Source: Natronorubrum texcoconense
GTDB taxonomy: Archaea > Halobacteriota > Halobacteria > Halobacteriales > Natrialbaceae
Length of the DNA stretch: 64,000 bases
Direction: 5' to 3'
Assembly: GCF_900100335.1 (NCBI RefSeq)
Contig: NZ_FNFE01000008.1
Span: 62,001-126,000, forward strand
This document shows positions 1 through 64,000 of the stretch, piece after piece. Within the stretch, counting starts at the first letter, position 1. The number at the start of each line of letters is the position of its first letter. The notes below the pieces were generated by a model that searched no databases, was not told the DNA's origin, and saw nothing but the letters and a program-made list of their open reading frames with translations. Position numbers and translations under genes: made by a program.

Positions 1-655
1 ACGAGAACAGGTGGCCTTCCTCGGCGAACGTCTCGAGGAGGAGATTCGTCTCGAGTGCAGCCGTGGCCTCGATGCTGTGGGAAACGTCGACGGAGTCGTC
101 CTGCCGGCCGTGGAAGATAGCGACCGGAACGTCGATCGAGTCCGCGACGTCGTCGAACGCGTAGTCGTCGAAGTCCGCGAAGAACCGCTGATCGATCCGA
201 TCACCGGTGTCGAACTGACACGCACCCTCGCCCTCGACGACCGTTCGGTACGCGTCGAACGTGGGGTTGTAGGTCACGGGGGCCCGCGTAACGATTGCCT
301 CGAGACGCTCGTCCTCGGCAGCAGCGTGGAACGCGACCTTGCCGCCGAAACTCGAGCCGAACAGCGCGTACGACGGTGGTTCGAACCACTCGACGACGGC
401 CGCCAGATCTGCGAGCTTCGAACTGAGCGTCTGGTCGACGAACGCGCCGTCGGACTCGCCACAGCCCCGAAAGTCGAACCGAACGGCGTTGTACCCCCGT
501 TCGACCGCTCGACGACAGCGTCGCTCGTAGCTCCCCGATTTGTCGCTCAGGAAGCCGTGACAGAAGACCAGCCAGTCGTCTCCGGTCGCCTCGTGGTGGA
601 CGGCGGCGACGGATTCGCCGTCGCCGACCGGGATACGATGGTCCGTTTCGGCCAT
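1..655 (-). CDS. alpha/beta hydrolase, 3' end outside window
   Basis: Reading on the minus strand from the ATG at 653-655 gives about 218 residues that run off the window edge, so only the last few codons are missing. The protein begins MAETDHRIPVGDGESVAAV and has a nucleophile elbow GSSFGGK (catalytic Ser), an oxyanion-type HGF segment near residue 34 and a C-terminal GHLFS containing the expected catalytic His. The Asp of the triad probably lies in the HGRQDDSV segment. This is the layout of small serine hydrolases of the peptidase S9/dienelactone type; the substrate cannot be told. It is divergent from the small zinc-ribbon gene at 770. Confidence 0.85.
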   Translation of the reverse strand, partial: MAETDHRIPVGDGESVAAVHHEATGDDWLVFCHGFLSDKSGSYERRCRRAVERGYNAVRFDFRGCGESDGAFVDQTLSSKLADLAAVVEWFEPPSYALFGSSFGGKVAFHAAAEDERLEAIVTRAPVTYNPTFDAYRTVVEGEGACQFDTGDRIDQRFFADFDDYAFDDVADSIDVPVAIFHGRQDDSVDVSHSIEATAALETNLLLETFAEEGHLFS

Positions 656-769
656 TGTGTGTCCTCTCGAGACTTACGACCGTAGGCGTTGTCGTTCGTG
701 GTGGATTAGCACCGTGCGGCTTCCATCGCTGGCACACCGTTTACGCACCGGCGTGGCGACTGCCTCGGT

Positions 770-934
770 ATGACCCGCACGACCTATCGATGCACCTGCG
801 GCGCGCTGTTGAAGTTCGCACAGGATCTCGAGAAGGAGTCCGGGATCACGACGCGGAGCTGGAAGTGTACGGACTGCGGGACGCCCGTTCCGGGACAGAT
901 CGCCGAGAAGGTCCGCCACCAGCATCCGTCCTGA
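770..934 (+). CDS. small zinc-ribbon-like protein
   Basis: A 54-residue ORF starting MTRTTYRCTCGALLKFAQ with two cysteine pairs, C-x-C at residues 8-10 and C-x-x-C near residues 33-36, a spacing that suits one bound zinc. Third codon positions are strongly G/C, as in its neighbours, which supports real coding despite the length. It is divergent from the hydrolase and stands alone. Haloarchaea carry many such mini-proteins; no function can be assigned. Confidence 0.7.
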   Translation: MTRTTYRCTCGALLKFAQDLEKESGITTRSWKCTDCGTPVPGQIAEKVRHQHPS

Positions 935-1057
935 TCCCCGTCCCCGGTCCAATCGAAAGGGGCGTCGCGTGCCGGTTCGGCACTGTTCGACGCGGTTCGC
1001 ACACGGCATCGCAAGCACCGCCGATATGTCTCGGAGGGGAAACAACCAACGTACACG

Positions 1058-1330
1058 ATGGATCGCAACCGTAGGCGCATGCTCGAACTGACGGGACTCG
1101 CTGCAGTCGGCTCGATAACCCTGCTCGCCGGGTGCAGCGACGAGGGCCCCGGTGACGAGGAGCCGGACGACGGCGAACCGGACGAGAACGACGGCGATGG
1201 GGGGAACGGTGACAACGGCGACGACGAGCAGGCCGAGCATCCCGACGAAGTCGGCGACGAGGGCGACGCCGGTGCCGATGACGCGGCGGAGCCGACGGGC
1301 GGCGCTCCCGATGAAGACGACGATAACTGA
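1058..1330 (+). CDS. acidic Tat lipoprotein without a folded domain
   Basis: A 90-residue protein with a twin-arginine-like start (RNRRRMLELTG), a hydrophobic stretch and a lipobox LLAGC at about residues 22-26, so a lipid-anchored exported product is expected. After the cysteine the chain is almost only Asp, Glu, Gly, Asn and Pro to the C-terminus. Signal and linker match the start of the halocyanin at 55405: both read ...LAGC(S/G)DEGPGDE. The copper-binding domain is absent here. It could be a truncated halocyanin relative or a genuine short acidic surface lipoprotein. A start three or four codons later would not change this. Confidence 0.7.
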   Translation: MDRNRRRMLELTGLAAVGSITLLAGCSDEGPGDEEPDDGEPDENDGDGGNGDNGDDEQAEHPDEVGDEGDAGADDAAEPTGGAPDEDDDN

Positions 1331-1345
1331 GTACGTCGAAGATCG

Positions 1346-1663
1346 TTACTGACGGTCGGCCTCGAGTTCGTACTCGAGAGCGAGCCGACGCTGTCGTGCG
1401 TATCGCCACTGCACGTATCCGTAGTAGACCAGCGAGAAGCCGGTGAGAACTCCCAGTACGATGGTCGAGGCCAATAACGCGACCAGCGGTTCGATCGTCG
1501 TTTCGAAAGGGCGGGAGAGGAACTGCTCGAGCGCTTGCCGTTGAGCCGCCGAGAGACCCACGACGAAGGCGTACCAGGCGAACGAGAGCGTGCTCGCGGC
1601 CCAGAGAACGAGGCAGGTCGCGGAGACGAGCCAGCCACGTCGCTGGAGCGTCGCGTCACCCAT
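1346..1663 (-). CDS. two-TM membrane protein, unknown function
   Basis: A 105-residue protein beginning MGDATLQRRGWLVSATC. Two strongly hydrophobic segments are visible at about residues 12-36 and 58-83, followed by a positively charged stretch (WRYARQRR) and an acidic tail. This suits a small inner-membrane protein with a cytoplasmic C-terminus. It converges on the acidic lipoprotein gene, whose stop lies 15 nt away. I do not recognise the family. Confidence 0.7.
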   Translation of the reverse strand: MGDATLQRRGWLVSATCLVLWAASTLSFAWYAFVVGLSAAQRQALEQFLSRPFETTIEPLVALLASTIVLGVLTGFSLVYYGYVQWRYARQRRLALEYELEADRQ

Positions 1664-1846
1664 CCGTCTCTCTCCTCGATGGGACGGCGAAATTCGACTT
1701 CCGAATGTACATCGGTACTCGTGACCGCCTTTGCGTGAACACGAACAACCGAATCGCGATCCATTGTCGCCTGCATTTGGCCGAGAGTTATATCGGGTTC
1801 AGTCACGTGCACAGGTAGTTGTATCGGCAGGTCGTATCGCGCGAAT

Positions 1847-2080
1847 ATGACCGACGAGCGACGTCAGGACAACGGCGGTTCAGATCGATCGGAAACGTCT
1901 GAAAGAGATAGATTGGCACCGCCGGGTTCGCCAGGCGGAGCCGCGGCCGCTGCCTCCGTGCTGTGGGGCGCCGTCGCCTTCCTCCATCTGGAATCGATCG
2001 GTATCGGATTGTTGGTGTTCCTGGCAGTTCTCACGTCACTCGAAGCGATCGCTGGGTTCGCGACCGAACGCACCGACTGA
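1847..2080 (+). CDS. small membrane protein
   Basis: A 77-residue ORF with a polar, Asp/Arg-rich N-terminus of about 30 residues, then an Ala/Gly-rich and hydrophobic stretch (residues about 33-70) that could form one or two membrane passes. A TATA-like gttatatc lies at about 1786-1793. The 43-nt gap to the converging integrase gene holds no other feature. Function unknown. Confidence 0.6.
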   Translation: MTDERRQDNGGSDRSETSERDRLAPPGSPGGAAAAASVLWGAVAFLHLESIGIGLLVFLAVLTSLEAIAGFATERTD

Positions 2081-2123
2081 AGACGGACCGTATTCGAGCG
2101 AGAAATGCCGAAGCAACGGACGA

Positions 2124-3218
2124 TCACTCGTCGTCGAACACTTCGGTATTGTCCGCACCCAACTCGCTCGCTTCGATGTGGGAGTACATCGTCGACGTCG
2201 TCTTCGGATCGGCGTGGCGAAGGGTTCGCTGGGCCCGCTGTGCGCCGTGTTCCCTGTACAACGTTTCACCGACCCCCCGTCGAGCGCCGTGGAGGGTCAG
2301 ATACTCGCCGTCCGCGAGTCCGGGTACGTCAGCTTCGTCCGACAGTCGTTTCAACAGCGTTCGCGTCCCGGAGATGGTCACCGACGGCGGTTCGATCGCG
2401 TTCTCGAGAACGAACGTCCACGGGTCAGCGTCGGAGACGTCGTATCCCGCATTTCGAATACGCTCGTACAACGACGGCGGATGTCTCGAGGGGAACACCG
2501 GCCACGACTCGGCAGGCGGGTCGACGAGCGACCGAAGTCGGCACAGCGGGTCGATCGTCTGACCCGTCAGTCCGACCTCCTCCCGATCCTGGCTCTTGCC
2601 GAAGACCTGGATAACACCGTTCTCGAGGTCGACGTCGGACCACCGCAGTCCGTTTCGGCGGTCGTGTCGTGAATCGGCTACCACCTCCGATCCGCGGACG
2701 CCCGTGTACGCGAGGACGGTGATCAGTGCGCGATCGCGAACCGCTTCGACGGCGTCGCTGCCCTGTTCGTCGACCGCCGCTCGAGCACGTTCGTCGACGT
2801 ATTCGATGATCGCCGTTCGTTGTTCAGGATGCCAGAACTGCTGGTCGCCGCTGTCGGTCGTCGCCACCGGAAGCGGTTTTCTCGCTTCGCGTTTCTCGGC
2901 GGGGTTCTCCCCGAGGACGCCCACTTCGACGGATCGGGCCAACAGCGCCGAGACGTAGTTGTAGTACGTTTGTGCAGTCGAGGCGTTAATCGCATCGGCG
3001 TGTGCCCGACGCTTGAGGTGCGACGCGTAGTTCCGCATCGTCAGTGGCGACACCCCCTCGAGCGTGTCGACGTCCCGGTCGGCACACCAGTCGATCCAGC
3101 TCTCGAGACTGTACTCGAGGTTCTGTGCGTAGTTGCCGTCGCGCTCGGCGACGAACTCGGCTGTCGCCGCCTCGAGCGGCGTTTCCCCGGACGAACCCCC
3201 GGATTCGGTATCTACCAT
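2124..3218 (-). CDS. tyrosine recombinase/integrase, catalytically complete
   Basis: A 364-residue site-specific recombinase (start chosen at MVDTESGG; an upstream in-frame start at 3266 would add 16 poorly conserved residues). An N-terminal core-binding SAM-like domain covers about residues 15-115 and the catalytic domain follows. The full active-site set is present: Arg175 (TGVRGSE), His310 and Arg313 (LHGARRG), His335 (LRHAD) and the nucleophile Tyr345 (MYSHI). A beta-hairpin Lys is likely in the FGKSQ segment. It is probably XerC/D-like or the integrase of a lost element. A paralogue lacking most of these residues lies at 7439. No att duplication was found. Confidence 0.92.
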   Translation of the reverse strand: MVDTESGGSSGETPLEAATAEFVAERDGNYAQNLEYSLESWIDWCADRDVDTLEGVSPLTMRNYASHLKRRAHADAINASTAQTYYNYVSALLARSVEVGVLGENPAEKREARKPLPVATTDSGDQQFWHPEQRTAIIEYVDERARAAVDEQGSDAVEAVRDRALITVLAYTGVRGSEVVADSRHDRRNGLRWSDVDLENGVIQVFGKSQDREEVGLTGQTIDPLCRLRSLVDPPAESWPVFPSRHPPSLYERIRNAGYDVSDADPWTFVLENAIEPPSVTISGTRTLLKRLSDEADVPGLADGEYLTLHGARRGVGETLYREHGAQRAQRTLRHADPKTTSTMYSHIEASELGADNTEVFDDE

Positions 3219-3608
3219 CGACTCAACTTCGGAGACGGAAGCAACCCTCCTAAATCCACCGTACATTATTGGGCTAATGTACTGTGCACTCGCAAAGCAA
3301 GTTGTATAGCGGTATGAATGCCCAGCTGTGCAATATTCGGGGGTATTGCTCTGCTTACCGAAGTGTGTAAATCCTATGATGGTATATCAATTCTCTATCG
3401 TTTTGGGAGTCGGGGTCGTGGAATCTCCTCAGTGATTTTCATTGGAAGAAATTCGAACGTGTGTACCGTGTGCGTCGGCACCGACTCCCTACACCTGTGC
3501 ACCGTGTGCCGTGTGCGTCGGTGCCAGCGCTGCGGTAGCGTGCACACGCGAGTGCAGTATCCCACAGTTCTGGTAACCGAACGCCGAGAGTACTGGCAGC
3601 CCGACGAG
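3219..3608. other. intergenic region upstream of the integrase, repeated GTGTGC tracts
   Basis: About 390 nt without a convincing gene. The first 150 nt are AT-richer, which suits an integrase promoter on the minus strand. The segment 3465-3525 holds two near-identical 18-nt blocks, 3465-3482 and 3508-3525, sharing the core cgtgtgcgtcgg, with a third partial copy at 3501-3510. In one plus frame these encode closely spaced CxxC pairs, but no start or ending supports a protein. A recombinase or regulator binding array is possible. Confidence 0.4.
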
Positions 3609-4412
3609 TCACTCGGACTCCGGGTCCGTCGTTACGTCGAGAAACACTGCTTCGAGCGTCGATTCGTCACCGGATTCCATCCGATCGACGAGCACGCCGG
3701 GCGCACCTTCTTCGACGAGTCGTCCCTCGTAGAGAATCCCTACCTCGGTTGCGATTCGTTCGACCACTGGCAGGATGTGTGTCGACAGAAAAACGGTCGT
3801 TCCGTTTGCCGCGAGCTCGCTCAACACCTCACGAACGGTTCGTCTGGCGTGCGGATCGAGCCCACCCGTCGGCTCGTCCAAGAAAACGACGTCCGGTTCG
3901 TGCAGAATGGCCTGAATCAGGCCGGTCTTCTTGCGCATCCCCTTCGAGTAGGTCACGATCCGATCGTCGGCATCGTCGGTGAGCTCGAAGCGGTCGAGCA
4001 ACGTCTCGATGCGGACGTCGAGTTCGTCCGGGCTCATATCTCGTAGTCCGCCGTGGTACTCGAGTTGCTCGCGAGCCGTGAACTCCTCGTGTATCGGCGG
4101 TGATTCGGGCAGGTATCCGATGTGGTCGACGACCGCCTCCCGGTCGGTGATCGGCGCTCCGGCGACGTGACCGGTGCCGGTGGTCGGTGGCAGCAACGAC
4201 GTCAGCATCCGGATCGTAGTCGTTTTGCCCGCGCCATTGGGTCCGAGAAAGCCGTACACCGTGCCGGGTTCGATCTCGAGAGTCAGGTCGTCGACGGCCG
4301 TCGTCGCACCGTACTGTTTCGTCAGTCCGTCCGTGGCGACGGCGAGTTGATCGCGCCGCTCGGGATCGATCGACCGTGTCTTTGCGTTCGTGTCGTTCGT
4401 TCTGTCTGTCAT
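3609..4412 (-). CDS. ABC-2 type transporter ATPase
   Basis: A 267-residue ATPase subunit. Walker A is GPNGAGKT at residues 57-64, the ABC signature is YSKGM at 155-159 (a variant of LSGGQ common in ABC-2 exporters), Walker B is VVFLDEPTGGLDP ending near 187, and the switch His is in STHIL at about 212. It starts 3 nt after the stop of the permease gene, so the pair is co-transcribed and probably translationally coupled. It should power export or membrane remodelling; the cargo is unknown. Confidence 0.93.
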   Translation of the reverse strand: MTDRTNDTNAKTRSIDPERRDQLAVATDGLTKQYGATTAVDDLTLEIEPGTVYGFLGPNGAGKTTTIRMLTSLLPPTTGTGHVAGAPITDREAVVDHIGYLPESPPIHEEFTAREQLEYHGGLRDMSPDELDVRIETLLDRFELTDDADDRIVTYSKGMRKKTGLIQAILHEPDVVFLDEPTGGLDPHARRTVREVLSELAANGTTVFLSTHILPVVERIATEVGILYEGRLVEEGAPGVLVDRMESGDESTLEAVFLDVTTDPESE

Positions 4413-4415
4413 GGA

Positions 4416-6056
4416 TTAGCCTCGTCTGATTCGGTACCGACGGTATCGATCGATAGCGATTCGGGACGCCGCTTTCGAAACGCCAGCAGCAACGAGTATC
4501 GTGGCGAAGAGCGCACCGAGTCGAACGACGCCGGTCGACAGACCGAGTACTGCGAGCCGTTCGTACACCGGTGGAGAGTTCCCCAGAAAGGCTGGCAGTC
4601 CCACGAGTGACACGATCACGAAGACCCCCCCGAGCCTGAGGAACGGAACCAGCCCCATTTCGGTATACACCGGAACGTCGGTGAAGAAAAACGGAGCGGG
4701 AACGAACTCGTGGCGCTCAACACCGGTTCCGATCGCGACGCCGACCGAGGCGGTAGCCGCGCAGATGGCGATACCGACGAGGACGAGCAGGATCGTCTCC
4801 GCGATACCGACGGGAGCCACGAGTCCGAGCGGAAAGACGACTGCCGTGACGACGACGACCCCGACGGTAAGTGCAGCCAGGAGGTAGCCGCCGACGAACT
4901 GCCGTCCACCGACCGTGGTCAACAGCATCGGCAGCGTTCGGTACTCGATCCCGAACGGATCGGTCCCGAAGGCGATGCCAGCCGCGAGTCCGAGCGATAT
5001 CGTCAGGAACAACAGCAGCCCGTTCGGCCCCCCGGCGATACTGAACGTCGGGAGGAGGACCAGCGCTGCAAACAGGAGTACGTACCCCGTCGACAGCAGC
5101 CCTCGTGGAACGCGTCGTTCCATGAGCCAGCGCTCTCGAGCGATGGTACGGACGGGCCGCGAGACGTAGTCTCCGAGAAGGCGATCGAGCCAGCCGTCCG
5201 CAGTAAGTGTGCGTGAGCCGTGAGAGCCGCTCGAACTGGCCGGTTCGGACTCCCAGATCCGACGGGCGACCGCGACGGTTACGGCCACGGCGGGCGGCAC
5301 CGTGAGGACGACGAGTCCGAGTGCACCCAGCCCACGATGGGTCTCGATAGCCGGCAGATCACCTGCACCGAGGAGCGCGAGGTCGACGAACCACGCGAGC
5401 GGTTGTGACTCGAGGGCGGAGCGCAGCGGAGCGACCGACAGCGACGCCTCCTGGAGCAACAACCATCCGGCGAGTAGCGGCACCCAGCCGAACACGACGA
5501 GCAAGTCCCTGTAGAACCCTCCTCGGGTTAGCCGCGTTCCAACGAGATAGACGGTGAGCCTGGCCGCAACGCCGACGCCGACGGCGAGAGCCGTGACGCC
5601 GAGGGTCGCCGCTACGATCGTCACCGCAACCGCCGGCGACCGGAGCCCGAACGCGGCCCCGACTCCGACGCCGACCGTTGGCAGGGCGATCACCGCGACT
5701 ACTCGGGCATAGACGAACAGGAGTACTCCCGTGGCGGCGGCTCGGGTCGGAACGGTAGTGAGAAGCATGTCGGGAGCCAGGCGCTCGAATCGCATGTGCG
5801 TCAATGTTGCACTCCGCCACACCAACCAGCCGAACAGCACGACGACGAGAATCCAGAGGGCCTCGAGCGGTATCGCCCGCTCGGAAGCGAGGTCCCGGCC
5901 GGCCGAGTAGGCTAGCATCCCCGAGACGACCGCAACGATCAGTAACACGCCGCGAACGATTCCAGGTCCGATTCCCTGCCGACCGAACTCACGGCGGTAG
6001 CGCCGCCGTTCGGCACGGGCAATCGCGAAACTCTGCTGGAGCCACCGTGGTATCAT
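4416..6056 (-). CDS. ABC-2 type permease, multi-spanning
   Basis: A 546-residue membrane protein, start taken at MIPRWLQQSFAIARAERRR, which gives the usual cytoplasmic amphipathic N-terminus; the earlier in-frame start at 6128 would add 24 less convincing residues. About twelve hydrophobic segments are visible, with a polar cytoplasmic loop in the middle (SEPASSSGSHGSR to SRPVRTIARERW). It looks like two repeats of a six-helix permease. It lies directly upstream of its ATPase (3-nt gap). AT-rich DNA at about 6215-6265 probably holds the promoter. Confidence 0.88.
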   Translation of the reverse strand: MIPRWLQQSFAIARAERRRYRREFGRQGIGPGIVRGVLLIVAVVSGMLAYSAGRDLASERAIPLEALWILVVVLFGWLVWRSATLTHMRFERLAPDMLLTTVPTRAAATGVLLFVYARVVAVIALPTVGVGVGAAFGLRSPAVAVTIVAATLGVTALAVGVGVAARLTVYLVGTRLTRGGFYRDLLVVFGWVPLLAGWLLLQEASLSVAPLRSALESQPLAWFVDLALLGAGDLPAIETHRGLGALGLVVLTVPPAVAVTVAVARRIWESEPASSSGSHGSRTLTADGWLDRLLGDYVSRPVRTIARERWLMERRVPRGLLSTGYVLLFAALVLLPTFSIAGGPNGLLLFLTISLGLAAGIAFGTDPFGIEYRTLPMLLTTVGGRQFVGGYLLAALTVGVVVVTAVVFPLGLVAPVGIAETILLVLVGIAICAATASVGVAIGTGVERHEFVPAPFFFTDVPVYTEMGLVPFLRLGGVFVIVSLVGLPAFLGNSPPVYERLAVLGLSTGVVRLGALFATILVAAGVSKAASRIAIDRYRRYRIRRG

Positions 6057-6319
6057 CGTGACTCGGTACACGCACTCGATTGCTCGTCGTTCCGGATCGC
6101 GTCCCCCCGACGTGAACGGTTCGGCCAAACGAGTAACTGACCGCGTCTCGACCGAGTCGTCCCTTCAGGAGTTCGCCGCCGTCGTTTCATCTTCGAACGA
6201 GCGTGCAATGTAGTAGTTACGGTCAAAAAATCAATCCGTATTACTAAATATATTTTGATTTTCACACTCAATCGACAGCTATCGACCGTGAACGGCCCCG
6301 GTACCCACCGGGACGATCA
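6057..6319. promoter_or_regulatory. AT-rich promoter region of the ABC exporter operon
   Basis: Between the two minus-strand units is a clearly AT-rich patch at about 6215-6265 (ctaaatatattttgatttt and flanks). Read on the minus strand it offers TATA-like aaaatatattt at about 6246-6256, upstream of the permease. It also covers the 3' end of the DUF4097 gene's downstream region. The exact transcription start cannot be placed. Confidence 0.45.
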
Positions 6320-7150
6320 CTACTCCCGGCCCCTCACCGTCACGTCTCCCGTTTCCGTCGAAACCTCGAGTCGCGTCGCTCCGTCACCGACGACGGCTTC
6401 GATCAACGAATCGCCGGACATCTCCGGGAGGTCTTCCACGTCGGTAACTTCGATCTGGCCCGTCTCGGTCGTGATCTCGAGCGTTAAATCGAGTTCGTCG
6501 GGAACGCGCAGATCGATAGAACCCGTCGACGACTCGATGGTTGCGTCGTCGTCGATCCCGGACAGCGAGACGTCCACGTCGCCGGTGTCGGTGACGAGTC
6601 GGTCGATCGACGTGGGATCCTCGACAGCGAGGTCGCCGGTCTCCGTCGCGGCCGAGACGATCCCTTCGACGGCCGTTGCACTCAGATCTCCCGTTTCGGA
6701 GGTTATCTGAAGGTTTCCTACGACGTCATTCACGTCGAGATCCCCCGCCTTCGATTCGATCCGTCGCACCTCGAGTCGGTCCGGAACGGCGACCGAGAGG
6801 TCGAGCACCGGATCGGGACGGAGCCCGAAGACGGTCCGTGCGTCGTCTCGGTCGACCGAAATATCGAGGACGCCGTCGGCGGCCGTCGTCGACAGGCCGA
6901 CCGACTCGAGGTCGTCGCGGCTGACGGCCGCCTTCTGTCCCTCGATGTCGATCGCGTCCGTCGGTGTCGCGCGAACGTCGACGTCGCCGAGCGTCGTCGA
7001 GACCGTTACCGCCCGCAGTTCGTCCGTGGTGTGTGTCTTCGTTACCGTTTGCTCGACGCCTCGGCTCCTCGAGAGACAGCCGGCGACGCCGCAGAGGACC
7101 CCACCGGCGGCGCCGGCCAGCACGGAGCGGCGTGACGCCTGACGTGTCAT
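6320..7150 (-). CDS. DUF4097-type beta-repeat lipoprotein
   Basis: A 276-residue exported protein. The start at MTRQASRRSVLAGAAGG places a twin-arginine signal and a lipobox (VAGC) where expected; the start at 7192 would put a 14-residue tail before the signal. The mature part repeats a TETGD/SKAGDLD-like motif about every 20 residues (for example ITSETGDLSA, AATETGDLAV, VTDTGDVDV, ITTETGQIEV, STETGDVTV), typical of the DUF4097 beta-solenoid-like fold. It probably sits on the outer membrane face. Its function is unknown. The nearest genes are the ABC exporter (same strand, 263 nt away) and the integrase paralogue. Confidence 0.85.
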   Translation of the reverse strand: MTRQASRRSVLAGAAGGVLCGVAGCLSRSRGVEQTVTKTHTTDELRAVTVSTTLGDVDVRATPTDAIDIEGQKAAVSRDDLESVGLSTTAADGVLDISVDRDDARTVFGLRPDPVLDLSVAVPDRLEVRRIESKAGDLDVNDVVGNLQITSETGDLSATAVEGIVSAATETGDLAVEDPTSIDRLVTDTGDVDVSLSGIDDDATIESSTGSIDLRVPDELDLTLEITTETGQIEVTDVEDLPEMSGDSLIEAVVGDGATRLEVSTETGDVTVRGRE

Positions 7151-7382
7151 AGGGTGGCGTACGCCGTCAGCGGCCATAATGGCGACCGTCACGAGAAGCG
7201 AGAGTCCGTTCGGACCGACAGTTCGTTCGATTGATCTCGTTTCTTTCCGGAGGCGTGAGACCGAAACACAGATTTAGGGTGGTGGACCAGTACCGTACGA
7301 ACAGATGATTCGCGGCGTCGATTCCACCGGCTGCGCTCGCCGTGTCCTCGGCAGCCGCGAGCGAACGACGTCCCGAAACGGT

Positions 7383-7442
7383 ATGACTCAGGAACAGCCC
7401 TCACATATCGAGCCGTTCGTCGAGCGGGTGATCGAACCGTGA
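7383..7442 (+). CDS. possible 19-residue upstream ORF of the integrase paralogue
   Basis: An ATG at 7383 opens a short frame (MTQEQPSHIEPFVERVIEP) whose TGA overlaps the GTG start of the following integrase-like gene (GTGA, 7439-7442). The overlap is the standard coupling seen across this genome's operons. Either it is a translated leader that couples initiation of the integrase-like gene, or it marks the remains of a longer N-terminus in another frame. Codon use is normal but the ORF is very short. Confidence 0.35.
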   Translation: MTQEQPSHIEPFVERVIEP

Positions 7443-8584
7443 GCAACGCCGACGGCGTCACCGTCGTCGACGCGGTCGACGCCTACCTCCAGCGGAAGGC
7501 CGTCGGCGACCCCGACGGTCCCGGTGCCGGAACCTACGCGTCGAACGCCGAGTCGATTCTGCGGCGCTGGGGCGACTGGCTCGAGACCGAACACGGCGTC
7601 GTCTCGCTGTTTTCCCTCGAGACCGAACAGATGCGGGCGTACGCCGTCGAGTTGCGGTCTCGGGCCGACCGCGGCGAGTACGCGGCGTCGACCGCCGGGA
7701 CCTACTACGCGGTCGTCCGAGCGTTTCTCTCGTGGTGCGTCCGCGGCGGCATTCTCGAGTCGAACCCGGCCGCGGCCGACGCTGCCGAATCCGCCCTCCC
7801 CGCCGGAGACGATCGATCCAGCGACGAGTTCTGGACGGCCGCGCAGCGCCGACGGCTCCGGACGCACGTCCGCGAACGCGCACTCGAGGCCTCGGCAGGC
7901 GAACTCGACCGGGAGGAACGCTGCAGCCGACTGCGAGAGTACGCGATGGTCGCCCTCCTGGCTCACTCCGGGGTTCGCGGCTCCGAACTGTTTCGCGTCC
8001 CCGACGACGAACGGCGCACGGGGGCGACCTGGGACGACGTCGACTTCTATACGGGAACGATCCGCGTGCTCGGGAAATCACAGCGACTCGAGGACGTGCC
8101 ACTGCCGGCATCCGCCCGGACGCCGCTGCGACGCTACCGGGTCGTTCTCGATCCGCCGTCGAACGACTGGCCGCTGTTTCCGACGCGTCACGCGCCATCG
8201 ATCGCCCGTCGCGTCAGGAGCGTACTGGCGGACCGGGGCCACACCGAGCCCGAAATCGACGCGCTTCTCGCGGAGACGACGGCGACCCGACTCGCTCGCG
8301 AGCGTTCGATCGCGCCACCGGCGATCACTACCGAAGGTGCTCGTTCGGTCCTGAAACGGCTCTGTGAGGACGCGGACGTCAACATCGACGGCGACTACCT
8401 GACGCCGCGAGGAGTCCGGGAGACCGCCGACGGAGACAGCGATCTGTACCGGCGCGAAGCGACGACGTCGAAGCCCGCGCTCCGCGCGTCGGTCCTCGAG
8501 CGAACGATCGCCGTCCCGGAATCGCCGCCTTCGATCATCGACGTCGGCTCGAGCGACCGTGACGAGCAGTCGGAACAGGACTGA
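7439..8584 (+). CDS. integrase paralogue with a degenerate active site
   Basis: A 381-residue protein clearly related to the recombinase at 2124: shared blocks include AHSGVRGSEL (vs AYTGVRGSEV), VLGKSQ (vs VFGKSQ), DPPSNDWPLFPTRHAPS (vs DPPAESWPVFPSRHPPS) and VLKRLCEDADV (vs LLKRLSDEADV). Arg180 is kept, but LHGAR of the active protein reads PRGVR here (His to Arg), and the C-terminal LRHAD and MYSHI boxes are replaced by an unrelated tail without a tyrosine. It should bind DNA but not cleave it. GTG start at 7439, overlapping a tiny upstream ORF. The frame is otherwise open, so a non-catalytic function is possible rather than decay. Confidence 0.8.
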   Translation: MSNADGVTVVDAVDAYLQRKAVGDPDGPGAGTYASNAESILRRWGDWLETEHGVVSLFSLETEQMRAYAVELRSRADRGEYAASTAGTYYAVVRAFLSWCVRGGILESNPAAADAAESALPAGDDRSSDEFWTAAQRRRLRTHVRERALEASAGELDREERCSRLREYAMVALLAHSGVRGSELFRVPDDERRTGATWDDVDFYTGTIRVLGKSQRLEDVPLPASARTPLRRYRVVLDPPSNDWPLFPTRHAPSIARRVRSVLADRGHTEPEIDALLAETTATRLARERSIAPPAITTEGARSVLKRLCEDADVNIDGDYLTPRGVRETADGDSDLYRREATTSKPALRASVLERTIAVPESPPSIIDVGSSDRDEQSEQD

Positions 8585-8756
8585 GACGATAGCGGAGCCC
8601 AGATGAGTGCGGTTTTCGACAGGAAAGACTGTCCGACGTGGGTTTGATACGTGAGTGGTCTCTCGAGCGACAGCCGTCGAACGTTGACTGACGGTTCTCG
8701 GGGGTGGTGAATCAGTTCGGCGGAGACGGAAAGCAGGAACTCGTCCGAGGCGAATT

Positions 8757-10613
8757 TCAGCTGATGAGCAGCCAGAGGACGACCGTGAGTACGATCGTGA
8801 GCAACAGGACGGTCGTGCCGATGCTAATCCGAAGGTGAATCGTCGACGGACGGCCGCCGTCGGCCGGCCGGCGCTCCTCGGCGTCGACCATCGGAAGCCG
8901 ACGAGCGGCCGCGTCGACGGCCAGCACGGGGTTGTTCCCAACCCAGTAACAGCGTTTGACGAAGCTGACGACCGCGTTGTCGACCGCGGCGTACGTCCCC
9001 GTGGTCGCTCGCATCGTTCCGCGACCGACGTGGTAGGTGATGGGGTTGACGATCAACGCCGGGTCGGAGTAGTCGAGCTTCGAGAGCGGCTTGCGGATGA
9101 GCTTGAAGCCGACAGCCGAGACGGCGATCAGGATAGCCGCGTCCTGCAAGTGCCCGATGCTGTAGGGGGTCAGCGTCTGACCTTCGCCGCCGGGGCCGAG
9201 GAACTCCGTCCCGTCGATCAACGGCAACAGATCGGTGAAGACCGGCCAACCGATCACCGGCAGCCCGAGGACGACACACGCGCCACCGACGGAGAACATC
9301 GCCGTGATCTGGCCAGTTTTTGCGTCTCTGACCTCCCGATCGCTCTCGCCGTGGAAGAAGACGTAGAAGCCGAGCTTGATGAACGAGAGGAAGGTCCCGA
9401 TCGCACCGATGAAGAGCAGCCAGTACAGGGCCTGATACTCGGATCCGCCGTAGTAGTGCGGATCGGCGGCGTCGAGGACCATCCCCTTGCTGATGAAGCC
9501 GCTGAAGCCGGGGACGGCGGTAATCGAGAGCGCGCCGATGAAGAAGGCGATCGCGGTCAGCGGCATCTCCCGCCAGAGTCCGCCGAGTTTGTAGAGGTCG
9601 TTCTCCCGCGTGCGGTAGATGACGACCCCGACGGCCATGAACAGCAGGCTCTTGTAGAGCACGTTGTTGAACAGGTGCCCCATCGCGCCGGCGGCACCGA
9701 TCGTGGTCCCGATACCGATCCCGGCCACCATGTAGCCCAGCTGGGCCTGGATGTGGTAGGACAGCAGCGCGCGCATATCGTGCTGGAGCAGCGCGAAGAC
9801 GACGCCGTAGACGGCCATCAGCCCGCCCATGTAGGCGAGGTAGATGTTCCCCTCCGGAACCGCACGCAGGAGGACGTACGCGCTCGTCTTCGTGGTAAAG
9901 GCTGCGAGGAACACCGACGCGGCGAAATGGGGCCGCGGATAGGTGTCCGGCAGCCAGGTGTGGAAGCCGACGAACGCGACGTTGACGCCGATCCCGAGGA
10001 TCGCGAGCAACATCGGCAGCCCCTCCGCGAACCCGCCCGCCAGCAGGGCGTTCGGATAGTCGACGCCCTCGCCGAAGACGAACGTCCCGACCTGCGCGTA
10101 GTGGGCGATCACCGCGAACAGCACGAGGCTGCCGCCGATACCGTGGGCGATCGCGTACCGATAGCCCGCGCGGACGGCGTCGCCGCCGTAGTGCCAGACC
10201 AGGACGGTGCTCGTCAGCGCCATGATCTCCCACATGAAGACGAGGACGAGCCAGTCGCCTGCGAAAGCCACGCCGAACGCGCTCGCGACGTACGCCAGCG
10301 CGAACGCGGCCATCGTTTTGGTGGCTTCACTCGAGTACGCGTAGATCACGGCGAACGTGCCGAGGAAGCCGAGGGCGATCCCCATCATTCGGGTGAACTC
10401 GTCGATGTAGAACGGCCGAATATCGGAGAATCCGAGGAAGGTCCCCGTGAGGTGGGCACCCTCTGGAGCGAAGACTGCAATGGCCACCACAGCAGCGAGG
10501 CTGAGCGCACCGATCGCGAAGCCGAGGATGCGCGGCAGGACGAGCACGAGCAGGGCCGCCGCGAAGACGATCAGCGGCGGGTAGGCCATCGTCAGTAGGT
10601 CTGCTTCGATCAT
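8757..10613 (-). CDS. Mrp/complex I-like proton-translocating subunit (third D-type subunit)
   Basis: A 618-residue membrane protein of the NuoL/M/N-MrpA/D antiporter family and the last gene of the nine-gene operon. More than 14 hydrophobic segments are visible. The conserved Glu of TM5 is in FMWEIMALTSTVLVW and a TM8-type Lys is in AFTTKTSAYVLLR, with the HTWLPDTYPRPH loop before it. Its ATG overlaps the stop of the preceding subunit by 4 nt. Three such large subunits in one operon suggest a Mrp complex with more ion channels than the standard one-A, one-D form. Confidence 0.88.
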   Translation of the reverse strand: MIEADLLTMAYPPLIVFAAALLVLVLPRILGFAIGALSLAAVVAIAVFAPEGAHLTGTFLGFSDIRPFYIDEFTRMMGIALGFLGTFAVIYAYSSEATKTMAAFALAYVASAFGVAFAGDWLVLVFMWEIMALTSTVLVWHYGGDAVRAGYRYAIAHGIGGSLVLFAVIAHYAQVGTFVFGEGVDYPNALLAGGFAEGLPMLLAILGIGVNVAFVGFHTWLPDTYPRPHFAASVFLAAFTTKTSAYVLLRAVPEGNIYLAYMGGLMAVYGVVFALLQHDMRALLSYHIQAQLGYMVAGIGIGTTIGAAGAMGHLFNNVLYKSLLFMAVGVVIYRTRENDLYKLGGLWREMPLTAIAFFIGALSITAVPGFSGFISKGMVLDAADPHYYGGSEYQALYWLLFIGAIGTFLSFIKLGFYVFFHGESDREVRDAKTGQITAMFSVGGACVVLGLPVIGWPVFTDLLPLIDGTEFLGPGGEGQTLTPYSIGHLQDAAILIAVSAVGFKLIRKPLSKLDYSDPALIVNPITYHVGRGTMRATTGTYAAVDNAVVSFVKRCYWVGNNPVLAVDAAARRLPMVDAEERRPADGGRPSTIHLRISIGTTVLLLTIVLTVVLWLLIS

Positions 10614-12580
10614 CGATCGATCACCTCCATCGCCTCCTCGAGCGAGAGATCGTGTAACTCGTTAAACGAGTCGACGCCGAAGACGCCCTCGACGATGTAC
10701 ATCGCGAGGTCGAGGAAGACGGCGTAGTCGGGGATCACGCCGAGCGTGACCGCGCCGGTCGCGATGACGCTGATCGGGAAGATCATGAGCCACGTGCTCT
10801 CGGTGAACGGCGAGTGGCGTTCCCAGCCGCCGGCCGGCGGGCCGCCGTGGTGGTGGTCGCCGTGATCGTGATGGTCTTCGGCGTGGTCGTCGTGGGTCTC
10901 TGCATCCTCGGGAACGGTGTGGTCGCTCGGATACTTGTCGACAGCATATTCGGGCTCGTCTTCGTCGTTGACTGTCTCGGGCGTGCCGGCGCCTTTGGCC
11001 TCTGTTTCGTCGTCCCGTTCGTCCGCAGGCTGCGGTTGGCCGCTTTCGGGCTTCTCGTCGGATCGATCGCCACCGTCGGTCGCGACCGCCGCATCGTCTT
11101 CGAAGTACGACTCGCGTTTGCCGCCCGGCGGGAACTCGAGCAGCGGTTTCGCGTCGTGGCGATCCTCGCTCTCGAAGAAGGCCGTGTAGACGACCGGCCA
11201 GAGGTAGGCGATGTTGAGGATCCCGGAGACGATCAGCGCGGTGGCGAAGAGCCAGTAGCCGCCACCGACCGAGCCGGAGCCGATCAACATGTAGAACTTG
11301 CTGACGAAGCCGGCGATCAGCGGCATGCCGGCCATTCCGGCCGCGCCGATGGCGAACGCGGACATCGTCAGCGGCATCCGCTTGCCGATGCCGGCCATCT
11401 CGCTGACGTAGTCGGTGTGGGTCTCGACGTGGACCGCCCCCGCACAGAAGAACAGGGTGAGCTTCCCGAACGCGTGGGCAGGGATGTGGAACAGTGCCCC
11501 GAGGATCGCGAGCGGATGGAGCATCGAGAGCCCCAGTACGATGTAGGACAGCTGTGCCGTCGTCGAGAACGCGAGCCGGCGTTTCAGGTGATCCTTTCGC
11601 AGGGCGATGATACTCGCCGCCGTAAGCGTGAACGCGGCCAGTATCGCGAGCGGGATATTCAGCCCTACCTCCCCGACTCCGGGAACGCTCAACGGCAGAT
11701 CGTAGATGAGTCCCGGACCGAAGACGTCGAGGATAACGCGTGCCACCCCGAACGCGCCGGATTTGACGACCGCCACTGCGTGGAGCAGTCCCGAAACCGG
11801 CGTCGGCGCGACCATCGCGTCGGCCAGCCAGGAGTGAAGCGGCATCACCGCGGCCTTGACTCCGAAGCCGGCGATCAGCAGGTAGAAGGCGGCCTGAGCG
11901 AAGACGGGGTCGGCCTGTGCGGCCTCGGCGAGCATCCCGATACCGCCGGATTCGAAGGCCAGATGCGCCTCGCCCGCTGGATCGGCGCTACTGGTGAGCC
12001 AGTAGACCAGCACGGTCCCGGCCAGCAGGAAGACCCCGCCGCCGAAGAACGTGTACGCGAGGTACTTCCGCCCCGCGATTCGGGCCTCGTTGTCCTCGTT
12101 GTGGGCGACCAGCGGGTAGGTGACGAGGCTCAGTAGCTCGTAGAAGATGAAGATCGTCACCAGGTTGCCGGCGAAGGCGATCCCGATCGCCGTCGAGAGA
12201 CTGGCCGCGAAGGAGGCGAAAAAGCGCGTCTGAGCGTGTTCGTCGAGCCCTCGCATGTAGCCCGCGGCGTAAAAGGAGGTGAAGATCCAGAGGAAACTCG
12301 CGAGCAAGGCGAACAGCAGTCCCAGCGGATCGGCACGCAACACGAAGTCGATTCCCGCGAGGAACTCGACGCCGAGGGAGTCCGCGAGACTCCACTCGTA
12401 GACGGTGCCGTCCATCACACCGGGGAGCATGCTGAGGATGATTCCGAACTTCGCCAGTGCGGCGACGACCGACCAGCTCTCGCGGACGTTCGGATAGCGA
12501 TACGACGCGATGATCAGACACATCGCGAGCGCCGAGACGAGGACGGCGGCTAACGGACGTGGGTCTGCAACTTCAGTCAT
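10610..12580 (-). CDS. Mrp/complex I-like proton-translocating subunit with His-rich loop
   Basis: A 656-residue antiporter-family membrane protein. The conserved Glu is in IFYELLSLVTYPLV, a Lys precedes the HSWLAD loop (KAAVMPLHSWLADAMVAPTP), and a second Lys is in AVAVVKSGAFG. Before the last two helices it carries an unusual hydrophilic insert of over 100 residues (about 480-595), very acidic and then His-rich (DDHAEDHHDHGDHHHGG). Together with the following D-type gene it may take the place of MrpA. Overlaps its neighbours by 4 nt on both sides. Confidence 0.88.
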   Translation of the reverse strand: MTEVADPRPLAAVLVSALAMCLIIASYRYPNVRESWSVVAALAKFGIILSMLPGVMDGTVYEWSLADSLGVEFLAGIDFVLRADPLGLLFALLASFLWIFTSFYAAGYMRGLDEHAQTRFFASFAASLSTAIGIAFAGNLVTIFIFYELLSLVTYPLVAHNEDNEARIAGRKYLAYTFFGGGVFLLAGTVLVYWLTSSADPAGEAHLAFESGGIGMLAEAAQADPVFAQAAFYLLIAGFGVKAAVMPLHSWLADAMVAPTPVSGLLHAVAVVKSGAFGVARVILDVFGPGLIYDLPLSVPGVGEVGLNIPLAILAAFTLTAASIIALRKDHLKRRLAFSTTAQLSYIVLGLSMLHPLAILGALFHIPAHAFGKLTLFFCAGAVHVETHTDYVSEMAGIGKRMPLTMSAFAIGAAGMAGMPLIAGFVSKFYMLIGSGSVGGGYWLFATALIVSGILNIAYLWPVVYTAFFESEDRHDAKPLLEFPPGGKRESYFEDDAAVATDGGDRSDEKPESGQPQPADERDDETEAKGAGTPETVNDEDEPEYAVDKYPSDHTVPEDAETHDDHAEDHHDHGDHHHGGPPAGGWERHSPFTESTWLMIFPISVIATGAVTLGVIPDYAVFLDLAMYIVEGVFGVDSFNELHDLSLEEAMEVIDR

Positions 12581-14181
12581 TCAGTAAACACCTCCGACGT
12601 AAACGGCTCGAGCCACTCGAAGAACGCACCACCGGCGAAGCCGAGCAAGACGGCGGCGACGGCGATGACGACGAGGATTCCGAGCATGCCGATCGAGACG
12701 GCGTCGGGGGATCCTCGGCGGAACGAATCGCGACCGAGGGCCGTGGCGCCGTCGTGGTCGTCGGCGCCAGTATCAGTTCCACCGTCAGCCGCGACCGGTC
12801 CTGGTGAGTGTGGCGATTCAACCGGTATCGCCGGCGTGAAGTACATCTTCTCGAGCAGCCGGGCCGAGTAGGCTAGCGTAAGCATGGTGCTGAGGAAGAT
12901 GACGACGGCGACGGGCCAGACCTCTGCTTCGACCGCGCCGACGGCGACGTACCACTTACCGATGAAGCCGGCCGACGGCGGGATGCCGATCAGCGCGATC
13001 AGTAAGATTGCGATCGAGCCGGCGGTGTACGGCCTGTGTTCGGCGAGGCCGGCGTAGCCGTCGACGGTCCGGGCGCCGTAGCCGAGCGCGACGACGCCGG
13101 CGGCGACGAACAGCCCGGCCTTGATGACGCCGTGGCCGATCAGGTGGATCACCGCGCCGACGAACGCCGTCTGCGTGACGAGCCCGTAGGCCGCGACGAT
13201 GAGACCGAACTGCGCGACCGAAGAGTACGCGAACATCCGCTTGACGTCTCGCTGGATCACCGCGAGGGTGCTGCCGGCGAGGACGCTCACGCAGCCGACC
13301 GTGACGACGATCTCGGTCAGATACGGCGTCGCGGTGAGGAACTCGGGGCCGAAGACGTTGTACATGATTCGGCCGAGCGCGTACGCCGAAACTGTCGAGA
13401 CGAGCGCCGCGATCACCGGCGTCACGCCGTCGGGGGCGTGCTGGTAGGCATCGGGCTGCCACGTGTGCAGGGGCCACTGGGCCACCTTCAGCGCGAAGCC
13501 GATGAAGATGAAGGCGAACGCCGCACGGAGCAGCGTGAGATCGCTGCCGCCCTCCTCGGCGACCAGCGGAATCGCCTCGCCGAGAACGTCCATGTTCAGG
13601 GCGCCGGTCGCCATGAAGAGGAAGCCGACGCCGATGAGGTACAGCGAGGCCCCCATCGTTCCGAGGATGAGGTACTTCAGTGCTGCAACCGCGGATTCGG
13701 GACCGTCGCCGGCGGCGATCATGGCGTAGGTCGCCAGCCCGACGATCTCGAGGAAGACGAACATGTTGAACACGTCGCCGGTCAGCGAGAGCCCGAGCAG
13801 GCCACCGATGAGCAGCAGGTAGCCGGTGTAGAACGTGTTCCCGCGCGGCCCGCCTACGCGCGTGTACGCGAGGACACCCGCGGCGGTGACGGTGACGAGC
13901 AGGGCGATCAACACGGAGAACTCGTCGGCGACGAGTTCGATGCCGACCCCCTGCGGTCGGTCTGCCGTCTCGCCCCACCCGCCGAGGACGTGGACGACAC
14001 GGCCGGTCTCGTAGACGGCGGCCGCGAGGTAGACCGTAGCCGCGGTCAACGCGGTGGTCGTCAGCGCGGCGACGGACCAGCCCGTGCGCTCGAACCGGAG
14101 GCCGAGGACGATCGGTACGGCCGCCAGCAGGATCGGCACGGCGACCAGCAGGGCCGGCAGCATCTCGGCGAGACTACTCAT
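12577..14181 (-). CDS. mnhD: Mrp Na+/H+ antiporter subunit D
   Basis: A 534-residue NuoN/MrpD-type subunit. The conserved Glu is in VFLEIVGLATYAMIA and the Lys before the loop is in LKVAQWPLHTWQPDAYQHAP. About 14 membrane segments, then a polar insert (about residues 455-495) and a final helix. An ATG at 14179-14181 overlaps MrpC by 8 nt; an alternative GTG two codons earlier (14187) would give 536 residues. It belongs to the operon transcribed from about 17275 downward. Confidence 0.9.
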   Translation of the reverse strand: MSSLAEMLPALLVAVPILLAAVPIVLGLRFERTGWSVAALTTTALTAATVYLAAAVYETGRVVHVLGGWGETADRPQGVGIELVADEFSVLIALLVTVTAAGVLAYTRVGGPRGNTFYTGYLLLIGGLLGLSLTGDVFNMFVFLEIVGLATYAMIAAGDGPESAVAALKYLILGTMGASLYLIGVGFLFMATGALNMDVLGEAIPLVAEEGGSDLTLLRAAFAFIFIGFALKVAQWPLHTWQPDAYQHAPDGVTPVIAALVSTVSAYALGRIMYNVFGPEFLTATPYLTEIVVTVGCVSVLAGSTLAVIQRDVKRMFAYSSVAQFGLIVAAYGLVTQTAFVGAVIHLIGHGVIKAGLFVAAGVVALGYGARTVDGYAGLAEHRPYTAGSIAILLIALIGIPPSAGFIGKWYVAVGAVEAEVWPVAVVIFLSTMLTLAYSARLLEKMYFTPAIPVESPHSPGPVAADGGTDTGADDHDGATALGRDSFRRGSPDAVSIGMLGILVVIAVAAVLLGFAGGAFFEWLEPFTSEVFTE

Positions 14182-14554
14182 CGGCACGCACCTCCCGGAG
14201 CGTGTCTTCGCGGAGGGTTCCGTACTCCGCGTAGATGCGGACGATGAGCGCGAGACCGACGGCCGTCAGCGCGATCCCGACGACAATTGCAGTCAGCACG
14301 ATCACGTGCGGGAGCGGACTCGCCATGAGACCGGGATCGCTTCCATCCGACGGAACGATCGGCGCGTTTCCGCCTTCGACGTAGGCGACCGCGACGAAAA
14401 ACAGGAAGATCGCGGTCTGGAAGAGATTGACCCCGATCAGCTTCTTCACGAGGTTCTCGTTGGCGATGATCATGTAGATCCCGATGCCCATCAGGACGAA
14501 CATCAGTGCGTAGGCGTACCGCGTCGTGAGGACGTCGAGTGTCCCCTCAATCAT
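14174..14554 (-). CDS. mnhC: Mrp antiporter subunit C (NuoK-like)
   Basis: A 126-residue three-helix protein of the NuoK/MrpC family. The segment NLVKKLIGVNLFQTAIFLF matches the conserved second helix of the family, and a third helix follows at HVIVLTAIVVGIALTAVGLALIV. It overlaps MrpB by 8 nt and MrpD by 8 nt, so stoichiometric translation is likely. Confidence 0.92.
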   Translation of the reverse strand: MIEGTLDVLTTRYAYALMFVLMGIGIYMIIANENLVKKLIGVNLFQTAIFLFFVAVAYVEGGNAPIVPSDGSDPGLMASPLPHVIVLTAIVVGIALTAVGLALIVRIYAEYGTLREDTLREVRADE

Positions 14555-15053
14555 CGTCGCTCACCTCCCGATCGAGAGAGTCGGTTCCGCGACTGCGGCG
14601 TTCGGGCGTAAAGCCCGCGGCCGTCGCGAAGAACAGCGTGATGACGACGCCGGCGACGATCAGTGCGACGCCGCCGACCTCGATCGCTTCCATCCCCCAG
14701 TAGTGGGCGATGCCGAACGTCTCGCTGAAGGCGTCGTACTCGAGGAAGTTCCCCCCGAGCGCCATGGTGGCGAGACCGGTTGCGATGAAGATGGTGACAC
14801 CACCGGTGACGAGTCCGACGACGAAGGAGTTCTTCAGCCACTGACGGGTGGGTTCGATTCCGAACGCGAAGGCGAGCATGAGCACGGTGACGCCGATGAT
14901 CGCGCCGCCCTGGAAGCTCCCACCGGGCGTGTCGGCCCCGTGGAGGCTCATGAACATGCCGTAGGTGAGCGTAAACGGTGCGATGATCTTGACCGTCGTC
15001 ATGATCACCTGACTCTCGGTGTAGGTATCGTCGTAGGAGTCGGTCTGAGACAT
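14547..15053 (-). CDS. mnhB: Mrp antiporter subunit B (MnhB domain)
   Basis: A 168-residue protein with the MnhB-family core TLTYGMFMSLHGADTPGGSF-QGG and four hydrophobic segments. The PGGSFQGG loop is the family hallmark. The N-terminus carries a short acidic extension (MSQTDSYDDTY). Its start codon shares one nucleotide with the stop of the DUF4040 gene (15053). Confidence 0.92.
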   Translation of the reverse strand: MSQTDSYDDTYTESQVIMTTVKIIAPFTLTYGMFMSLHGADTPGGSFQGGAIIGVTVLMLAFAFGIEPTRQWLKNSFVVGLVTGGVTIFIATGLATMALGGNFLEYDAFSETFGIAHYWGMEAIEVGGVALIVAGVVITLFFATAAGFTPERRSRGTDSLDREVSDDD

Positions 15054-15601
15054 TAGGTGAACACCTCCCGTTTGAGAACGAGGAGAACGGCGACGCCGGC
15101 GGCGAAGACGACGACCGCCTCGCCGAAGGTGTCGAACCCACGGTAGGAGGCCAACACTGCGCTAACCGCGTTCTGCGCGCCGGTGTCGGCGTACGTTTCC
15201 TGCAGGTAGTACAGCGAGGGCGTCTGCTCGAGCACGCCGCCGCCCCAGATCGGCGCGTCTTCGGTGCCGACCGCGTACATATCCGGAAGCAGCGTCAGCG
15301 TCACGAGGACGAACGCGCCCACGGCGACGACGGCGGGCACGCTCACTCGTTCGAACAGTTGATCGGTCGGCGGACGACTCGTCCGCGCGATAGTCAAGAG
15401 GAGCAGAATCGTCGTCACCCCGGCGCCGATCGCGGCCTCGGTCATCGCGACGTCGGGCGCGAGCAGGTACGTGTAGAGGATCGCCATGCCGAGGCTGTAG
15501 GCGCCGAAGACGACGATCGCCGAGAGGACGTCACGGAACAGGGCCGTGGCGATCGCGGTCAGCAGGATGAAGACGGCGAGGGTGAGGGCGAACGGGCTCA
15601 T
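15053..15601 (-). CDS. DUF4040/MbhD-E-like Mrp subunit
   Basis: A 182-residue membrane protein equivalent to the C-terminal part of bacterial MrpA, here a separate gene. The first half has three helices and the conserved LAPDVAMTEAAIGAGVTT block of DUF4040/MbhD proteins; the second half resembles MbhE with TFGEAVVVFAAGVAVLLVLK. A stand-alone D/E module is common in archaeal Mrp and hydrogenase (Mbh) operons. It overlaps MrpG by 4 nt. Confidence 0.88.
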   Translation of the reverse strand: MSPFALTLAVFILLTAIATALFRDVLSAIVVFGAYSLGMAILYTYLLAPDVAMTEAAIGAGVTTILLLLTIARTSRPPTDQLFERVSVPAVVAVGAFVLVTLTLLPDMYAVGTEDAPIWGGGVLEQTPSLYYLQETYADTGAQNAVSAVLASYRGFDTFGEAVVVFAAGVAVLLVLKREVFT

Positions 15602-15930
15602 TTGGTCTCACCCTCCTCCTCCGACTCTTTCGTCCACGGGTCGATACCGCTCTCTGCGGCCGAGCGAGCGATCGCGTGGGCCGCGGTCGGATTCGTGATG
15701 AAGACGAAAAACAGCAACAAGACGGTGTACACCGTCGCGTGCTGCCAGCCGAGCGCGAGTGCGACGGCTGCGAGTGCGAGCCCCGCACCGAGCGTGTCCG
15801 CCTGGGATGCGGTGTGTGCGCGGGCGTAGACGTCGGGCAATCGAAGCACGCCCATCGCCGAAACGAACGTGAAGAACAGTCCGAAAGCGATGAGGACGAT
15901 GATCGCCCAGAATCGGATCGACTCGATCAC
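15598..15930 (-). CDS. mnhG: Mrp antiporter subunit G (MnhG)
   Basis: A 110-residue, three-helix subunit starting with GTG at 15928-15930, which overlaps the MrpF stop by 4 nt (15927-15930). The family signature MGVLRLPDVYARAHTASQAD is exact and NPTAAHAIARSA near the C-terminus also matches MnhG. A charged tail (DPWTKESEEEGETK) ends the protein. A longer frame starting upstream has no support. Confidence 0.92.
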   Translation of the reverse strand: MIESIRFWAIIVLIAFGLFFTFVSAMGVLRLPDVYARAHTASQADTLGAGLALAAVALALGWQHATVYTVLLLFFVFITNPTAAHAIARSAAESGIDPWTKESEEEGETK

Positions 15931-16214
15931 AGCACACCACCTCGCTCGACGGTGAACTTCGAGATGGCGACCGCCATCAAGAAGTTGAGCAGGGCGTAGA
16001 TCAACGCGATGTCGAGGAACCACGGCTCGTCGAGCCCCGCAGCCAGCAAGGCCAGGATGACGACCGTGTTCGTCCCGAGCACGTTGACGGCGAGCAAGCG
16101 GTCCTGCGTCGTCGGCCCCGCGACGGCCCGATAGAACATCATGATCGCGAGAACGACGAACAGCGCCGCCGCGCCGAGGAAGACCTCCTCGACCGTCACG
16201 CCGCTCGGAATCAC
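15927..16214 (-). CDS. mnhF: Mrp antiporter subunit F (MnhF)
   Basis: A 95-residue three-helix protein. The motif RAVAGPTTQDRLLAVNVLGT matches the conserved MnhF/MrpF loop, followed by helices NTVVILALLAAG and FLDIALIYALLNFLMAVAI. It overlaps MrpE by 4 nt upstream and MrpG by 4 nt downstream. Confidence 0.92.
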   Translation of the reverse strand: MIPSGVTVEEVFLGAAALFVVLAIMMFYRAVAGPTTQDRLLAVNVLGTNTVVILALLAAGLDEPWFLDIALIYALLNFLMAVAISKFTVERGGVL

Positions 16215-17248
16215 TGCTCGTCACCTCCGAGAATCTCGGTATCCCCGCGTTCGCGAGGCGACGCGATCGCAGCCGCTTCGCGGCCGTGGAAGACGAATCT
16301 GACGGCGCGCTCGAGCGACCCGTCGAAGAGATCCTCGCGGGCCGACGGGATCAGCGTGTGCACGATCAGCCGTTGGTCGTCGCCGCGGACCACGAGCGTC
16401 CCCGGCGTGAGCGTGATACTGTTCGCGAGCGCGAGCAGCGGGAGTCCGCCCCTGACTCGGGCGTTGAGACGAGTCATCGTGGGATCGATCGGCAGCGACG
16501 GCCGCAGGATCACGATCGAAATCGCGAGGTTGGCCTTGACGATCTCCCAGATGAGATACGGGACGTAGAGGCCGAATCGGAGCGTTCGAATCGGCGACTG
16601 GATCCGATCGAGCGGGAACGTGAACGTGATGTGTGCGAGCGAGACGGAGACGATGCCGGCGACCGCCGCGCCCGTCACGAGATCGAACCAGTAGGTCGGG
16701 TCCCCGAGAATCAGATAGAAACCGTAGGAGATCCAGAATAGGGCGAACAGGCGGTCGAAGCGTTCGGTCCCGTCGCCGACCAGTCGCTCGTGGCGCGCCG
16801 GTCGTTCGACCGGTGCCTCGTCGTACGCCAACCCGACGGCGTCGAGTTCGCGTTCGATCGACTGGAGCATCTGGGCCGTCGCACCCGGCTGATACTCCGG
16901 GTCGAGCACGACCAGTTCGATGTCGTGTTCGCGCGCGTAGTCGTCGAACGCACTGGCAAAGTCGCGGGGACCGAAGAGATACTCGTCGGTGCCGAGCAGC
17001 GTCGTCTCGACCGTGATCGGCCCACTGCCGGCGTCCTCTCGAACCCAGTTGGCCGCTTTCGAGAGGAGCTCTTTGGCCGCCTCGGTCTCCTGTTGGCCCT
17101 CGATGAGGTCCGCCTCGTGGGGTAACGCGACCACCAGATGGACCTCGAGTTCGTCCGCTCGTTCGAGACCGGACTGAACCGCGTAGCCGACCGTCTGTCG
17201 AACGGTCACCGTATCCGACAGCGGTACGAGCACTCGTTCAGCCGCCAC
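16211..17248 (-). CDS. mnhE: Mrp antiporter subunit E fused to an N-terminal Usp-like domain
   Basis: A 345-residue protein, about twice the usual MrpE length. Residues about 1-150 look like a universal-stress-protein/nucleotide-binding fold (RVLVPLSDTVTVRQTVGYA at the start and IELVVLDPEYQPG before the last strand). The MnhE membrane domain follows (two or three helices, then FPLDRIQSP, LIWEIVKANLAISIVILRP and ALANSITLTPGTLVV, all family features). First gene of the operon, GTG start at 17246-17248. The fusion suggests ligand- or stress-dependent control of the antiporter. Confidence 0.9.
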   Translation of the reverse strand: MAAERVLVPLSDTVTVRQTVGYAVQSGLERADELEVHLVVALPHEADLIEGQQETEAAKELLSKAANWVREDAGSGPITVETTLLGTDEYLFGPRDFASAFDDYAREHDIELVVLDPEYQPGATAQMLQSIERELDAVGLAYDEAPVERPARHERLVGDGTERFDRLFALFWISYGFYLILGDPTYWFDLVTGAAVAGIVSVSLAHITFTFPLDRIQSPIRTLRFGLYVPYLIWEIVKANLAISIVILRPSLPIDPTMTRLNARVRGGLPLLALANSITLTPGTLVVRGDDQRLIVHTLIPSAREDLFDGSLERAVRFVFHGREAAAIASPRERGDTEILGGDEQ

Positions 17249-17273
17249 GGCGCGTCCCTCCTCGAGACAGTCG

Positions 17274-17284
17274 ATAGATATTCA
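17274..17284 (-). promoter_or_regulatory. TATA-like box of the Mrp operon
   Basis: Read on the minus strand the sequence tgaatatcta lies 26-36 nt upstream of the GTG start of mnhE. This spacing would give a leaderless or near-leaderless transcript, the usual arrangement in haloarchaea. Confidence 0.5.
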
Positions 17285-17494
17285 TGTCACTCGTCGTTAG
17301 TCGAGTCAAGCGGTAGCCGTAGGAAAACGATTTCGTTATCCGCCAGACGAACTGACGGTTCAGCGAATTGTATCGGGCGAATCGTGACAACGTGGGACGT
17401 TTTTCGCCGACTCGGTAACGCGTCCGAGAGCGGGGCGGCTGACCGACCGATACTTTTACAACCATGTTTTCACTACTTCAAATTGACTTTCTCC

Positions 17495-17668
17495 ATGGAG
17501 ACGAGCGACGCCGTCCACAGCCGATTCGAAACCGCCCACACCGATCTGACGCCGTTCCAGGTCACGACCGGACTCCCGTTCGTCGGGTCGTTTACCCCCG
17601 TCCGACGTCGCGCGGGCCCGTCCACAGACGCCGACGGCACACACGAGTGTCTCACGGTCAGTCCATAA
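17495..17668 (+). CDS. 57-residue protein upstream of the ferredoxin-like gene
   Basis: Starts METSDAVHSRFETAHTDL and ends HECLTVSP. Codon third positions are nearly all G or C, which argues for coding, and it ends 3 nt before the next start, so the two genes are probably translated together. A TATA-like tacttttac at about 17451-17459 suits initiation near 17482. The sequence has no recognisable motif; a single Cys lies near the end. Confidence 0.55.
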   Translation: METSDAVHSRFETAHTDLTPFQVTTGLPFVGSFTPVRRRAGPSTDADGTHECLTVSP

Positions 17669-17671
17669 CCA

Positions 17672-18043
17672 ATGCAAAACCGAACCGAAAAACAGCGCGA
17701 CCGGCTCGCCGCACAGGTGTTCGTCTGTACGAACGACCGCGACTCGGAGTACGCCTGCTGTGCCGACGTCGGCGGGCAGGAGACCCTCGAGGCGGTCAAA
17801 TCCTGGCTCCGCGAGCGCAACGCGTTCTGGAGCCCGATCTCGGTGACCGAAACCGCCTGTTTGGGCCTCTGCAGCGAGGCGGGGACGGCCATCGCCATCC
17901 AGCCGCGAAACCGGTGGTACTCCGACGTTCAGCCCGAAGACGTCCCCGAACTCCTCGAGCGCGAGTTCGGGCCGAACGCCGACCGCGTGGGCGAGGCGTA
18001 CAGCGAGCACGCCGATGGCGGCGAGCACACAGCCGCCGAGTGA
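17672..18043 (+). CDS. thioredoxin-like [2Fe-2S] ferredoxin domain protein
   Basis: A 123-residue protein with cysteines in FVCTND, YACCADVGG and TACLGLCSEAGTA, the order and spacing of the thioredoxin-fold [2Fe-2S] ferredoxins (NuoE-like/Aquifex-type). The CLGLC pair followed by a small-residue stretch supports cluster binding. An acidic, His-containing tail ends the protein. It may pass electrons to or from a nearby dehydrogenase, but the neighbours (acyl-CoA metabolism) give only weak guidance. Confidence 0.8.
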   Translation: MQNRTEKQRDRLAAQVFVCTNDRDSEYACCADVGGQETLEAVKSWLRERNAFWSPISVTETACLGLCSEAGTAIAIQPRNRWYSDVQPEDVPELLEREFGPNADRVGEAYSEHADGGEHTAAE

Positions 18044-18101
18044 GAAACGGGCACACGGCACAACGGTTTTGTCGTCCGATTCCGACTGATCGCGTACGAT
18101 A

Positions 18102-19769
18102 ATGCTCGCCTGGCCGGAGAAAACCATCTACGAGGGCGTGGCGTCGGTCGCGTCGGATCGACCGGACCGGACGGCCGTCGTCTTTCGAGGAACCGATTGG
18201 AGCTACGCGGAACTGCTCGAGGAGAGCCGCGCGCTCGCTCACGGACTCGCCGATCTGGGCGTCTCGGCGGGCGACGTCGTCGCCGTCTGGCTCGGGAACC
18301 GGCCGGAGTGGATCGTCAGTCAGCTCGCGACGTCGTTCCTCGGCGCGGCGATGGTCGCCGTCAACACGCGCTACCGAACCCACGAACTCGAGTACATGCT
18401 CACCGATTCGGTAGCGAGCGTACTCGTCACCGAGGAGTCACTGCTCGGCCGGAACTACCACGAGATGCTCGAGACCGCCGTTCCCGAACTCGCGACGCAA
18501 TCACCCGACTCGTTCGCTCCCGGCTCGATTCCCGCACTCGAGGGCGTCGTCAGCCTCGACTCGCCGTCGAACCTGTCGGCACTGCGCGGGTACGAGAGCG
18601 TCCTCGAGACGGGACGTGATCGACTTGGGGGTGAGCGACGGAACGACGGACGAAACTCGCTCGAGCCGGCGTCCGATCCGACCGCCCCGGCAGCCATCTT
18701 CTACACGAGTGGCACGACGAGCGATCCGAAGGGCTGTCTGCAGTCGAATCGGTCGCTGCTGAACCACTCCGCTCACGTCGCGGATCATCTGGGCGTCACC
18801 GACGAGGATGTTGGCGTCGCAACGCTCCCGTTCTGCGGGATCTGGGGGTACAACACCCTGTTCAGCCACCTCGCGACCGGCGCGACACTCGTCGCGAAGA
18901 CGCACTTCGATCCCGAGGCGACCCTCGAGTTGGTCGACGAGTACGACGCGACCGCCCTCACGGGACTCGGCGTGATGTTCGAACGGCTGCTCGAGCACGA
19001 GTCCTTCGCGCGGTCGCGCGTGGGGACGATCGAACGCGGCGTCGTCGGATTCGTCAGTAAGGGGTTCGACGAGGCGCTGTTCGAGCGCATCGAGGAGACG
19101 TTCGGCTTTCCCGTCGTCCAGCCCTACGGGCTCTCCGAGGCGAACAGCCAGATCTTCGTCGGCGATCCGGCCGACTCGATGTCCCGACGGAAGCGCGTCG
19201 GCGGGCCACCGATCCATCCGGCGATCGACGCGACGATCGTCGATCCCGAGACGCGGGAGGAGCTACCGACCGGCGAGGAGGGCGAACTCGCCCTCCGGGG
19301 CTACCTGCTCGCGGACGGCTATCTCGGCAACCCCGAAGCGACTGCCGAAGCCTTCGACGAGTCGGGCTGGTTCTACACCGGCGATCTCTGTACGATGGAC
19401 GACGACGGTTACGTCTACTACCGCTCGAGACTCGACGACGCGCTCCGAACGCGTGGGTTTCTCGTCGCACCTCGAGAGATCGCGGCTACCGTTGAGGAGC
19501 ACCCGGCCGTTCGCTCCTGCGAAGTCGTCGGCGCACCCCATCCTCGTCACGGTGAGGTGCCGGTCGCGTTCGTCGTCGCAGCCGATGACAGAGGTTTCAA
19601 CGTGTCCGCAGCGGATCTCGAGTCGTTCCTCGACGACCGCGTGGCCGACTACAAGGTGCCCGCCGCGTTCGAGTTCGTCGACGAGTTCCCGACGACGGAG
19701 GGACCAAACGGCGAGAAGGTACAGAAAACGCTATTGCGAGATCGGGTGCAGGATCGATTCACCGAGTGA
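18102..19769 (+). CDS. AMP-binding acyl-CoA synthetase
   Basis: A 555-residue member of the ANL family, which forms an acyl-adenylate and then acyl-CoA. The phosphate-binding loop is FYTSGTTSDPKG, the A5 region is PYGLSE, the A7 motif is WFYTGDL, and the C-terminal domain has LRTRGFLVAPREI and a late Lys-containing GEKVQKTLLR (catalytic lysine region). The length is normal. First of a set with a MaoC hydratase, a thiolase and an MmgE/PrpD gene, which suggests degradation or interconversion of a short or branched acyl acid. Substrate unknown. Confidence 0.92.
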   Translation: MLAWPEKTIYEGVASVASDRPDRTAVVFRGTDWSYAELLEESRALAHGLADLGVSAGDVVAVWLGNRPEWIVSQLATSFLGAAMVAVNTRYRTHELEYMLTDSVASVLVTEESLLGRNYHEMLETAVPELATQSPDSFAPGSIPALEGVVSLDSPSNLSALRGYESVLETGRDRLGGERRNDGRNSLEPASDPTAPAAIFYTSGTTSDPKGCLQSNRSLLNHSAHVADHLGVTDEDVGVATLPFCGIWGYNTLFSHLATGATLVAKTHFDPEATLELVDEYDATALTGLGVMFERLLEHESFARSRVGTIERGVVGFVSKGFDEALFERIEETFGFPVVQPYGLSEANSQIFVGDPADSMSRRKRVGGPPIHPAIDATIVDPETREELPTGEEGELALRGYLLADGYLGNPEATAEAFDESGWFYTGDLCTMDDDGYVYYRSRLDDALRTRGFLVAPREIAATVEEHPAVRSCEVVGAPHPRHGEVPVAFVVAADDRGFNVSAADLESFLDDRVADYKVPAAFEFVDEFPTTEGPNGEKVQKTLLRDRVQDRFTE

Positions 19770-19774
19770 AAAAT

Positions 19775-20383
19775 ATGACCGACACCACAGAGACGGACGA
19801 AGGAGACGAACTGAACGAAACACACAGCCCAGACGACGAATCGACCGATAAACGCCTCGTCAGCGGGTGGCACGGCCGCTACTACGAGGACTTTCAGGTG
19901 GGAGATATCTACAAACACCCGTTCGGACGCACCGTCACCGAGACGGACAACGTCTGGATGACGAACGTGACGATGAACCTCAACCCGATGCACTTCAACG
20001 AGGCGTACGCCGCCGAGACGGAGTTCGGCGAGCGCCTCGTCGACGGCACCTTCGTCATCGCGCTCGCGGTCGGGATGAGCGTCATCGACATCTCCGTGAA
20101 CGCGACCGCAAACCTCGGCTACGACAACATTCGGCATCACGCACCCGTCTTCCACGGTGACACCATCTACGCCGAGAGCGAAGTGCTGAGCAAGCGGGAA
20201 CTCGAGTCCCGCGACCACGTCGGCATCGTCGAAACCGAACTCCGGGCGTACAACCAAGACGGGGAGCACGTGTTGACACTCGAGCGCACGCCGATGGTGT
20301 TGAAACGCGAGCACGCCGAGCCGTCGGCCGCGACGCCGCCGGGGTGGCTCGAAGGGATCGGGACGCAACCCGAGGAACTGTAG
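19775..20383 (+). CDS. MaoC family (hot-dog) dehydratase
   Basis: A 202-residue hot-dog-fold hydratase. A polar 25-residue N-terminus precedes YYEDFQVGDIYKHPFGRTVT, a typical MaoC opening, and NPMHFNEAYAAET carries the Asn-His part of the active site. The ATG at 19775 lies 6 nt after the synthetase stop; a GTG at 19766 overlapping the stop is also possible. The sequence most resembles haloarchaeal hydratases acting on mesaconyl- or enoyl-CoA substrates. It should act in the same pathway as the synthetase. Confidence 0.88.
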   Translation: MTDTTETDEGDELNETHSPDDESTDKRLVSGWHGRYYEDFQVGDIYKHPFGRTVTETDNVWMTNVTMNLNPMHFNEAYAAETEFGERLVDGTFVIALAVGMSVIDISVNATANLGYDNIRHHAPVFHGDTIYAESEVLSKRELESRDHVGIVETELRAYNQDGEHVLTLERTPMVLKREHAEPSAATPPGWLEGIGTQPEEL

Positions 20384-20491
20384 CCGGACGATCACCCGAG
20401 CGCTCGAGCGAGAACCGAATCGGAGCGGCGCCGTCGCCACGCCGCAGAACCTGGGTCAAGTTTGATCCCGTTTCGTGTCGACAGAACGACT

Positions 20492-21673
20492 ATGACTGAG
20501 CCAGATACCGACGTCGTCCTCGTCGACGGCGCACGAACGCCACACGGAACGTTACTCGGATCGCTCGCGAACGTCGAACCGGTCGAGTTAGGCCGCATAG
20601 CCGTAGACGGCCTCCTCGAGCGAGTTTCTATCGACGACACGGACGTCGACTGGGTGGCCCTCGGCAACGCCATCCAGGCCGGAATCGGCCAGGTGCCCGG
20701 TCGGCAGGTCGTCGTGAAATCCGAACTGCCGAACGAGACGCGCGCGACGACGATCAACGAGGCCTCGGGATCGGGGGTGAGCGCCATCTCGCTCGCGGCG
20801 GACCGAATCGCGGCCGGTCGGGCCGAGTTCGCGGTCGCCGGCGGCTTCGAGTCCATGTCGAACGCCCCGTGGATCCTGCCGGACTACCGGAAGGGGCGTC
20901 GCTACGGCAACGTCGAACTCGAGGACTCGATGCTGCTCGACTCGCTGTGGGACGTGAACCTCGACGTCCACATGGGCGAGATCACCGAGGGGCTGGTCGA
21001 CCGCGAGGAGGTTTCGCGCGAAGCACAGGACGAGTACGCCCTCGAGAGCCACCAGCGCGCCGCCGAAGCGATCGACTCCGGCACGTTCGACGACGAAATC
21101 GTCCCCGTCGAGACGAACGGGGAGACGGTCGACACCGACCAGGGACCGCGACCCGACTCGACGTTGGAGGACCTGGCCGAACTGCCGACGCCGTTCGCGG
21201 AGGGCGGTACGATCACCCCCGGAAACGCTTCGAAGCTCAGCGACGGCGCGGGCACGGTGTTGCTGGCCGACGAGGCCGCAGCCGAAGACCGCGGGCTCGA
21301 GCCGATGGCGCGCGTCGTCGACTACGCGACCGCCTACCGGGACCCCGATCGGTTCAACGAGGCCGTCGGCGACGTCGTCGAGGATCTACTCGATCGAAAC
21401 GATCTCGCCGTCGACGACGTCGACGCCTACTGGATCAACGAGGCGTTCGCCGCCCAGGCGGTGTACGTGATGGATCGAATCGGCATTCCCCGTGAACGCG
21501 TGAACCCGAACGGCGGGGCGGTCGCCTTCGGCCATCCGATCGGCGCCTCCGGCGGGATGCTCGCGGCCAGCCTCGCCTACCAATTCCGTGACGATCCGGA
21601 CGTCTCCCGCGGCTTCGTCGGCATGAGCATCGGTGGCGGCGGCGCGATCATGGCGCTGCTCGAGGAGCGGTGA
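20492..21673 (+). CDS. thiolase family protein with Ser in both catalytic Cys positions
   Basis: A 393-residue thiolase (start at MTEPDTD, upstream codons rejected). The fold motifs are kept: NEAFAAQAV, GGAVAFGHPIGASGG with His348, and the glycine-rich end. But the nucleophile position reads NEASGSG (Ser92 where VCGSG is usual) and the second catalytic Cys position reads GMSIGGGG (Ser379 where CIGGG is usual). So the canonical Cys-His-Cys set is Ser-His-Ser. Atypical active sites have been reported for haloarchaeal beta-ketothiolases (from memory), so activity is possible. It lies with acyl-CoA synthetase and hydratase genes. Confidence 0.88.
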   Translation: MTEPDTDVVLVDGARTPHGTLLGSLANVEPVELGRIAVDGLLERVSIDDTDVDWVALGNAIQAGIGQVPGRQVVVKSELPNETRATTINEASGSGVSAISLAADRIAAGRAEFAVAGGFESMSNAPWILPDYRKGRRYGNVELEDSMLLDSLWDVNLDVHMGEITEGLVDREEVSREAQDEYALESHQRAAEAIDSGTFDDEIVPVETNGETVDTDQGPRPDSTLEDLAELPTPFAEGGTITPGNASKLSDGAGTVLLADEAAAEDRGLEPMARVVDYATAYRDPDRFNEAVGDVVEDLLDRNDLAVDDVDAYWINEAFAAQAVYVMDRIGIPRERVNPNGGAVAFGHPIGASGGMLAASLAYQFRDDPDVSRGFVGMSIGGGGAIMALLEER

Positions 21674-21734
21674 GCGCGTCCGGCGATCAGTATCAGAGAG
21701 AAAACCTATACCGCTTACTCCGCACGGTACGGGC

Positions 21735-23099
21735 ATGACGAGTACGAGCCCGGCGGCCGAGCGGACGACCGCGGATCTCGCGGCGTTCGTGGCATCGCTC
21801 TCGAGCGAAGACGTCCCCGAAGACGCGCTCCGGCTGGCCGAGCGAGCGGTTCTCGACACCGTCGGCGTGACGCTGGCAGGTGCGGGCGACGACGCCGGTG
21901 AGATTGCCGCGGCCGCGCTGAGCGACGGAGACGGGACGGCGACCGTACTCGGACGCGACGAAAGCCTCCCCCTCGCGGATACCGTGTTCGCGAACGCGAC
22001 TGCGGGACACGCCCTCGATTTCGACGACGTCGCGCTCGCCGCGATGGACGGCCATCCGAGCGTTCCGATGGTTCCAGCCCTGCTGGCGGTCGGCGAACGT
22101 GAAGGTGCGAGCGGAAGCGAGCTGCTGACGGCCTTCGTCGCGGGATTCGAAACTCAGAACTACCTCTCGCGACCGATCAGTCCCGGTCACTACGAAGGCG
22201 GCTGGCACGCGACGTCCACGATCGGCGTCTTCGGCGCCGCCGCGGCCGTGAGCCGGTTGCTCGAACTCTCCCCCGAGCGCGCCGAGCACGCGCTTGCGAT
22301 CGCCGCCTCGATGCCGGCCGGACTCAAGCGGAACTTCGGCTCGACGACCAAGCCGATCCACGCCGGACAGGCGGCCCGTTCGGGGACGACCGCGGCGCTG
22401 CTCGCGGCCGAGGGAGCGACGGCGGATCCGAGCGCGGTCGACGGCGAGGGCGGCTTCTTCGACCTGTACTGCGGCGACGAACGGCCGAACTTCGGCCGAC
22501 TGCCGGCGTTGGGAACCCGGTGGTCGCTGCTCGAGGACGGCATCGACGTCAAGAAGTACCCTTGCTGTTACTACACCCACGCCGCGATCTACGCCGCGAG
22601 CGAACTGGCGGACGCACACGGTCTCGAGGCCGGAACGATCGACGAGGTCGCCGTGACGGCCTCACAGGGAGCCGCGGACGCGCTCGAGTACGACGATCCG
22701 GACACCGGACTCGAGGCGAAGTTCTCGATGCCGTTTCTGATCGCGAGCGCCATCGCCCGGGAGCACGTCGATCTGGCCGCGTTCGACGCGGAGCAGCTCG
22801 ACGAACCAGCAGTGCAGTTCGTCCGCGAACGGGTGCGGCTGACGGTCGACGACGAACTGCCGTACGACTCGAACGAGGCGCGCGTCGAGATCACGGCGCG
22901 CGACGGCGAGACGTACGAACGCACTCAGCGGCGACCGCCGGGCACGCACGACGAGCCGCTCTCGGACGACGAACTCCACGAGAAGTTCCGGATGTGCGCC
23001 GAGCGCGCGCCGGGGACCGTCGACGTCGACGGCGCCGTAGAGTCGCTCGACTCGCTTCGAACGGTATCGGACGTGAGGACGCTGCTCGAGCGGCTCTAG
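21735..23099 (+). CDS. MmgE/PrpD family protein
   Basis: A 454-residue protein with the MmgE/PrpD layout: an all-alpha N-terminal half containing GHALDFDDVALAAMDGHPS (PrpD-like active-site region) and ALAIAASMPAGLKRNFGS, then a smaller alpha/beta domain with VKKYPCCYYTHAAI. Family members dehydrate 2-methylcitrate or related hydroxy-tricarboxylates; others have unknown substrates. ATG at 21735 follows the thiolase by 61 nt. With the preceding genes it may belong to a propionate or branched-acid route, which is inference. Confidence 0.85.
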   Translation: MTSTSPAAERTTADLAAFVASLSSEDVPEDALRLAERAVLDTVGVTLAGAGDDAGEIAAAALSDGDGTATVLGRDESLPLADTVFANATAGHALDFDDVALAAMDGHPSVPMVPALLAVGEREGASGSELLTAFVAGFETQNYLSRPISPGHYEGGWHATSTIGVFGAAAAVSRLLELSPERAEHALAIAASMPAGLKRNFGSTTKPIHAGQAARSGTTAALLAAEGATADPSAVDGEGGFFDLYCGDERPNFGRLPALGTRWSLLEDGIDVKKYPCCYYTHAAIYAASELADAHGLEAGTIDEVAVTASQGAADALEYDDPDTGLEAKFSMPFLIASAIAREHVDLAAFDAEQLDEPAVQFVRERVRLTVDDELPYDSNEARVEITARDGETYERTQRRPPGTHDEPLSDDELHEKFRMCAERAPGTVDVDGAVESLDSLRTVSDVRTLLERL

Positions 23100-23229
23100 C
23101 TCACCCACGGACCGACGACCGAGACCGTGCCGTAATTGCGTCGACATCGTATCCGAACCCGTACCGAGACCGGCCAGCCCTTCGAAGCCTTCGAGACGTT
23201 TAGGTAGCAGCCGTTCGGAACGGTTGCTA

Positions 23230-24300
23230 ATGACGCTGTACTCGCGGGTTCGTCCCCTCGCGTTCAAACTTCCAGCCGAGACGGCCCACGACCTCGGCAA
23301 GCGGACGCTCCGGACGGCCCAGTCGACGTGGCCCACGCGAACGGCCATCTCAGCTGCATATCAGTACGAGCATCCGGCCCTCGAGGTCGACCTGTTCGAC
23401 ACCACGTTTCCGAACCCCGTCGGCGTCGCCGCGGGGTTCGACAAGAACGCCGAAGTGACCCACGCCCTCGAGGCGCTCGGCTTCGGCTTCGTCGAGATCG
23501 GCACCGTGACGCCGTACCCCCAGTCTGGGAACGAGCGACCGCGGCTGTTCCGTCTGCAAGAAGACGAGGCGATGGTCAACCGGATGGGATTCAACGGGCA
23601 GGGGATGGAGCGCGTGAAGTCGCGACTCGAGCGCGACGGCACGCCCGGCTTCCCGCTCGGCGTGAACATCGGCAAGATGAACTCCTCGAACGAACGGGAG
23701 GCGATCGAAGATTACCGACGCGTCTTCGATCGGCTCTCGCCGTTCGCCGACTACGTCGTCGTCAACGTCTCCTGTCCGAACACGCCCGACGAGTTCGACG
23801 AGGCCTCCCCCGACCACCTGCGAGAGATCTTCGAGACGCTCGAGGACGAAAACGACGCGGACGTGCCGATGCTGGTCAAGATCGGTCCCGACGAGCCCGA
23901 GGCGTCCGTACTCGATCTCGTCGACATCGTCCAGGAGTTCGATCTCGACGGTATCGTCGCGACGAACACCTCCACGAGTCGCGAGGGGCTCGAGTCACCG
24001 AACCGGGAGGAGTGGGGTGGCCTCAGCGGCAATCCGCTCCAGGACCGATCGACGGACGTGATTCGGACGGTCGCCGAGTACACGGACGGCGATCTCCCGA
24101 TCGTCGGCGTCGGTGGCGTCGACTCGCCGGGCAGCGCCTACGAGAAGATTCTGGCCGGCGCCTCGCTCGTCCAGCTGTACACCGGATTCGTCTACGAGGG
24201 GCCGTCGACGGCGAAACGGATCAATCGAGGGCTGGTACAGCTACTCGAGCGGGACGGGTTCGCCTCGGTCGAGGAGGCCGTGGGGGCGGGCCTCGACTAG
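23230..24300 (+). CDS. pyrD: quinone-dependent dihydroorotate dehydrogenase
   Basis: A 356-residue class 2 enzyme that oxidises dihydroorotate to orotate with FMN and passes electrons to quinone. The N-terminal membrane-associating helix region is present (RPLAFKLPAETAHDLGKRTL). The FMN site includes NPVGVAAGFDKNAE, the catalytic Ser loop is NVSCPNTPD, and GGVDSPGSAYEKILAGAS binds the phosphate. ATG at 23230. It is convergent with the dihydroorotase gene, so two consecutive pyrimidine steps sit together. Confidence 0.95.
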   Translation: MTLYSRVRPLAFKLPAETAHDLGKRTLRTAQSTWPTRTAISAAYQYEHPALEVDLFDTTFPNPVGVAAGFDKNAEVTHALEALGFGFVEIGTVTPYPQSGNERPRLFRLQEDEAMVNRMGFNGQGMERVKSRLERDGTPGFPLGVNIGKMNSSNEREAIEDYRRVFDRLSPFADYVVVNVSCPNTPDEFDEASPDHLREIFETLEDENDADVPMLVKIGPDEPEASVLDLVDIVQEFDLDGIVATNTSTSREGLESPNREEWGGLSGNPLQDRSTDVIRTVAEYTDGDLPIVGVGGVDSPGSAYEKILAGASLVQLYTGFVYEGPSTAKRINRGLVQLLERDGFASVEEAVGAGLD

Positions 24301-24349
24301 GGCCGCGTCTAGGAACCATCAGTAGGGGTCGTCCGCACGACACCGTCGA

Positions 24350-24580
24350 TCAGTCCGCCGGTTCGGGGTCGTCGATCGCGTCGTCGAGTCCGTGCATTTC
24401 CGCAGGACCGACGGTTTCGTCCGTACGGTCCTCGCGAATCTCACGACTGCCGGAGTCCTCCTGCTGGGATTCGACGACGGGTTCCGCGTCGCCGTCGGTC
24501 ACGGAGAGGTAGACCGACCGAAGCTGTTCCGTCCTATCCACCTCACGGGATTCGTCCGTCTCGGAGTCGGCATCTGTCAT
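24350..24580 (-). CDS. small acidic haloarchaeal protein
   Basis: A 76-residue, Asp/Glu-rich protein (begins MTDADSETDESREVDRTEQL, ends HGLDDAIDDPEPAD). The middle part (LRSVYLSVTDGDAEPVVESQ) is more ordered and reads like a short beta segment. Codon bias matches real genes. It lies downstream of dihydroorotase on the same strand but 143 nt away on the far side of its stop. I recognise the type as common in haloarchaea but know no function. Confidence 0.6.
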   Translation of the reverse strand: MTDADSETDESREVDRTEQLRSVYLSVTDGDAEPVVESQQEDSGSREIREDRTDETVGPAEMHGLDDAIDDPEPAD

Positions 24581-24723
24581 CGTTCGTGATCCTCATCGAT
24601 TCCGGTGGCACCAGGTGCGAATATAAATCCACCGTCGCTTTCAGAAAGTGAAAATCATCGACAAACGATATCGAGTAGGTGTTCGGCAGAACGATCGATC
24701 AAACGGGAACGAAGCCGTAGTTC

Positions 24724-26091
24724 TCAGTCGACGTCGACACGCGTTCCGTAACCCGATTCGCCGACCACGTCGCCGTCCTCGTAGACGACCTCGCCGCGGA
24801 CGACCGTCGACACCACGTTTCCGGTGAACGACTCGCCCACGAACGGCGTGACGCAATTCTTCGAGTGGAGCTCGTTGCTATCCTCGAGCGTCCACTCCCG
24901 CTCGGGATCGACGATCGTAAAGTCGGCGTCGGTGCCGACCTGTAACGATCCCTTCTGGGGGTACATGCCCCAGACCTGGGCCGGTCGGGTCGAGTGCCGG
25001 CGGACCCACTCCTCGAGCGTGAGGCGACCCTGATCGACGAACGAGAGCATGACCGGAACTTCGGTCTCGAGGCCGACGAACCCCGAAATGGCCTCCCAGG
25101 TGTTGCCGAAGGGATCGTCGACTTTCTTCTCCTCCGGCGTGTGAGGTGCGTGATCGGTTGCGATACAGTCGATCGCACCGTCGTCGATCCCGACCTCCCA
25201 GAGTTTCTCGCGTTCCGCGGCGTTCCGAATGGGCGGCTGGATCCGCGCTGGATTCCCCTTCTCACGCATAACGTCCTCGGTGAACCAGAGGTAGTGGGGG
25301 GTCGTCTCGGCGGTCACGTCCACCCCGCGGTCTTTCCCGCGAGCGACGGCCTCGGCTGCCGAGCCGGAAGAGACGTGGTACATGTGGATCTTCGCGCCGG
25401 TCTCCTCGGCGAATGTGATCATCCGTTCGACGGCCTCGCGCTCGGCGATCACGGGTCGGGAGTGGGAGTGATCGATCGGTTCGTTCCGCCCTTCGGCCTG
25501 GAACTTTTCCGTGTAGTGGTCGATGATCTCCCCGTTTTCCTCGTGGAAGCCGAGGCGCTTGCCCGTCTCCCGAATCTTCTCCATGGCCTCGAGGATTTCA
25601 CCGTCGTTCGGCGGCGGGACGTCCCCCACCGTCGAGCCGAGGAAAATCTTGTAGCCGAGCGCACCGGCATCGTCGATGGCCGGGATCAGATCGATATTTT
25701 CGCTCGTGACGACGACGTAGCTCTGGAAGTCGACGTGTGCAGAGGCCTCGCCGCGCTCGAACTTCAACTCGAGGTGCTCGGGACGGTCGATGACGGGGTC
25801 CGTGTTGGGCATCCCGACGACGGTCGTCACGCCGCCGGCGGCTGCCGCCCGCGTCGCGGACTCCCAGTCTTCCTTGTACTCGAGGCCGGGTTCGCGGTTG
25901 TGTATGTGGCAGTCGACGATCCCCGGCACGAGGACGTGTCCGTCGCCGTCGACGACGCGATCCGCGTCGGGCAGACGGTCGCTCCGACCGACGGCGACGA
26001 TCTCACCGTCCTCGACGGCGACGCCCGAGTTCGGCGTCCGCCCGGCGGGAGTCACCACGGTACAGTTGCGTACGACGAGGTCGACGATCAT
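24724..26091 (-). CDS. pyrC: dihydroorotase
   Basis: A 455-residue cyclic amidohydrolase (start at MIVDLVVRN). The metal site is visible: DCHIHNREPG with two His, the carbamylated Lys in LGYKIFLGST, and His in MYHVSS; ATDHAPHTPEEK supplies the catalytic Asp. DxHxHxREPG and the length fit class I dihydroorotases, and pyrD lies next to it. Allantoinase is the main alternative because the two families are close; context favours pyrimidine synthesis. The C-terminal domain completes the beta-sandwich (SFTGNVVSTVVRGEVVYEDG). Confidence 0.88.
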   Translation of the reverse strand: MIVDLVVRNCTVVTPAGRTPNSGVAVEDGEIVAVGRSDRLPDADRVVDGDGHVLVPGIVDCHIHNREPGLEYKEDWESATRAAAAGGVTTVVGMPNTDPVIDRPEHLELKFERGEASAHVDFQSYVVVTSENIDLIPAIDDAGALGYKIFLGSTVGDVPPPNDGEILEAMEKIRETGKRLGFHEENGEIIDHYTEKFQAEGRNEPIDHSHSRPVIAEREAVERMITFAEETGAKIHMYHVSSGSAAEAVARGKDRGVDVTAETTPHYLWFTEDVMREKGNPARIQPPIRNAAEREKLWEVGIDDGAIDCIATDHAPHTPEEKKVDDPFGNTWEAISGFVGLETEVPVMLSFVDQGRLTLEEWVRRHSTRPAQVWGMYPQKGSLQVGTDADFTIVDPEREWTLEDSNELHSKNCVTPFVGESFTGNVVSTVVRGEVVYEDGDVVGESGYGTRVDVD

Positions 26092-26334
26092 TGCCGGGAG
26101 TTGCCGAGCGCGGCGCATATAGCTTCTGTTGGGCGATCAGATCGCGGCTTGTCTTCCCGAGTTTGCCAATCGCTCGAGTCGGCGCGACCGATCCGAATCG
26201 GTGGGGGGGCAGCGCTGCTCGCCTGTGGGACCGTTAAACGAGCCTGTCTTAGTGGTGAACTAGCCCGTGTAGGCACCGAATACGATGGGGTACGAGTGCT
26301 ATACTAAACGGCGGGGAGATGGGACGGAAAGTAG

Positions 26335-27315
26335 ATGGATTCGCCAGCGATTCGTGACAAGACGGTGCTCGTGACCGGTGGGGCGGGCTTCATCGGCAGT
26401 CACCTCGTCGAGGCCCTGGCCCCGCACAACGAGGTCCGGGTACTCGACAACTTCTCGTCGGGCGACCGGACGAACCTTCCCGAGGACGTAACGATCGTCG
26501 AGGGAGATATCCGCGATCCGATCGCCCTGCAGCAGGCGGCCCGCGGCGTCGACATCATCTTCCACCACGCCGCCGTCGTCAGCGTCTCCCAAAGCGTCGA
26601 CGCCCCCCGCCAGAGCAACGAGACGAATCTCGACGCGAGTTTGCTCGTCTTAGAGCAAGCCCGCCAGGAGGACGCACGGGTAATCGTCGCCTCGAGTGCG
26701 GCGGTTTACGGCCATCCAGACGAACTCCCGGTTTCGGAGACGGCGTCGACCGAACCGTCGTCGCCGTACGGCATTCAAAAGCTCGCGCTCGATCAGTACA
26801 CCCGACTCTACGAAGACCTGTACGGTCTCGAGACGGTGGCCCTGCGGTACTTCAACGCCTACGGACCACGCCAGCAGGGGCCCTACAGCGGCGTCATCTC
26901 GACGTTTCTCGAGCAGGCGCGTGCGGACGACCCGATCACGATCGAGGGCGACGGCGAGCAGACCCGCGATTTCGTTCACGTAAGCGATATCGTCCGGGCG
27001 AACCTCTACGCGGCGACCACCGACGACGTCGGCGAAGCGTACAACATCGGGACGGGGACCCGAATCTCGATCGAGGAGTTAGCCGAGACGATTCGAGACG
27101 CGACCGACTCGTCGTCGTCGATCGTCCATCGCGACCCTCGCCCTGGAGATATCAGACACAGCGGGGCGGACGTCACCAGGGCAAAACGCACGCTCGGGTT
27201 CGAGCCGCGAGTAGGCCTCGAGTGCGGGATTCAATCGCTCGTCGACGGAACGCGGCTCGCACCGGTCGACGACGACACCGAGACCCTCCTCGAGTCGGCG
27301 ACGAACAGTCGCTAA
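26335..27315 (+). CDS. NAD-dependent epimerase/dehydratase
   Basis: A 326-residue short-chain dehydrogenase of the extended (UDP-glucose 4-epimerase-like) class. The Rossmann motif is VTGGAGFIGSH at residues 13-23, the Ser of the triad is in VIVASSAAVYG and the YxxxK is SPYGIQK. RYFNAYGPRQ is a typical substrate-side motif. It probably acts on a UDP-sugar used for surface glycans. The coding ATG follows ggaaagta, a weak SD. It is a single gene; the sugar-nucleotide operon at 36.6 kb is a likely partner. Confidence 0.9.
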   Translation: MDSPAIRDKTVLVTGGAGFIGSHLVEALAPHNEVRVLDNFSSGDRTNLPEDVTIVEGDIRDPIALQQAARGVDIIFHHAAVVSVSQSVDAPRQSNETNLDASLLVLEQARQEDARVIVASSAAVYGHPDELPVSETASTEPSSPYGIQKLALDQYTRLYEDLYGLETVALRYFNAYGPRQQGPYSGVISTFLEQARADDPITIEGDGEQTRDFVHVSDIVRANLYAATTDDVGEAYNIGTGTRISIEELAETIRDATDSSSSIVHRDPRPGDIRHSGADVTRAKRTLGFEPRVGLECGIQSLVDGTRLAPVDDDTETLLESATNSR

Positions 27316-27560
27316 CAGCCGCGCGATCGTCCGTCCGATCGCACGACGGCTGTGTGAGGGGGGACGAAACTCGTTTTGGAGCGACGGGAAGGCCGACAGC
27401 CATCGGGATCCGATCCGTGACGGCGGAGCCACGGCCGATATCGTGTTGGGATCAAATAACCGATGAGTGTCTCGAAAACCGACTCCTGAGGCCGTACAAC
27501 ACGGCTTTCATGAGTGTAGGTGAAAGATAACTAACGGTATCCGCGGCCTCAAGAGGATGT

Positions 27561-27914
27561 ATGATCGAAAGTCTCGTCGTATTCGTAGTGAGCCTACTCA
27601 TCGGCGCTATCGGCATCTACGCCGGTGCAAAGGTGATCGTCGACTCCGAAGATTACACGTACGCACTCGTCACGGCCCTGTTAGGGGCGATCATCTGGGG
27701 CGTCGTCGGGTTCTTCTTCGGCTGGATCCCGCTGCTCGGACCGCTCCTGGTCTTCGTCGCCTACCTCGCGATCATCAACGCCCGATACCCGGGCGGTTGG
27801 GTCGATGCCGCCGCGATCACGATCGTCGCCTGGCTCTCCGTCCTGATCGTGCTCTACGTCCTCGCACTCGTCGGCGTAACCGGATTCGACGCCGTCGGTG
27901 TGCCGGGCGTCTAA
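27561..27914 (+). CDS. four-TM membrane protein
   Basis: A 117-residue very hydrophobic protein. Four helices are seen at about residues 3-25, 34-53, 56-74 and 84-105, with short polar turns (AKVIVDSEDYTY, NARYPGGW). The pattern is that of a conserved small haloarchaeal membrane protein of unknown function. It has aagaggat just before the start, a weak SD match. Confidence 0.7.
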   Translation: MIESLVVFVVSLLIGAIGIYAGAKVIVDSEDYTYALVTALLGAIIWGVVGFFFGWIPLLGPLLVFVAYLAIINARYPGGWVDAAAITIVAWLSVLIVLYVLALVGVTGFDAVGVPGV

Positions 27915-29122
27915 CGCGAGCGACGGCCAGCCACGTCACTGAGGAATCGGGCGCTCGACAACACTGTTCTCGCGGCTTCCGTGACGAGAGCACCGCGTGA
28001 CGAACTCGGACCGGAGCGTCGCTTCGACTTCAGCCTCGATCCGGGAGTGGCTTCTCGCTCGAGTCGAACGGGACCGTCGTCACAGTCTGGACTGCAAACA
28101 GGGACGACGTATCGGTAGCAGCCACCACCCGGGATCGGTAGCAGCTATCACTCGGAGTTGGTAGCCGTCGAAGTGACCGAACAGTTCGCTCGTTCGCGAG
28201 CGACGAATTGCGGCCGAATGTCCCATCGGCCTCAGTGAATCAATACGGACACGCCGGCCAATGAACTGATATTCTGCCAGTGACGGGCCATCACGCTCAC
28301 AGGTCACCGGACCGCGTGCTCACGATCGCTCGAGCACCCTCCTCATCTGCGTCTCCGGAGGGCATCGGCCCGTAACGCGACAGCAGAGAACGACTTCTGT
28401 CCTCGAACTCCCCCAGCAGTTCGACGGAACCGGCTCCAGAGATGGCGTGCGTCCAGTTGCCCCCACTCGAGGGAGCCGACGGACTGGCACTCGGCGACCG
28501 ACGACGACGGTCACGACTGACGGTGGCAGCAACAGATTGATTCACAACAGCAACGACAGCCGCGGCCCACGTGCCACTGAGAGAATCGCTCTCTGCCGCC
28601 ACGGCCGACTCGTTGGCAACGATAAATTGAACGGATTTCGAGAGACTCACGGAAGTATTTACTTACCGACTAAATCGAGCGGAATCCGAGCTAGTCGTTG
28701 CGAACGTCCGACCGAGTTTATTCGAACCCTCGGTCTACGTATCGTCGGAGCAACACCGAGTGATCGCCGTCGCGGCCACCAACTCCCACGGTGAATGCGG
28801 CGGCTTCGGTGGTGGAGAAGCACCAGTGAACACAACCGACGCAATCGGCACGGGGTTTCGAGCGAGCGGATCGTGTGGGGCGACGACTGTACAGCGCTGC
28901 TGTGCACGAACCCGAACTGTACGCGATCTAACTGTCGTCCGTCCACGACATCGCGACAGGAAACGAGCGCGCGCATCATCGACGGTGACTCGCTCGAGCG
29001 CACGATCTATCACCTCCCATGAGATACGATATCGTACGAATAAATGATTGATAAAAAACATTTTGAGGAGCGGTCACGACGGTATAGAGAAACGTGAGTC
29101 AAACCAGCCACACCCAGCCCAC
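27915..29122. other. 1.2-kb region with no convincing gene; short 23-nt repeats
   Basis: No frame here has both a good start and a recognisable product. A period-23 direct repeat occupies about 28111-28179: ATCGGTAGCAGC at 28111-28122 and again at 28134-28145, with a weaker third copy near 28157. One minus-strand frame at 28297-28650 (GTG start, MSLSKSVQFIVANE...) has partly coding-like codon use but no family likeness. AT-richer DNA around 28650-28670 and 29035-29070 may hold promoters, the latter for the gene at 29123. Confidence 0.4.
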
Positions 29123-29629
29123 ATGAGCATTCAGTTCCGAGCCTCCGTCGCGGCGGTCGCCGCTTTCAGTACGGTCAGCACCGCATCAGTCCCCACCGGC
29201 ACGAGCGTCGAGACATTCATCCCACTTATCGTCTCCAGCCACGGCCAGCCGGCCCAGATCGGGTGGAGCCCACACCTCGCAGCGCTGGTCGGCATTCTGG
29301 CACTCGCGCTCCTCGGTGGCGTCCTCGCCGCCCGTAACCGATTTGACGAGCGGGATACGCTCGTCGCCGAGTCGGAGCCACGGAGCGAGGAGTTCCTGAC
29401 CGACCGAGAGAGAGTCCAACAACTCGTCCGCGAGAACGGCGGTCGGATGAAGCAATCGAGAATCGTCGACTCCGTCGACTGGTCGAAAGCGAAGGTCAGT
29501 CGACTGCTCGCCGAACTCGAGGAGGAAGGCCGAGTCACGAAACTTCGTCTGGGGCGGGAGAACCTGGTCTGTCTCCCGGGTCACGAGCCGACGGCCTCAC
29601 AGTCACCGGAGAAACCGAAAAGCGAGTGA
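29123..29629 (+). CDS. membrane-anchored winged-helix regulator
   Basis: A 168-residue protein starting MSIQFRASVAAVAAFS. It has a signal-like N-terminus, an external loop, a membrane helix at about residues 60-77 (LAALVGILALALLGGVLAA), then a cytoplasmic winged-helix domain (EEFLTDRERVQQLVRENG to LRLGRENLVCLPGH). The recognition part is RMKQSRIVDSVDWSKAKVSRLLAELEEEG. This layout, sensor outside and HTH inside, is common in haloarchaeal one-component regulators. The start at 29048 is rejected because its N-terminus breaks the signal. It probably controls the neighbouring secreted protein. Confidence 0.75.
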   Translation: MSIQFRASVAAVAAFSTVSTASVPTGTSVETFIPLIVSSHGQPAQIGWSPHLAALVGILALALLGGVLAARNRFDERDTLVAESEPRSEEFLTDRERVQQLVRENGGRMKQSRIVDSVDWSKAKVSRLLAELEEEGRVTKLRLGRENLVCLPGHEPTASQSPEKPKSE

Positions 29630-29750
29630 CGGCCACCGCTGGCAGCCGTCGCAAACGTATCAGCAATTATTGCTTTCGTGGTGCGAAGCACTGCCTGAAG
29701 CGAACCCTACCGGCCGTAGGATGCGATTTCCGGCCGCAATGGTTGTGGCG

Positions 29751-29777
29751 GTTTATGCGGGCTAATAGCCATTAGCC
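29751..29777 (+). promoter_or_regulatory. TATA-like box followed by an 18-bp palindrome
   Basis: A TATA-like gtttatgc at about 29751-29758 is directly followed by the perfect inverted repeat GGCTAAT-AGCC-ATTAGCC at 29760-29777. The ATG of the secreted Glu/His-rich protein is at 29799. A palindrome between TATA box and start is the expected place for a repressor operator. The regulator gene just upstream is an obvious candidate. Confidence 0.5.
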
Positions 29778-29798
29778 GGTGCCTTACGGCAGACAGAC

Positions 29799-31328
29799 AT
29801 GACTACACGCAATCAGCTACTCGTAGTACTCACCGCCTTGATGATGGTGTGCTCGAGCGGGGCGATGGTCGCGGGTGCGGCGCCGGCCGCGACCCTCGAC
29901 GAGCACGACGAGGACGAGTACAACGATTCAGACGTGGGCGAGGACGGAGATGACACGGATCCCGACGACGCTGACGAGGAGGTGGATCCACCTGAGGACG
30001 CCGAGGCGACCGTGACGTTCACCGATCAGGAACTCGAAAACGACACGGTCGTCGTCGACGAGGTAACGGTCGATGACGGCGGCTTCGTCGTGATTCACGA
30101 CAGCAGCCTGCTCGCGGGCAACGTCTTCGACAGCGTCATCGGCGTCTCCGAGCACCTCGACGAGGGGACACACGAGAACGTCGAAGTGACCCTCGACGAG
30201 CCGCTCGAAGAGGACGAGACGCTCATCGCGATGCCGCACTTCGACACGAACGACAACGAGGAGTACGACTTCGTAGAGACCGACGGCGCGGAAGACGGTC
30301 CGTACCTCACTGCTGACGACGAACCGGTGACCGACGAAGCCGTCGTCACCGTCGACGCGGAATCGGAGGAAACGCCCGAAGAAACCCCTGAAGCGGTCGA
30401 AGAAGAGCCAGTAGCGGAGGAGCCGGTTGACGAAGAGGTTGTAGATGTCGACGAGGAACCGGTTGAGGAGGAGCCAGCCGACGTGGCCCCTGACGATGCT
30501 GACGACGAGCCACCCGAAGAAGAGCCTGACGCAGTCGAAGAAGAACCAGTAGCGGAGGAGCCGGCTGACGAAGAGGTTGCAGACGGCGACGAGGAACCGG
30601 TTGACGAAGAGGTCGAAGACGCTGATGAGGAGCCTGTAGACGGTGACGAGGAGCCCGTAGAGAAGGAACCGGTGGAGGAAGAACCAGTTGAAGAGGAACC
30701 CGAACCGGTCGATGACGACACCATCGACGTTCTCATCGAAGAGGTGACGATCTTCGTGTTCTTCGATGAACTACCGCACGACAAGCCAGCCGACGGGCAC
30801 CACGTCGACGTCGACGCGAACGATGTCGAGGTTGACGACGGTCTCGAGGGCGCTGCAATCGACGGCGACGCAGCCGAGACCGATGCGGCTGCCGGTGACG
30901 ATACGGCTCGCGACGGTGCGAACGAGACGTACGATCTCGACGAACTCGGCTACACGTTCACCGATATCGAACTCAACGTCACTATCGAGACGGTGACGAT
31001 CGTGCCGATCTACGATCACCACGGTGACGACCACCATCACGACGCCGACAGCGGTCACCACCACGCTGACGGCGAACACCACCACGACGCCGACAACGGA
31101 ACGGACGGCGTCGAAGCGGATTCAGTTGACGACGCACACGATGCAGCCGACCACGACGAGTACGACGTCGTGATCGAACACGCGTCCGTCTTCGTGTTCG
31201 TCGGTGACCTCGGTGAGCTACCACACCACCCAATCGACGACGAATCGGCTGAGCATTCCGACGACTACGACGATGCTGCCGACGACGACGGTGCTGACAC
31301 CCAGCCCGCTATCGCAAGCGCGCTCTAG
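29799..31328 (+). CDS. secreted Glu/His-rich protein with DUF7282-like domain
   Basis: A 509-residue exported protein. A Sec signal covers about residues 1-28 (ending AGAAPA). Residues about 66-170 resemble DUF7282 (VTFTDQELENDTVVVDEVTV, GGFVVIHDS, TLIAMPHFDTN). About residues 190-305 form degenerate EEPVEEEP-type repeats. Three related segments then follow, near residues 309 (DVLIEEVTIFVFFDELPHD), 390 (NVTIETVTIVPIYDHH) and 455 (DVVIEHASVFVFVGDLGELP), separated by His clusters such as DDHHHDADSGHHHADGEHHH. Metal binding at the cell surface is plausible; no anchor was seen. Unusual even for haloarchaea. Confidence 0.8.
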   Translation: MTTRNQLLVVLTALMMVCSSGAMVAGAAPAATLDEHDEDEYNDSDVGEDGDDTDPDDADEEVDPPEDAEATVTFTDQELENDTVVVDEVTVDDGGFVVIHDSSLLAGNVFDSVIGVSEHLDEGTHENVEVTLDEPLEEDETLIAMPHFDTNDNEEYDFVETDGAEDGPYLTADDEPVTDEAVVTVDAESEETPEETPEAVEEEPVAEEPVDEEVVDVDEEPVEEEPADVAPDDADDEPPEEEPDAVEEEPVAEEPADEEVADGDEEPVDEEVEDADEEPVDGDEEPVEKEPVEEEPVEEEPEPVDDDTIDVLIEEVTIFVFFDELPHDKPADGHHVDVDANDVEVDDGLEGAAIDGDAAETDAAAGDDTARDGANETYDLDELGYTFTDIELNVTIETVTIVPIYDHHGDDHHHDADSGHHHADGEHHHDADNGTDGVEADSVDDAHDAADHDEYDVVIEHASVFVFVGDLGELPHHPIDDESAEHSDDYDDAADDDGADTQPAIASAL

Positions 31329-31422
31329 GCACAGCTCGTCGAATCACCCCGTCGAATAGCCGCTTTTCTCGACGCTATCGAACCGCAGACCGAAACGCGT
31401 TCGCAAAAGTCACTCACCGACA

Positions 31423-31523
31423 GCAGCGTCACAAAACAGCCGATAAGACGATAGTGGCGTCACAAAACAGCCGATAGTGGCGTCACAAAACAGCCGATAG
31501 TGGCGTCACGCGAGCAGCCGATA
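31423..31523. repeat. four copies of a 23-nt repeat at the end of a regulator gene
   Basis: Copies at 31423-31445 (two mismatches), 31454-31476 and 31477-31499 (identical and tandem) and 31500-31523 (24 nt, diverged). The core is gcgtcacaaaacagccgat. The last copy overlaps the stop codon and final codons of the minus-strand gene ending at 31506, so the array appears to be an expansion of that gene's 3' end. The unit is not a multiple of three. No hairpin is formed by one unit. Confidence 0.85.
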
Positions 31524-32009
31524 CAGGCTGCTCGCAGCAACGGCCAACAGCACGACGACGCTCGAGAGAACGGGATCGACGCTCGAAAGCAGCGGAATCC
31601 CGAGTCCGGCGAACGCGATCACGGCGAGGCCGAGGAGACAGACGGCGAAGTGAAACCGAAGCGCCGTCGACTCGGTCTCCCCGTGCCCGTCGATGTACTG
31701 CAGGACGTCGTCGAAGTTCGGACCCCGCTGGATCGTCTTCGCGTCGGAATCGTACTCGATAACGGCGTCCTCCTGGAGCTGTGGCAGATGCGTCTGCTGG
31801 AGGGAGACGTAGACGCTTTTGTACAGATTGTTCGGAACAGGTGTGGTGTCGGTTTCGTTGGCAGCAATCTCCGATGCGATGTCGGAGACGTCGACCTGTC
31901 CGGCCTCCTCGGCGAGGAGTTGGACGATAGCCCGCCGTCTGTCGTTCCCGAGGATGTGGAACACTTCACTTTCGGCGAGTGACTCGGAACGATTGGTCTG
32001 GACAGACAT
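31506..32009 (-). CDS. membrane-tailed winged-helix regulator (DUF7344-like)
   Basis: A 167-residue protein. The N-terminal winged helix runs to about residue 105 (EVFHILGNDRRRAIVQLLAEE, NLYKSVYVSLQQTHLPQLQEDAVIEYD) and two membrane helices end it (FHFAVCLLGLAVIAFAGLGI and DPVLSSVVVLLAVAASSL). The block VYVSLQQTHLPQL-x-VIEYD is shared with the gene at 35678, so both belong to one family, which I know as haloarchaeal DUF7344. Its 3' end is part of the 23-nt repeat array. Targets unknown. Confidence 0.8.
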   Translation of the reverse strand: MSVQTNRSESLAESEVFHILGNDRRRAIVQLLAEEAGQVDVSDIASEIAANETDTTPVPNNLYKSVYVSLQQTHLPQLQEDAVIEYDSDAKTIQRGPNFDDVLQYIDGHGETESTALRFHFAVCLLGLAVIAFAGLGIPLLSSVDPVLSSVVVLLAVAASSLYRLLA

Positions 32010-32377
32010 CGATCAGGAAGAGCGCATATTGTCGACGAGCAGTCCACCACCAGTTACCATACGCATCGTCGTTTCGCAGACCACTAACTTTAACTTTTGC
32101 AGACTAGATCCCACCTGACCTGCCGCTGACGCGGCCAGCACGACCAGAATAGCAGTAAGTTTGGGATACACAGGCGTCTCTCGACGTATCGACGAGGCGG
32201 TCGGCGGTGTCGCTGACGAGACCGTTTCGCCAGCGCGGTGCGGACGAACTGGCCGAGAACACGAATCAGTATCAGTTTCGGTCTGGGAAGGAATCGGTGG
32301 CGTTCGGTGGACGGTCGCTCGTACTCACCGAATCGGGGTGTCACGCGACGAAATCGGACCGCAAAATCGTGTCGCCC
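32010..32377. other. intergenic region, promoter of the DUF7344-like gene
   Basis: About 370 nt with no supported gene. The part next to 32009 is AT-richer (ctaactttaactttt at about 32083-32097), which could hold the promoter of the minus-strand regulator. Nothing else was recognised. Confidence 0.35.
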
Positions 32378-32539
32378 TCACTTACCCGGCAGATGGTTAC
32401 CGGACTGCATCTCGCGATAGGTCGTACAGGCCGGACAGCCGTGGACGATATCTCCGTTGTCACCGAAGACGCGTGCGAACTGTTGGGTTACATGGGTGCC
32501 ACAGTTGCGACATCGTGCGCCTGCGGTCGACGATTCCAT
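32378..32539 (-). CDS. zinc-ribbon mini-protein (DUF7563-like)
   Basis: A 53-residue protein, start taken at MESSTAGARCRNCGTHV (an upstream ATG at 32569 adds 10 residues). It has two pairs, CRNC and CPAC, with FARVFGDNGDIVHG between. The C-x-x-C-GTHVTQQFARVFGDN stretch matches a very common haloarchaeal mini-zinc-finger family (DUF7563 from memory). It lies alone in a gene-poor region. Such proteins are often regulators or adaptors, but none is assigned here. Confidence 0.75.
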   Translation of the reverse strand: MESSTAGARCRNCGTHVTQQFARVFGDNGDIVHGCPACTTYREMQSGNHLPGK

Positions 32540-33135
32540 GGGCTTCCAATCTTGTTGGGTGGATTTCATGGTTGGATGGGGGGGTACTCGGACGAGGCGA
32601 GTGGGCGTCGGTCACCGACGTCGATCGGTCGTCGAGACCGACCAGCGATGGCACAGACACCGGTACATCGCCGGAGTCGTCCGGGCATCACTTCTATCGA
32701 GGGGAGCAAACGTGGATAAAGGACGCCGACCGTTCACCCGACGCACGGCCGTGAGAACCGCGAAATACAGGGTTTCCGCCCTGTACCCTGCGATAACAGC
32801 GGTGTGTCACCGAATGACGACAGTTCGACAAGACGGTTTCCACACCGAGTTTAGATGGCTTGCCTTGCATTTGACGGGCAAACAGCGGATTGACCTATCC
32901 CATACCGTCCGAAAGCTCCCATTTCCAGATAGAAATTAGGAGTTTCGCTAAAGAATGATCTTGTTTCGAGATATAAGGTACATCGTTATAAAATACCACT
33001 ATCGCTTACTCATCGTCGTGCTGGAACATACTGGTGCCCGTGATGGGGATGGACCGTACTCCCGGTCGGTCCGTCTCGATCCCCCGCTCGTGAGAGTGAA
33101 CGGCTCCAACCCGCCACAACTGAGTGATTTCGACG
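32540..33135. other. gene-poor region with a short hairpin
   Basis: About 600 nt without a credible gene. At 32765-32785 the sequence tacagggtttccgccctgta forms a perfect 7-bp hairpin. GC content falls after 32930, where AT-rich DNA (about 32930-33010) probably holds the promoter region for the regulator at 33136. The block around 32815-32940 has a different composition and may be remnant mobile DNA, but no match was recognised. Confidence 0.35.
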
Positions 33136-33468
33136 ATGTCAATGCAAGCGAGTAATACGCGATCCGAACCGACGCCAGAACCGTCCGCCCAACTCGACGT
33201 CCTCGGGGACGAGTGTGCGCGAACGATCCTCGTCGCAACGAGTGACGGACCGAAGACGGCGAAGGAACTGACCAACCGAACGGACAGCTCGTCGGCGACG
33301 GTGTACCGACGAATCAACAACCTCCTCGAGAGCGATCTCCTCTCGGAGTGCGTTCGGTTCGACGACGACGGCTCGCACACGACGGCGTACGAGGCGACGA
33401 TCGAGACGCTGCAGGTCCAGATCGGTGGGGACGGGATCGACGTCTCGGTGTCGGAGATCGAAGACTGA
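33136..33468 (+). CDS. winged-helix DNA-binding protein
   Basis: A 110-residue regulator, start at MSMQASNTRSEP (GTG four codons earlier is possible). The wing fold is visible as LGDECARTILVATSDGPKTAKELTNRTDSSSATVYRRINNLLESDLLSE, an ArsR/TrmB-like helix-turn-helix with helix 3 at SSATVYRRINNL. A short beta part follows (YEATIETLQVQIGGDGIDV). No sensor domain is present, so it probably acts as a dimer on its own promoter or neighbours. Small regulators of this kind are numerous in haloarchaea. Confidence 0.8.
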   Translation: MSMQASNTRSEPTPEPSAQLDVLGDECARTILVATSDGPKTAKELTNRTDSSSATVYRRINNLLESDLLSECVRFDDDGSHTTAYEATIETLQVQIGGDGIDVSVSEIED

Positions 33469-33695
33469 CGCGTTCCGAATCGCGGTAGTACTGATGCGAT
33501 CCGGACTGAACTGACGAACCGGCGTCGGACGTGCAATCCGAATGAGCGACTCTATCGGTTCGAATAGTAGTGCTCGAGACTGTCTTGAGAACATTCACTT
33601 TAGTTCGTCGAACATGTCTTGAAAGGAGTTCTAACACTCCTGTATGATACGGATAACAAATATCTATTCAGTGGAATGGTCACTGTGATTGAACA

Positions 33696-33971
33696 ATGCA
33701 CGATCTGACCGGCTTCCAACGCGACCTCCTGTACGTGATCGCAGGTGCCGATCAGCCCTCAGGACAGACCGTCAAGGACGAAGTCGAGAAGTACTACAGT
33801 TCGGAGATCAATCACGGTCGCCTCTATCCGAACCTCGATACGCTCGTGAATAAGGAGTTGGTCGAGAAGGGACAGCTCGACAGGCGAACGAACTACTACG
33901 CGATTACGGACGACGGTCGAGAGCGAATCGACGAACGTCGCGAGTGGGAAGCACAGTACGTCGACTTCTAG
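33696..33971 (+). CDS. PadR family transcription regulator
   Basis: A 91-residue PadR-type winged helix without the extra C-terminal helices. DLTGFQRDLLYVIAGADQPSGQTVKDEVEKYY and GRLYPNLDTLVNKELVEKGQLDRRTNYYAITDDG fit the family along the full length. Upstream, ggataacaaatatctattc at about 33651-33669 looks like the promoter, and ggagt-tctaac-actcc (33625-33640) is a short inverted repeat that could be an operator. It lies before the DUF1616 gene. Confidence 0.88.
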   Translation: MHDLTGFQRDLLYVIAGADQPSGQTVKDEVEKYYSSEINHGRLYPNLDTLVNKELVEKGQLDRRTNYYAITDDGRERIDERREWEAQYVDF

Positions 33972-34183
33972 AAGGACGATCGGGACGGATATCGTCGATC
34001 GGCAAACGGGTGTCGAGAGCGTGCGCAAGACAGACATTCCATCGATACCGAACGGGGCCGATTTCGCGGTAACCCGGGCATAACAAAGCAATAGAGAGTC
34101 CTTTGAGACAACGATTCGAGAATGATATTCGTGTCGGCTCGAGCCAGGCGAATGACTGACCAGCAACGTCCAGTGGTCGATCG

Positions 34184-35167
34184 ATGAGCCACGAAACGAG
34201 TACACAGACGGGATTCGGTGTCGTCCGGGAGTATCCGGTAGATCTCGCGGTCGTCTCAGTCGCCGCAGTACTAGCGTACGGGGTCGCCACGTGGTTTCCG
34301 GAGGGAAGCGTCCTCAGACTGTTCGTGACGTTCCCACTCGCGTTGTTCCTTCCGGGATACGCGCTCATCTCGGTGCTCTTTCCGGCGGGAGATCGTAGCG
34401 CGCGGAAAACGACATCGGCGTCCATCGAAACGCGGCCTCGCGGAATCGACGTCGTCGAACGACTCGGACTGTCGTTGGCGGTGTCGCTCGCGATCGTTCC
34501 CGCGCTCGTGATCGCGCTGCCGTTTACGCAGTGGGGTCTCGCAACCGGGTCGATCGCGGCCGCACTCGTGGTCGCCACCGTCGTTCTGGCACAGCTCGGC
34601 GCCGTTCGTCGGCTCCGAACACCGAAGCCGGAGCGATTCATCGTCTCCCCGCTCGCGTCGGTCTCGAGACTTCGGCGGGACGAAAACGCCGTCGCGACGG
34701 TCTCGTCCGTGTTGCTCGTCCTCGCGATCGGGTTGGCAGTGGGGGCCCTTCTCATCGGGTTTCTTGCCCCAGTCTCGACGGGTGGGTTCAGCGAACTGGC
34801 ACTGTACAGCGAGGATGACAACGGCGACCTGGTCGCCGGGGGAATCGACGGCGAGATCGAGCCGGGCGAGTCGGTTCCGGTGACCGTCTCGATCGACAAC
34901 CAGGAGGGCGAGGAGACCGACTACACGGTCGTCGTCCAGGAGCAGGTGATCGAGGACGGTGAGGTCGTCGAACGGACCGAACTCGACGAGCTCGAGACGA
35001 CGCTCGACGACGGGACGACCGGGACCGGCGAGTTGGAGATTACGCCGACGGCGAGCGAGGGAGAGACGGTCCGTATCAGCGTCCTCATGTACGAGGGTGA
35101 CGCGCCCGACGAACCGACGAACGACAACGCCGACGAGGACACCTTCTTCTGGGTGACGGTCGAGTAA
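34184..35167 (+). CDS. DUF1616 membrane protein
   Basis: A 327-residue protein with the DUF1616 core: membrane segments at about residues 20-38, 42-64, 90-110, 115-135 and 176-198, including FPLALFLPGYALISVLFPAG, a family hallmark. After the last helix an extracellular domain (about residues 205-327) reads like a CARDB/beta-sandwich fold (GEIEPGESVPVTVSIDNQEG, TDYTVVVQEQ). In haloarchaea DUF1616 genes often sit in polysaccharide or surface-glycan loci, as here. Confidence 0.85.
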   Translation: MSHETSTQTGFGVVREYPVDLAVVSVAAVLAYGVATWFPEGSVLRLFVTFPLALFLPGYALISVLFPAGDRSARKTTSASIETRPRGIDVVERLGLSLAVSLAIVPALVIALPFTQWGLATGSIAAALVVATVVLAQLGAVRRLRTPKPERFIVSPLASVSRLRRDENAVATVSSVLLVLAIGLAVGALLIGFLAPVSTGGFSELALYSEDDNGDLVAGGIDGEIEPGESVPVTVSIDNQEGEETDYTVVVQEQVIEDGEVVERTELDELETTLDDGTTGTGELEITPTASEGETVRISVLMYEGDAPDEPTNDNADEDTFFWVTVE

Positions 35168-35677
35168 CGTTCGCCGCCGCCTTCGGGCCACCGCTCTTCG
35201 AGACGAAGCCGAGCCGTACCGACAGTAGACAGTTGCTACCAGGCGGAGCGGGTGGACAGTCGTCGCAAGCCGAAACAGCGGCGTAGTTGTCCCGATTCGA
35301 CACAGCAACGAAATCTCGCGACCCGAGCCACCAATTGTATTGTCGAGGACACGGCAACGGGAGCGGCAGTTCCCGTCCGCATCGCTCCGTCGACAGCCGA
35401 CTCGAGACACCCATACTACTCGCGCATCAACTCGGAAACGAGATCGACGCTCGTGCAACTGATGCGTCGCGTTCGCCCCCACGCGCACAGTCATCAACGC
35501 TATCGACCGAAAGTTGTCTTGTCCGACAGTTTCGGTTCGGTGAGAGCGGCCGCTCCGAACCACGAACGGAGATGGTTACAAGACAGCTGAGTCGGTGATG
35601 CAACCGGTTTCGAGCCGGAGATACCGCTCTCGATGAGCGAAACGTTCGGTCGACCCAGAGCGAGACGGCACGCTCGG
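35168..35677. other. intergenic region, nothing recognised
   Basis: About 510 nt between the DUF1616 gene and the end of the minus-strand regulator. All open frames here lack coding-like codon use and recognisable sequence. No repeats, RNA genes or clear promoter were seen. Confidence 0.3.
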
Positions 35678-36205
35678 TTACAGCGCCAGTTGAAGGTCGA
35701 ATTCGGGACGCCGCGAGACGTGTTGGGCGACCGAAACCGCGAGAACGAGCAGACACAGGGCCAGTGCGATCGCCGGTGCGACGGTCGCCGTCAGGGGACC
35801 GATCGAGAGCCACGACAACGCGACCCCGATCACGCCCAGCGCCGTGACCGACGCGTAAAGCCGATGCCAGGGGCGCTGATTCTCGAGTCGATGATCGAGG
35901 TAGGGTTCGAAGACATCGTCGCCCGGAAGGAGATCGATGGCGTGATCGTCCGGATCCCAGTCGACGATGCCGTGCTCCTCGAGCATCGGCAGATGGGTCT
36001 GGTACAGGGAGATGTAGACGCGCCGTCGCTGCGTGCGCGTGACATCGTCCGAATCGATACCGTTCTCCCAGGCGGCAACCTGCTCGACCAGCGGAGCGAG
36101 ATCGCAGCTCCCTCCGTGTCGCTTGAGATACTGGACGGCGCGGCGTCGCCGGGCGTTACTAAAGACGTCGAACAGTTCTGCTTGCGTCAGTTCGTGTTTA
36201 GACAT
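35678..36205 (-). CDS. membrane-tailed winged-helix regulator (DUF7344-like)
   Basis: A 175-residue paralogue of the protein at 31506. The winged helix (AELFDVFSNARRRRAVQYLKRHGG, RVYISLYQTHLPMLEEHGIVDWD) is followed by two membrane helices (VTALGVIGVALSWLSIG and APAIALALCLLVLAVSVA). The ISLYQTHLPMLEEHGIVDWD block is the family's most conserved part. It is divergent from the sugar-nucleotide operon at 36624 and is a plausible local regulator of it. Confidence 0.82.
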   Translation of the reverse strand: MSKHELTQAELFDVFSNARRRRAVQYLKRHGGSCDLAPLVEQVAAWENGIDSDDVTRTQRRRVYISLYQTHLPMLEEHGIVDWDPDDHAIDLLPGDDVFEPYLDHRLENQRPWHRLYASVTALGVIGVALSWLSIGPLTATVAPAIALALCLLVLAVSVAQHVSRRPEFDLQLAL

Positions 36206-36623
36206 AAGCGTCCTCGCGTTCCCGAAGTGGCTCCCGTTCCCGTGCCACGGGTATGTTCGGATACCTCACGACAACGAATGCCAGACTGTGGCACTTTACT
36301 ATCACTCGACTACCCTGGCGAAAGGTATCTGTACCAGTCGGTTGCCATGACCGACATATAATCCAATATTTCCTCACGAATACGGACCCGGAGCGATCGA
36401 TCAGTGGAGTGAACGGCTGGTTCTCCACAATTCGGGGATACCTCGGTTCGCCGAGAGTATAGCTCCTGACTACACGTCTCGCAGGCCGGGGATAACAAAG
36501 CCGTGTTACCGGCTGTATCTGGATGATTGCCCACACGGGTATCGAGGTATCAATGATATATCAACGACGACACGCAAGATTTCGACGACACGTAGCGGGT
36601 TTCAGTTCGGGAGGTGAGCCACG
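36206..36623. other. divergent control region before the sugar-nucleotide operon
   Basis: About 420 nt. Towards the operon it holds a TATA-like gatatatc at 36555-36562 and a strong SD just before the GTG. On the minus strand, frame 36310-36534 contains a CxxC and NCGE (ETCSQELYSRRTEV-NCGE) that look like a zinc ribbon missing one Cys, perhaps a remnant of a small zinc-finger gene. Composition is lower in GC than the flanking genes. Confidence 0.4.
36609..36617 (+). promoter_or_regulatory. strong Shine-Dalgarno site of the GTG-started acetyltransferase
   Basis: The sequence gggaggtga lies 6 nt upstream of the GTG at 36624. A full SD is uncommon in haloarchaea, where many mRNAs are leaderless, and it decides the start here: with the TATA box at 36555 the mRNA would have a leader of about 35-45 nt. 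Confidence 0.65.
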
Positions 36624-37202
36624 GTGAGCCGGTTCGTCTGTGGAGACGACTGTACGGTCGACGACGACGTGACGGTCGGCCACGGCGAGTTCGATGCGCC
36701 GACCCGAGTCGGCGACGGCGCGACGATCAGAGCCGGATCGATCGTCTACGGGGACGTCACGATCGGTGACGAGTTCACCACGGGCCACGATGTACTCGTC
36801 AGGGAAGGAACGACGATCGGCGACGACGTCCTCGTCGGCACCAAGACGGTCATCGACGGCCAAACGACGATCGGCTCGCACGTCAGTCTGCAGACGAACG
36901 TCTACATCCCGACCGAAACGACGATCGGGGACAACGTCTTCATCGGACCGAGCGCCGCACTGACCAACGACGAGTACCCGATCAGGACTGACGACGGGCT
37001 CGAGGGACCGACCATCGAAGACGGCGCGTCGATCGGTGCGAACGCGACGCTGCTACCCGGCGTCACGATCGGAGAGAACGCCTTCGTCGCGGCCGGATCG
37101 GTCGTCACCGACGACGTCCCGCCCGATACGCTCGCCGTCGGCACACCGGCGTCGATTCGAGAACTACCGAAACCGCTCGAGGGGGCGAATCAGATCGCAT
37201 GA
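36624..37202 (+). CDS. left-handed beta-helix N-acetyltransferase (WbpD-like)
   Basis: A 192-residue hexapeptide-repeat acyltransferase. Repeats of the form V-x-I-G-x-x run from residue 8 to about 165 (VTIGDEFTTGHDVLV, TTIGDDVLVG, TTIGDNVFIG, ASIGANATLL, VTIGENAFV), and VAAGSVVTDDVPP is the typical end of a sugar-nucleotide N-acetyltransferase. GTG start with strong SD. It should acetylate the 3-amino group of a UDP-sugar made by the next two genes. First gene of the five-gene operon. Confidence 0.88.
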   Translation: MSRFVCGDDCTVDDDVTVGHGEFDAPTRVGDGATIRAGSIVYGDVTIGDEFTTGHDVLVREGTTIGDDVLVGTKTVIDGQTTIGSHVSLQTNVYIPTETTIGDNVFIGPSAALTNDEYPIRTDDGLEGPTIEDGASIGANATLLPGVTIGENAFVAAGSVVTDDVPPDTLAVGTPASIRELPKPLEGANQIA

Positions 37203-38428
37203 CCGAGCCAGAAACCGATTCCGAGAGAGACATCGACGCCGAGACGGACGGCGGCGTCGCCGAATCCGACACCTCGGAAACCGATCCGGCCAAGAACGGA
37301 GCGGCCGACGGTGAAGCGGGCGGCTCCGTCTCGATCGCTGCTCCCGACATCGGTTCGGACGCCATCGATCGAGTCGAGTCGGTCCTTGAGAGCGGGATGC
37401 TCGCCGACGGTCCCGAAGTGCGAGCCTTCGAAGACGAATTCGCCGCCTACTGCGGCGCCGAGCGGGCCGTCGCGACGTCGAACGGCACCACCGCTCTCCA
37501 CGCCGCACTCGAGGCGCTCGGTCTCGAGGACGGCGAGGGCGTTATCACGTCCCCGTTCTCGTTCGTCGCGAGCGCGAACGCGATCAGACTCGCGGGCGGA
37601 ACCCCCGTTTTCGCCGACATCGATCCCGAGACGTACACGCTCGATCCGAGCGCCGTCGAACGGGTGCTCACAGAGCGCGACGACGTCGTCGGCATCATGC
37701 CGGTCCACCTCTACGGACTGGCAGCCGATATGAAAGCGATCGGTGATCTCGCGGACGAACACGACCTCTTCGTCCTCGAAGACGCCTGTCAGGCACACGG
37801 CGCGGAGATCGACGGCGACCGCGCCGGCACCCTCGGCGACGCGGCCTGCTTCTCGTTCTATCCGACGAAGAACATGACGACCGGCGAAGGTGGGATCATC
37901 ACCACCGATCGAAACGACGTCGCCGACCGAGCCGCGGGCTACGTCAATCACGGTCGAGACGTCGGTGACGATGCAAGCTACGAACACATTGAGCTGGGCC
38001 ACAACCACCGAATGACGAGTATGGCCGGCGCGGTCGGCCGCGCCCAACTCGAGCGACTACCCGAGTTCAACCGCCAACGTCGTGAGAACGCAGCCTACTA
38101 CGACGAGCAGTTGGCGGAGCTACCGATCGAGACGCCGACGGCTCCCGAAGGGTACCGTCACGTCTACCACCAGTATACGATTCGGACGGAGGATCGGGAG
38201 TCCCTCGCAGCAACGCTCGACGAACACGGCGTCGACACCGCCGTCTACTACGACACGCCGATTCACCGTCAGCCGGCCTACGAGACAGTGAGTACGGCTG
38301 CAGAAACGTTGCCAAACGCAGAACGGGCGGCCGAGACGGTCCTCTCACTTCCCGTCCATCCGTCACTGTCGGAGCGCGATCGGCGAACCGTCGTCGACGC
38401 GGTACAGGACCACTTCCACCCCCAATGA
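37199..38428 (+). CDS. DegT/DnrJ/EryC1/StrS sugar aminotransferase (WbpE-like)
   Basis: A 409-residue PLP enzyme that should put an amino group on C3 of a keto-UDP-sugar. The PLP Lys lies in SFYPTKNMTTGEGG, with ATSNGTTALHAAL (phosphate-binding), EDACQAHGAE (Asp for the pyridine N) and NHRMTSMAGAVGRAQLE. An acidic N-terminal extension of about 40 residues (EPETDSERDIDAETDGG...) precedes the fold. It overlaps the acetyltransferase stop by 4 nt and the oxidoreductase start by 4 nt. Confidence 0.92.
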   Translation: MTEPETDSERDIDAETDGGVAESDTSETDPAKNGAADGEAGGSVSIAAPDIGSDAIDRVESVLESGMLADGPEVRAFEDEFAAYCGAERAVATSNGTTALHAALEALGLEDGEGVITSPFSFVASANAIRLAGGTPVFADIDPETYTLDPSAVERVLTERDDVVGIMPVHLYGLAADMKAIGDLADEHDLFVLEDACQAHGAEIDGDRAGTLGDAACFSFYPTKNMTTGEGGIITTDRNDVADRAAGYVNHGRDVGDDASYEHIELGHNHRMTSMAGAVGRAQLERLPEFNRQRRENAAYYDEQLAELPIETPTAPEGYRHVYHQYTIRTEDRESLAATLDEHGVDTAVYYDTPIHRQPAYETVSTAAETLPNAERAAETVLSLPVHPSLSERDRRTVVDAVQDHFHPQ

Positions 38429-39414
38429 GTCGAACACCCTCCTCACGACCGATTCGAGCCGGCGTCATCGGCGTCGGTTCCATGGGCGAAAACCACGCGC
38501 GCGTGTATAGCGAACTACAAAACGTCGATCTCGCCTGCATCACCGATCACGACGAAGCGATCGCACAGCGAGTCGCGGACGAGTACGGCACCGAGGCCGT
38601 CGACTTCGAAACCGTCCTCGATCGCTGTGACGTCGTGACGGTCGCCGTCCCGACGCAAGCCCACTACGACGTCGTCTCGGACTGTCTGGCGGCGGGCCTC
38701 CACGTCCTCGTCGAAAAGCCGATCGCCGAAACGACCGAGCAAGGGCGAGCGCTGGCGGAACAGGCGGACAGAGAAGGGCTCGTCCTTCAGGTCGGGCACA
38801 TCGAACGGTTCAACCCGGCCGTCCAGACGGTAACCGACCTGATCGACGACCTGGACGTCATCAGCCTCGAGGCCGAACGCCTCGGTCCGCCGCTGGATCG
38901 AGACGCCCTCGGGAACGTCGTCTCGGATCTGATGGTCCACGACATCGACGTCGTCGGCTCCGTGCTCGACGCGAAGCCGGACACGATGACCGCAATGAGT
39001 GCCGAAAACGGCCAGTACGCCACAGCAACGATGCAGTACGACGACGTCGTCGCCTCGCTGACCGCGAGTCGGGTGACCCAGAAGAAGGTTCGGAAACTCA
39101 CCGTGACCGCTCGCGAGTGTCTGGTCGAAGTCGACTACCTCGAGCAGTCCGTGCTGATCCACCGGAACTCCTATCCGGAGTACGTCGTGGACGACGGCAA
39201 GCGCCGGTACCGCCACGAGAGCGTCATCGAACGTCCGCGAGTCGACAACGGCGAACCCCTGCGCCACGAACTCGAGGCGTTCATCGACGCCGTTCGGACC
39301 GGCTCCGAACCGGTCGTCACCGCCGAAGACGGGATCGCGGCCCTCGAGACGGTCCAGACGATCGAAGCACTCGTCGAGGAGGACGTCAAGAAAACGGAGG
39401 TGCAAGTCCGGTGA
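38425..39414 (+). CDS. Gfo/Idh/MocA oxidoreductase (WbpB-like)
   Basis: A 329-residue NAD-dependent sugar dehydrogenase. The Rossmann motif is GVIGVGSMGENHARVY at residues 13-28 and the family EKP motif is VLVEKPIAET. The C-terminal domain has GNVVSDLMVHDIDVVGS. In the WbpA-B-E-D pathway this enzyme oxidises C3 of UDP-GlcNAc uronic acid for the aminotransferase. Overlaps both neighbours by 4 nt. Confidence 0.9.
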   Translation: MSRTPSSRPIRAGVIGVGSMGENHARVYSELQNVDLACITDHDEAIAQRVADEYGTEAVDFETVLDRCDVVTVAVPTQAHYDVVSDCLAAGLHVLVEKPIAETTEQGRALAEQADREGLVLQVGHIERFNPAVQTVTDLIDDLDVISLEAERLGPPLDRDALGNVVSDLMVHDIDVVGSVLDAKPDTMTAMSAENGQYATATMQYDDVVASLTASRVTQKKVRKLTVTARECLVEVDYLEQSVLIHRNSYPEYVVDDGKRRYRHESVIERPRVDNGEPLRHELEAFIDAVRTGSEPVVTAEDGIAALETVQTIEALVEEDVKKTEVQVR

Positions 39415-40958
39415 ACCGAGAGACAGCTGGTGAGCCGGGGTCCGACGACGGCGCTGAAACCGATATCGACCCGAACGGCGGTCTCTACGACTCGAGCGAC
39501 TCCCCGGATCGGCAGCGGGAACTGCTCACGTCGGGCGAGCTCCCGGTCGCAGTCTACGGCCTCGGGAAGATGGGACTCCCGCTCGCGGGCGTCTACGCGG
39601 AGACGACGGGCAACGTCACGGGCGTCGACATCGATCCCGACGTCGTCGAGACGATCAACGGCGGCGAGAGCCACGTCGTCGGCGAGCCGGGACTCGACGA
39701 TCTCGTCGCCGAGCAGGTCGAAACCGATCGATTCGAGGCGACGACCGACGGCGCCGAAGCGGCCGCGAACGCCCGGATCCACGTCATCATCGTCCCGACG
39801 CTGCTGGACGAGAACGACGAACCGAACCTGACGACGGTCGAGTCGGTAGTCGATGACATCGCGGCCGGTCTCGAGCCCGGCGACCTGGTCATCGCCGAGT
39901 CGACACTGCCGCCGACGAGCTGCCGAGACGTAATCCAGCCACACCTCGAACAGGAAAGCGGACTCGCGGCCGACGAGTTCGGCCTCGCGTTCTGTCCGGA
40001 GCGGACCTCCTCCGGGACGGCGCTGCGTGACATCCGCGGCCAGTACCCGAAGGTCGTCGGCGGCATCGACGACGAAAGTACGCGAGCCGCCGCGGTCGTC
40101 TACGACGAGCTTTCGGACAACGACGTCCATCCCGTCTCGGACGCGACGACTGCGGAGGCTGTCAAGGTGTTCGAGGGCGTCTACCGCGACGTCAACATCG
40201 GGCTGGCCAACGAACTGGGGCGGCTGGCCGACGAACTCGGCATTTCGGTCCGCGAAGCGATCGAGACGGCCAACGATCTGCCGATGTGTCAGCTCCACGA
40301 CCCGGGACCGGGCGTCGGGGGTCACTGCATCCCTTACTACCCACATTTCCTGCTCTCGCAAAACGAGGAACCGATGGATCTCACGCGGACCGCCCGACGG
40401 ATCAACGACGAGATGCCGACGGTCGTCGTGGAGCGACTCGAGCACGAACTGTCGAACACCGGTACCGATCTCGCGGACGCCGCCGTGGTCGTCCTCGGCA
40501 TCACGTACCGGCCAGGCGTCGAGGAGACTCGCGCCTCACCCGCGATCGGCGTCATCGACGAGTTAGCCGATCGCGGCGCGAACGTCGCCGGCGTCGACCC
40601 GCTCGTCGATCCCGAGGAGTACGGCGCTCGAGCGGTCAGTATCGACGACCTCGTAGACGAGTCCTTCGACGCGGCCGTGATCGTCACCCCCCACCAGGAG
40701 TTCGACGAGATTCCGTGGGCCGATCTCGAGCCGATGGTCGTCGTCGACGGCCGAGACGCGGTCGACCTCTCGGAGACGCACCACCGAGCGTACACACTCG
40801 GCGGTGCAGCGAGCGGCCGACCGCCGACGGACGCAGATGGAAGCGACGCGGTGTCGACGGACGGACAGTCGGTGACCGCGGACGGCGGCACGATCGAACG
40901 AGCGAGCGGTTCGGACGCGGTCGACGGCACGACAACCGACGGAGGAGACGATGTATAA
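39411..40958 (+). CDS. UDP-N-acetyl-hexosamine 6-dehydrogenase (WbpA/WecC-like)
   Basis: A 515-residue nucleotide-sugar dehydrogenase, GTG start at 39411 overlapping the previous stop. The NAD motif is VAVYGLGKMGLPLAGVYA near residues 47-64. The catalytic Cys is in GPGVGGHCIPYYPHF, with AEAVKVFEGVYRDVNIGLANEL (catalytic Lys) and GITYRPGVEETR as further hallmarks. It oxidises C6 of UDP-GlcNAc (or ManNAc) to the uronic acid. A low-complexity acidic tail of about 55 residues ends it. Confidence 0.92.
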   Translation: MNRETAGEPGSDDGAETDIDPNGGLYDSSDSPDRQRELLTSGELPVAVYGLGKMGLPLAGVYAETTGNVTGVDIDPDVVETINGGESHVVGEPGLDDLVAEQVETDRFEATTDGAEAAANARIHVIIVPTLLDENDEPNLTTVESVVDDIAAGLEPGDLVIAESTLPPTSCRDVIQPHLEQESGLAADEFGLAFCPERTSSGTALRDIRGQYPKVVGGIDDESTRAAAVVYDELSDNDVHPVSDATTAEAVKVFEGVYRDVNIGLANELGRLADELGISVREAIETANDLPMCQLHDPGPGVGGHCIPYYPHFLLSQNEEPMDLTRTARRINDEMPTVVVERLEHELSNTGTDLADAAVVVLGITYRPGVEETRASPAIGVIDELADRGANVAGVDPLVDPEEYGARAVSIDDLVDESFDAAVIVTPHQEFDEIPWADLEPMVVVDGRDAVDLSETHHRAYTLGGAASGRPPTDADGSDAVSTDGQSVTADGGTIERASGSDAVDGTTTDGGDDV

Positions 40959-42006
40959 GGGCAACCGAATCGGCGTCGTCGTCACGGCCTACGATGAGGA
41001 GGCGTTCGTCGGAACCGTCATCGAGACGGTTCCCGACTTCGTCGACCGAATCTACGCCGTCGACGACGCGTCACCCGACGATAGCTGGGCGGTGATCCAG
41101 CAGGTCGCATCGCAAGTCAACGAGACCGCCGAACCCAGACCCGAACTCGCGGTCACCGACGGCGGCGAGGGACGACGCGTCGTCCCGATCCAGCACGAGG
41201 AGAACCGGGGCTACGGCGCGTCGGTCAAGACGGGGTACAGACACGCCGTCGAAGACGAGATGGACGTCGTCGCCGTACTGAACGGCGACGGGCAGATGGA
41301 CCCCGATATCCTCCATCGAATCATCGATCCCGTCGTCGAAGGCGAAGCCGACTACGCGAAGGGGAATCGCCTCCTCGATCCCGAGGATCGACAGGATATG
41401 TCGACGTTCAGATTCGTCGGCAACGCCATGCTCACCGGGCTCTCGAAGTTCGCCTCGGGCTACTGGGCGATCAGCGACCCGCAGAACGGCTACACGGCGA
41501 TTTCGCGCGAGACGATCGAAGAACTCGATCTCGACTCGGTTACGGACGAGTACGGCTTCCTCAACCACCTCCTCACCCACCTCAACGTCAACGAACAGCG
41601 CGTTGCAGATGTGCCGATGACGGCGGTCTACGGCGAGGAAGAGAGCAGCATTCGATATGTCCCGTTCATTCGGTTCGTATCATTGCTGTTGCTCCGGAGT
41701 TTTATCTGGCGGCTGAAAACGCGGTTCGTCGTCCAGGAGTTCCACCCGAGCGTCGTCTTCTACGGCGCCGGCTCCGCCGGACTGGCCGGTGGCACCGTCG
41801 GTATCGCCGGCTCGTTCTTCCGAACCCTTCGCGGAAAGGACGGCTTCACCAGTGCGATGGCGTCGTTCGCGACGCTGCTGGTCGGCGTCGTCGCACTCGG
41901 CATCGGCATCTGGCTCGACGCGGACGAGGACGAAGATCTCGAGGTGACCGGCTACGAGTACAGTACCGAACGGAGCAGTAGCGAGCAGCTACCGGATCGC
42001 CGCTAG
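40951..42006 (+). CDS. family 2 glycosyltransferase with membrane tail
   Basis: A 351-residue transferase of the DPM1/AglD-like class. The GT2 motif VVTAYDEEAFVGTVI leads, YAVDDASPDDSW and VVAVLNGDGQMDPDIL (DxD-type metal site) follow, and SDPQNGYTAISRE is present. Two hydrophobic segments near the C-terminus (GAGSAGLAGGTVGIAGSFF and SFATLLVGVVALGIGIWL) should fix it in the membrane. It starts 8 nt inside the dehydrogenase gene. It probably loads the new uronic acid onto a lipid carrier or a glycan. Confidence 0.9.
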   Translation: MYKGNRIGVVVTAYDEEAFVGTVIETVPDFVDRIYAVDDASPDDSWAVIQQVASQVNETAEPRPELAVTDGGEGRRVVPIQHEENRGYGASVKTGYRHAVEDEMDVVAVLNGDGQMDPDILHRIIDPVVEGEADYAKGNRLLDPEDRQDMSTFRFVGNAMLTGLSKFASGYWAISDPQNGYTAISRETIEELDLDSVTDEYGFLNHLLTHLNVNEQRVADVPMTAVYGEEESSIRYVPFIRFVSLLLLRSFIWRLKTRFVVQEFHPSVVFYGAGSAGLAGGTVGIAGSFFRTLRGKDGFTSAMASFATLLVGVVALGIGIWLDADEDEDLEVTGYEYSTERSSSEQLPDRR

Positions 42007-42046
42007 TCAACGGCTTTCAGGCCAAGAGGACAGTTTCAGCTGAGAC

Positions 42047-42250
42047 TTATATCGAATAGCGGACGATATCTTCGGACTCACACGCCGGGCAGCACGTCGT
42101 CTCTTCCGAGACGTTCGTTCCGCAGTTTCGACACTCGTGGACGACCGTCGTCGACTCCTCGGGCTCGCCGGAGTTCTGTGTCGTCGCGGGTGATTCGGTG
42201 CTCGGTTCCGAGTCGGCAAAGAGGCCGGAGAGGAGACGAGAAAGACTCAT
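42047..42250 (-). CDS. zinc-ribbon mini-protein
   Basis: A 67-residue protein with a polar N-terminus and a C-terminal zinc ribbon (CRNCGTNV, then CCPACESEDIVRY). The C-x-x-C...C-P-A-C-x-S-x-D-I form is frequent in small haloarchaeal proteins. It converges on the glycosyltransferase gene with a 40-nt gap. Function unknown. Confidence 0.7.
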   Translation of the reverse strand: MSLSRLLSGLFADSEPSTESPATTQNSGEPEESTTVVHECRNCGTNVSEETTCCPACESEDIVRYSI

Positions 42251-42440
42251 AGAATGGGCTTATCGATTGTTCAATCGATCTCGGTATAAGTGTTTCGTGA
42301 TCGAGTATTCGAGCCGGCTCCTCGAGCGAGCGTCCGGCCAAAGTGCTGACAAAGAGTGTATCGAGAGGATATATTTCACGACAACTAACCGTTGGTTCAG
42401 TGAGAAGGCTTATACTGTCATACTCGGCTTCATCCAGTAT

Positions 42441-42854
42441 ATGGGACGCACGAACGCGACGGTCGATTCCGAGACTGAATCCGACGAGCAGGCCGCTGCA
42501 GTCGATCGAGCCGTCTCACCGACGCTCGCGGGAACGCCGATGGCGACGATCGCAGCGACGCGACCGACCCGGGCCGAGAACGTCGAATCCCGCATCAACA
42601 CGCTGACGATCATCGGCCGCGACACCCCCTCGAGTTTCGAGATCACCGTCGACGGCGAGATCGAACTGCTCACGGACGACAGTGACACAAACGCCACCGT
42701 CGTCTCGGGATCAACCGTCGAAGGCACGATCGAGAACGGAACCATCAGATTCCAGTTCACCGGCGATCTCACCGACGTGACCTTCGTCGATCGCGAGATC
42801 ACGGGTCTGTCACCCGCTGCTGCCCCGAACGTCCACGTGGATTACCAGAATTGA
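42441..42854 (+). CDS. conserved-looking beta-rich protein, unknown function
   Basis: A 137-residue protein starting MGRTNATVDSETESDEQ (ATG at 42441; the longer frame upstream has an unlikely composition). Residues about 45-137 are beta-rich and repetitive in form (INTLTIIGRDTPSSFEITVDGE, NATVVSGSTVEGTIENGTIRFQF), like a small surface or solenoid domain. There is no clear signal peptide. An AT-rich, TATA-like gcttatactgtc lies at about 42408-42419. It ends 11 nt before the left hairpin of the IS element. Confidence 0.6.
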   Translation: MGRTNATVDSETESDEQAAAVDRAVSPTLAGTPMATIAATRPTRAENVESRINTLTIIGRDTPSSFEITVDGEIELLTDDSDTNATVVSGSTVEGTIENGTIRFQFTGDLTDVTFVDREITGLSPAAAPNVHVDYQN

Positions 42855-42967
42855 GGCGAGAATGCCCCTTCCTCAAGGAGCGACCAATGGGAGCGAGTAG
42901 GGAGGGGATGAATCGCCGTACGAGATACAAACCATTAAATGAATATATTTTGAACCAATAGATAGCG

Positions 42968-44258
42968 ATGGAGTACAGTCACCGCTACCCCGCATACCCG
43001 ACACAACAGGTAGCGGAGCAACTGGAATACCATATCGACGTTCATCGCCAAGCGTACAACTACACTCTGTACGAGTACGAAAACGTGGATAGCGACGATA
43101 TCGGCTCTGCGTACAAACACCACTCCCGACTTCCCGGCTGGAAAGACGAGTTTCCCGTTTTCTCGGCGGTTAATTCGAAGGCTCTGCAACGAACCATCAC
43201 GCGATTCTACCAGAACCTCAACGGCCTCTCCGAGCAGAAACAGAACGGGCGCAAGGTCGGAAAACTCAGGTGGAAGTCACCGAGGGAGTTCCAGAGTATG
43301 ACGTATTCGCAGTCCGGTCATCAGACTACGTCTGATGGGCAATCAGAAATCTTCGATTTCTGATGACGGTTTCAAACTCAAAAACACGAGTGGCCGACAC
43401 GCGACACTCTGGCTCTCCAAAATCGGCGACATCCCGATCCGCGATCACCGCGAAATACCCGACAAGGCGGCCATCAAGGAAGTCACGGTCAAAAAGGAGA
43501 CGACCGGCGACTGGTTCGTCTCCTTCGGGCTGGAAACTGATGACGCCGACTTGCCCGAGAAACCTAACGTGGACTCACTAGACGCGACCAACAGCGTCGG
43601 GATTGACCTCGGCATCCTGAACTACATCCACACTTCTGATGGCAAGACCGTAGATTGGCTCGACCTCGAAGACGAGTACGAACGACTCCGCCGCGAGCAA
43701 CGCAAACTCTCACGGAAGGAGCAACGCTCGAACAACTATGAGAAACAACGCCAGAAGGTTGCGAAGGTTAAGCGCCACATCCGACGGAAGGTGCTGGACT
43801 ACCAGCACAAACTCACGACGTGGCTCGTCAAAGAGTACGACGCGGTATTCGTCGAGGACTTGAACGTGAAGGGGATGCTCGAACAGTCGCATAACGCTCG
43901 GAACAAGCAGGATGCGGCGTGGCGACAGTTCATCACCCTCCTCGAATACAAAGCCAACCTGTATGGCACGCACGTCGTTCAGGTCGAAGCACGAGGAACG
44001 ACGAAAGAGTGCGCGTCGTGTGGCGTGGAGACGGCGAAACCCATCTGGGTTAGGGAACACTCCTGTCCCTCGTGCGGGTTCGAGTGTGACCGTGACGCGA
44101 ATGCCGCGATGAACGTCTTGCAACGCGGTTTTTCTGAATTAGGGCTGGGATGGCCCGAAGACAAGCCTGTGAAGACTGCGCTCCCTACGGACACCACCTC
44201 GGTGTCTGCAAAGCGCGTTTGTCGAGGGAACCTCGACAGGCTGTCAGACGTAGTCTGA
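42968..44258 (+). pseudogene. tnpB: tnpB (RNA-guided nuclease) disrupted by a small insertion
   Basis: Two frames together make one OrfB/TnpB. Residues 1-117 are in the frame from 42968 (MEYSHRYPAYPTQQVAEQL ... QSMTYSQSG), which then reads out to a stop at 43363. The rest is in a second frame from 43335 to 44258, rejoining at GFKLKNTSGRHATLWL. About 52 nt (about 43319-43370) separate them and cause the shift. The RuvC-like residues remain: GIDLGILNY, VFVEDLNVKGML and CDRDANAAMN, with zinc pairs CASC and CPSC. The stop codon lies inside a perfect hairpin (44242-44260). Programmed shifting is possible but unproven. Confidence 0.85.
43319..43364. repeat. double-hairpin insertion inside tnpB
   Basis: Two adjacent perfect hairpins: CATCAGAC-TAC-GTCTGATG (43319-43337, 8-bp stem) and a 10-bp stem, ATCAGAAATC/GATTTCTGAT with loop TTC (43342-43364). 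Both arms start with ATCAGA. The core TCAGAC-NNN-GTCTGA matches, in reverse orientation, the hairpin at the tnpB stop (44242-44260). Confidence 0.8.
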
Positions 44259-44260
44259 CA
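44242..44260. repeat. perfect hairpin containing the tnpB stop codon
   Basis: TGTCAGAC-GTA-GTCTGACA, an 8-bp perfect stem, with the TGA at 44256-44258 inside the 3' arm. It is the likely start of the omega-RNA/right-end structure. The same 15-nt core occurs inverted in the insertion that breaks tnpB. Confidence 0.75.
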
Positions 44261-44543
44261 ACGTCGTGGAAACAGGAAGCCCCACCCTCAAGGAAGCCGC
44301 GTCAGCGGCTGAGTAGGGTGGGGTAGTTCACTCCGCCCCGAAACAGTCACGACCCTGAGTCGAGACAACTCCGGTCGGCCGCGGAAACGTACGATAACGC
44401 CTCCAGTGTCACGTACGACACCGCCGGCAGCAAGTAGATGCGATCACGATCGGCAGGGACCGCTCGAGCAGTCGATCCAACAGGATCATGTAGCACGACG
44501 ACCTTCTGTCGCACAACGCCACCCTGGTGAACGGAGAGACAGT

Positions 44544-44834
44544 ATGGACAACACGAATCCCGACGAGTACGAGTGGGACGTCCCCGCCGAGTGGATGACC
44601 CCCGTCGACGACGATATCCTCGAGTTGATGACCGAGAACCACATCTTCGACCCAGACCACATCGAAGAAGAGGACGTCTGTCGCGCTCCGGACGCCGCCT
44701 ATCGCTGTCGAGAGCTCGCAAAACGTGGACTTTTGAAGAAGCAAGCGATCGGCATGTACGACATTACGGAGCTGGGTGAACAGTATCTCGCGGGCGAGAT
44801 CGATCCGACCGAGCTCGAGGCCGACGACGAGTAA
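44544..44834 (+). CDS. winged-helix protein, PhiH1-repressor-like
   Basis: A 96-residue protein starting MDNTNPDEYEWDVPAEWMTP. The central helices DDDILELMTENHIFDPDHI and AAYRCRELAKRGLLKKQAIGMYDITELGEQYLAGEID form a winged helix of the small haloarchaeal repressor type (PhiH1-like). An acidic tail follows. The ATG follows ggagagacagt, a usable SD. The gene lies just beyond the IS element, which may have carried or landed beside it. Confidence 0.75.
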   Translation: MDNTNPDEYEWDVPAEWMTPVDDDILELMTENHIFDPDHIEEEDVCRAPDAAYRCRELAKRGLLKKQAIGMYDITELGEQYLAGEIDPTELEADDE

Positions 44835-44875
44835 CGATCCGTCGGCGACGAACGCTCACGCACCCAATTCGAGTA

Positions 44876-45238
44876 TCACGTATCGGCTGCCTCGATGTCG
44901 ACGGCGCCTGGAACGGTCGCCTCGAGGAACGTGACGACGGCGTCCGCACCGACGAACCCTTCGGCCAGCCGTCCGACTTCCCGTCCGTTCTCGAAACACA
45001 GCAACGTCGGCACCGAGTCGATCTCGAACCGGTCGACCAGGGAGAGATCGTCGCCGGGATTCACCAACCCGACGGGAATCCCGGTCGCTCGAGCGACGTT
45101 TCCTAACACCGGCTCCATCGCCTGGCACTTCGAACAGCCGCTGGTGTAGCACTCCACGAGCGCGACGGTACGGTCTTCGAGAAACGCGTCGAGATCGGCA
45201 CCGTCCTCGAGCCGGGTCGGTCTGAGTGTCTCGTCCAT
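44876..45238 (-). CDS. thioredoxin-fold protein with CxxC
   Basis: A 120-residue thioredoxin-like protein. The active-site region is VECYTSGCSKCQAMEPVL (CSKC instead of CGPC) and the cis-proline is in VPTLLCFENG. Length and fold fit thioredoxin family members in the cytoplasm, but the changed active site suggests a special partner or glutaredoxin-like potential. Gene isolated, no operon. A true TrxA-TrxB pair is at 62-63.4 kb. Confidence 0.85.
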   Translation of the reverse strand: MDETLRPTRLEDGADLDAFLEDRTVALVECYTSGCSKCQAMEPVLGNVARATGIPVGLVNPGDDLSLVDRFEIDSVPTLLCFENGREVGRLAEGFVGADAVVTFLEATVPGAVDIEAADT

Positions 45239-45532
45239 ACCCCTCGTAGCCCCCGAAGCCTAAAACCGATACTGTTGGCACACCGAGGGGAGATCGCCTG
45301 CAGTGAACGACCTCTCGGGACACCACTCGAGTGAACTCACCTGAACCGTCAGGCTGATCGGCCAGTTCGAACGGTCCGTAACCGAGTCGCCAAACGATGG
45401 ACAAACGCCCCATCGAAGCCGCTTCTCAGTCGAATCGGGAGCGTCGTTTCTGCCGTAATCGTTCGTATATTCGACCGGACCACCCACAAGCATAGCGGGT
45501 GGCTTTATATCCCGGGACGGTAGGGAGGCGCG

Positions 45533-45868
45533 ATGACTCGATCCGTAACTACCCACGACGAGCGGACGCAAGTCCCCCAAAAGTCCACCCTCTTCTGCTG
45601 GGGCTGTGATCACGCGAGCCCGATCGACGGCGACTGGGTCCGCTGGACGCGGGATCGCCACGAGGAGTACGTCTGCCCCGTTTGCGAGACGACGATCGCA
45701 AAACGTCCACTCCCCGACGACGTCACGCGCGATCACCGACCGCCACGGCCGTCGGTCACGTGGCGCCGAGCAGTTCGAGCCACGATGCGGGTTTGGCGCG
45801 CGAGCGTCGATATCAGCGTCTCGAGCGTCGCAGCGATGCCCCCCTATCCGATCGGAAACGGTCGGTAA
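45533..45868 (+). CDS. zinc-ribbon protein (DUF8106-like)
   Basis: A 111-residue protein with FCWGCDHASPIDGDWV and YVCPVCETTIAKRP, two CxxC pairs about 33 residues apart that should bind one zinc. Residues after 75 are basic and less ordered. The pattern (KSTLFC..C.H.SPIDGDW...YVCP.CET.I..RP) matches a common haloarchaeal zinc-ribbon family that I recall as DUF8106. Function unknown. The frame is open with strong GC3. Confidence 0.75.
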   Translation: MTRSVTTHDERTQVPQKSTLFCWGCDHASPIDGDWVRWTRDRHEEYVCPVCETTIAKRPLPDDVTRDHRPPRPSVTWRRAVRATMRVWRASVDISVSSVAAMPPYPIGNGR

Positions 45869-46097
45869 GACGCCGTCCGTCGTCACCGACCGACCACCTC
45901 GAGAGCGAGTGACCCCAGCGGCGATGCTGCTCTCCCACCGGACCCGATCACCCGGTCTCGAGCGGTGACGCGTACAACCATCCATTTTTCCTACAGTTTT
46001 CCTGTCGTTGTCAGCCACACACCCTCATACGACCTATATTAATCACCATTCGTCCACTCATTATACTCCATAGAGATATTCGCCCACAACAGCAGAG

Positions 46098-46106
46098 CTT
46101 TAATAG
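46098..46106 (+). promoter_or_regulatory. TATA-like box of glnA
   Basis: ctttaatag at 46098-46106 lies in an AT-rich stretch (about 46030-46135) and about 30 nt before the ATG at 46136, so the transcript would begin within a few nucleotides of the start codon. Confidence 0.45.
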
Positions 46107-46135
46107 TAGAATCCATTGTTTGAGTCGAGAAAAAG

Positions 46136-47491
46136 ATGACAAGCGGAAATCTGACCACCACAGAAGAAGACGTGCTGGACGAGATCGAATCGAAAGATAT
46201 CGACTTCCTGCGACTCCAGTTCACCGACATCCTGGGAACAGTGAAGAACGTCTCGGTGCCGGCACGGCAGGCCGAGAAGGCGTTTACCGACGGCATCTAC
46301 TTCGACGGCTCCTCGATCGAAGGCTTCGTGCGCATCCAGGAATCGGACATGCGTCTGGTTCCGGATCCGAACACGTTCGCCGTCCTCCCGTGGAGACAGC
46401 GCGAAGACGGCGCCTCGGCCCGGATGATTTGTGACGTCTACGACACCTCGACGGGCGAACCGTTCGAAGGTGACCCACGCTACGTCCTCAAACAGGCGAT
46501 CGAGCGCGCCAACGAGATGGGCTACGAGATCAACTTCGCGCCCGAACCGGAGTTCTTCATGTTCCAAGAGGACGAAGACGGTCGCGCAACGACCGAGACC
46601 GCCGACCACGGCGGCTACTTCGACCTCGCACCGAAAGACCTCGCCAGCGACGTCCGCCGCGACATCATCTACGGCCTCGAGGACATGGGCTTCGAGATCG
46701 AGGCCAGCCACCACGAGGTTGCTCGCGGGCAGTACGAGATCAACTTCGAGTACGACGACGCGCTGACGACGGCGGACAATGTCGGCACGTTCCGCACCGT
46801 CGTTCGCGCCATCGCGGCCGAACACGACCTGCACGCGACGTTCATGCCGAAACCGATCCCGAAAATCAACGGCTCGGGCATGCACACCCACATGTCGCTG
46901 ATGACCGAGGACGGCGAGAACGCCTTCCACGACGAGGACGACGAGTTCAACCTCAGCGACACCGCTCACGCTTACCTCGCCGGCGTCCTCGAGCACGCGC
47001 CGGCGATCACGGCGGTCGCGAACCCGACGGTCAACAGTTACAAGCGCCTGGTTCCGGGCTACGAAGCGCCCGTTTACGTCGCCTGGTCCGACCGTAACCG
47101 CTCGGCGCTCGTCCGCAAGCCGGCCGCCCGCGTCCCGGCCGCCTCGCGAATCGAGCTTCGCTCGCCGGACCCGTCGTGTAACCCCTACCTCGCGTTCGCC
47201 GTCATGATCCACGCCGGTCTCGAGGGCATCGAAAAGGACCTCGAAGCACCCGATCCGGTTCGGGAAAACATCTACGAGTTCGACGAGGAAAAACGCGAAG
47301 AGTACGGCATCGAGACGCTGCCGTCGAACCTCGGCGAGGCCGTCGACGCCTTAGAGGCGGACGAAGTCGTCTACGACGCACTCGGCGAGCACATCGGGCC
47401 AAAGTTCGTCGAAGCGAAGAGCCAGGAGTTCGAGGACTATCTCGTCGACGTCTCGGACTGGGAACTGGACCGCTACCTCGAGACGTTCTGA
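46136..47491 (+). CDS. glnA: type I glutamine synthetase
   Basis: A 451-residue enzyme that makes glutamine from glutamate, ammonia and ATP. Hallmarks are [18 protein letters not shown] (metal-binding Glu), [42 protein letters not shown] and the NRSALVR arginine region. It is of the shorter archaeal GSI-alpha type; the adenylylation-site loop seen in GSI-beta proteins is not evident. Monocistronic. Regulation may be through Lrp-like factors as in other haloarchaea, but no such gene is adjacent here. Confidence 0.97.
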
Positions 47492-47702
47492 CGACGCCCG
47501 GCGCGATCACTTCGCGAACGTCCCGCTTGTTTTGCGAACGATCGGTTCGAGAACCCAATACTGACGACGCGTCCCGCCACGAACGACTCAACGTGAACAC
47601 TCACTGCGTCGTTTCCCGATCGGGCAACCGGTCCCGTCCGCGAAAAACGGCTCTCGAGGAACAGTGACGACGACCGCCGACTCCGTTGCTCGCTCCGCCG
47701 CT

Positions 47703-47942
47703 TCAGTTCGCGACGACGTACTCGTTCGCTCGTCGATCGACGAACCCGGCGCTCGAGAGCGTGTTCAGGATGCTCAAAACCGAGAGTTTCTTCAGCGCCA
47801 GCGTCTCGCCCAACTCCTCGACGGTCGCGCCACCGGTCGACTCGAGGAAGACGTAGACGAGTTTCGCCTGCGCCGAATCGAGGTCGTCAGGAACCGGTTC
47901 GATCGCTGACCGCGGACGGTATTGCTGTGGATTCATTGTCAT
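47703..47942 (-). CDS. small winged-helix protein (TrmB/MarR-like)
   Basis: A 79-residue protein (MTMNPQQYRPRSAIEPVPDD...). The helix-turn-helix is KLVYVFLESTGGATVEELGETLALKKLSVLSILNTLSSAGFVD. A TATA-like tttatatacg on the minus strand at 47961-47970 places transcription almost at this start, so the protein is probably leaderless and starts at 47942 or 47936. A much longer upstream frame to 48587 is rejected. It may control the divergent gene at 48129. Confidence 0.8.
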   Translation of the reverse strand: MTMNPQQYRPRSAIEPVPDDLDSAQAKLVYVFLESTGGATVEELGETLALKKLSVLSILNTLSSAGFVDRRANEYVVAN

Positions 47943-47960
47943 CAGCACCGTCCTCGGTCG

Positions 47961-47995
47961 CGTATATAAATTCCCTCGTAGGTTGTGTATATATC
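47961..47995. promoter_or_regulatory. back-to-back TATA boxes of a divergent pair
   Basis: On the minus strand tttatatacg (47961-47970) serves the winged-helix gene; on the plus strand gtgtatatatc (about 47985-47995) can serve the gene at 48129. Only about 15 nt separate them, so one regulator could control both. Confidence 0.45.
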
Positions 47996-48128
47996 TCACG
48001 GAGGGCTCTAGTAGGCCATTCGGCGGACTATCAGCCTCCAGAGAACGCGACGCGATCGAGACGTGGAGACGGGATCCGAACGGGACCGGTGGACGTTTGA
48101 GGCCGTCTCCCAAATCGCCGGGCGAACG

Positions 48129-48497
48129 ATGACGACGCGCGATCGACCCCAGCCCCCGACCGATATCGATCGAGAGCTCGACGACCTGCTGGACGGACTC
48201 GAGCGTCGAGACGCCGACACGCTTCGCGCCGTCAGTAGCTACCTCGAGGATCTCGCGGCGTGGAAGGCAGCCGACACCGACGAGCAGCGGCGGCCGGCTA
48301 CAGACGCGGAATCTGGAGACGGGGATATCACTCGAGACGAAAACGAACCCGAGACGAGTGTCGACGACGACCTCGAGTACCCGTCGGACGTGCCGGCGCG
48401 AGCGAGCGTCACGGTCAAGGAGATCGCCGGAACGACCTATCACTACTACCAGTGGCGCGACGGCGACCGGATCGAGTCGAAGACGGTCGAACGGTGA
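48129..48497 (+). CDS. conserved haloarchaeal protein (DUF6788-like)
   Basis: A 122-residue protein starting MTTRDRPQPPTDIDREL. A helical segment (DDLLDGLERRDADTLRAVSSYLEDLAAW) is followed by an acidic linker and a short C-terminal block KEIAGTTYHYYQWRDGDRIESKTVER. The GTTYHYYQWRDGDRI part is the recognisable piece, shared by a family I know as DUF6788. GTG at 48063 is an alternative start (22 residues longer) and fits the plus-strand TATA box spacing slightly better. Confidence 0.7.
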   Translation: MTTRDRPQPPTDIDRELDDLLDGLERRDADTLRAVSSYLEDLAAWKAADTDEQRRPATDAESGDGDITRDENEPETSVDDDLEYPSDVPARASVTVKEIAGTTYHYYQWRDGDRIESKTVER

Positions 48498-48596
48498 CGG
48501 CGTCGGCCGAATCGATCGTCCGTATCGACCGTCGACCCCACCGCTCGAGCTGTCGGATGGAGAACAGCTATATGACAGCACGAACAACTGTCAGCT

Positions 48597-48944
48597 ATGC
48601 TCAGCGCCCTGTACGGCTCGGTCGCGTTCGTGTTCGTCCTCGGGGGTGTCGTCTGTGCGTACGATGCGCGCTCGTACACCGACGAGCAGCGGGCCCGAGC
48701 GCCACGACTCGTCCGAGCGTATTTCGGCTCGGGGCTCCTGCTGTCCGTCGTCGGACTCGTCAGCCTCGCGTGGATTCTCGTCGGCGGAAACGTCTGGACC
48801 GCCGGCATACTGCTGCCCGCCGTCTCCGCACTGCCGTGTCTCGTGCAGTACCGACTCCACAAGCGACTCGCGGTCGATCGGAGTCCGCTGACCGAGCGGG
48901 TCGAAAGCGCCGTCGCTCGAAAATTCAATTACTCCGATCCCTGA
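48597..48944 (+). CDS. three-TM membrane protein
   Basis: A 115-residue protein with hydrophobic segments at about residues 4-21, 43-63 and 66-84, a basic loop (RARAPRLVRAYFG) and a cytoplasmic tail. The type occurs widely in haloarchaea as a small conserved membrane protein. No motif suggests a function. It stands 99 nt after the DUF6788-like gene on the same strand. Confidence 0.65.
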   Translation: MLSALYGSVAFVFVLGGVVCAYDARSYTDEQRARAPRLVRAYFGSGLLLSVVGLVSLAWILVGGNVWTAGILLPAVSALPCLVQYRLHKRLAVDRSPLTERVESAVARKFNYSDP

Positions 48945-49004
48945 CCCCCGGACCCAGTCACCGACGGGCGGGTAGCGTCGGCCCCTCTCGACACCCGCCG
49001 ATTA

Positions 49005-49203
49005 TCAGTTCAGATCCCACTCGTCGGCCGTGATCTCCTCGCTGGAAGACGGCAACTCCGCCCACGAGTCGCGACTCGAGATCGTCGTTCTCGGAGAAGA
49101 CACGCGTCGATTCCTCGATCAGTTCGTCCGCATCGAAGACGTCGACATCGATTCCGCTGGTCTCGGTTTTGCGCACCTTGAGACGGGAGGCTTCCATCGT
49201 CAC
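49005..49203 (-). pseudogene. small acidic gene with a probable frameshift
   Basis: Reading from 49203 gives MTMEASRLKVRKTETSGIDV-DVFDADELIEESTRVFSEND. Around 49055-49085 the coding frame seems to shift by one: the new frame continues SWAELPSSSEEITADEWDLN and stops at 49005, a natural-looking haloarchaeal C-terminus, while the unshifted frame runs to 48958 with an Arg/Gly-rich, unlikely ending. So this is either a broken small gene or a sequence error. Family not recognised. Confidence 0.4.
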
Positions 49204-49268
49204 ACGTCACGTTCTTGACTCCACAGGATGGCGATTCGGCGTACGTTCGTTGGCGCTTGGGAACGATC

Positions 49269-50120
49269 CTACACCGACTCGTACGAACCGAGTCGCGTCC
49301 CGTCTAACAGATACGCCTCGCCGTCGGCCAGGCCGGCGGGCAGAAACGGCGAGAGAAACGACTGATTCGGGAGATTCACCCACGTCCCGCCGACGAGGTC
49401 GTTGAACGCCGGCATCACGACGACTCGTGGCGGCGCGACGTCCGAATTCACGAGCCACGAGACCTCGTCGTACTCGGGACGGTCGCGAAACGGCGTCGGA
49501 TCGAGCCGTCCCCGGAGCCACGCCCGTTCGACGCGACTCCCGCCGACCTCGTCCTCGAGTCGGACGCAGGGGTGTTCGTGGCCCAGACAGAGCACGTCAC
49601 ACTCGAGCGCGGCCGGCGCGGGCCAGGTGTGGCCGTGACAGACACCGAGGGCCCGATCCCCGAGCGCAATCCCGCTGCCGGGGACGACGGTTACAGCGTC
49701 GGTGTCGAACTCGAGTGCGGCCGCCTCGCGTGGGGTTTCGGGGGTCAGCCAGCTCTCGATCCCGCCGTCGTGGTTGCCCTTGACGACCGTGACGGCGAGC
49801 GTCGACGGAAACGCTTCGAACAGCACCTCGAGTTCGCCGCGTTCGGCCCCGCCCGGGTCGCCGATGGAGTGCATGAGGTCTCCGAGGACGACGAGTCGGT
49901 CGGGGTCGGACTCCTCGAGTACGTCGAGCAGCCGCTCGCGGCGCTCGGGGGCCTTGCTCGGCACGTCGACGCCGCGTTCGTACCGCAGTCCGGCCTCGTA
50001 GCCCGCGTGGTAGTCGGCGACGAGCAGCGCGCGTTCGGCGCCGACGGTGGCGACCGCGGCCGGTTCGCCGGGAACCGGTTCGACGCGCGCCGCGGCCGGT
50101 CGACGGGACTCCTCGGACAT
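49269..50120 (-). CDS. calcineurin-like metallophosphoesterase of the RPA operon
   Basis: A 283-residue phosphoesterase with all metal-binding motifs: ADYHAG, LGDLMHS, VKGNHDGG, CHGH and GHEH. It lies 15 nt after RPAP on the same strand, as in other haloarchaea, where the rpa1-rpap1 operon ends with a gene for this phosphoesterase (known from Haloferax volcanii as rpe). The enzyme type suggests nucleic-acid end or nucleotide processing in repair or replication; the substrate has not been settled to my knowledge. Confidence 0.9.
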   Translation of the reverse strand: MSEESRRPAAARVEPVPGEPAAVATVGAERALLVADYHAGYEAGLRYERGVDVPSKAPERRERLLDVLEESDPDRLVVLGDLMHSIGDPGGAERGELEVLFEAFPSTLAVTVVKGNHDGGIESWLTPETPREAAALEFDTDAVTVVPGSGIALGDRALGVCHGHTWPAPAALECDVLCLGHEHPCVRLEDEVGGSRVERAWLRGRLDPTPFRDRPEYDEVSWLVNSDVAPPRVVVMPAFNDLVGGTWVNLPNQSFLSPFLPAGLADGEAYLLDGTRLGSYESV

Positions 50121-50135
50121 CGTGGGCTCGAGGCG

Positions 50136-51971
50136 TTAGATCGGCTTCAGCGTCTCGTCGTTCGGTTCGTAACACTGGCCGCCCATCAGCGCGTCTTGGA
50201 TGGCGTCTTCGACCTCGTCTTCGGACGCGCCGGTCTCGTCGGCGACCGTCTCGACGACCGTCGATCGGTCGGCACCGTCGCCGTCGTCGAGATCCGCCAT
50301 CGTGTCGACGACGTACGCCTCCAGATCCACGTCCTCGGCTGGCTCCTCGTCCGCGTCGCTTTCGGATTCGGCGTCCGACTCGGACGGTGCCGTATCGTCG
50401 GTCGCGTCGATGTCGTCGACCTCGACGTCGGTCTCGTCGTCCGCTTCGGAGTCGCCATCGTCAGTCGCCGCCGCATCGGATTCCGAGTCGGTCTCGAGTC
50501 CGGACGCTGGCGGTTCGCCGAGGTCGTCGTCGGGCTCGGCTCCGCTGTCAGCGGAGTCGGCCCCAGCGTCGACGGAGTCGCCGTCAGGAGCATCCTCGAG
50601 TTCGTCCTCGGGTTCGGGAACGTCGATCCCCGCCTCGCCGGGCTCTTCGACCTCGCTTCCGGTCGTGAACTCGGCGCCGAACTCCTCCTCTAGCTGTTCG
50701 CGCTCCTCGTCGTCCATCTCGTACATGCCGGTGTCGCCGGCGTCGAAGTCGCCGAGGTCGTCCTCGGCTCCCTCGTCCGCGGCGTCGGCGGAGTCGCCAT
50801 CGTCGGTCGTAGCGGAATCGTCGGTGTCGACGGCCTCGTCGACGTCGGTCGACTCGTCGAACGACGCAGTCTGTTCGTCGGTCTCATCGGTCTCGTCGTC
50901 AGCGTCGGCCGCCGCCGTATCGGCAGTCCCGGCGGCTGCCGCCGAGTCGCCAGTATCCGTCTCCGCGTCAGCGTCCGACTCGGACTCGAGGGCGCTGTCG
51001 GCCGCCTCGTCAGCCGCCGCGGACTCCGCGTCAGAGGCAGCGTCGGGTTCGCTTCCGGTCGCCGTTCCGGCCGCCGATCCGGCGTCGATCGATTCGGAAC
51101 CGGCGTCCACGCTTGCGTCCCCCTCGGCATCGCCGACGCCGGCCGTTGCCGCGGCCGGTTCAGCCGGCTGTGATTCTGCATCGGGTTCAGTCTCAATGGT
51201 CGATTCGAGACTCGAGAGTTCGATGTCGGCGTGCGCCGCGAGCGACGAAAACGTCGCGTCGGTGTCGGGCGAGTCGCTCGGCTGGAGCGACAGCGGCGTC
51301 ACCTGATCGCGCTCGCCGGCGACGACCTCGACCGCCTCGAGGGCGCAGTCGCGCAGGGCCTCGAGATAGGCCGGGGTGGTCCCGTAGTGATCCAGCGCGA
51401 GCGGGATGCCGGCGGCGAGGCCGGATTCGACGCCGGCTTCGCGGAGTGCGTCGGCCAGCGCATCCCCGCTCGCGTCGCTCTCGGCTGCGGTGGCGTACGC
51501 GCCGATGCGGTCGACGGTCTGTTCGGCGGCGCTGACGACCCAGCGGTCGCGGGTGTCGGCGTCGACCGTCGCGATGCTCTCCGGACGGATCGAGGTGTAA
51601 ACCTGCTCCGAATCGTCGGGCTGGAACGTCCGGGCCTTGCCCGTCACCGCGACGAACGCGGGCGGCTCGAGCTGTTCTAAGGTCGCGAGCGCGTCGGGCT
51701 GGTACTGGCCGGCGTAGACGACGAACGCGCCCGTCGGATCGACCACGCGGGCGCGAACCATCTCCTCGTTGACCGACGTGATCTCCGTCAGGGTGCCGAC
51801 GGCGAAGAGCCGGTTGAGCCGTGCACCGGTCGGCGAGATGACGTAGTTCGGTGCTCGTTCCTCGTCGCTCTCGGCGTAAGAGAACGAGGCATCGTCGTAC
51901 TCGGCCGCGAACAGTCGGTAGGCGATCTCCCGGGTCGGAATCTCCTCGCCGTTTTCGTCCGTTGCGCTCAT
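50136..51971 (-). CDS. rpap1: RPA-associated protein with a long acidic insert
   Basis: A 611-residue protein. The OB-fold part is at residues about 1-240 (EIPTREIAYRLFAAEYDDA, VISPTGARLNRLFAVGTLTE, VYAGQYQPDALATLEQLEPP). About 280 residues of Asp/Ser/Ala/Glu low complexity follow (about 260-545), then a short helical end with DLEAYVVDTMADLDDGDGAD and ASEDEVEDAIQDALMGGQCY. It overlaps RPA by 4 nt (51968-51971). Haloarchaeal RPAP binds and aids RPA in single-stranded DNA repair. The acidic part is typical but its length is notable. Confidence 0.92.
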   Translation of the reverse strand: MSATDENGEEIPTREIAYRLFAAEYDDASFSYAESDEERAPNYVISPTGARLNRLFAVGTLTEITSVNEEMVRARVVDPTGAFVVYAGQYQPDALATLEQLEPPAFVAVTGKARTFQPDDSEQVYTSIRPESIATVDADTRDRWVVSAAEQTVDRIGAYATAAESDASGDALADALREAGVESGLAAGIPLALDHYGTTPAYLEALRDCALEAVEVVAGERDQVTPLSLQPSDSPDTDATFSSLAAHADIELSSLESTIETEPDAESQPAEPAAATAGVGDAEGDASVDAGSESIDAGSAAGTATGSEPDAASDAESAAADEAADSALESESDADAETDTGDSAAAAGTADTAAADADDETDETDEQTASFDESTDVDEAVDTDDSATTDDGDSADAADEGAEDDLGDFDAGDTGMYEMDDEEREQLEEEFGAEFTTGSEVEEPGEAGIDVPEPEDELEDAPDGDSVDAGADSADSGAEPDDDLGEPPASGLETDSESDAAATDDGDSEADDETDVEVDDIDATDDTAPSESDAESESDADEEPAEDVDLEAYVVDTMADLDDGDGADRSTVVETVADETGASEDEVEDAIQDALMGGQCYEPNDETLKPI

Positions 51972-53245
51972 GCGTCCACCTCCGTGAGGAAGGCGCTCGC
52001 ACGGGCTTCCGGATCGTCACCGCTCTCCTCGAAGTCCTCGGCGTCGAGGTTCGCGCCGTACTCGTCGACCGAGAGGTGACCGCGCACGCGGTACTCGCGA
52101 CCCACGATACGTTCTCGGATCGTGTCCGCGACGACCTCCTGATCCATGGCCTCGCGAGCCTGCTCCAAGGCGTCCTCGAGCGTCCCGTCGTAGACCTGCT
52201 GGGTTAGTTCGTCGTCGAGGACGACCGTGACGGCTCCGGTGCCGTCGTCGAGGATCGCCTTCACGCGAAGGTCGTCGACGCCGTCGACGCTGCCGTGGGT
52301 TCGGCACTGGCCCTTCTGAATGACGCGGTAGCACTCGGGACAGCGCTGGATCAGTCCCGACCCGTCGCGGACGGCGATGACGTTACCGTTGACTTCGACG
52401 TCGTAGATACCCCCCGTGTGGACGGCTTCGCCGACGTCCATCGTCGTCGCGTCGGCGCCGACGTCGATCTCGCGGTCGATCGCGGAGACGACCGAGAACT
52501 CCGAGACGTTGACTTCGGGGACGCCGCGAAACTCCTGGACGAACGCGTTCTCGATGCGAATCGTCCCGCCGTCTTCGATCGCGGGGGCCGGATCCCAGTT
52601 CGTGAACGGGAGTCGACCGCTCTCGTCGCCGAAGACGCCGCTTAAAATCTCGGTCTCGCCGTCGCGACCGTCGATCGTCCGGCGCTCGCAGTCGACGACC
52701 GTCACTTCGACGGTGACCGCGCGGTCGCCCGTCTGCAGGTCGGCGAGTTGGGCCTCACCGCCGATCTCGTAGGCGACATCGAGCGACTGGTCCTCGAACG
52801 ACAGCGACGTGCTCTCGCCGAGGTTGAGTTCCGGTTCGCCGTCCCACTCGCGGACGCCCGCGTTGCCCGCCGTGATCGTATCGCCCGGCGAGAGTCCGAA
52901 GTCCTCCCAGGAGGTGTAGTCGATCACGCCGGTCTCGTCGGCGAGTCGGCCTTCAACGATCTCGAGGTCGTCGCCCTGATATCGGATCGACCGTTTACCG
53001 GCCGTCAGCACGACGCCAGTGACGGTGACGTTGCCGTCCTCCGGTGTGATGTCGCCGATATCCTTGCTCGAGGGAGCCCCACCGCCGCCGCTCGAGCCGT
53101 CGCCGTACTTCCGGCGAAGGCTCTGCTTGGCTTCGTCGATGGGGACGCTGTACTCCACTAAGTTCTGCAGGTCCGCTTTGACCTCCTCTTTGTCGACACC
53201 GAGGTCGGAGGCGAGATCCTCGGCATGATTGTCGAGTTCCATCAT
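51968..53245 (-). CDS. rpa1: replication protein A, single-stranded DNA-binding (RPA1-like)
   Basis: A 425-residue protein with an N-terminal helical bundle (EDLASDLGVDKEEVKADLQ), at least three OB folds (NVTVTGVVLTAGKRSIRYQG, RAVTVEVTVVDCERRTIDG, HTGGIYDVEVNGNVIAVRDG) and a zinc finger CPECYRVIQKGQCRTHG. It coats single-stranded DNA in replication, repair and recombination. The operon RPA-RPAP-phosphoesterase matches the haloarchaeal rpa1 locus. Start at 53245 (MM); 53242 would be equally good. Confidence 0.95.
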   Translation of the reverse strand: MMELDNHAEDLASDLGVDKEEVKADLQNLVEYSVPIDEAKQSLRRKYGDGSSGGGGAPSSKDIGDITPEDGNVTVTGVVLTAGKRSIRYQGDDLEIVEGRLADETGVIDYTSWEDFGLSPGDTITAGNAGVREWDGEPELNLGESTSLSFEDQSLDVAYEIGGEAQLADLQTGDRAVTVEVTVVDCERRTIDGRDGETEILSGVFGDESGRLPFTNWDPAPAIEDGGTIRIENAFVQEFRGVPEVNVSEFSVVSAIDREIDVGADATTMDVGEAVHTGGIYDVEVNGNVIAVRDGSGLIQRCPECYRVIQKGQCRTHGSVDGVDDLRVKAILDDGTGAVTVVLDDELTQQVYDGTLEDALEQAREAMDQEVVADTIRERIVGREYRVRGHLSVDEYGANLDAEDFEESGDDPEARASAFLTEVDA

Positions 53246-53407
53246 CGGATATTCGCGCGGGGGTGTAAAAAACGTTCCCGCACCGGGGCGAAAGTGAAAG
53301 AAACGGAACCGGACGAGACGGAACGAAACGAAACAGACTGGGACAGTAGCAGGCAGTCATCGATCGACCAGCAGTAGGTTCATTTCGGTGGCAATGAACG
53401 TAATCGT

Positions 53408-53617
53408 ATGGAGCGTGTTGGCGCAGCAGTCGGTGGATTGGCGTTCGTCGTCGCGATCTTCGGCGGAATCGTGGTAATTAGAATACTCACTCGGGCGCTG
53501 TACGTCGCGATCTGGTTCGCCGAAACCGTCGCGACGCTCGCGTTCGCCCTGCTGATCGGTTACGTCGTCTACCGGATCCTGCTGGGCTCGAGTGACGATC
53601 CTCGGCGGATCGATTGA
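53408..53617 (+). CDS. two-TM small membrane protein
   Basis: A 69-residue hydrophobic protein (MERVGAAVGGLAFVVAIFGG...). Helices at about residues 8-26 and 32-58 are separated by an Arg/Thr turn. It may move with the ZIP transporter gene 38 nt downstream on the same strand. No known family. Confidence 0.6.
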   Translation: MERVGAAVGGLAFVVAIFGGIVVIRILTRALYVAIWFAETVATLAFALLIGYVVYRILLGSSDDPRRID

Positions 53618-53655
53618 CGGAGTGACAGCCGACGCGAACGCTTTTGACGCCTAGT

Positions 53656-54546
53656 GTGAATATCGGACTCACTGTGGTTTCGATCGTCGAAGTCGTCGCA
53701 ATCGCGGGGCTTGCAGGTGCGGCGACCGGACTCGGTGCGCTACCGATCGTCGTCACCGAGCGCATCAGCCACCGCTTTTACGACGCCGCGCTCGGGCTCG
53801 CCGCCGGGATCATGTTCGGCGCGGCCGTCTTCGCGCTCGTCGTTCCGGGACTCGAGTTCGGCTCGCTGTGGGAGGTCGTCGTCGGCGTGCTCCTCGGCGG
53901 CGTCTTTCTGCTCGCCGCGAACCGACTCATTCCGCACGTCCACCTGTTGCTCGCGGACGAGGCCGACGAAACCTATCCGCCGACGGCCCGGGCCGAGGAG
54001 ACGGTCGGAGCCGACGAGTTGACGTTGGAAGCCGGCGGTGGACGTCACGACGATGGCGACAGCGGGGGGAACAGCGACGGCGAGGACGCCGGCGAGAACC
54101 GCCGCCAAGCGCTGCTCGTCGGCAGCGCGATCACCATCCACAACGTCCCTGAGGGGTTGGCGATCGGCATCGCGTTCGCGGGCGGGCTCGAGGGCGTCGG
54201 CGTCGCGCTCGCCATCGCCATCGCGATCCAGAACGTCCCCGACGGCTTCGCGATGGCCGTGCCGGCGAGTCGAACCGGTCTCTCGAACGCCAAGACGGTT
54301 CTGTACACGACCCTCTCCGGGGCGGTCCCCGAGCCGATAGCGGCCGCGCTCGGCTTCGCGCTCGTCTCCCTCGTCACCGGGCTCTTCCCCGTCGCCGCGG
54401 GGTTCGCCGCCGGGACGATGATGGCCGTTATCTTCCGGGAGATGATCCCCGCCAGCCACGGCCACGGCTACGCCGACGCCGCCACGCTCACGTTCGTCGT
54501 CGGCTTCGTCGTCATGGTGATCGTCGACGTCGGACTCGCCGTGTGA
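53656..54546 (+). CDS. ZIP family metal transporter
   Basis: A 296-residue ZIP carrier, GTG start at 53656 (a TTG at 53644 would add four residues). Eight membrane segments are visible. The metal-site helix IV reads HNVPEGLAIGIAFAGG and helix V IQNVPDGFAMAVPASR; both carry the metal ligands of the family. A long cytoplasmic loop (about residues 110-155) is acidic with one His-containing patch. It should take up zinc, iron or manganese; which one cannot be told. Confidence 0.92.
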   Translation: MNIGLTVVSIVEVVAIAGLAGAATGLGALPIVVTERISHRFYDAALGLAAGIMFGAAVFALVVPGLEFGSLWEVVVGVLLGGVFLLAANRLIPHVHLLLADEADETYPPTARAEETVGADELTLEAGGGRHDDGDSGGNSDGEDAGENRRQALLVGSAITIHNVPEGLAIGIAFAGGLEGVGVALAIAIAIQNVPDGFAMAVPASRTGLSNAKTVLYTTLSGAVPEPIAAALGFALVSLVTGLFPVAAGFAAGTMMAVIFREMIPASHGHGYADAATLTFVVGFVVMVIVDVGLAV

Positions 54547-54585
54547 GAGGGATGCGTTCTTGCCCCTCCCCGGCCAATCGACGGT

Positions 54586-55140
54586 ATGGGATTTCACACG
54601 TTCCCGGTCGAGCGGGCCGACGCCCTCGACGACCCGTCGCGCTACCGCTTCTGTTCACGAGAGGAACTGCTCGAGTTGCTCGATCCGGACCCGGATGCGA
54701 CCGTCGCCGATCTGGGTTCGGGTACCGGATTCTACGCGACTGACGTCGCCCCGTTCGTCGGGACGCTCTACGCTGTCGACGTACAATCGGCGATGCACGA
54801 CCGGTTTCGGGAGCACGGCGTTCCCGCAAACGTCGACCTGGTGACCACGAACGTTACCTCGCTCCCGTTCGCCGAGGACGAACTCGACGGCGCGTTCTCG
54901 GTGAACACCCACCACGAGTACGCCGACAAAGAAGCGTTCGTGGAACTCGCTCGAGCGATCCGGTCGGGAGGTCGCCTGGTCACCGTCGATTGGTCCGCCG
55001 ACGGATCGGGTGACGACGGGCCGCCGCGGGACGAACGATTCGGCTCCGATGCGGTCGTCGCACAGCTCGAGGAGGCCGGGTTTTCGATCGACGCCGTCCG
55101 TGATCGACCCGAGACGTTCGCGATCGTCGCGCGCCGGTGA
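54586..55140 (+). CDS. class I SAM-dependent methyltransferase
   Basis: A 184-residue methyltransferase. Motif I is VADLGSGTGFYATDV, the acidic residue of motif II is in LYAVDVQSAMHD, and motif IV is FSVNTHHEYADKEAFV; SGGRLVTVDW completes the fold. It resembles the short UbiE/arsenite-type methyltransferases. The substrate is unknown. Confidence 0.88.
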   Translation: MGFHTFPVERADALDDPSRYRFCSREELLELLDPDPDATVADLGSGTGFYATDVAPFVGTLYAVDVQSAMHDRFREHGVPANVDLVTTNVTSLPFAEDELDGAFSVNTHHEYADKEAFVELARAIRSGGRLVTVDWSADGSGDDGPPRDERFGSDAVVAQLEEAGFSIDAVRDRPETFAIVARR

Positions 55141-55404
55141 TCGAGACCGACAACGAACGGCAACAACCGATTTCGAGGGGCAAAACGGTACACTGACTGC
55201 CGAACCACGGTCGACCGCGAAACAGCCTCGAGAATAGTCTCACGAAGAGCGTGAGCCCGCGGCGACTCGAACCAGAGACCGTTTGTCTCGGTTCCATCGT
55301 CGCGTCGGTTCACCCACTCTCTCACGCCCAAAACCGGAGCTTTCAGCCATGAGAGTGCCAGGCGGCAGGTTATCCAGACGGGCACAAGACGTTCAGTAGA
55401 CGAG
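55141..55404. other. intergenic region before the halocyanin gene
   Basis: About 260 nt with no gene. No clear TATA box was recognised near the start of the halocyanin gene; the composition is like its surroundings. No tRNA can be folded from it. Confidence 0.3.
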
Positions 55405-55917
55405 ATGACACTCGATAACACACAGAGTCGACGGCGAATGCTCAAGCTAAGCGGCGTCGCGGTCCTTTCAGCGGTGTTAGCCGGCTGTGGCGACGAGGGA
55501 CCCGGTGACGAGGACGAAGAGGAACCCGCCAATGGCGACGAGGACCAAGAAAACGGGGACGAGGAAGGCGATAACGGAAACGGCGAGGCGATCGAGCCCG
55601 GCGAGATCGAACTCGGCGGGGAAACGTCGGCCTGGCAGGGCGTCGCTCCGGACGAGATCAACGGCGAAGAGAACCCGACGCTCACCTTGCAAGAGGGCGA
55701 GTCCTACGAGATCATGTGGGAGAACCTAGACGGTGTCGGTCACAACATCGAGATCCGAGACGACGGCGACGAGGTCGTCGACGACTACGAAACCGACATC
55801 ATCGACGAGGAGGGAGAGACACAGACCCTCGAGATCGACGAGGTCACCGACGAGATGGCCCAGTACGTCTGTGAACCCCACGCCGGAACGATGGTCGGCG
55901 ACATCGAAGTCGCGTAA
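55405..55917 (+). CDS. halocyanin-like copper protein
   Basis: A 170-residue lipid-anchored blue copper protein. The Tat signal (QSRRRMLKLSGVAVL) ends in the lipobox VLAGC; an acidic linker (about residues 29-70) precedes the cupredoxin domain. Copper ligands are visible: His in GVGHNIEIRD, then Cys, His and Met in QYVCEPHAGTM. It should pass electrons at the outer membrane face. A related lipoprotein without the copper domain lies at 1058. Confidence 0.92.
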   Translation: MTLDNTQSRRRMLKLSGVAVLSAVLAGCGDEGPGDEDEEEPANGDEDQENGDEEGDNGNGEAIEPGEIELGGETSAWQGVAPDEINGEENPTLTLQEGESYEIMWENLDGVGHNIEIRDDGDEVVDDYETDIIDEEGETQTLEIDEVTDEMAQYVCEPHAGTMVGDIEVA

Positions 55918-56027
55918 TCGAACGCAGTCGGCCGCGGTCGCGTAGCGAGCGCGTTTTCGAGCCGGACGGCAGTCCCGTCCTTGCGACGCCTCAGTATCTT
56001 CTTTAGGGTCGGCCACACAGCAGAGGT

Positions 56028-56690
56028 ATGCACGTCGTCGTCAACGCAGCGATGAGCGCGGACGGCAAACTCTCCTCGCGCCGTCGCGAGCAGCTCGCGA
56101 TCAGCGGCGAGGAAGATTTCGCTCGAGTCGATCGCCTCCGGGCCGACAGCGACGCCGTCGTCGTCGGCGTCGGCACCGTTCTCGCGGACGATCCCAGCCT
56201 CACCGTCAAAGACGAGACGCTGTGTGAACAGCGGCTCGAGCGCGGCGAGTCGGCCCAGCCCGCCCGGGTGGTCGTCGACTCGAACGGTCGAACGCCGGAA
56301 GACGCAGCAGTTCTCGACGATCGAGCGGCGACGTACGTCTGTCTGAGCGAGGCCGCGCCGATCGATTCGCGGATGGATCTCGCCGACCACGCGGAACTCG
56401 TGACCGCGGGCGAGGATCGCGTCGACCTCCTGCGCGCGTTCGCGACGCTGCAGGGACAGGGACTCGAGCGGCTCATGGTCGAGGGTGGCGGCGAACTCAT
56501 CTTCTCGCTGTTCGACGTCGGCCTAGTTGACGAGCTCACCGTCTACGTCGGCGCGAAGGTGATCGGCGGCCGCGACGCGCCGACGCTCGCCGACGGTGAC
56601 GGCTTCGTCGACGAGTTCCCGCTGTTGAGCCTCGAGAGCGTGAAGCGAATCGACGACGGGGCGTTACTGCGGTGGACGGTGGATAGCTGA
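56028..56690 (+). CDS. 2,5-diamino-6-ribosylamino-pyrimidinone 5'-phosphate reductase
   Basis: A 220-residue RibD C-terminal-type reductase. MHVVVNAAMSADGKLSSRRREQ is the family opening, DRLRADSDAVVVGVGTVLADDPSLTV follows, and RLMVEGGGELIFSLFDVGLVDEL binds NADPH. In archaea this enzyme reduces the ribosyl group in riboflavin and F420 precursor synthesis. Length is exact for the family. A single gene. Confidence 0.93.
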   Translation: MHVVVNAAMSADGKLSSRRREQLAISGEEDFARVDRLRADSDAVVVGVGTVLADDPSLTVKDETLCEQRLERGESAQPARVVVDSNGRTPEDAAVLDDRAATYVCLSEAAPIDSRMDLADHAELVTAGEDRVDLLRAFATLQGQGLERLMVEGGGELIFSLFDVGLVDELTVYVGAKVIGGRDAPTLADGDGFVDEFPLLSLESVKRIDDGALLRWTVDS

Positions 56691-56803
56691 CTCGAGAGTC
56701 GGTATTCAATGCGGTGTCAGATATCGTAGCGACAAAGCCCACCCGTCCGGTTACCAAAAAAGAGTCGCCGACCAACAATTGGACACACCTTTGAACCACA
56801 TCA

Positions 56804-58012
56804 CTAGTCCAGCATCGTTCGCACCGAGCGATGGACACCCACCGTCTCAATCGTCTCGTCTAACGCATCAAGGACGGCAATCAAATCCTGGCTCAACTCA
56901 AACGTCTTGTACTGTCCCCCAGAGCTCCCTTCGTTCCGCTTTTCAGCGCTGACCAATCCTAGCATCTCGAGTTCATCGAGATGGTCGTGCATCCATCGAC
57001 TCGTCAGCGGATCGTGTCCAGCCCCTCCACAAAACATCTCGTACCGGCGATACAAATCACGAGATCGGACGGGGGAGTCACCCGACGAAACGTACGATGC
57101 CAGTGCATAAAGCAGAATTTTCTCGTGCGTATTGAGCCCTAAAATCCCGCGCGTAATCTCCTCTTCTTGAAGAAGACCACGACCGCGACGAACGTGCTCT
57201 TCGCGAACCATATCAGCATCACCTTCATGCGCGACATCTCCGGCCTTCAACAGGAGGTCAAGAGCTTTCCGCGCATCGCCGGACTCCTGCGCTCCGAACG
57301 CAGCACACAATGGAATGACACCGTTCTCGAGAACGTCGTCCTGAAACGCAATGGATTGACGCTGACGCAGCACTTCCTCTAGTTCGTCAGCGGTGTACGC
57401 CGGAAAGTTGATACTCCGTTCACAGAGACTGGATCGAACCTTCGGGGAGAGAGTATCCCGATAAGTCAGGTCGTTACTGATTCCAACGACGCTAACGCGT
57501 GCATTACTGATGTTGTCGTTTTCTCGCGCTCGAGAAAGCTGATAGAGTAGGGAGTCGTCTTGGAGGTGGTCGATTTCGTCGAGGACTAAAATGATGAGTC
57601 CACCGTGATCGTCGAACGAGTCCCACATCAGATCGTAAACTTTGGATCGAGGATGGCCAGTCTCGCTAATTTTGTCATCACGGAAAGAGTTCACGAGTTC
57701 GACGGCTACTCGATAACTGGTATCAGCACCGTCACAGTTGACAACGTGAGTATTAATCGTAACATCGTGTTGTTCGCTGGCGTCCTCGAGACGGTCAAGC
57801 AAGAATTTGGTGGCCGCAGTCTTTCCGACCCCTGTTTTTCCGTATAAAAAGATGTTATCAGGCTGGCTCGCGTTGATCGCAGGCTAGAGCGCAGCGTGGT
57901 ATTCCTCGAGTTCGTCGTCCCTTCCGACCATTTCCTCGGGTGTGTAATCATCCAACAGAGCGTTCCGATTTTGAAAAGGGAAGTTCCCCGGAGTGAAGGC
58001 GAATCGAGTCAT
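56804..58012 (-). pseudogene. orc: orc1/cdc6 initiator gene interrupted by an amber codon
   Basis: One frame of 402 sense-codon positions begins MTRFAFTPGNFPFQNRNALL and continues to 56804, apart from a single TAG at 57884-57886 (position 43, where a Gln such as LQPAIN is expected). After it the frame gives PAINASQPDNIFLYGKTG, Walker A GKTGVGKT (58-65), Walker B DEID (about 145-148), sensor regions and a C-terminal winged helix (EKILLYALASYVS, RSRDLYRRYEMFC). A CAG to TAG change explains it. No later start before Walker A is likely; an internal start at 57802 would lack Walker A. It lies beside an origin-like region. Confidence 0.88.
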
Positions 58013-58048
58013 TATTAACAGCATTCTCACACGTCCGTTTAGATTTTT

Positions 58049-58066
58049 CGACCACCCGTTCGAGTG
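58049..58066 (-). repeat. ORB-like repeat 1 (outer left)
   Basis: On the minus strand CACTCGAACGGGTGGTCG. It shares CACTCGAAC with three others and pairs best with copy 4 (58353). Confidence 0.75.
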
Positions 58067-58109
58067 ATTCGACTGGGTGGTGATGTATATAAAAGCCGTT
58101 GTACCCAGA

Positions 58110-58127
58110 GACCCCATCGTTCGAGTG
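58110..58127 (-). repeat. ORB-like repeat 2 (inner left)
   Basis: On the minus strand CACTCGAACGATGGGGTC, one mismatch in 18 nt from copy 3 on the plus strand. The trailing G-string points away from the AT-rich core. Confidence 0.75.
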
Positions 58128-58310
58128 TATTCATTTGAATAGAGGAAGGAAAGAATATGTATTAATACTACCACAAAAGGAAATTTTATTTTGGTAGATG
58201 ATAAAACGCAGCTATACTAGCGACAGGGTGGCATCGTAGAGAGTGTTGAAGCGTAGTATATCAGCATGGGTGGTTAACTATTTTCTGAGAGAGCGAACTT
58301 TCAAAGGATT

Positions 58311-58328
58311 CACTCGAACGACGGGGTC
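58311..58328 (+). repeat. ORB-like repeat 3 (inner right)
   Basis: CACTCGAACGACGGGGTC, the inverted partner of copy 2. It is preceded by TTCAAA, as is copy 2, which extends the match. Confidence 0.75.
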
Positions 58329-58352
58329 CCCGTGTATATAAACAAAACCACT

Positions 58353-58370
58353 CACTCGAACAGGTGGTAT
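58353..58370 (+). repeat. ORB-like repeat 4 (outer right)
   Basis: CACTCGAACAGGTGGTAT, inverted partner of copy 1 with the shared GGTGGT continuation. Confidence 0.75.
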
Positions 58371-58488
58371 TCATACTTCGGTCCGGTACACATTGTACGC
58401 GATCAATAACAGCCGATAGACCCATCTATGGTTACCTACTGGCGGGTGTGAAAATTAAAACAGCAGCGTGATGTTCGTGTGACTTATT

Positions 58489-59262
58489 TTACTCGAACTC
58501 CGGATCCCGTTTCTCGACGAACGCCTCCATCCCCTCGCGCTGGTCCGGGGTGCCGAACAGGCTGGCGAACGCCCGTTTCTCGTAAGTCAGGCCGGCCGAC
58601 TGCGACCCCTCGTAGCGCTGGTTGAGCGCCTGCTTGGCCGCGCGCATCGCGACTGCCGGCTTCGCCGCGATCCGCTCGGCTAACTCGTCGACGGTCTCCT
58701 CGAGGTCCTCGTCAGCGACGACTTCGCCGAAGATGCCCGCCTCGGCGGCCGACCGGGCGTCGAGGCGCTCCCCGAGGAAGATCATCCGCCGCGCGGTCTC
58801 GTCGCCGACGAGTTCCGGCAGCCGCTGGGTGGCTCCCCAGCCGGGGATGATGCCGAGGTCGATCTCCGTGTTGCCGATCACGGCCGACTCGCTGGCGACG
58901 CGCAGGTCGCAGGCGATGGCCATCTCGCAGCCGCCGCCGAACGCGTAGCCGTTGACGGCCGCGATCGTCGGCGCGGGGAACGCCTCGAGCGCGTCCGCGA
59001 CGTCGTGACCGAGTTCGCCCCACGCCTGTCCCTCGGCGGTGGAGAGATCCTTCATGTACTCGATGTCCGCACCCGCGATGAACGCGTCGTCGCCGGCACC
59101 CGTCAGGATCAGCGCGCGGGCGCCTTCGTCGGCGGCTTCGGTGAGCGCCTCGCTCATCGCCTCGAGCGTCGCCACGTTCAGCGCGTTGAGCGCCTCCGGG
59201 CGGTCGACAGTTAGCGTTGCGACGTCTCCATTCCAATCGAGTTGGACAGTGTCCCAGGACAT
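58489..59262 (-). CDS. enoyl-CoA hydratase/isomerase
   Basis: A 257-residue crotonase family protein, start at MSWDTVQLDWNGDVATL; the longer frame to 59487 is rejected because of a low-quality N-terminus. The oxyanion segments are GDDAFIAGADIEYMKDL and AVNGYAFGGGCEMAIACD, with Glu in NTEIDLGIIPGWG; both catalytic Glu positions expected of a hydratase seem to be present. It hydrates enoyl-CoA in fatty acid breakdown. Isolated from other beta-oxidation genes. Confidence 0.92.
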   Translation of the reverse strand: MSWDTVQLDWNGDVATLTVDRPEALNALNVATLEAMSEALTEAADEGARALILTGAGDDAFIAGADIEYMKDLSTAEGQAWGELGHDVADALEAFPAPTIAAVNGYAFGGGCEMAIACDLRVASESAVIGNTEIDLGIIPGWGATQRLPELVGDETARRMIFLGERLDARSAAEAGIFGEVVADEDLEETVDELAERIAAKPAVAMRAAKQALNQRYEGSQSAGLTYEKRAFASLFGTPDQREGMEAFVEKRDPEFE

Positions 59263-59404
59263 ATCCCGGCGTTCATCGGCCCCCGTGAAATCCCTTGGCA
59301 CCGCGGCAGCGAGTGCGGACGAAGCCGACGGTGATGAACGAAGCGTCGATAGAACGGCGTCGGTACCCGTCACACCTTTCCTCGCGCGACCCCAACGAAC
59401 GCCC

Positions 59405-59947
59405 ATGGAACGCGCGACGTTCGGCGGCGGCTGTTTCTGGTGTGTCGAGGCGGCGATGGAACAACTCGAGGGCGTCGAGTCGGTCACCTCCGGCTACGCC
59501 GGCGGCGACACCGAGGATCCCACCTACCGCGAGGTCTGTTCCGGACGGACCGGCCACGCGGAGGTCGTCCAACTCGAGTACGATCCCGACCGGATCGCCT
59601 ACGAGGACCTACTCGAGGTGTTCTTTACGATCCACGACCCGACCCAGCTGAACCGGCAGGGGCCGGACGTCGGGAGCCAGTACCGGTCGGCCGTCTACGC
59701 CCACGACGACGAGCAACTCGAGACCGCCGAGGCGTTCGCCGAGGAACTCGAGAACGAGGGGCTGTACGAGGATATCGTCACCGAGATCGAGCCGCTCGAG
59801 ACGTTCTACGAGGCAGAAGAGAAACACCAGAACTACTTCGAGAAGAACCCCAACGACGCCTACTGCACGATGCACGCGGCGCCGAAGATCGAGAAGGTCC
59901 GCGAGAAGTTCGCCGACAGCGTCGCGAGCGAACAGCCGTCGCCGTAA
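59405..59947 (+). CDS. msrA: peptide-methionine (S)-S-oxide reductase
   Basis: A 180-residue MsrA that repairs oxidised methionine. The catalytic Cys10 is in FGGGCFWCVEAAM, and GYAGGDTEDPTYREVCSGRTGHAE and VGSQYRSAVY are conserved. ATG at 59405 gives the motif its standard position; earlier in-frame codons are rejected. Divergent from the enoyl-CoA hydratase. Confidence 0.95.
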   Translation: MERATFGGGCFWCVEAAMEQLEGVESVTSGYAGGDTEDPTYREVCSGRTGHAEVVQLEYDPDRIAYEDLLEVFFTIHDPTQLNRQGPDVGSQYRSAVYAHDDEQLETAEAFAEELENEGLYEDIVTEIEPLETFYEAEEKHQNYFEKNPNDAYCTMHAAPKIEKVREKFADSVASEQPSP

Positions 59948-60106
59948 GACGCGAGTCGACGGCGGGCGTCGATCGTTCGGTTTCCTGGCCGGTGCCAAAG
60001 CGTAACGAGAGCAGCGTGCAAAGCGCTTCGACCTTCCGTTCGTCTTCTGACGGCGCTTGTCCGGGAGAGCCAGCCTGGTAGCGCCTGGATCCCTCGTTTC
60101 GAGCGC

Positions 60107-60292
60107 GTGTGCGATCTCCGTCCTGCGAGCACGACGGCGCCGAACCTGTTACCCGCGAGGCCGACCGGTCTCGCGTGGTACGGCTGTGGACTCGTTGCCG
60201 AGTTCGACGTCGGCGACGACGGTCCGTTTCGACGTCTCGACCCCGATGCGGTGGGTAGCAACGACGAACGTCCGGCGCCGGTCTCGTTCTAA
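60107..60292 (+). CDS. possible small ORF with coding-like codon use
   Basis: GTG at 60107 opens 61 residues (MCDLRPASTTAPNLLPARPT ... GPFRRLDPDAVGSNDERPAP). The frame is open further upstream (GSAWIPRFERVCD), so it could be the C-terminal part of a decayed gene. GC3 is high. No family match recognised; low certainty. Confidence 0.3.
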   Translation: MCDLRPASTTAPNLLPARPTGLAWYGCGLVAEFDVGDDGPFRRLDPDAVGSNDERPAPVSF

Positions 60293-60555
60293 AACTGACC
60301 AGAAACCAGCCCACTACACGTATAGCTATTGAACATATGACCATCAGATAGAGGTAAAAAGATATCTTTGAATAGGTTCGTCCACCTAAGTGTAGATATT
60401 GGCTACAGGATAACCTTTATTATTGGACGTGCAGTAACTGTTGATGAGGTGATGGAGATACGAGACCGACACACACCAACCGAAACCCAACTCTAACCAT
60501 TGTGGATCTGTGACACTACCCCTGTGGTTCCATAAGACCGACACAATGGAGTACG

Positions 60556-60696
60556 TCAATCCCAGATCATCATGCCACGATCCTCGGCGTATGCTTTTCC
60601 GACGGCAATAAACGACAACGAGTAGTCGCTTCCGACGTCGTCAACCCAGAGTACGTTCCAGACGGATAGCGGCGGTTCTCGAGACGTGACACGTCG
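60556..60696 (-). pseudogene. C-terminal gene remnant
   Basis: On the minus strand 46 codons read RRVTSREPPLSVWNVLWVDD then VGSDYSLSFIAVGKAYAEDR-GMMIWD and a stop at 60556. The middle is protein-like (WNVLWVDDVGSDYSLSFIAVGKAY) but there is no start codon and a TAG lies directly upstream at 60697-60699. It looks like the last part of a gene whose front was lost. Origin unknown. Confidence 0.35.
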
Positions 60697-60752
60697 CTAT
60701 TGCCTCACTCGTGAGGTGAAAAGTACCTCCGTACGGAACCCGACGCTCCCGT

Positions 60753-61988
60753 ATGAACAGTCAACCGGACGTCCTCGTCGTCGGTGGCGGCGCGACCGGG
60801 ACGGGAATCGCGAGGGACCTCGCGCTGCGCGGCGTTGACGTCACGCTCGTCGACCGAGACGGGCTCTCGGCCGGCGCAACGGGACGGTCTCACGGGCTCC
60901 TCCACAGCGGCGCTCGCTACGCCGAGAGCGACGCCGAAGGAGCCCTCGAGTGTCTCGAGGAAAGCCGAATCCTCAGAGAGATCGGCGGAGAATGCGTCCG
61001 AGAGACCCGCGGCCTGTTCGTCCAGTTAGCTGAGGACGATCCCGACTACTTCGAGGAGAAACGCGCGGCCTGCGAGGAGATCGGAATCCCGATCGAGGTG
61101 GTGGACGGCGATACCGCTCGAGACGCGGTCCCCGGCCTCGCGGACGCGGTCGAGCGCGCGATGTGGGTGCCCGACGGCGTCGTCGTCCCGTCGCGACTGG
61201 TCGCCGCGAACGCGGCGGACGCTCGAAACCACGGTGCGCGGATCCTGCCCCACGCGCCGGTGACGTCGATAACCGTCGAAGACGGCCGAATCGCGGCGGT
61301 TTCGCTCGGCGACGACGTCGCGGAGACCGTCGAACCGACGTACGTCGTGAACGCGACCGGCGCCCACGCCGGCAAACTGGCCGCCATGGCCGGCGTCGAC
61401 GTCGAGATGCGGCCGACGCGGGGCGTCATGATTTCAGTCGACTACGAGGGACTCGAGCCCGTACTCAACCGCTGTCGAGATCCCGCGGACGGCGATATTA
61501 TCGTCCCCCACGACGGAGAGGTCGTCCTCGGAACGACGAGCGTGCCGGTCGACGACCCCGACGCGTACGAGACCGCCGACTGGGAAGTCGAAGAGACGGT
61601 CTCGGAGTGTGCGACGATACTTCCCGACGTCGCCGACGCGGAACACGTCCGGACGTGGTGGGGCGTTCGGCCGCTGTACGAACCGGAGGAAGCCGCGCGA
61701 GGTGGACGCGGAATCTCCAGAGGGTTTCACGTGCTCGATCACGGCCCGACCGAGGGCGTCAAAAATTTCGCCAGCGTCGTCGGCGGAAAGCTGACGACGT
61801 ACCGGCGGATGGCCGAGGTGACGGCCGATCACGTTTGCGAGAGGATCGGCGTAGATCGTGCGTGCACCACCGCTGAAACCGAACTCCCGGGTGCAGGCGT
61901 TTCGTCGATGCTGGACGGGTTCGTCAGGGAGTTCGACGGACAGGGACCGACGGATGCTGATCTAATCGAGGGACCCGACGCAGAGTGA
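60753..61988 (+). CDS. FAD-dependent glycerol-3-phosphate dehydrogenase-like oxidoreductase
   Basis: A 411-residue DAO-fold flavoprotein. The FAD motif is VLVVGGGATGTGIARDLALRG (residues 7-27), GLSAGATGRSHGLLHSGARYAE matches GlpA/GlpD and the C-terminal FAD part is NFASVVGGKLTTYRRMAE. It lacks the roughly 130-residue C-terminal [2Fe-2S] (BFD-like) domain found in typical haloarchaeal GlpA, so it is a shorter relative. The RLVAANAADARNHGARIL segment is GlpA-like. No glpB, glpC or glycerol kinase gene lies beside it, so the substrate is open. Confidence 0.82.
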   Translation: MNSQPDVLVVGGGATGTGIARDLALRGVDVTLVDRDGLSAGATGRSHGLLHSGARYAESDAEGALECLEESRILREIGGECVRETRGLFVQLAEDDPDYFEEKRAACEEIGIPIEVVDGDTARDAVPGLADAVERAMWVPDGVVVPSRLVAANAADARNHGARILPHAPVTSITVEDGRIAAVSLGDDVAETVEPTYVVNATGAHAGKLAAMAGVDVEMRPTRGVMISVDYEGLEPVLNRCRDPADGDIIVPHDGEVVLGTTSVPVDDPDAYETADWEVEETVSECATILPDVADAEHVRTWWGVRPLYEPEEAARGGRGISRGFHVLDHGPTEGVKNFASVVGGKLTTYRRMAEVTADHVCERIGVDRACTTAETELPGAGVSSMLDGFVREFDGQGPTDADLIEGPDAE

Positions 61989-62024
61989 GGTCGGCTCGAA
62001 CGGTGGTCCTGCGAGGCAACTCCC

Positions 62025-63065
62025 TCAGTCGGTTGTCGCGACGGTGACGGCGGCCGGCGCCTCTCGCTCGAGTTCCTCGTCGAGCCACGACTCCGCATCG
62101 AGGGCAGCCATACTCCCGGTTCCGGCGGCCGTGATCGCTTGCCGGTAGTCGGGGTCCATCACGTCACCGGCGCCGAACACTCCGTCGACCGCGGTCTCGG
62201 TCGTCATCCCCTCGAGCGTCAGCAGATGACCCGTCTCGTCGAGTTCGACCGGCGTCTCCTCGAGAAACGCCGTGTTTGGAACGTGGCCGACGCCGTAGAA
62301 GACGCCGCCGACGGCGACGGTCTCCTCCGCGACGTCGAGTCCCGCCTCGAGCTGTTCCGTCGGGCGACCGTCGGGGTGGCTCACCAGCGTCGCGCCGGTG
62401 ACGCCCTCGTTCTGCGAACCGTGAATCTCGAGCAGTTCCGCGTTCCAGCGGAACGAGATCCGGTCGTGTTCGCGAGCGCGACGGGCCATAACCTCGGAGG
62501 CCCGCAGTTCCTCCCGTCGGTGAACGATCGTGACGCTCTCGGCGAACTTCGCGAGGAAGAGCGCCTCCTCCATCGCGCTGTCGCCGCCGCCGACGACGAG
62601 CACGTCGTCGCCGCGGTGGAACGCGCCGTCGCAAGTCGCACACGTCGAGAGCCCGTAGCCCATCAGTTCGGCCTCGTTCTCCGCGCCGACCCAGCGCGCG
62701 CTCGCTCCGGTCGCGACGATCAGTGCTCGAGTTCGGAGGTTGTCACCAGTCGAAAGCTCGAGTTCGAGTGGACGGTCCGTAAGCGTCGCGTCCTCAACCG
62801 TGCCGTGTTCGAACTCCGCGCCGAACCGTTCGGCCTGGTCTTTGCCCCGCTGGATCAGCTCCATCCCGCCGACGCCCTCGGGGAACCCGAGGAAGTTCTC
62901 CACCTCGGTCGTCAGCGTAAGTTGTCCGCCCGGTTCCGGGCCCTCGAGGACGAGCGGCTCGAGGTCCGCTCGCGCGGCGTACACCGCCGCCGAGAGCCCG
63001 GCGACGCCGGAGCCGACGATCACCACGTCGCGGACGGGCGAAGGCGTGTTCGGACTCCCGCTCAT
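62025..63065 (-). CDS. trxB: thioredoxin reductase
   Basis: A 346-residue flavoprotein that reduces thioredoxin with NAD(P)H. The FAD motif is VIVGSGVAGLSAAVYAARA, the redox pair is CATCDG, and the NAD(P)H motif is VLVVGGGDSAMEEALFLAKF; the FAD end is GAGDVMDPDYRQAITAAGTG. The start overlaps the trxA stop by 4 nt. A C-terminal stretch of about 20 extra residues is present. Redox defence is the likely role. Confidence 0.95.
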   Translation of the reverse strand: MSGSPNTPSPVRDVVIVGSGVAGLSAAVYAARADLEPLVLEGPEPGGQLTLTTEVENFLGFPEGVGGMELIQRGKDQAERFGAEFEHGTVEDATLTDRPLELELSTGDNLRTRALIVATGASARWVGAENEAELMGYGLSTCATCDGAFHRGDDVLVVGGGDSAMEEALFLAKFAESVTIVHRREELRASEVMARRAREHDRISFRWNAELLEIHGSQNEGVTGATLVSHPDGRPTEQLEAGLDVAEETVAVGGVFYGVGHVPNTAFLEETPVELDETGHLLTLEGMTTETAVDGVFGAGDVMDPDYRQAITAAGTGSMAALDAESWLDEELEREAPAAVTVATTD

Positions 63066-63421
63066 TCAGTGTATCCCTCGATCAGGTCGCGAAGCCGGTC
63101 CGCCGGCAGTGCGCCGGTGTATCGTTCTGCCTGTTCGCCGTTCGCGAACAGCGCGAGCGTCGGAACGCCACGGACACCGTAGGCGCCCGCGAGCTGCTGG
63201 TGTTCGTCGACGTCGACTTTCGCGATCACGGCGTCCGTCTCGGCTGCCAGTCCATCGAGGACCGGCTCGAGCATCTGGCACGGGCCACACCACGTCGCGA
63301 AGAAATCCACGAGTACCACGTCGTGCTCGTCGACGATCTCGTCGAGGTGACGCTTGCCGTCGATGTGGATCGGTTCGTCGATCGACCGTTCGGGCGAGTC
63401 GCTGTATGCATCAACTGTCAT
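63062..63421 (-). CDS. trxA: thioredoxin
   Basis: A 119-residue thioredoxin with the standard active site ATWCGPCQMLEPVL and cis-proline in RGVPTLALFANGEQ. The start is at MTVDAYSDSPERS; a TATA-like cttaaatact at about 63443-63452 on the minus strand lies near 25 nt upstream, so the mRNA is probably leaderless. A longer frame starting at 63466 is rejected for that reason. First gene of the trxA-trxB operon. Confidence 0.94.
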   Translation of the reverse strand: MTVDAYSDSPERSIDEPIHIDGKRHLDEIVDEHDVVLVDFFATWCGPCQMLEPVLDGLAAETDAVIAKVDVDEHQQLAGAYGVRGVPTLALFANGEQAERYTGALPADRLRDLIEGYTE

Positions 63422-63442
63422 CACGTCCTCGTACGGCCCTCG

Positions 63443-63452
63443 AGTATTTAAG
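63443..63452 (-). promoter_or_regulatory. TATA-like box of trxA-trxB
   Basis: On the minus strand cttaaatact lies 22-31 nt upstream of the trxA ATG, the distance expected for a leaderless transcript. Confidence 0.55.
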
Positions 63453-63498
63453 AGTTTTGTGGACACTATACAATATTGATTGGGGAAGAGAGCCGTCG

Positions 63499-63678
63499 AT
63501 GGTTTCGAATGAACTGGTCACGGAGCAGTCAGAGAATCAGATTGCGTCGAGGGCGGCCGGTTCCGAGGTTTCAGCCGTGCTAAAGTGGTATCGAAGCGTT
63601 CCCCATCTTCTGAACTACTGTTGGGACGAACACAACGTACCAGATGATTCGAGCGAGGTGTGCGGCAGACGTGTGTGA
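63499..63678 (+). CDS. possible 59-residue ORF
   Basis: ATG at 63499 starts a short frame (MVSNELVTEQSENQIASRAA ... VLKWYRSVPHLLNYCWDEHN) ending at 63678. Codon use is only moderately coding-like, less GC3-biased than its neighbours. It could be a remnant or a chance ORF. Confidence 0.25.
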   Translation: MVSNELVTEQSENQIASRAAGSEVSAVLKWYRSVPHLLNYCWDEHNVPDDSSEVCGRRV

Positions 63679-63727
63679 CTAACACACATCCCGCGTGAAA
63701 GCTCGATGGGGTCGTGAAATCAGCACG

Positions 63728-63743
63728 GCTCTCGAGAGAGCCG
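63728..63743. terminator. short hairpin after the regulator gene
   Basis: ggctctc-ga-gagagcc is a perfect 7-bp inverted repeat lying 5 nt after the stop of the minus-strand gene (63748). It could end or stabilise that transcript; no T-run follows directly. Confidence 0.3.
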
Positions 63744-63747
63744 GGAG

Positions 63748-64000
63748 CTATCCCTCGACGGGTGTGGGGGTGTCCTCGACGTGTTCGTACTTGTCCTCGA
63801 ACTCCTGGATGAGCTGACCCATCTTGGCGTACCAGTCGTTGAGCATTCGCTGCATATCGTTCGAGATCTGCGTCGGATCGGTCGGATAATAAACGTGGTA
63901 GTAACCACCCTGATCGTAGTTGATCTGCTCTTTCTGGATGAAACCGCTCTGGAGGAGCCGCTGGATCGATCGATAGGCGGTCGAGCGCTCGCGATCGACC
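63748..64000 (-). CDS. winged-helix regulator, 5' end outside window
   Basis: The visible 83 residues are the C-terminal part of a TrmB/MarR-like regulator: VDRERSTAYRSIQRLLQSGF is the end of the winged helix, and YDQGGYYHVYYPTDPTQISN and MQRMLNDWYAKMGQLIQEF (a dimerising helix) follow. This tail is typical of a conserved haloarchaeal regulator family. It may control nearby redox genes, which is inference. Stop TAG at 63748-63750. Confidence 0.8.
   Translation of the reverse strand, partial: VDRERSTAYRSIQRLLQSGFIQKEQINYDQGGYYHVYYPTDPTQISNDMQRMLNDWYAKMGQLIQEFEDKYEHVEDTPTPVEG

Follow-up and report, generated by a model that had tools for sequence, protein, structure and literature searches.

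A probable recent amber mutation in an orc1/cdc6 gene, one of three on a Natronorubrum texcoconense plasmid, beside an origin that is probably silent

An interrupted orc1/cdc6 gene adjoins a candidate origin

The DNA analysed here (64,000 nucleotides, referred to as the window) comprises positions 62001-126000 of C8, a 208,817-bp contig of the eleven-contig genome of Natronorubrum texcoconense. It carries an orc1/cdc6 gene with a single interruption, adjoined by inverted repeats around an AT-rich stretch. The features of the locus, in window coordinates, are as follows.

56804-58012, minus strand: orc1/cdc6 reading frame, 402 codons with one interruption (translation and domain matches)
57884-57886, minus strand: TAG in frame (codon 43), where the sister species has CAG
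57818-57841, minus strand: Walker A codons, GKTGVGKT (codons 58-65), between the stop and the earliest usable restart codon
57800-57802, minus strand: TTG, the earliest in-frame ATG, GTG or TTG past the stop; a start here leaves out Walker A
56870-57145, minus strand: Cdc6 C-terminal winged-helix domain, intact
56804-56806, minus strand: TAG terminator, derived from TCG; the TGA of the ancestral frame comes next, at 56801-56803
58051-58067, no strand assigned: origin-recognition-box-like repeat adjoining orc (ACCACCCGTTCGAGTGA); inverted partner at 58352-58368
58102-58135, no strand assigned: origin-recognition-box-like repeat; inverted partner at 58303-58336
58136-58302, no strand assigned: AT-rich stretch between the inverted repeats, a candidate unwinding element (about 39-40% G+C against 65-70% around it)
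58303-58336, no strand assigned: origin-recognition-box-like repeat, beyond the AT-rich stretch as seen from orc
58345-58368, no strand assigned: outermost origin-recognition-box-like repeat

Translation of the frame from 58012 to 56804 bore out the original prediction of a single in-frame amber codon at residue 43, this TAG being the only stop inside the frame. The Walker A motif follows 15 codons later, and the frame is otherwise intact, as had also been proposed: it retains both Walker motifs (Walker B as VLDE) together with the Cdc6 lid domain and the winged-helix domain (motifs, with Pfam matches to PF22703, PF09079 and AAA), and past the stop the NCBIfam profile TIGR02928 is matched with 388 bits against a cut-off of 181.3. 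In this score, in its AAA+ ATPase with Walker A and Walker B motifs, in its lid and in its winged helix the encoded protein has the characters of an archaeal Orc1/Cdc6 initiator. What the gene lacks is a coding frame open all the way from the conserved start: the TAG at codon 43 breaks it, and the relatives have it whole.

Since the TTG at 57802 lies beyond the Walker A motif, a restart downstream of the stop cannot yield an ATP-binding protein. It does open a 332-codon frame that keeps Walker B, the lid and the winged helix, and a shortened Orc made from it might bind the origin repeats and repress the origin or its own gene. We give this idea very little credence, as neither a conserved start nor promoter evidence was found at this TTG, the mutation is young (see below) and no relative has such a form.

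The terminator of the gene is a second derived TAG (TCG to TAG), one codon ahead of the ancestral TGA (56801-56806). Both TAG codons were gained by orc on its own branch, each within a CTAG tetramer. This tetramer is strongly depleted, with 23 occurrences in the window against about 62 expected from trinucleotide counts, and 88 against 216 over the whole of contig C8.

Upstream of orc lie four repeats of the type TCACTCGAACG(A/G)(C/T)GGGG, arranged as pairs inverted round the AT-rich stretch (58051-58067 with 58345-58368, and 58102-58135 with 58303-58336). Inverted repeats flanking an AT-rich stretch beside an orc gene are the arrangement of an orc/cdc6-linked haloarchaeal origin; it is kept in the sister species and partly in Haloterrigena sp. 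KLK7. A search allowing up to two mismatches found no match to these repeats beside the other orc genes. The repeats by the orc gene at C8:145950 (ACACTGGAACGGGGGGT) show, on inspection by eye, a distant resemblance with four mismatches, and on this likeness weak recognition in trans between that Orc and the present candidate origin is conceivable.

The locus lies on a conserved replicon

When wrapped round its ends, contig C8 is collinear with a contig of 214,970 bp from the sister species, which belongs to the same genus. Over most of its length C8 also has the gene order of plasmid unnamed3, a circle of 211,846 bp from Haloterrigena sp. KLK7. From this collinearity and gene order, C8 is very probably a complete plasmid of the unnamed3 kind. 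On all three, orc has the same position and the same neighbours, with an enoyl-CoA hydratase-related gene on one side and a pyrimidinone-phosphate reductase gene on the other. No plasmid near-identical to C8 was found in the plasmid collection.

An Orc1/Cdc6 in a 570-codon open frame, with an insertion of about 110 residues after the Walker A region and before Walker B, is encoded at G000:C9:4609-6036 and at C11:103828-105255. Matches of equal score and equal spacing near the start of C9 and the end of C11 suggest a contig overlap or a shared terminal repeat.

Codon 43 is glutamine in nearly all orthologues

The orthologue alignment that had been proposed as a check gave a consistent picture. 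The sister-species gene, 97% identical at the protein level, is intact and has CAG at codon 43; that of Haloterrigena sp. KLK7, 88% identical, has CAA; and more distant orthologues, at 82%, 74-76% and about 50-63% identity, are all open. Across 64 orthologue rows, in which some loci are entered twice so that independent genes are somewhat fewer, codon 43 is Gln in 60, Leu in two, the present stop in one and a gap in one, and no other row has an internal stop. Glutamine is thus found in 60 of the 62 resolved relatives, both Leu rows being the same Halorussus aquaticus gene, and on these alignments the residue is nearly invariant, as the original prediction of a replaced conserved Gln had it. 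That prediction had also named a circumstance that would count against it, namely that relatives all lack the upstream 42 codons; the first 42 codons are conserved among them. Every orthologue from a named genome is intact, and this orc lineage is present in only 5 of the 125 genomes of the family.

A lone substitution within an otherwise perfect frame is also what a sequencing or assembly error would look like, with a sense codon in the cell and an intact orc gene. We regard such an error as unlikely, if the most plausible of the alternatives. In the comparison of C8 with the sister replicon, which took in about 117 genes, the TAG at codon 43 is the only credible mid-gene stop once artefacts lying upstream of starts or on the wrong strand are removed. 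Other apparent stops and frameshifts (in an AMP-binding enzyme, a DUF7342 protein, glnA and others) fell upstream of true starts, on the wrong strand or in doubtful frames; the single apparent frameshift, in glnA, sits upstream of the true start. Consensus substitution errors are, moreover, rare set against the real substitutions on the own branch of orc, which number roughly 31. With no other mid-gene stop on C8, the contig is not error-ridden, nor is the plasmid in general decay.

TAG is a terminator in this genome

TAG terminates 27 of the 120 genes of C8. For 24 of them the alignment with the sister species reaches the end of the gene, and in all 24 the sister gene also stops no more than two codons away. 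By this comparison TAG is a genuine terminator in N. texcoconense, and genome-wide reassignment was ruled out. The search for an amber-suppressor tRNA, also suggested with the original prediction, gave none: no CTA anticodon occurs among the 43 Rfam tRNA matches of the genome. ARAGORN named 41 of them, and inspection by eye gave Asn and Met for the other two, which bear introns. A pattern search combining an amber-type anticodon arm with a T arm returned only a tRNA-Arg and non-tRNA sequence. A tRNA-Leu listed with anticodon 'tag' reads CUA, and hence is not a suppressor. Since tRNA-Trp is absent from the list, long-intron tRNAs, or a strongly aberrant suppressor, may escape such searches. No pyrrolysyl-tRNA synthetase (PylS) scored above cut-off in the genome, the N-terminal domain profile being wholly absent; the C-terminal PylS and PylB profiles matched only below cut-off, as they do in most control genomes, and pyrrolysine decoding was rejected.

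Leaky or regulated readthrough, in which a near-cognate tRNA inserts Gln or another residue and so supplies a little full-length initiator, was considered as well. It would account for the conserved frame beyond the stop; Leu is tolerated at position 43 in one Halorussus orthologue, so that a misread residue might function, and initiators may be needed in few copies. Against it, relatives have no stop here, which is not what a conserved recoding site would show, and neither a CTA anticodon (43 Rfam tRNA matches) nor PylS was found. A 2021 review of recoding in archaea covers selenocysteine and pyrrolysine, and the passages found in it on haloarchaea deal with viral frameshifting (PMC8211752). 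Readthrough therefore seems improbable, roughly half as credible as a sequencing error. More improbable again is its extension in which low-level near-cognate reading turns the stop into a brake on dosage for one of the plasmid's origins; the second TAG would then be read in part as well. The gene resembles the pyrrolysine-decoding genes of archaea in having an in-frame TAG inside an otherwise conserved frame. It differs from them in that neither PylS nor a CTA-anticodon tRNA was found, in not being a methylamine methyltransferase and in that its stop is not conserved in relatives. The amber codon of orc is no evidence for recoding in haloarchaea.

Substitution counts point to a very young stop

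About 72 synonymous changes and 11 changes of amino acid separate orc from the sister-species gene (dS 0.32, dN/dS 0.039), and orc ranks 11th in constraint among 117 plasmid genes. When the changes were polarised with KLK7, 27 synonymous changes and three amino-acid replacements, plus the stop, fell on the gene's own branch, and 31 synonymous changes and four replacements on that of the sister. So few replacements relative to synonymous changes indicate that the frame was selected until very recently; amino-acid changes would be far more numerous had selection been absent for much of the branch. The codons on either side of the stop still look constrained, which argues that the mutation is very young. 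As a rough estimate from these counts, the stop may date to about the last tenth of the branch or less. The substitution numbers date the stop and do not prove that function is lost, as they would be equally expected if a slight amount of full-length protein were made.

The plasmid carries two other intact orc genes

Intact orc paralogues, which the original prediction had proposed to look for, are present: C8 carries two, at 162247-163449 and at 145950. The former is 99.5% identical to its counterpart in the sister species and 96% to that of KLK7, and has several clean repeats around it; the TAG that it contains is its normal terminator, and it is not a second orc with an internal stop. The suggestion that, if the amber codon is real, the adjacent origin has no intact linked initiator was supported. 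The accompanying one, of supply in trans, found no support as far as a close paralogue is concerned, the closest in the genome (C1:4235-5374) being 50% identical, on another contig and preceded by different repeats.

Of its relative of the C8:145950 orc, KLK7 (NZ_CP149790.1) retains just 59 C-terminal residues (138-314), a second orc loss on this plasmid type. The sister replicon has an extra orc (G009:C4:51200-52363), 46% identical to the C8:162247 orc and with no close counterpart on C8; KLK7 has a gene of the same kind at 76356-77498. The KLK7 remnant and the orc found in the sister and not on C8 show that orc genes turn over on this plasmid type.

A freshly orphaned origin and its known counterparts

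Of the three origins suggested for the amber codon (nonsense mutation, sequencing error or readthrough), a nonsense mutation is favoured by the single transition that separates it from the CAG of the sister species, by the undiminished conservation of the frame, by the searches for machinery to decode TAG, which found none, by the lack of any break in the other full-length orthologues examined and by the synteny of the locus on all three plasmids. The explanation that we consider likely, with good though not full confidence, is that a recent C-to-T change inactivated one of three plasmid orc1/cdc6 genes, that its origin is probably silent and that the other orc genes maintain the plasmid. A CAG codon would have become TAG, very recently, on this Haloterrigena-type plasmid of about 209 kb; translation would stop after 42 codons, ahead of Walker A, and no ATP-binding initiator would be made. 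The adjacent origin retains its repeats and probably fires no longer. We infer that other origins have taken over, the plasmid being kept most likely by the strongly conserved orc at C8:162247-163449 with its own clear repeats. Against this explanation, the TAG that ends the gene is new as well, a coincidence under a nonsense mutation.

On a nonsense mutation, the locus looks like the ordinary early decay of an initiator gene on a plasmid. It would be a small, clean example of haloarchaeal replicons losing redundant origins, in which the initiator is struck first, by a point mutation, and the repeats are still intact; a freshly orphaned origin may also offer a natural test of whether the initiator of another origin can act in trans.

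Silent origins with disrupted orc genes next to them are already on record for Haloarcula hispanica (PMC4441112). In that species individual origins rely on the cdc6 gene located with them, and a single active pair is enough for a replicon (PMC3936714); the nonfunctional origins bear disrupted cdc6 genes (PMC4441112). Its oriC4-cdc6G and oriC5-cdc6H resemble the locus described here in being extra origins of a secondary replicon, with recognisable repeats and a disrupted initiator, on a replicon that is likewise maintained by other origin-cdc6 pairs (PMC4441112). They differ in the damage, which in oriC4 and oriC5 is loss of the promoter and 5' coding region, or loss of the winged helix by rearrangement, and here is one point mutation (PMC4441112). 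In Haloferax mediterranei, oriC4-cdc6H and oriP1-cdc6L are likewise secondary inverted-repeat origins, likely unused while others are active (PMC4595724). Those dormant origins have intact initiators and can be activated, whereas the origin here is without an intact linked initiator (PMC4595724).
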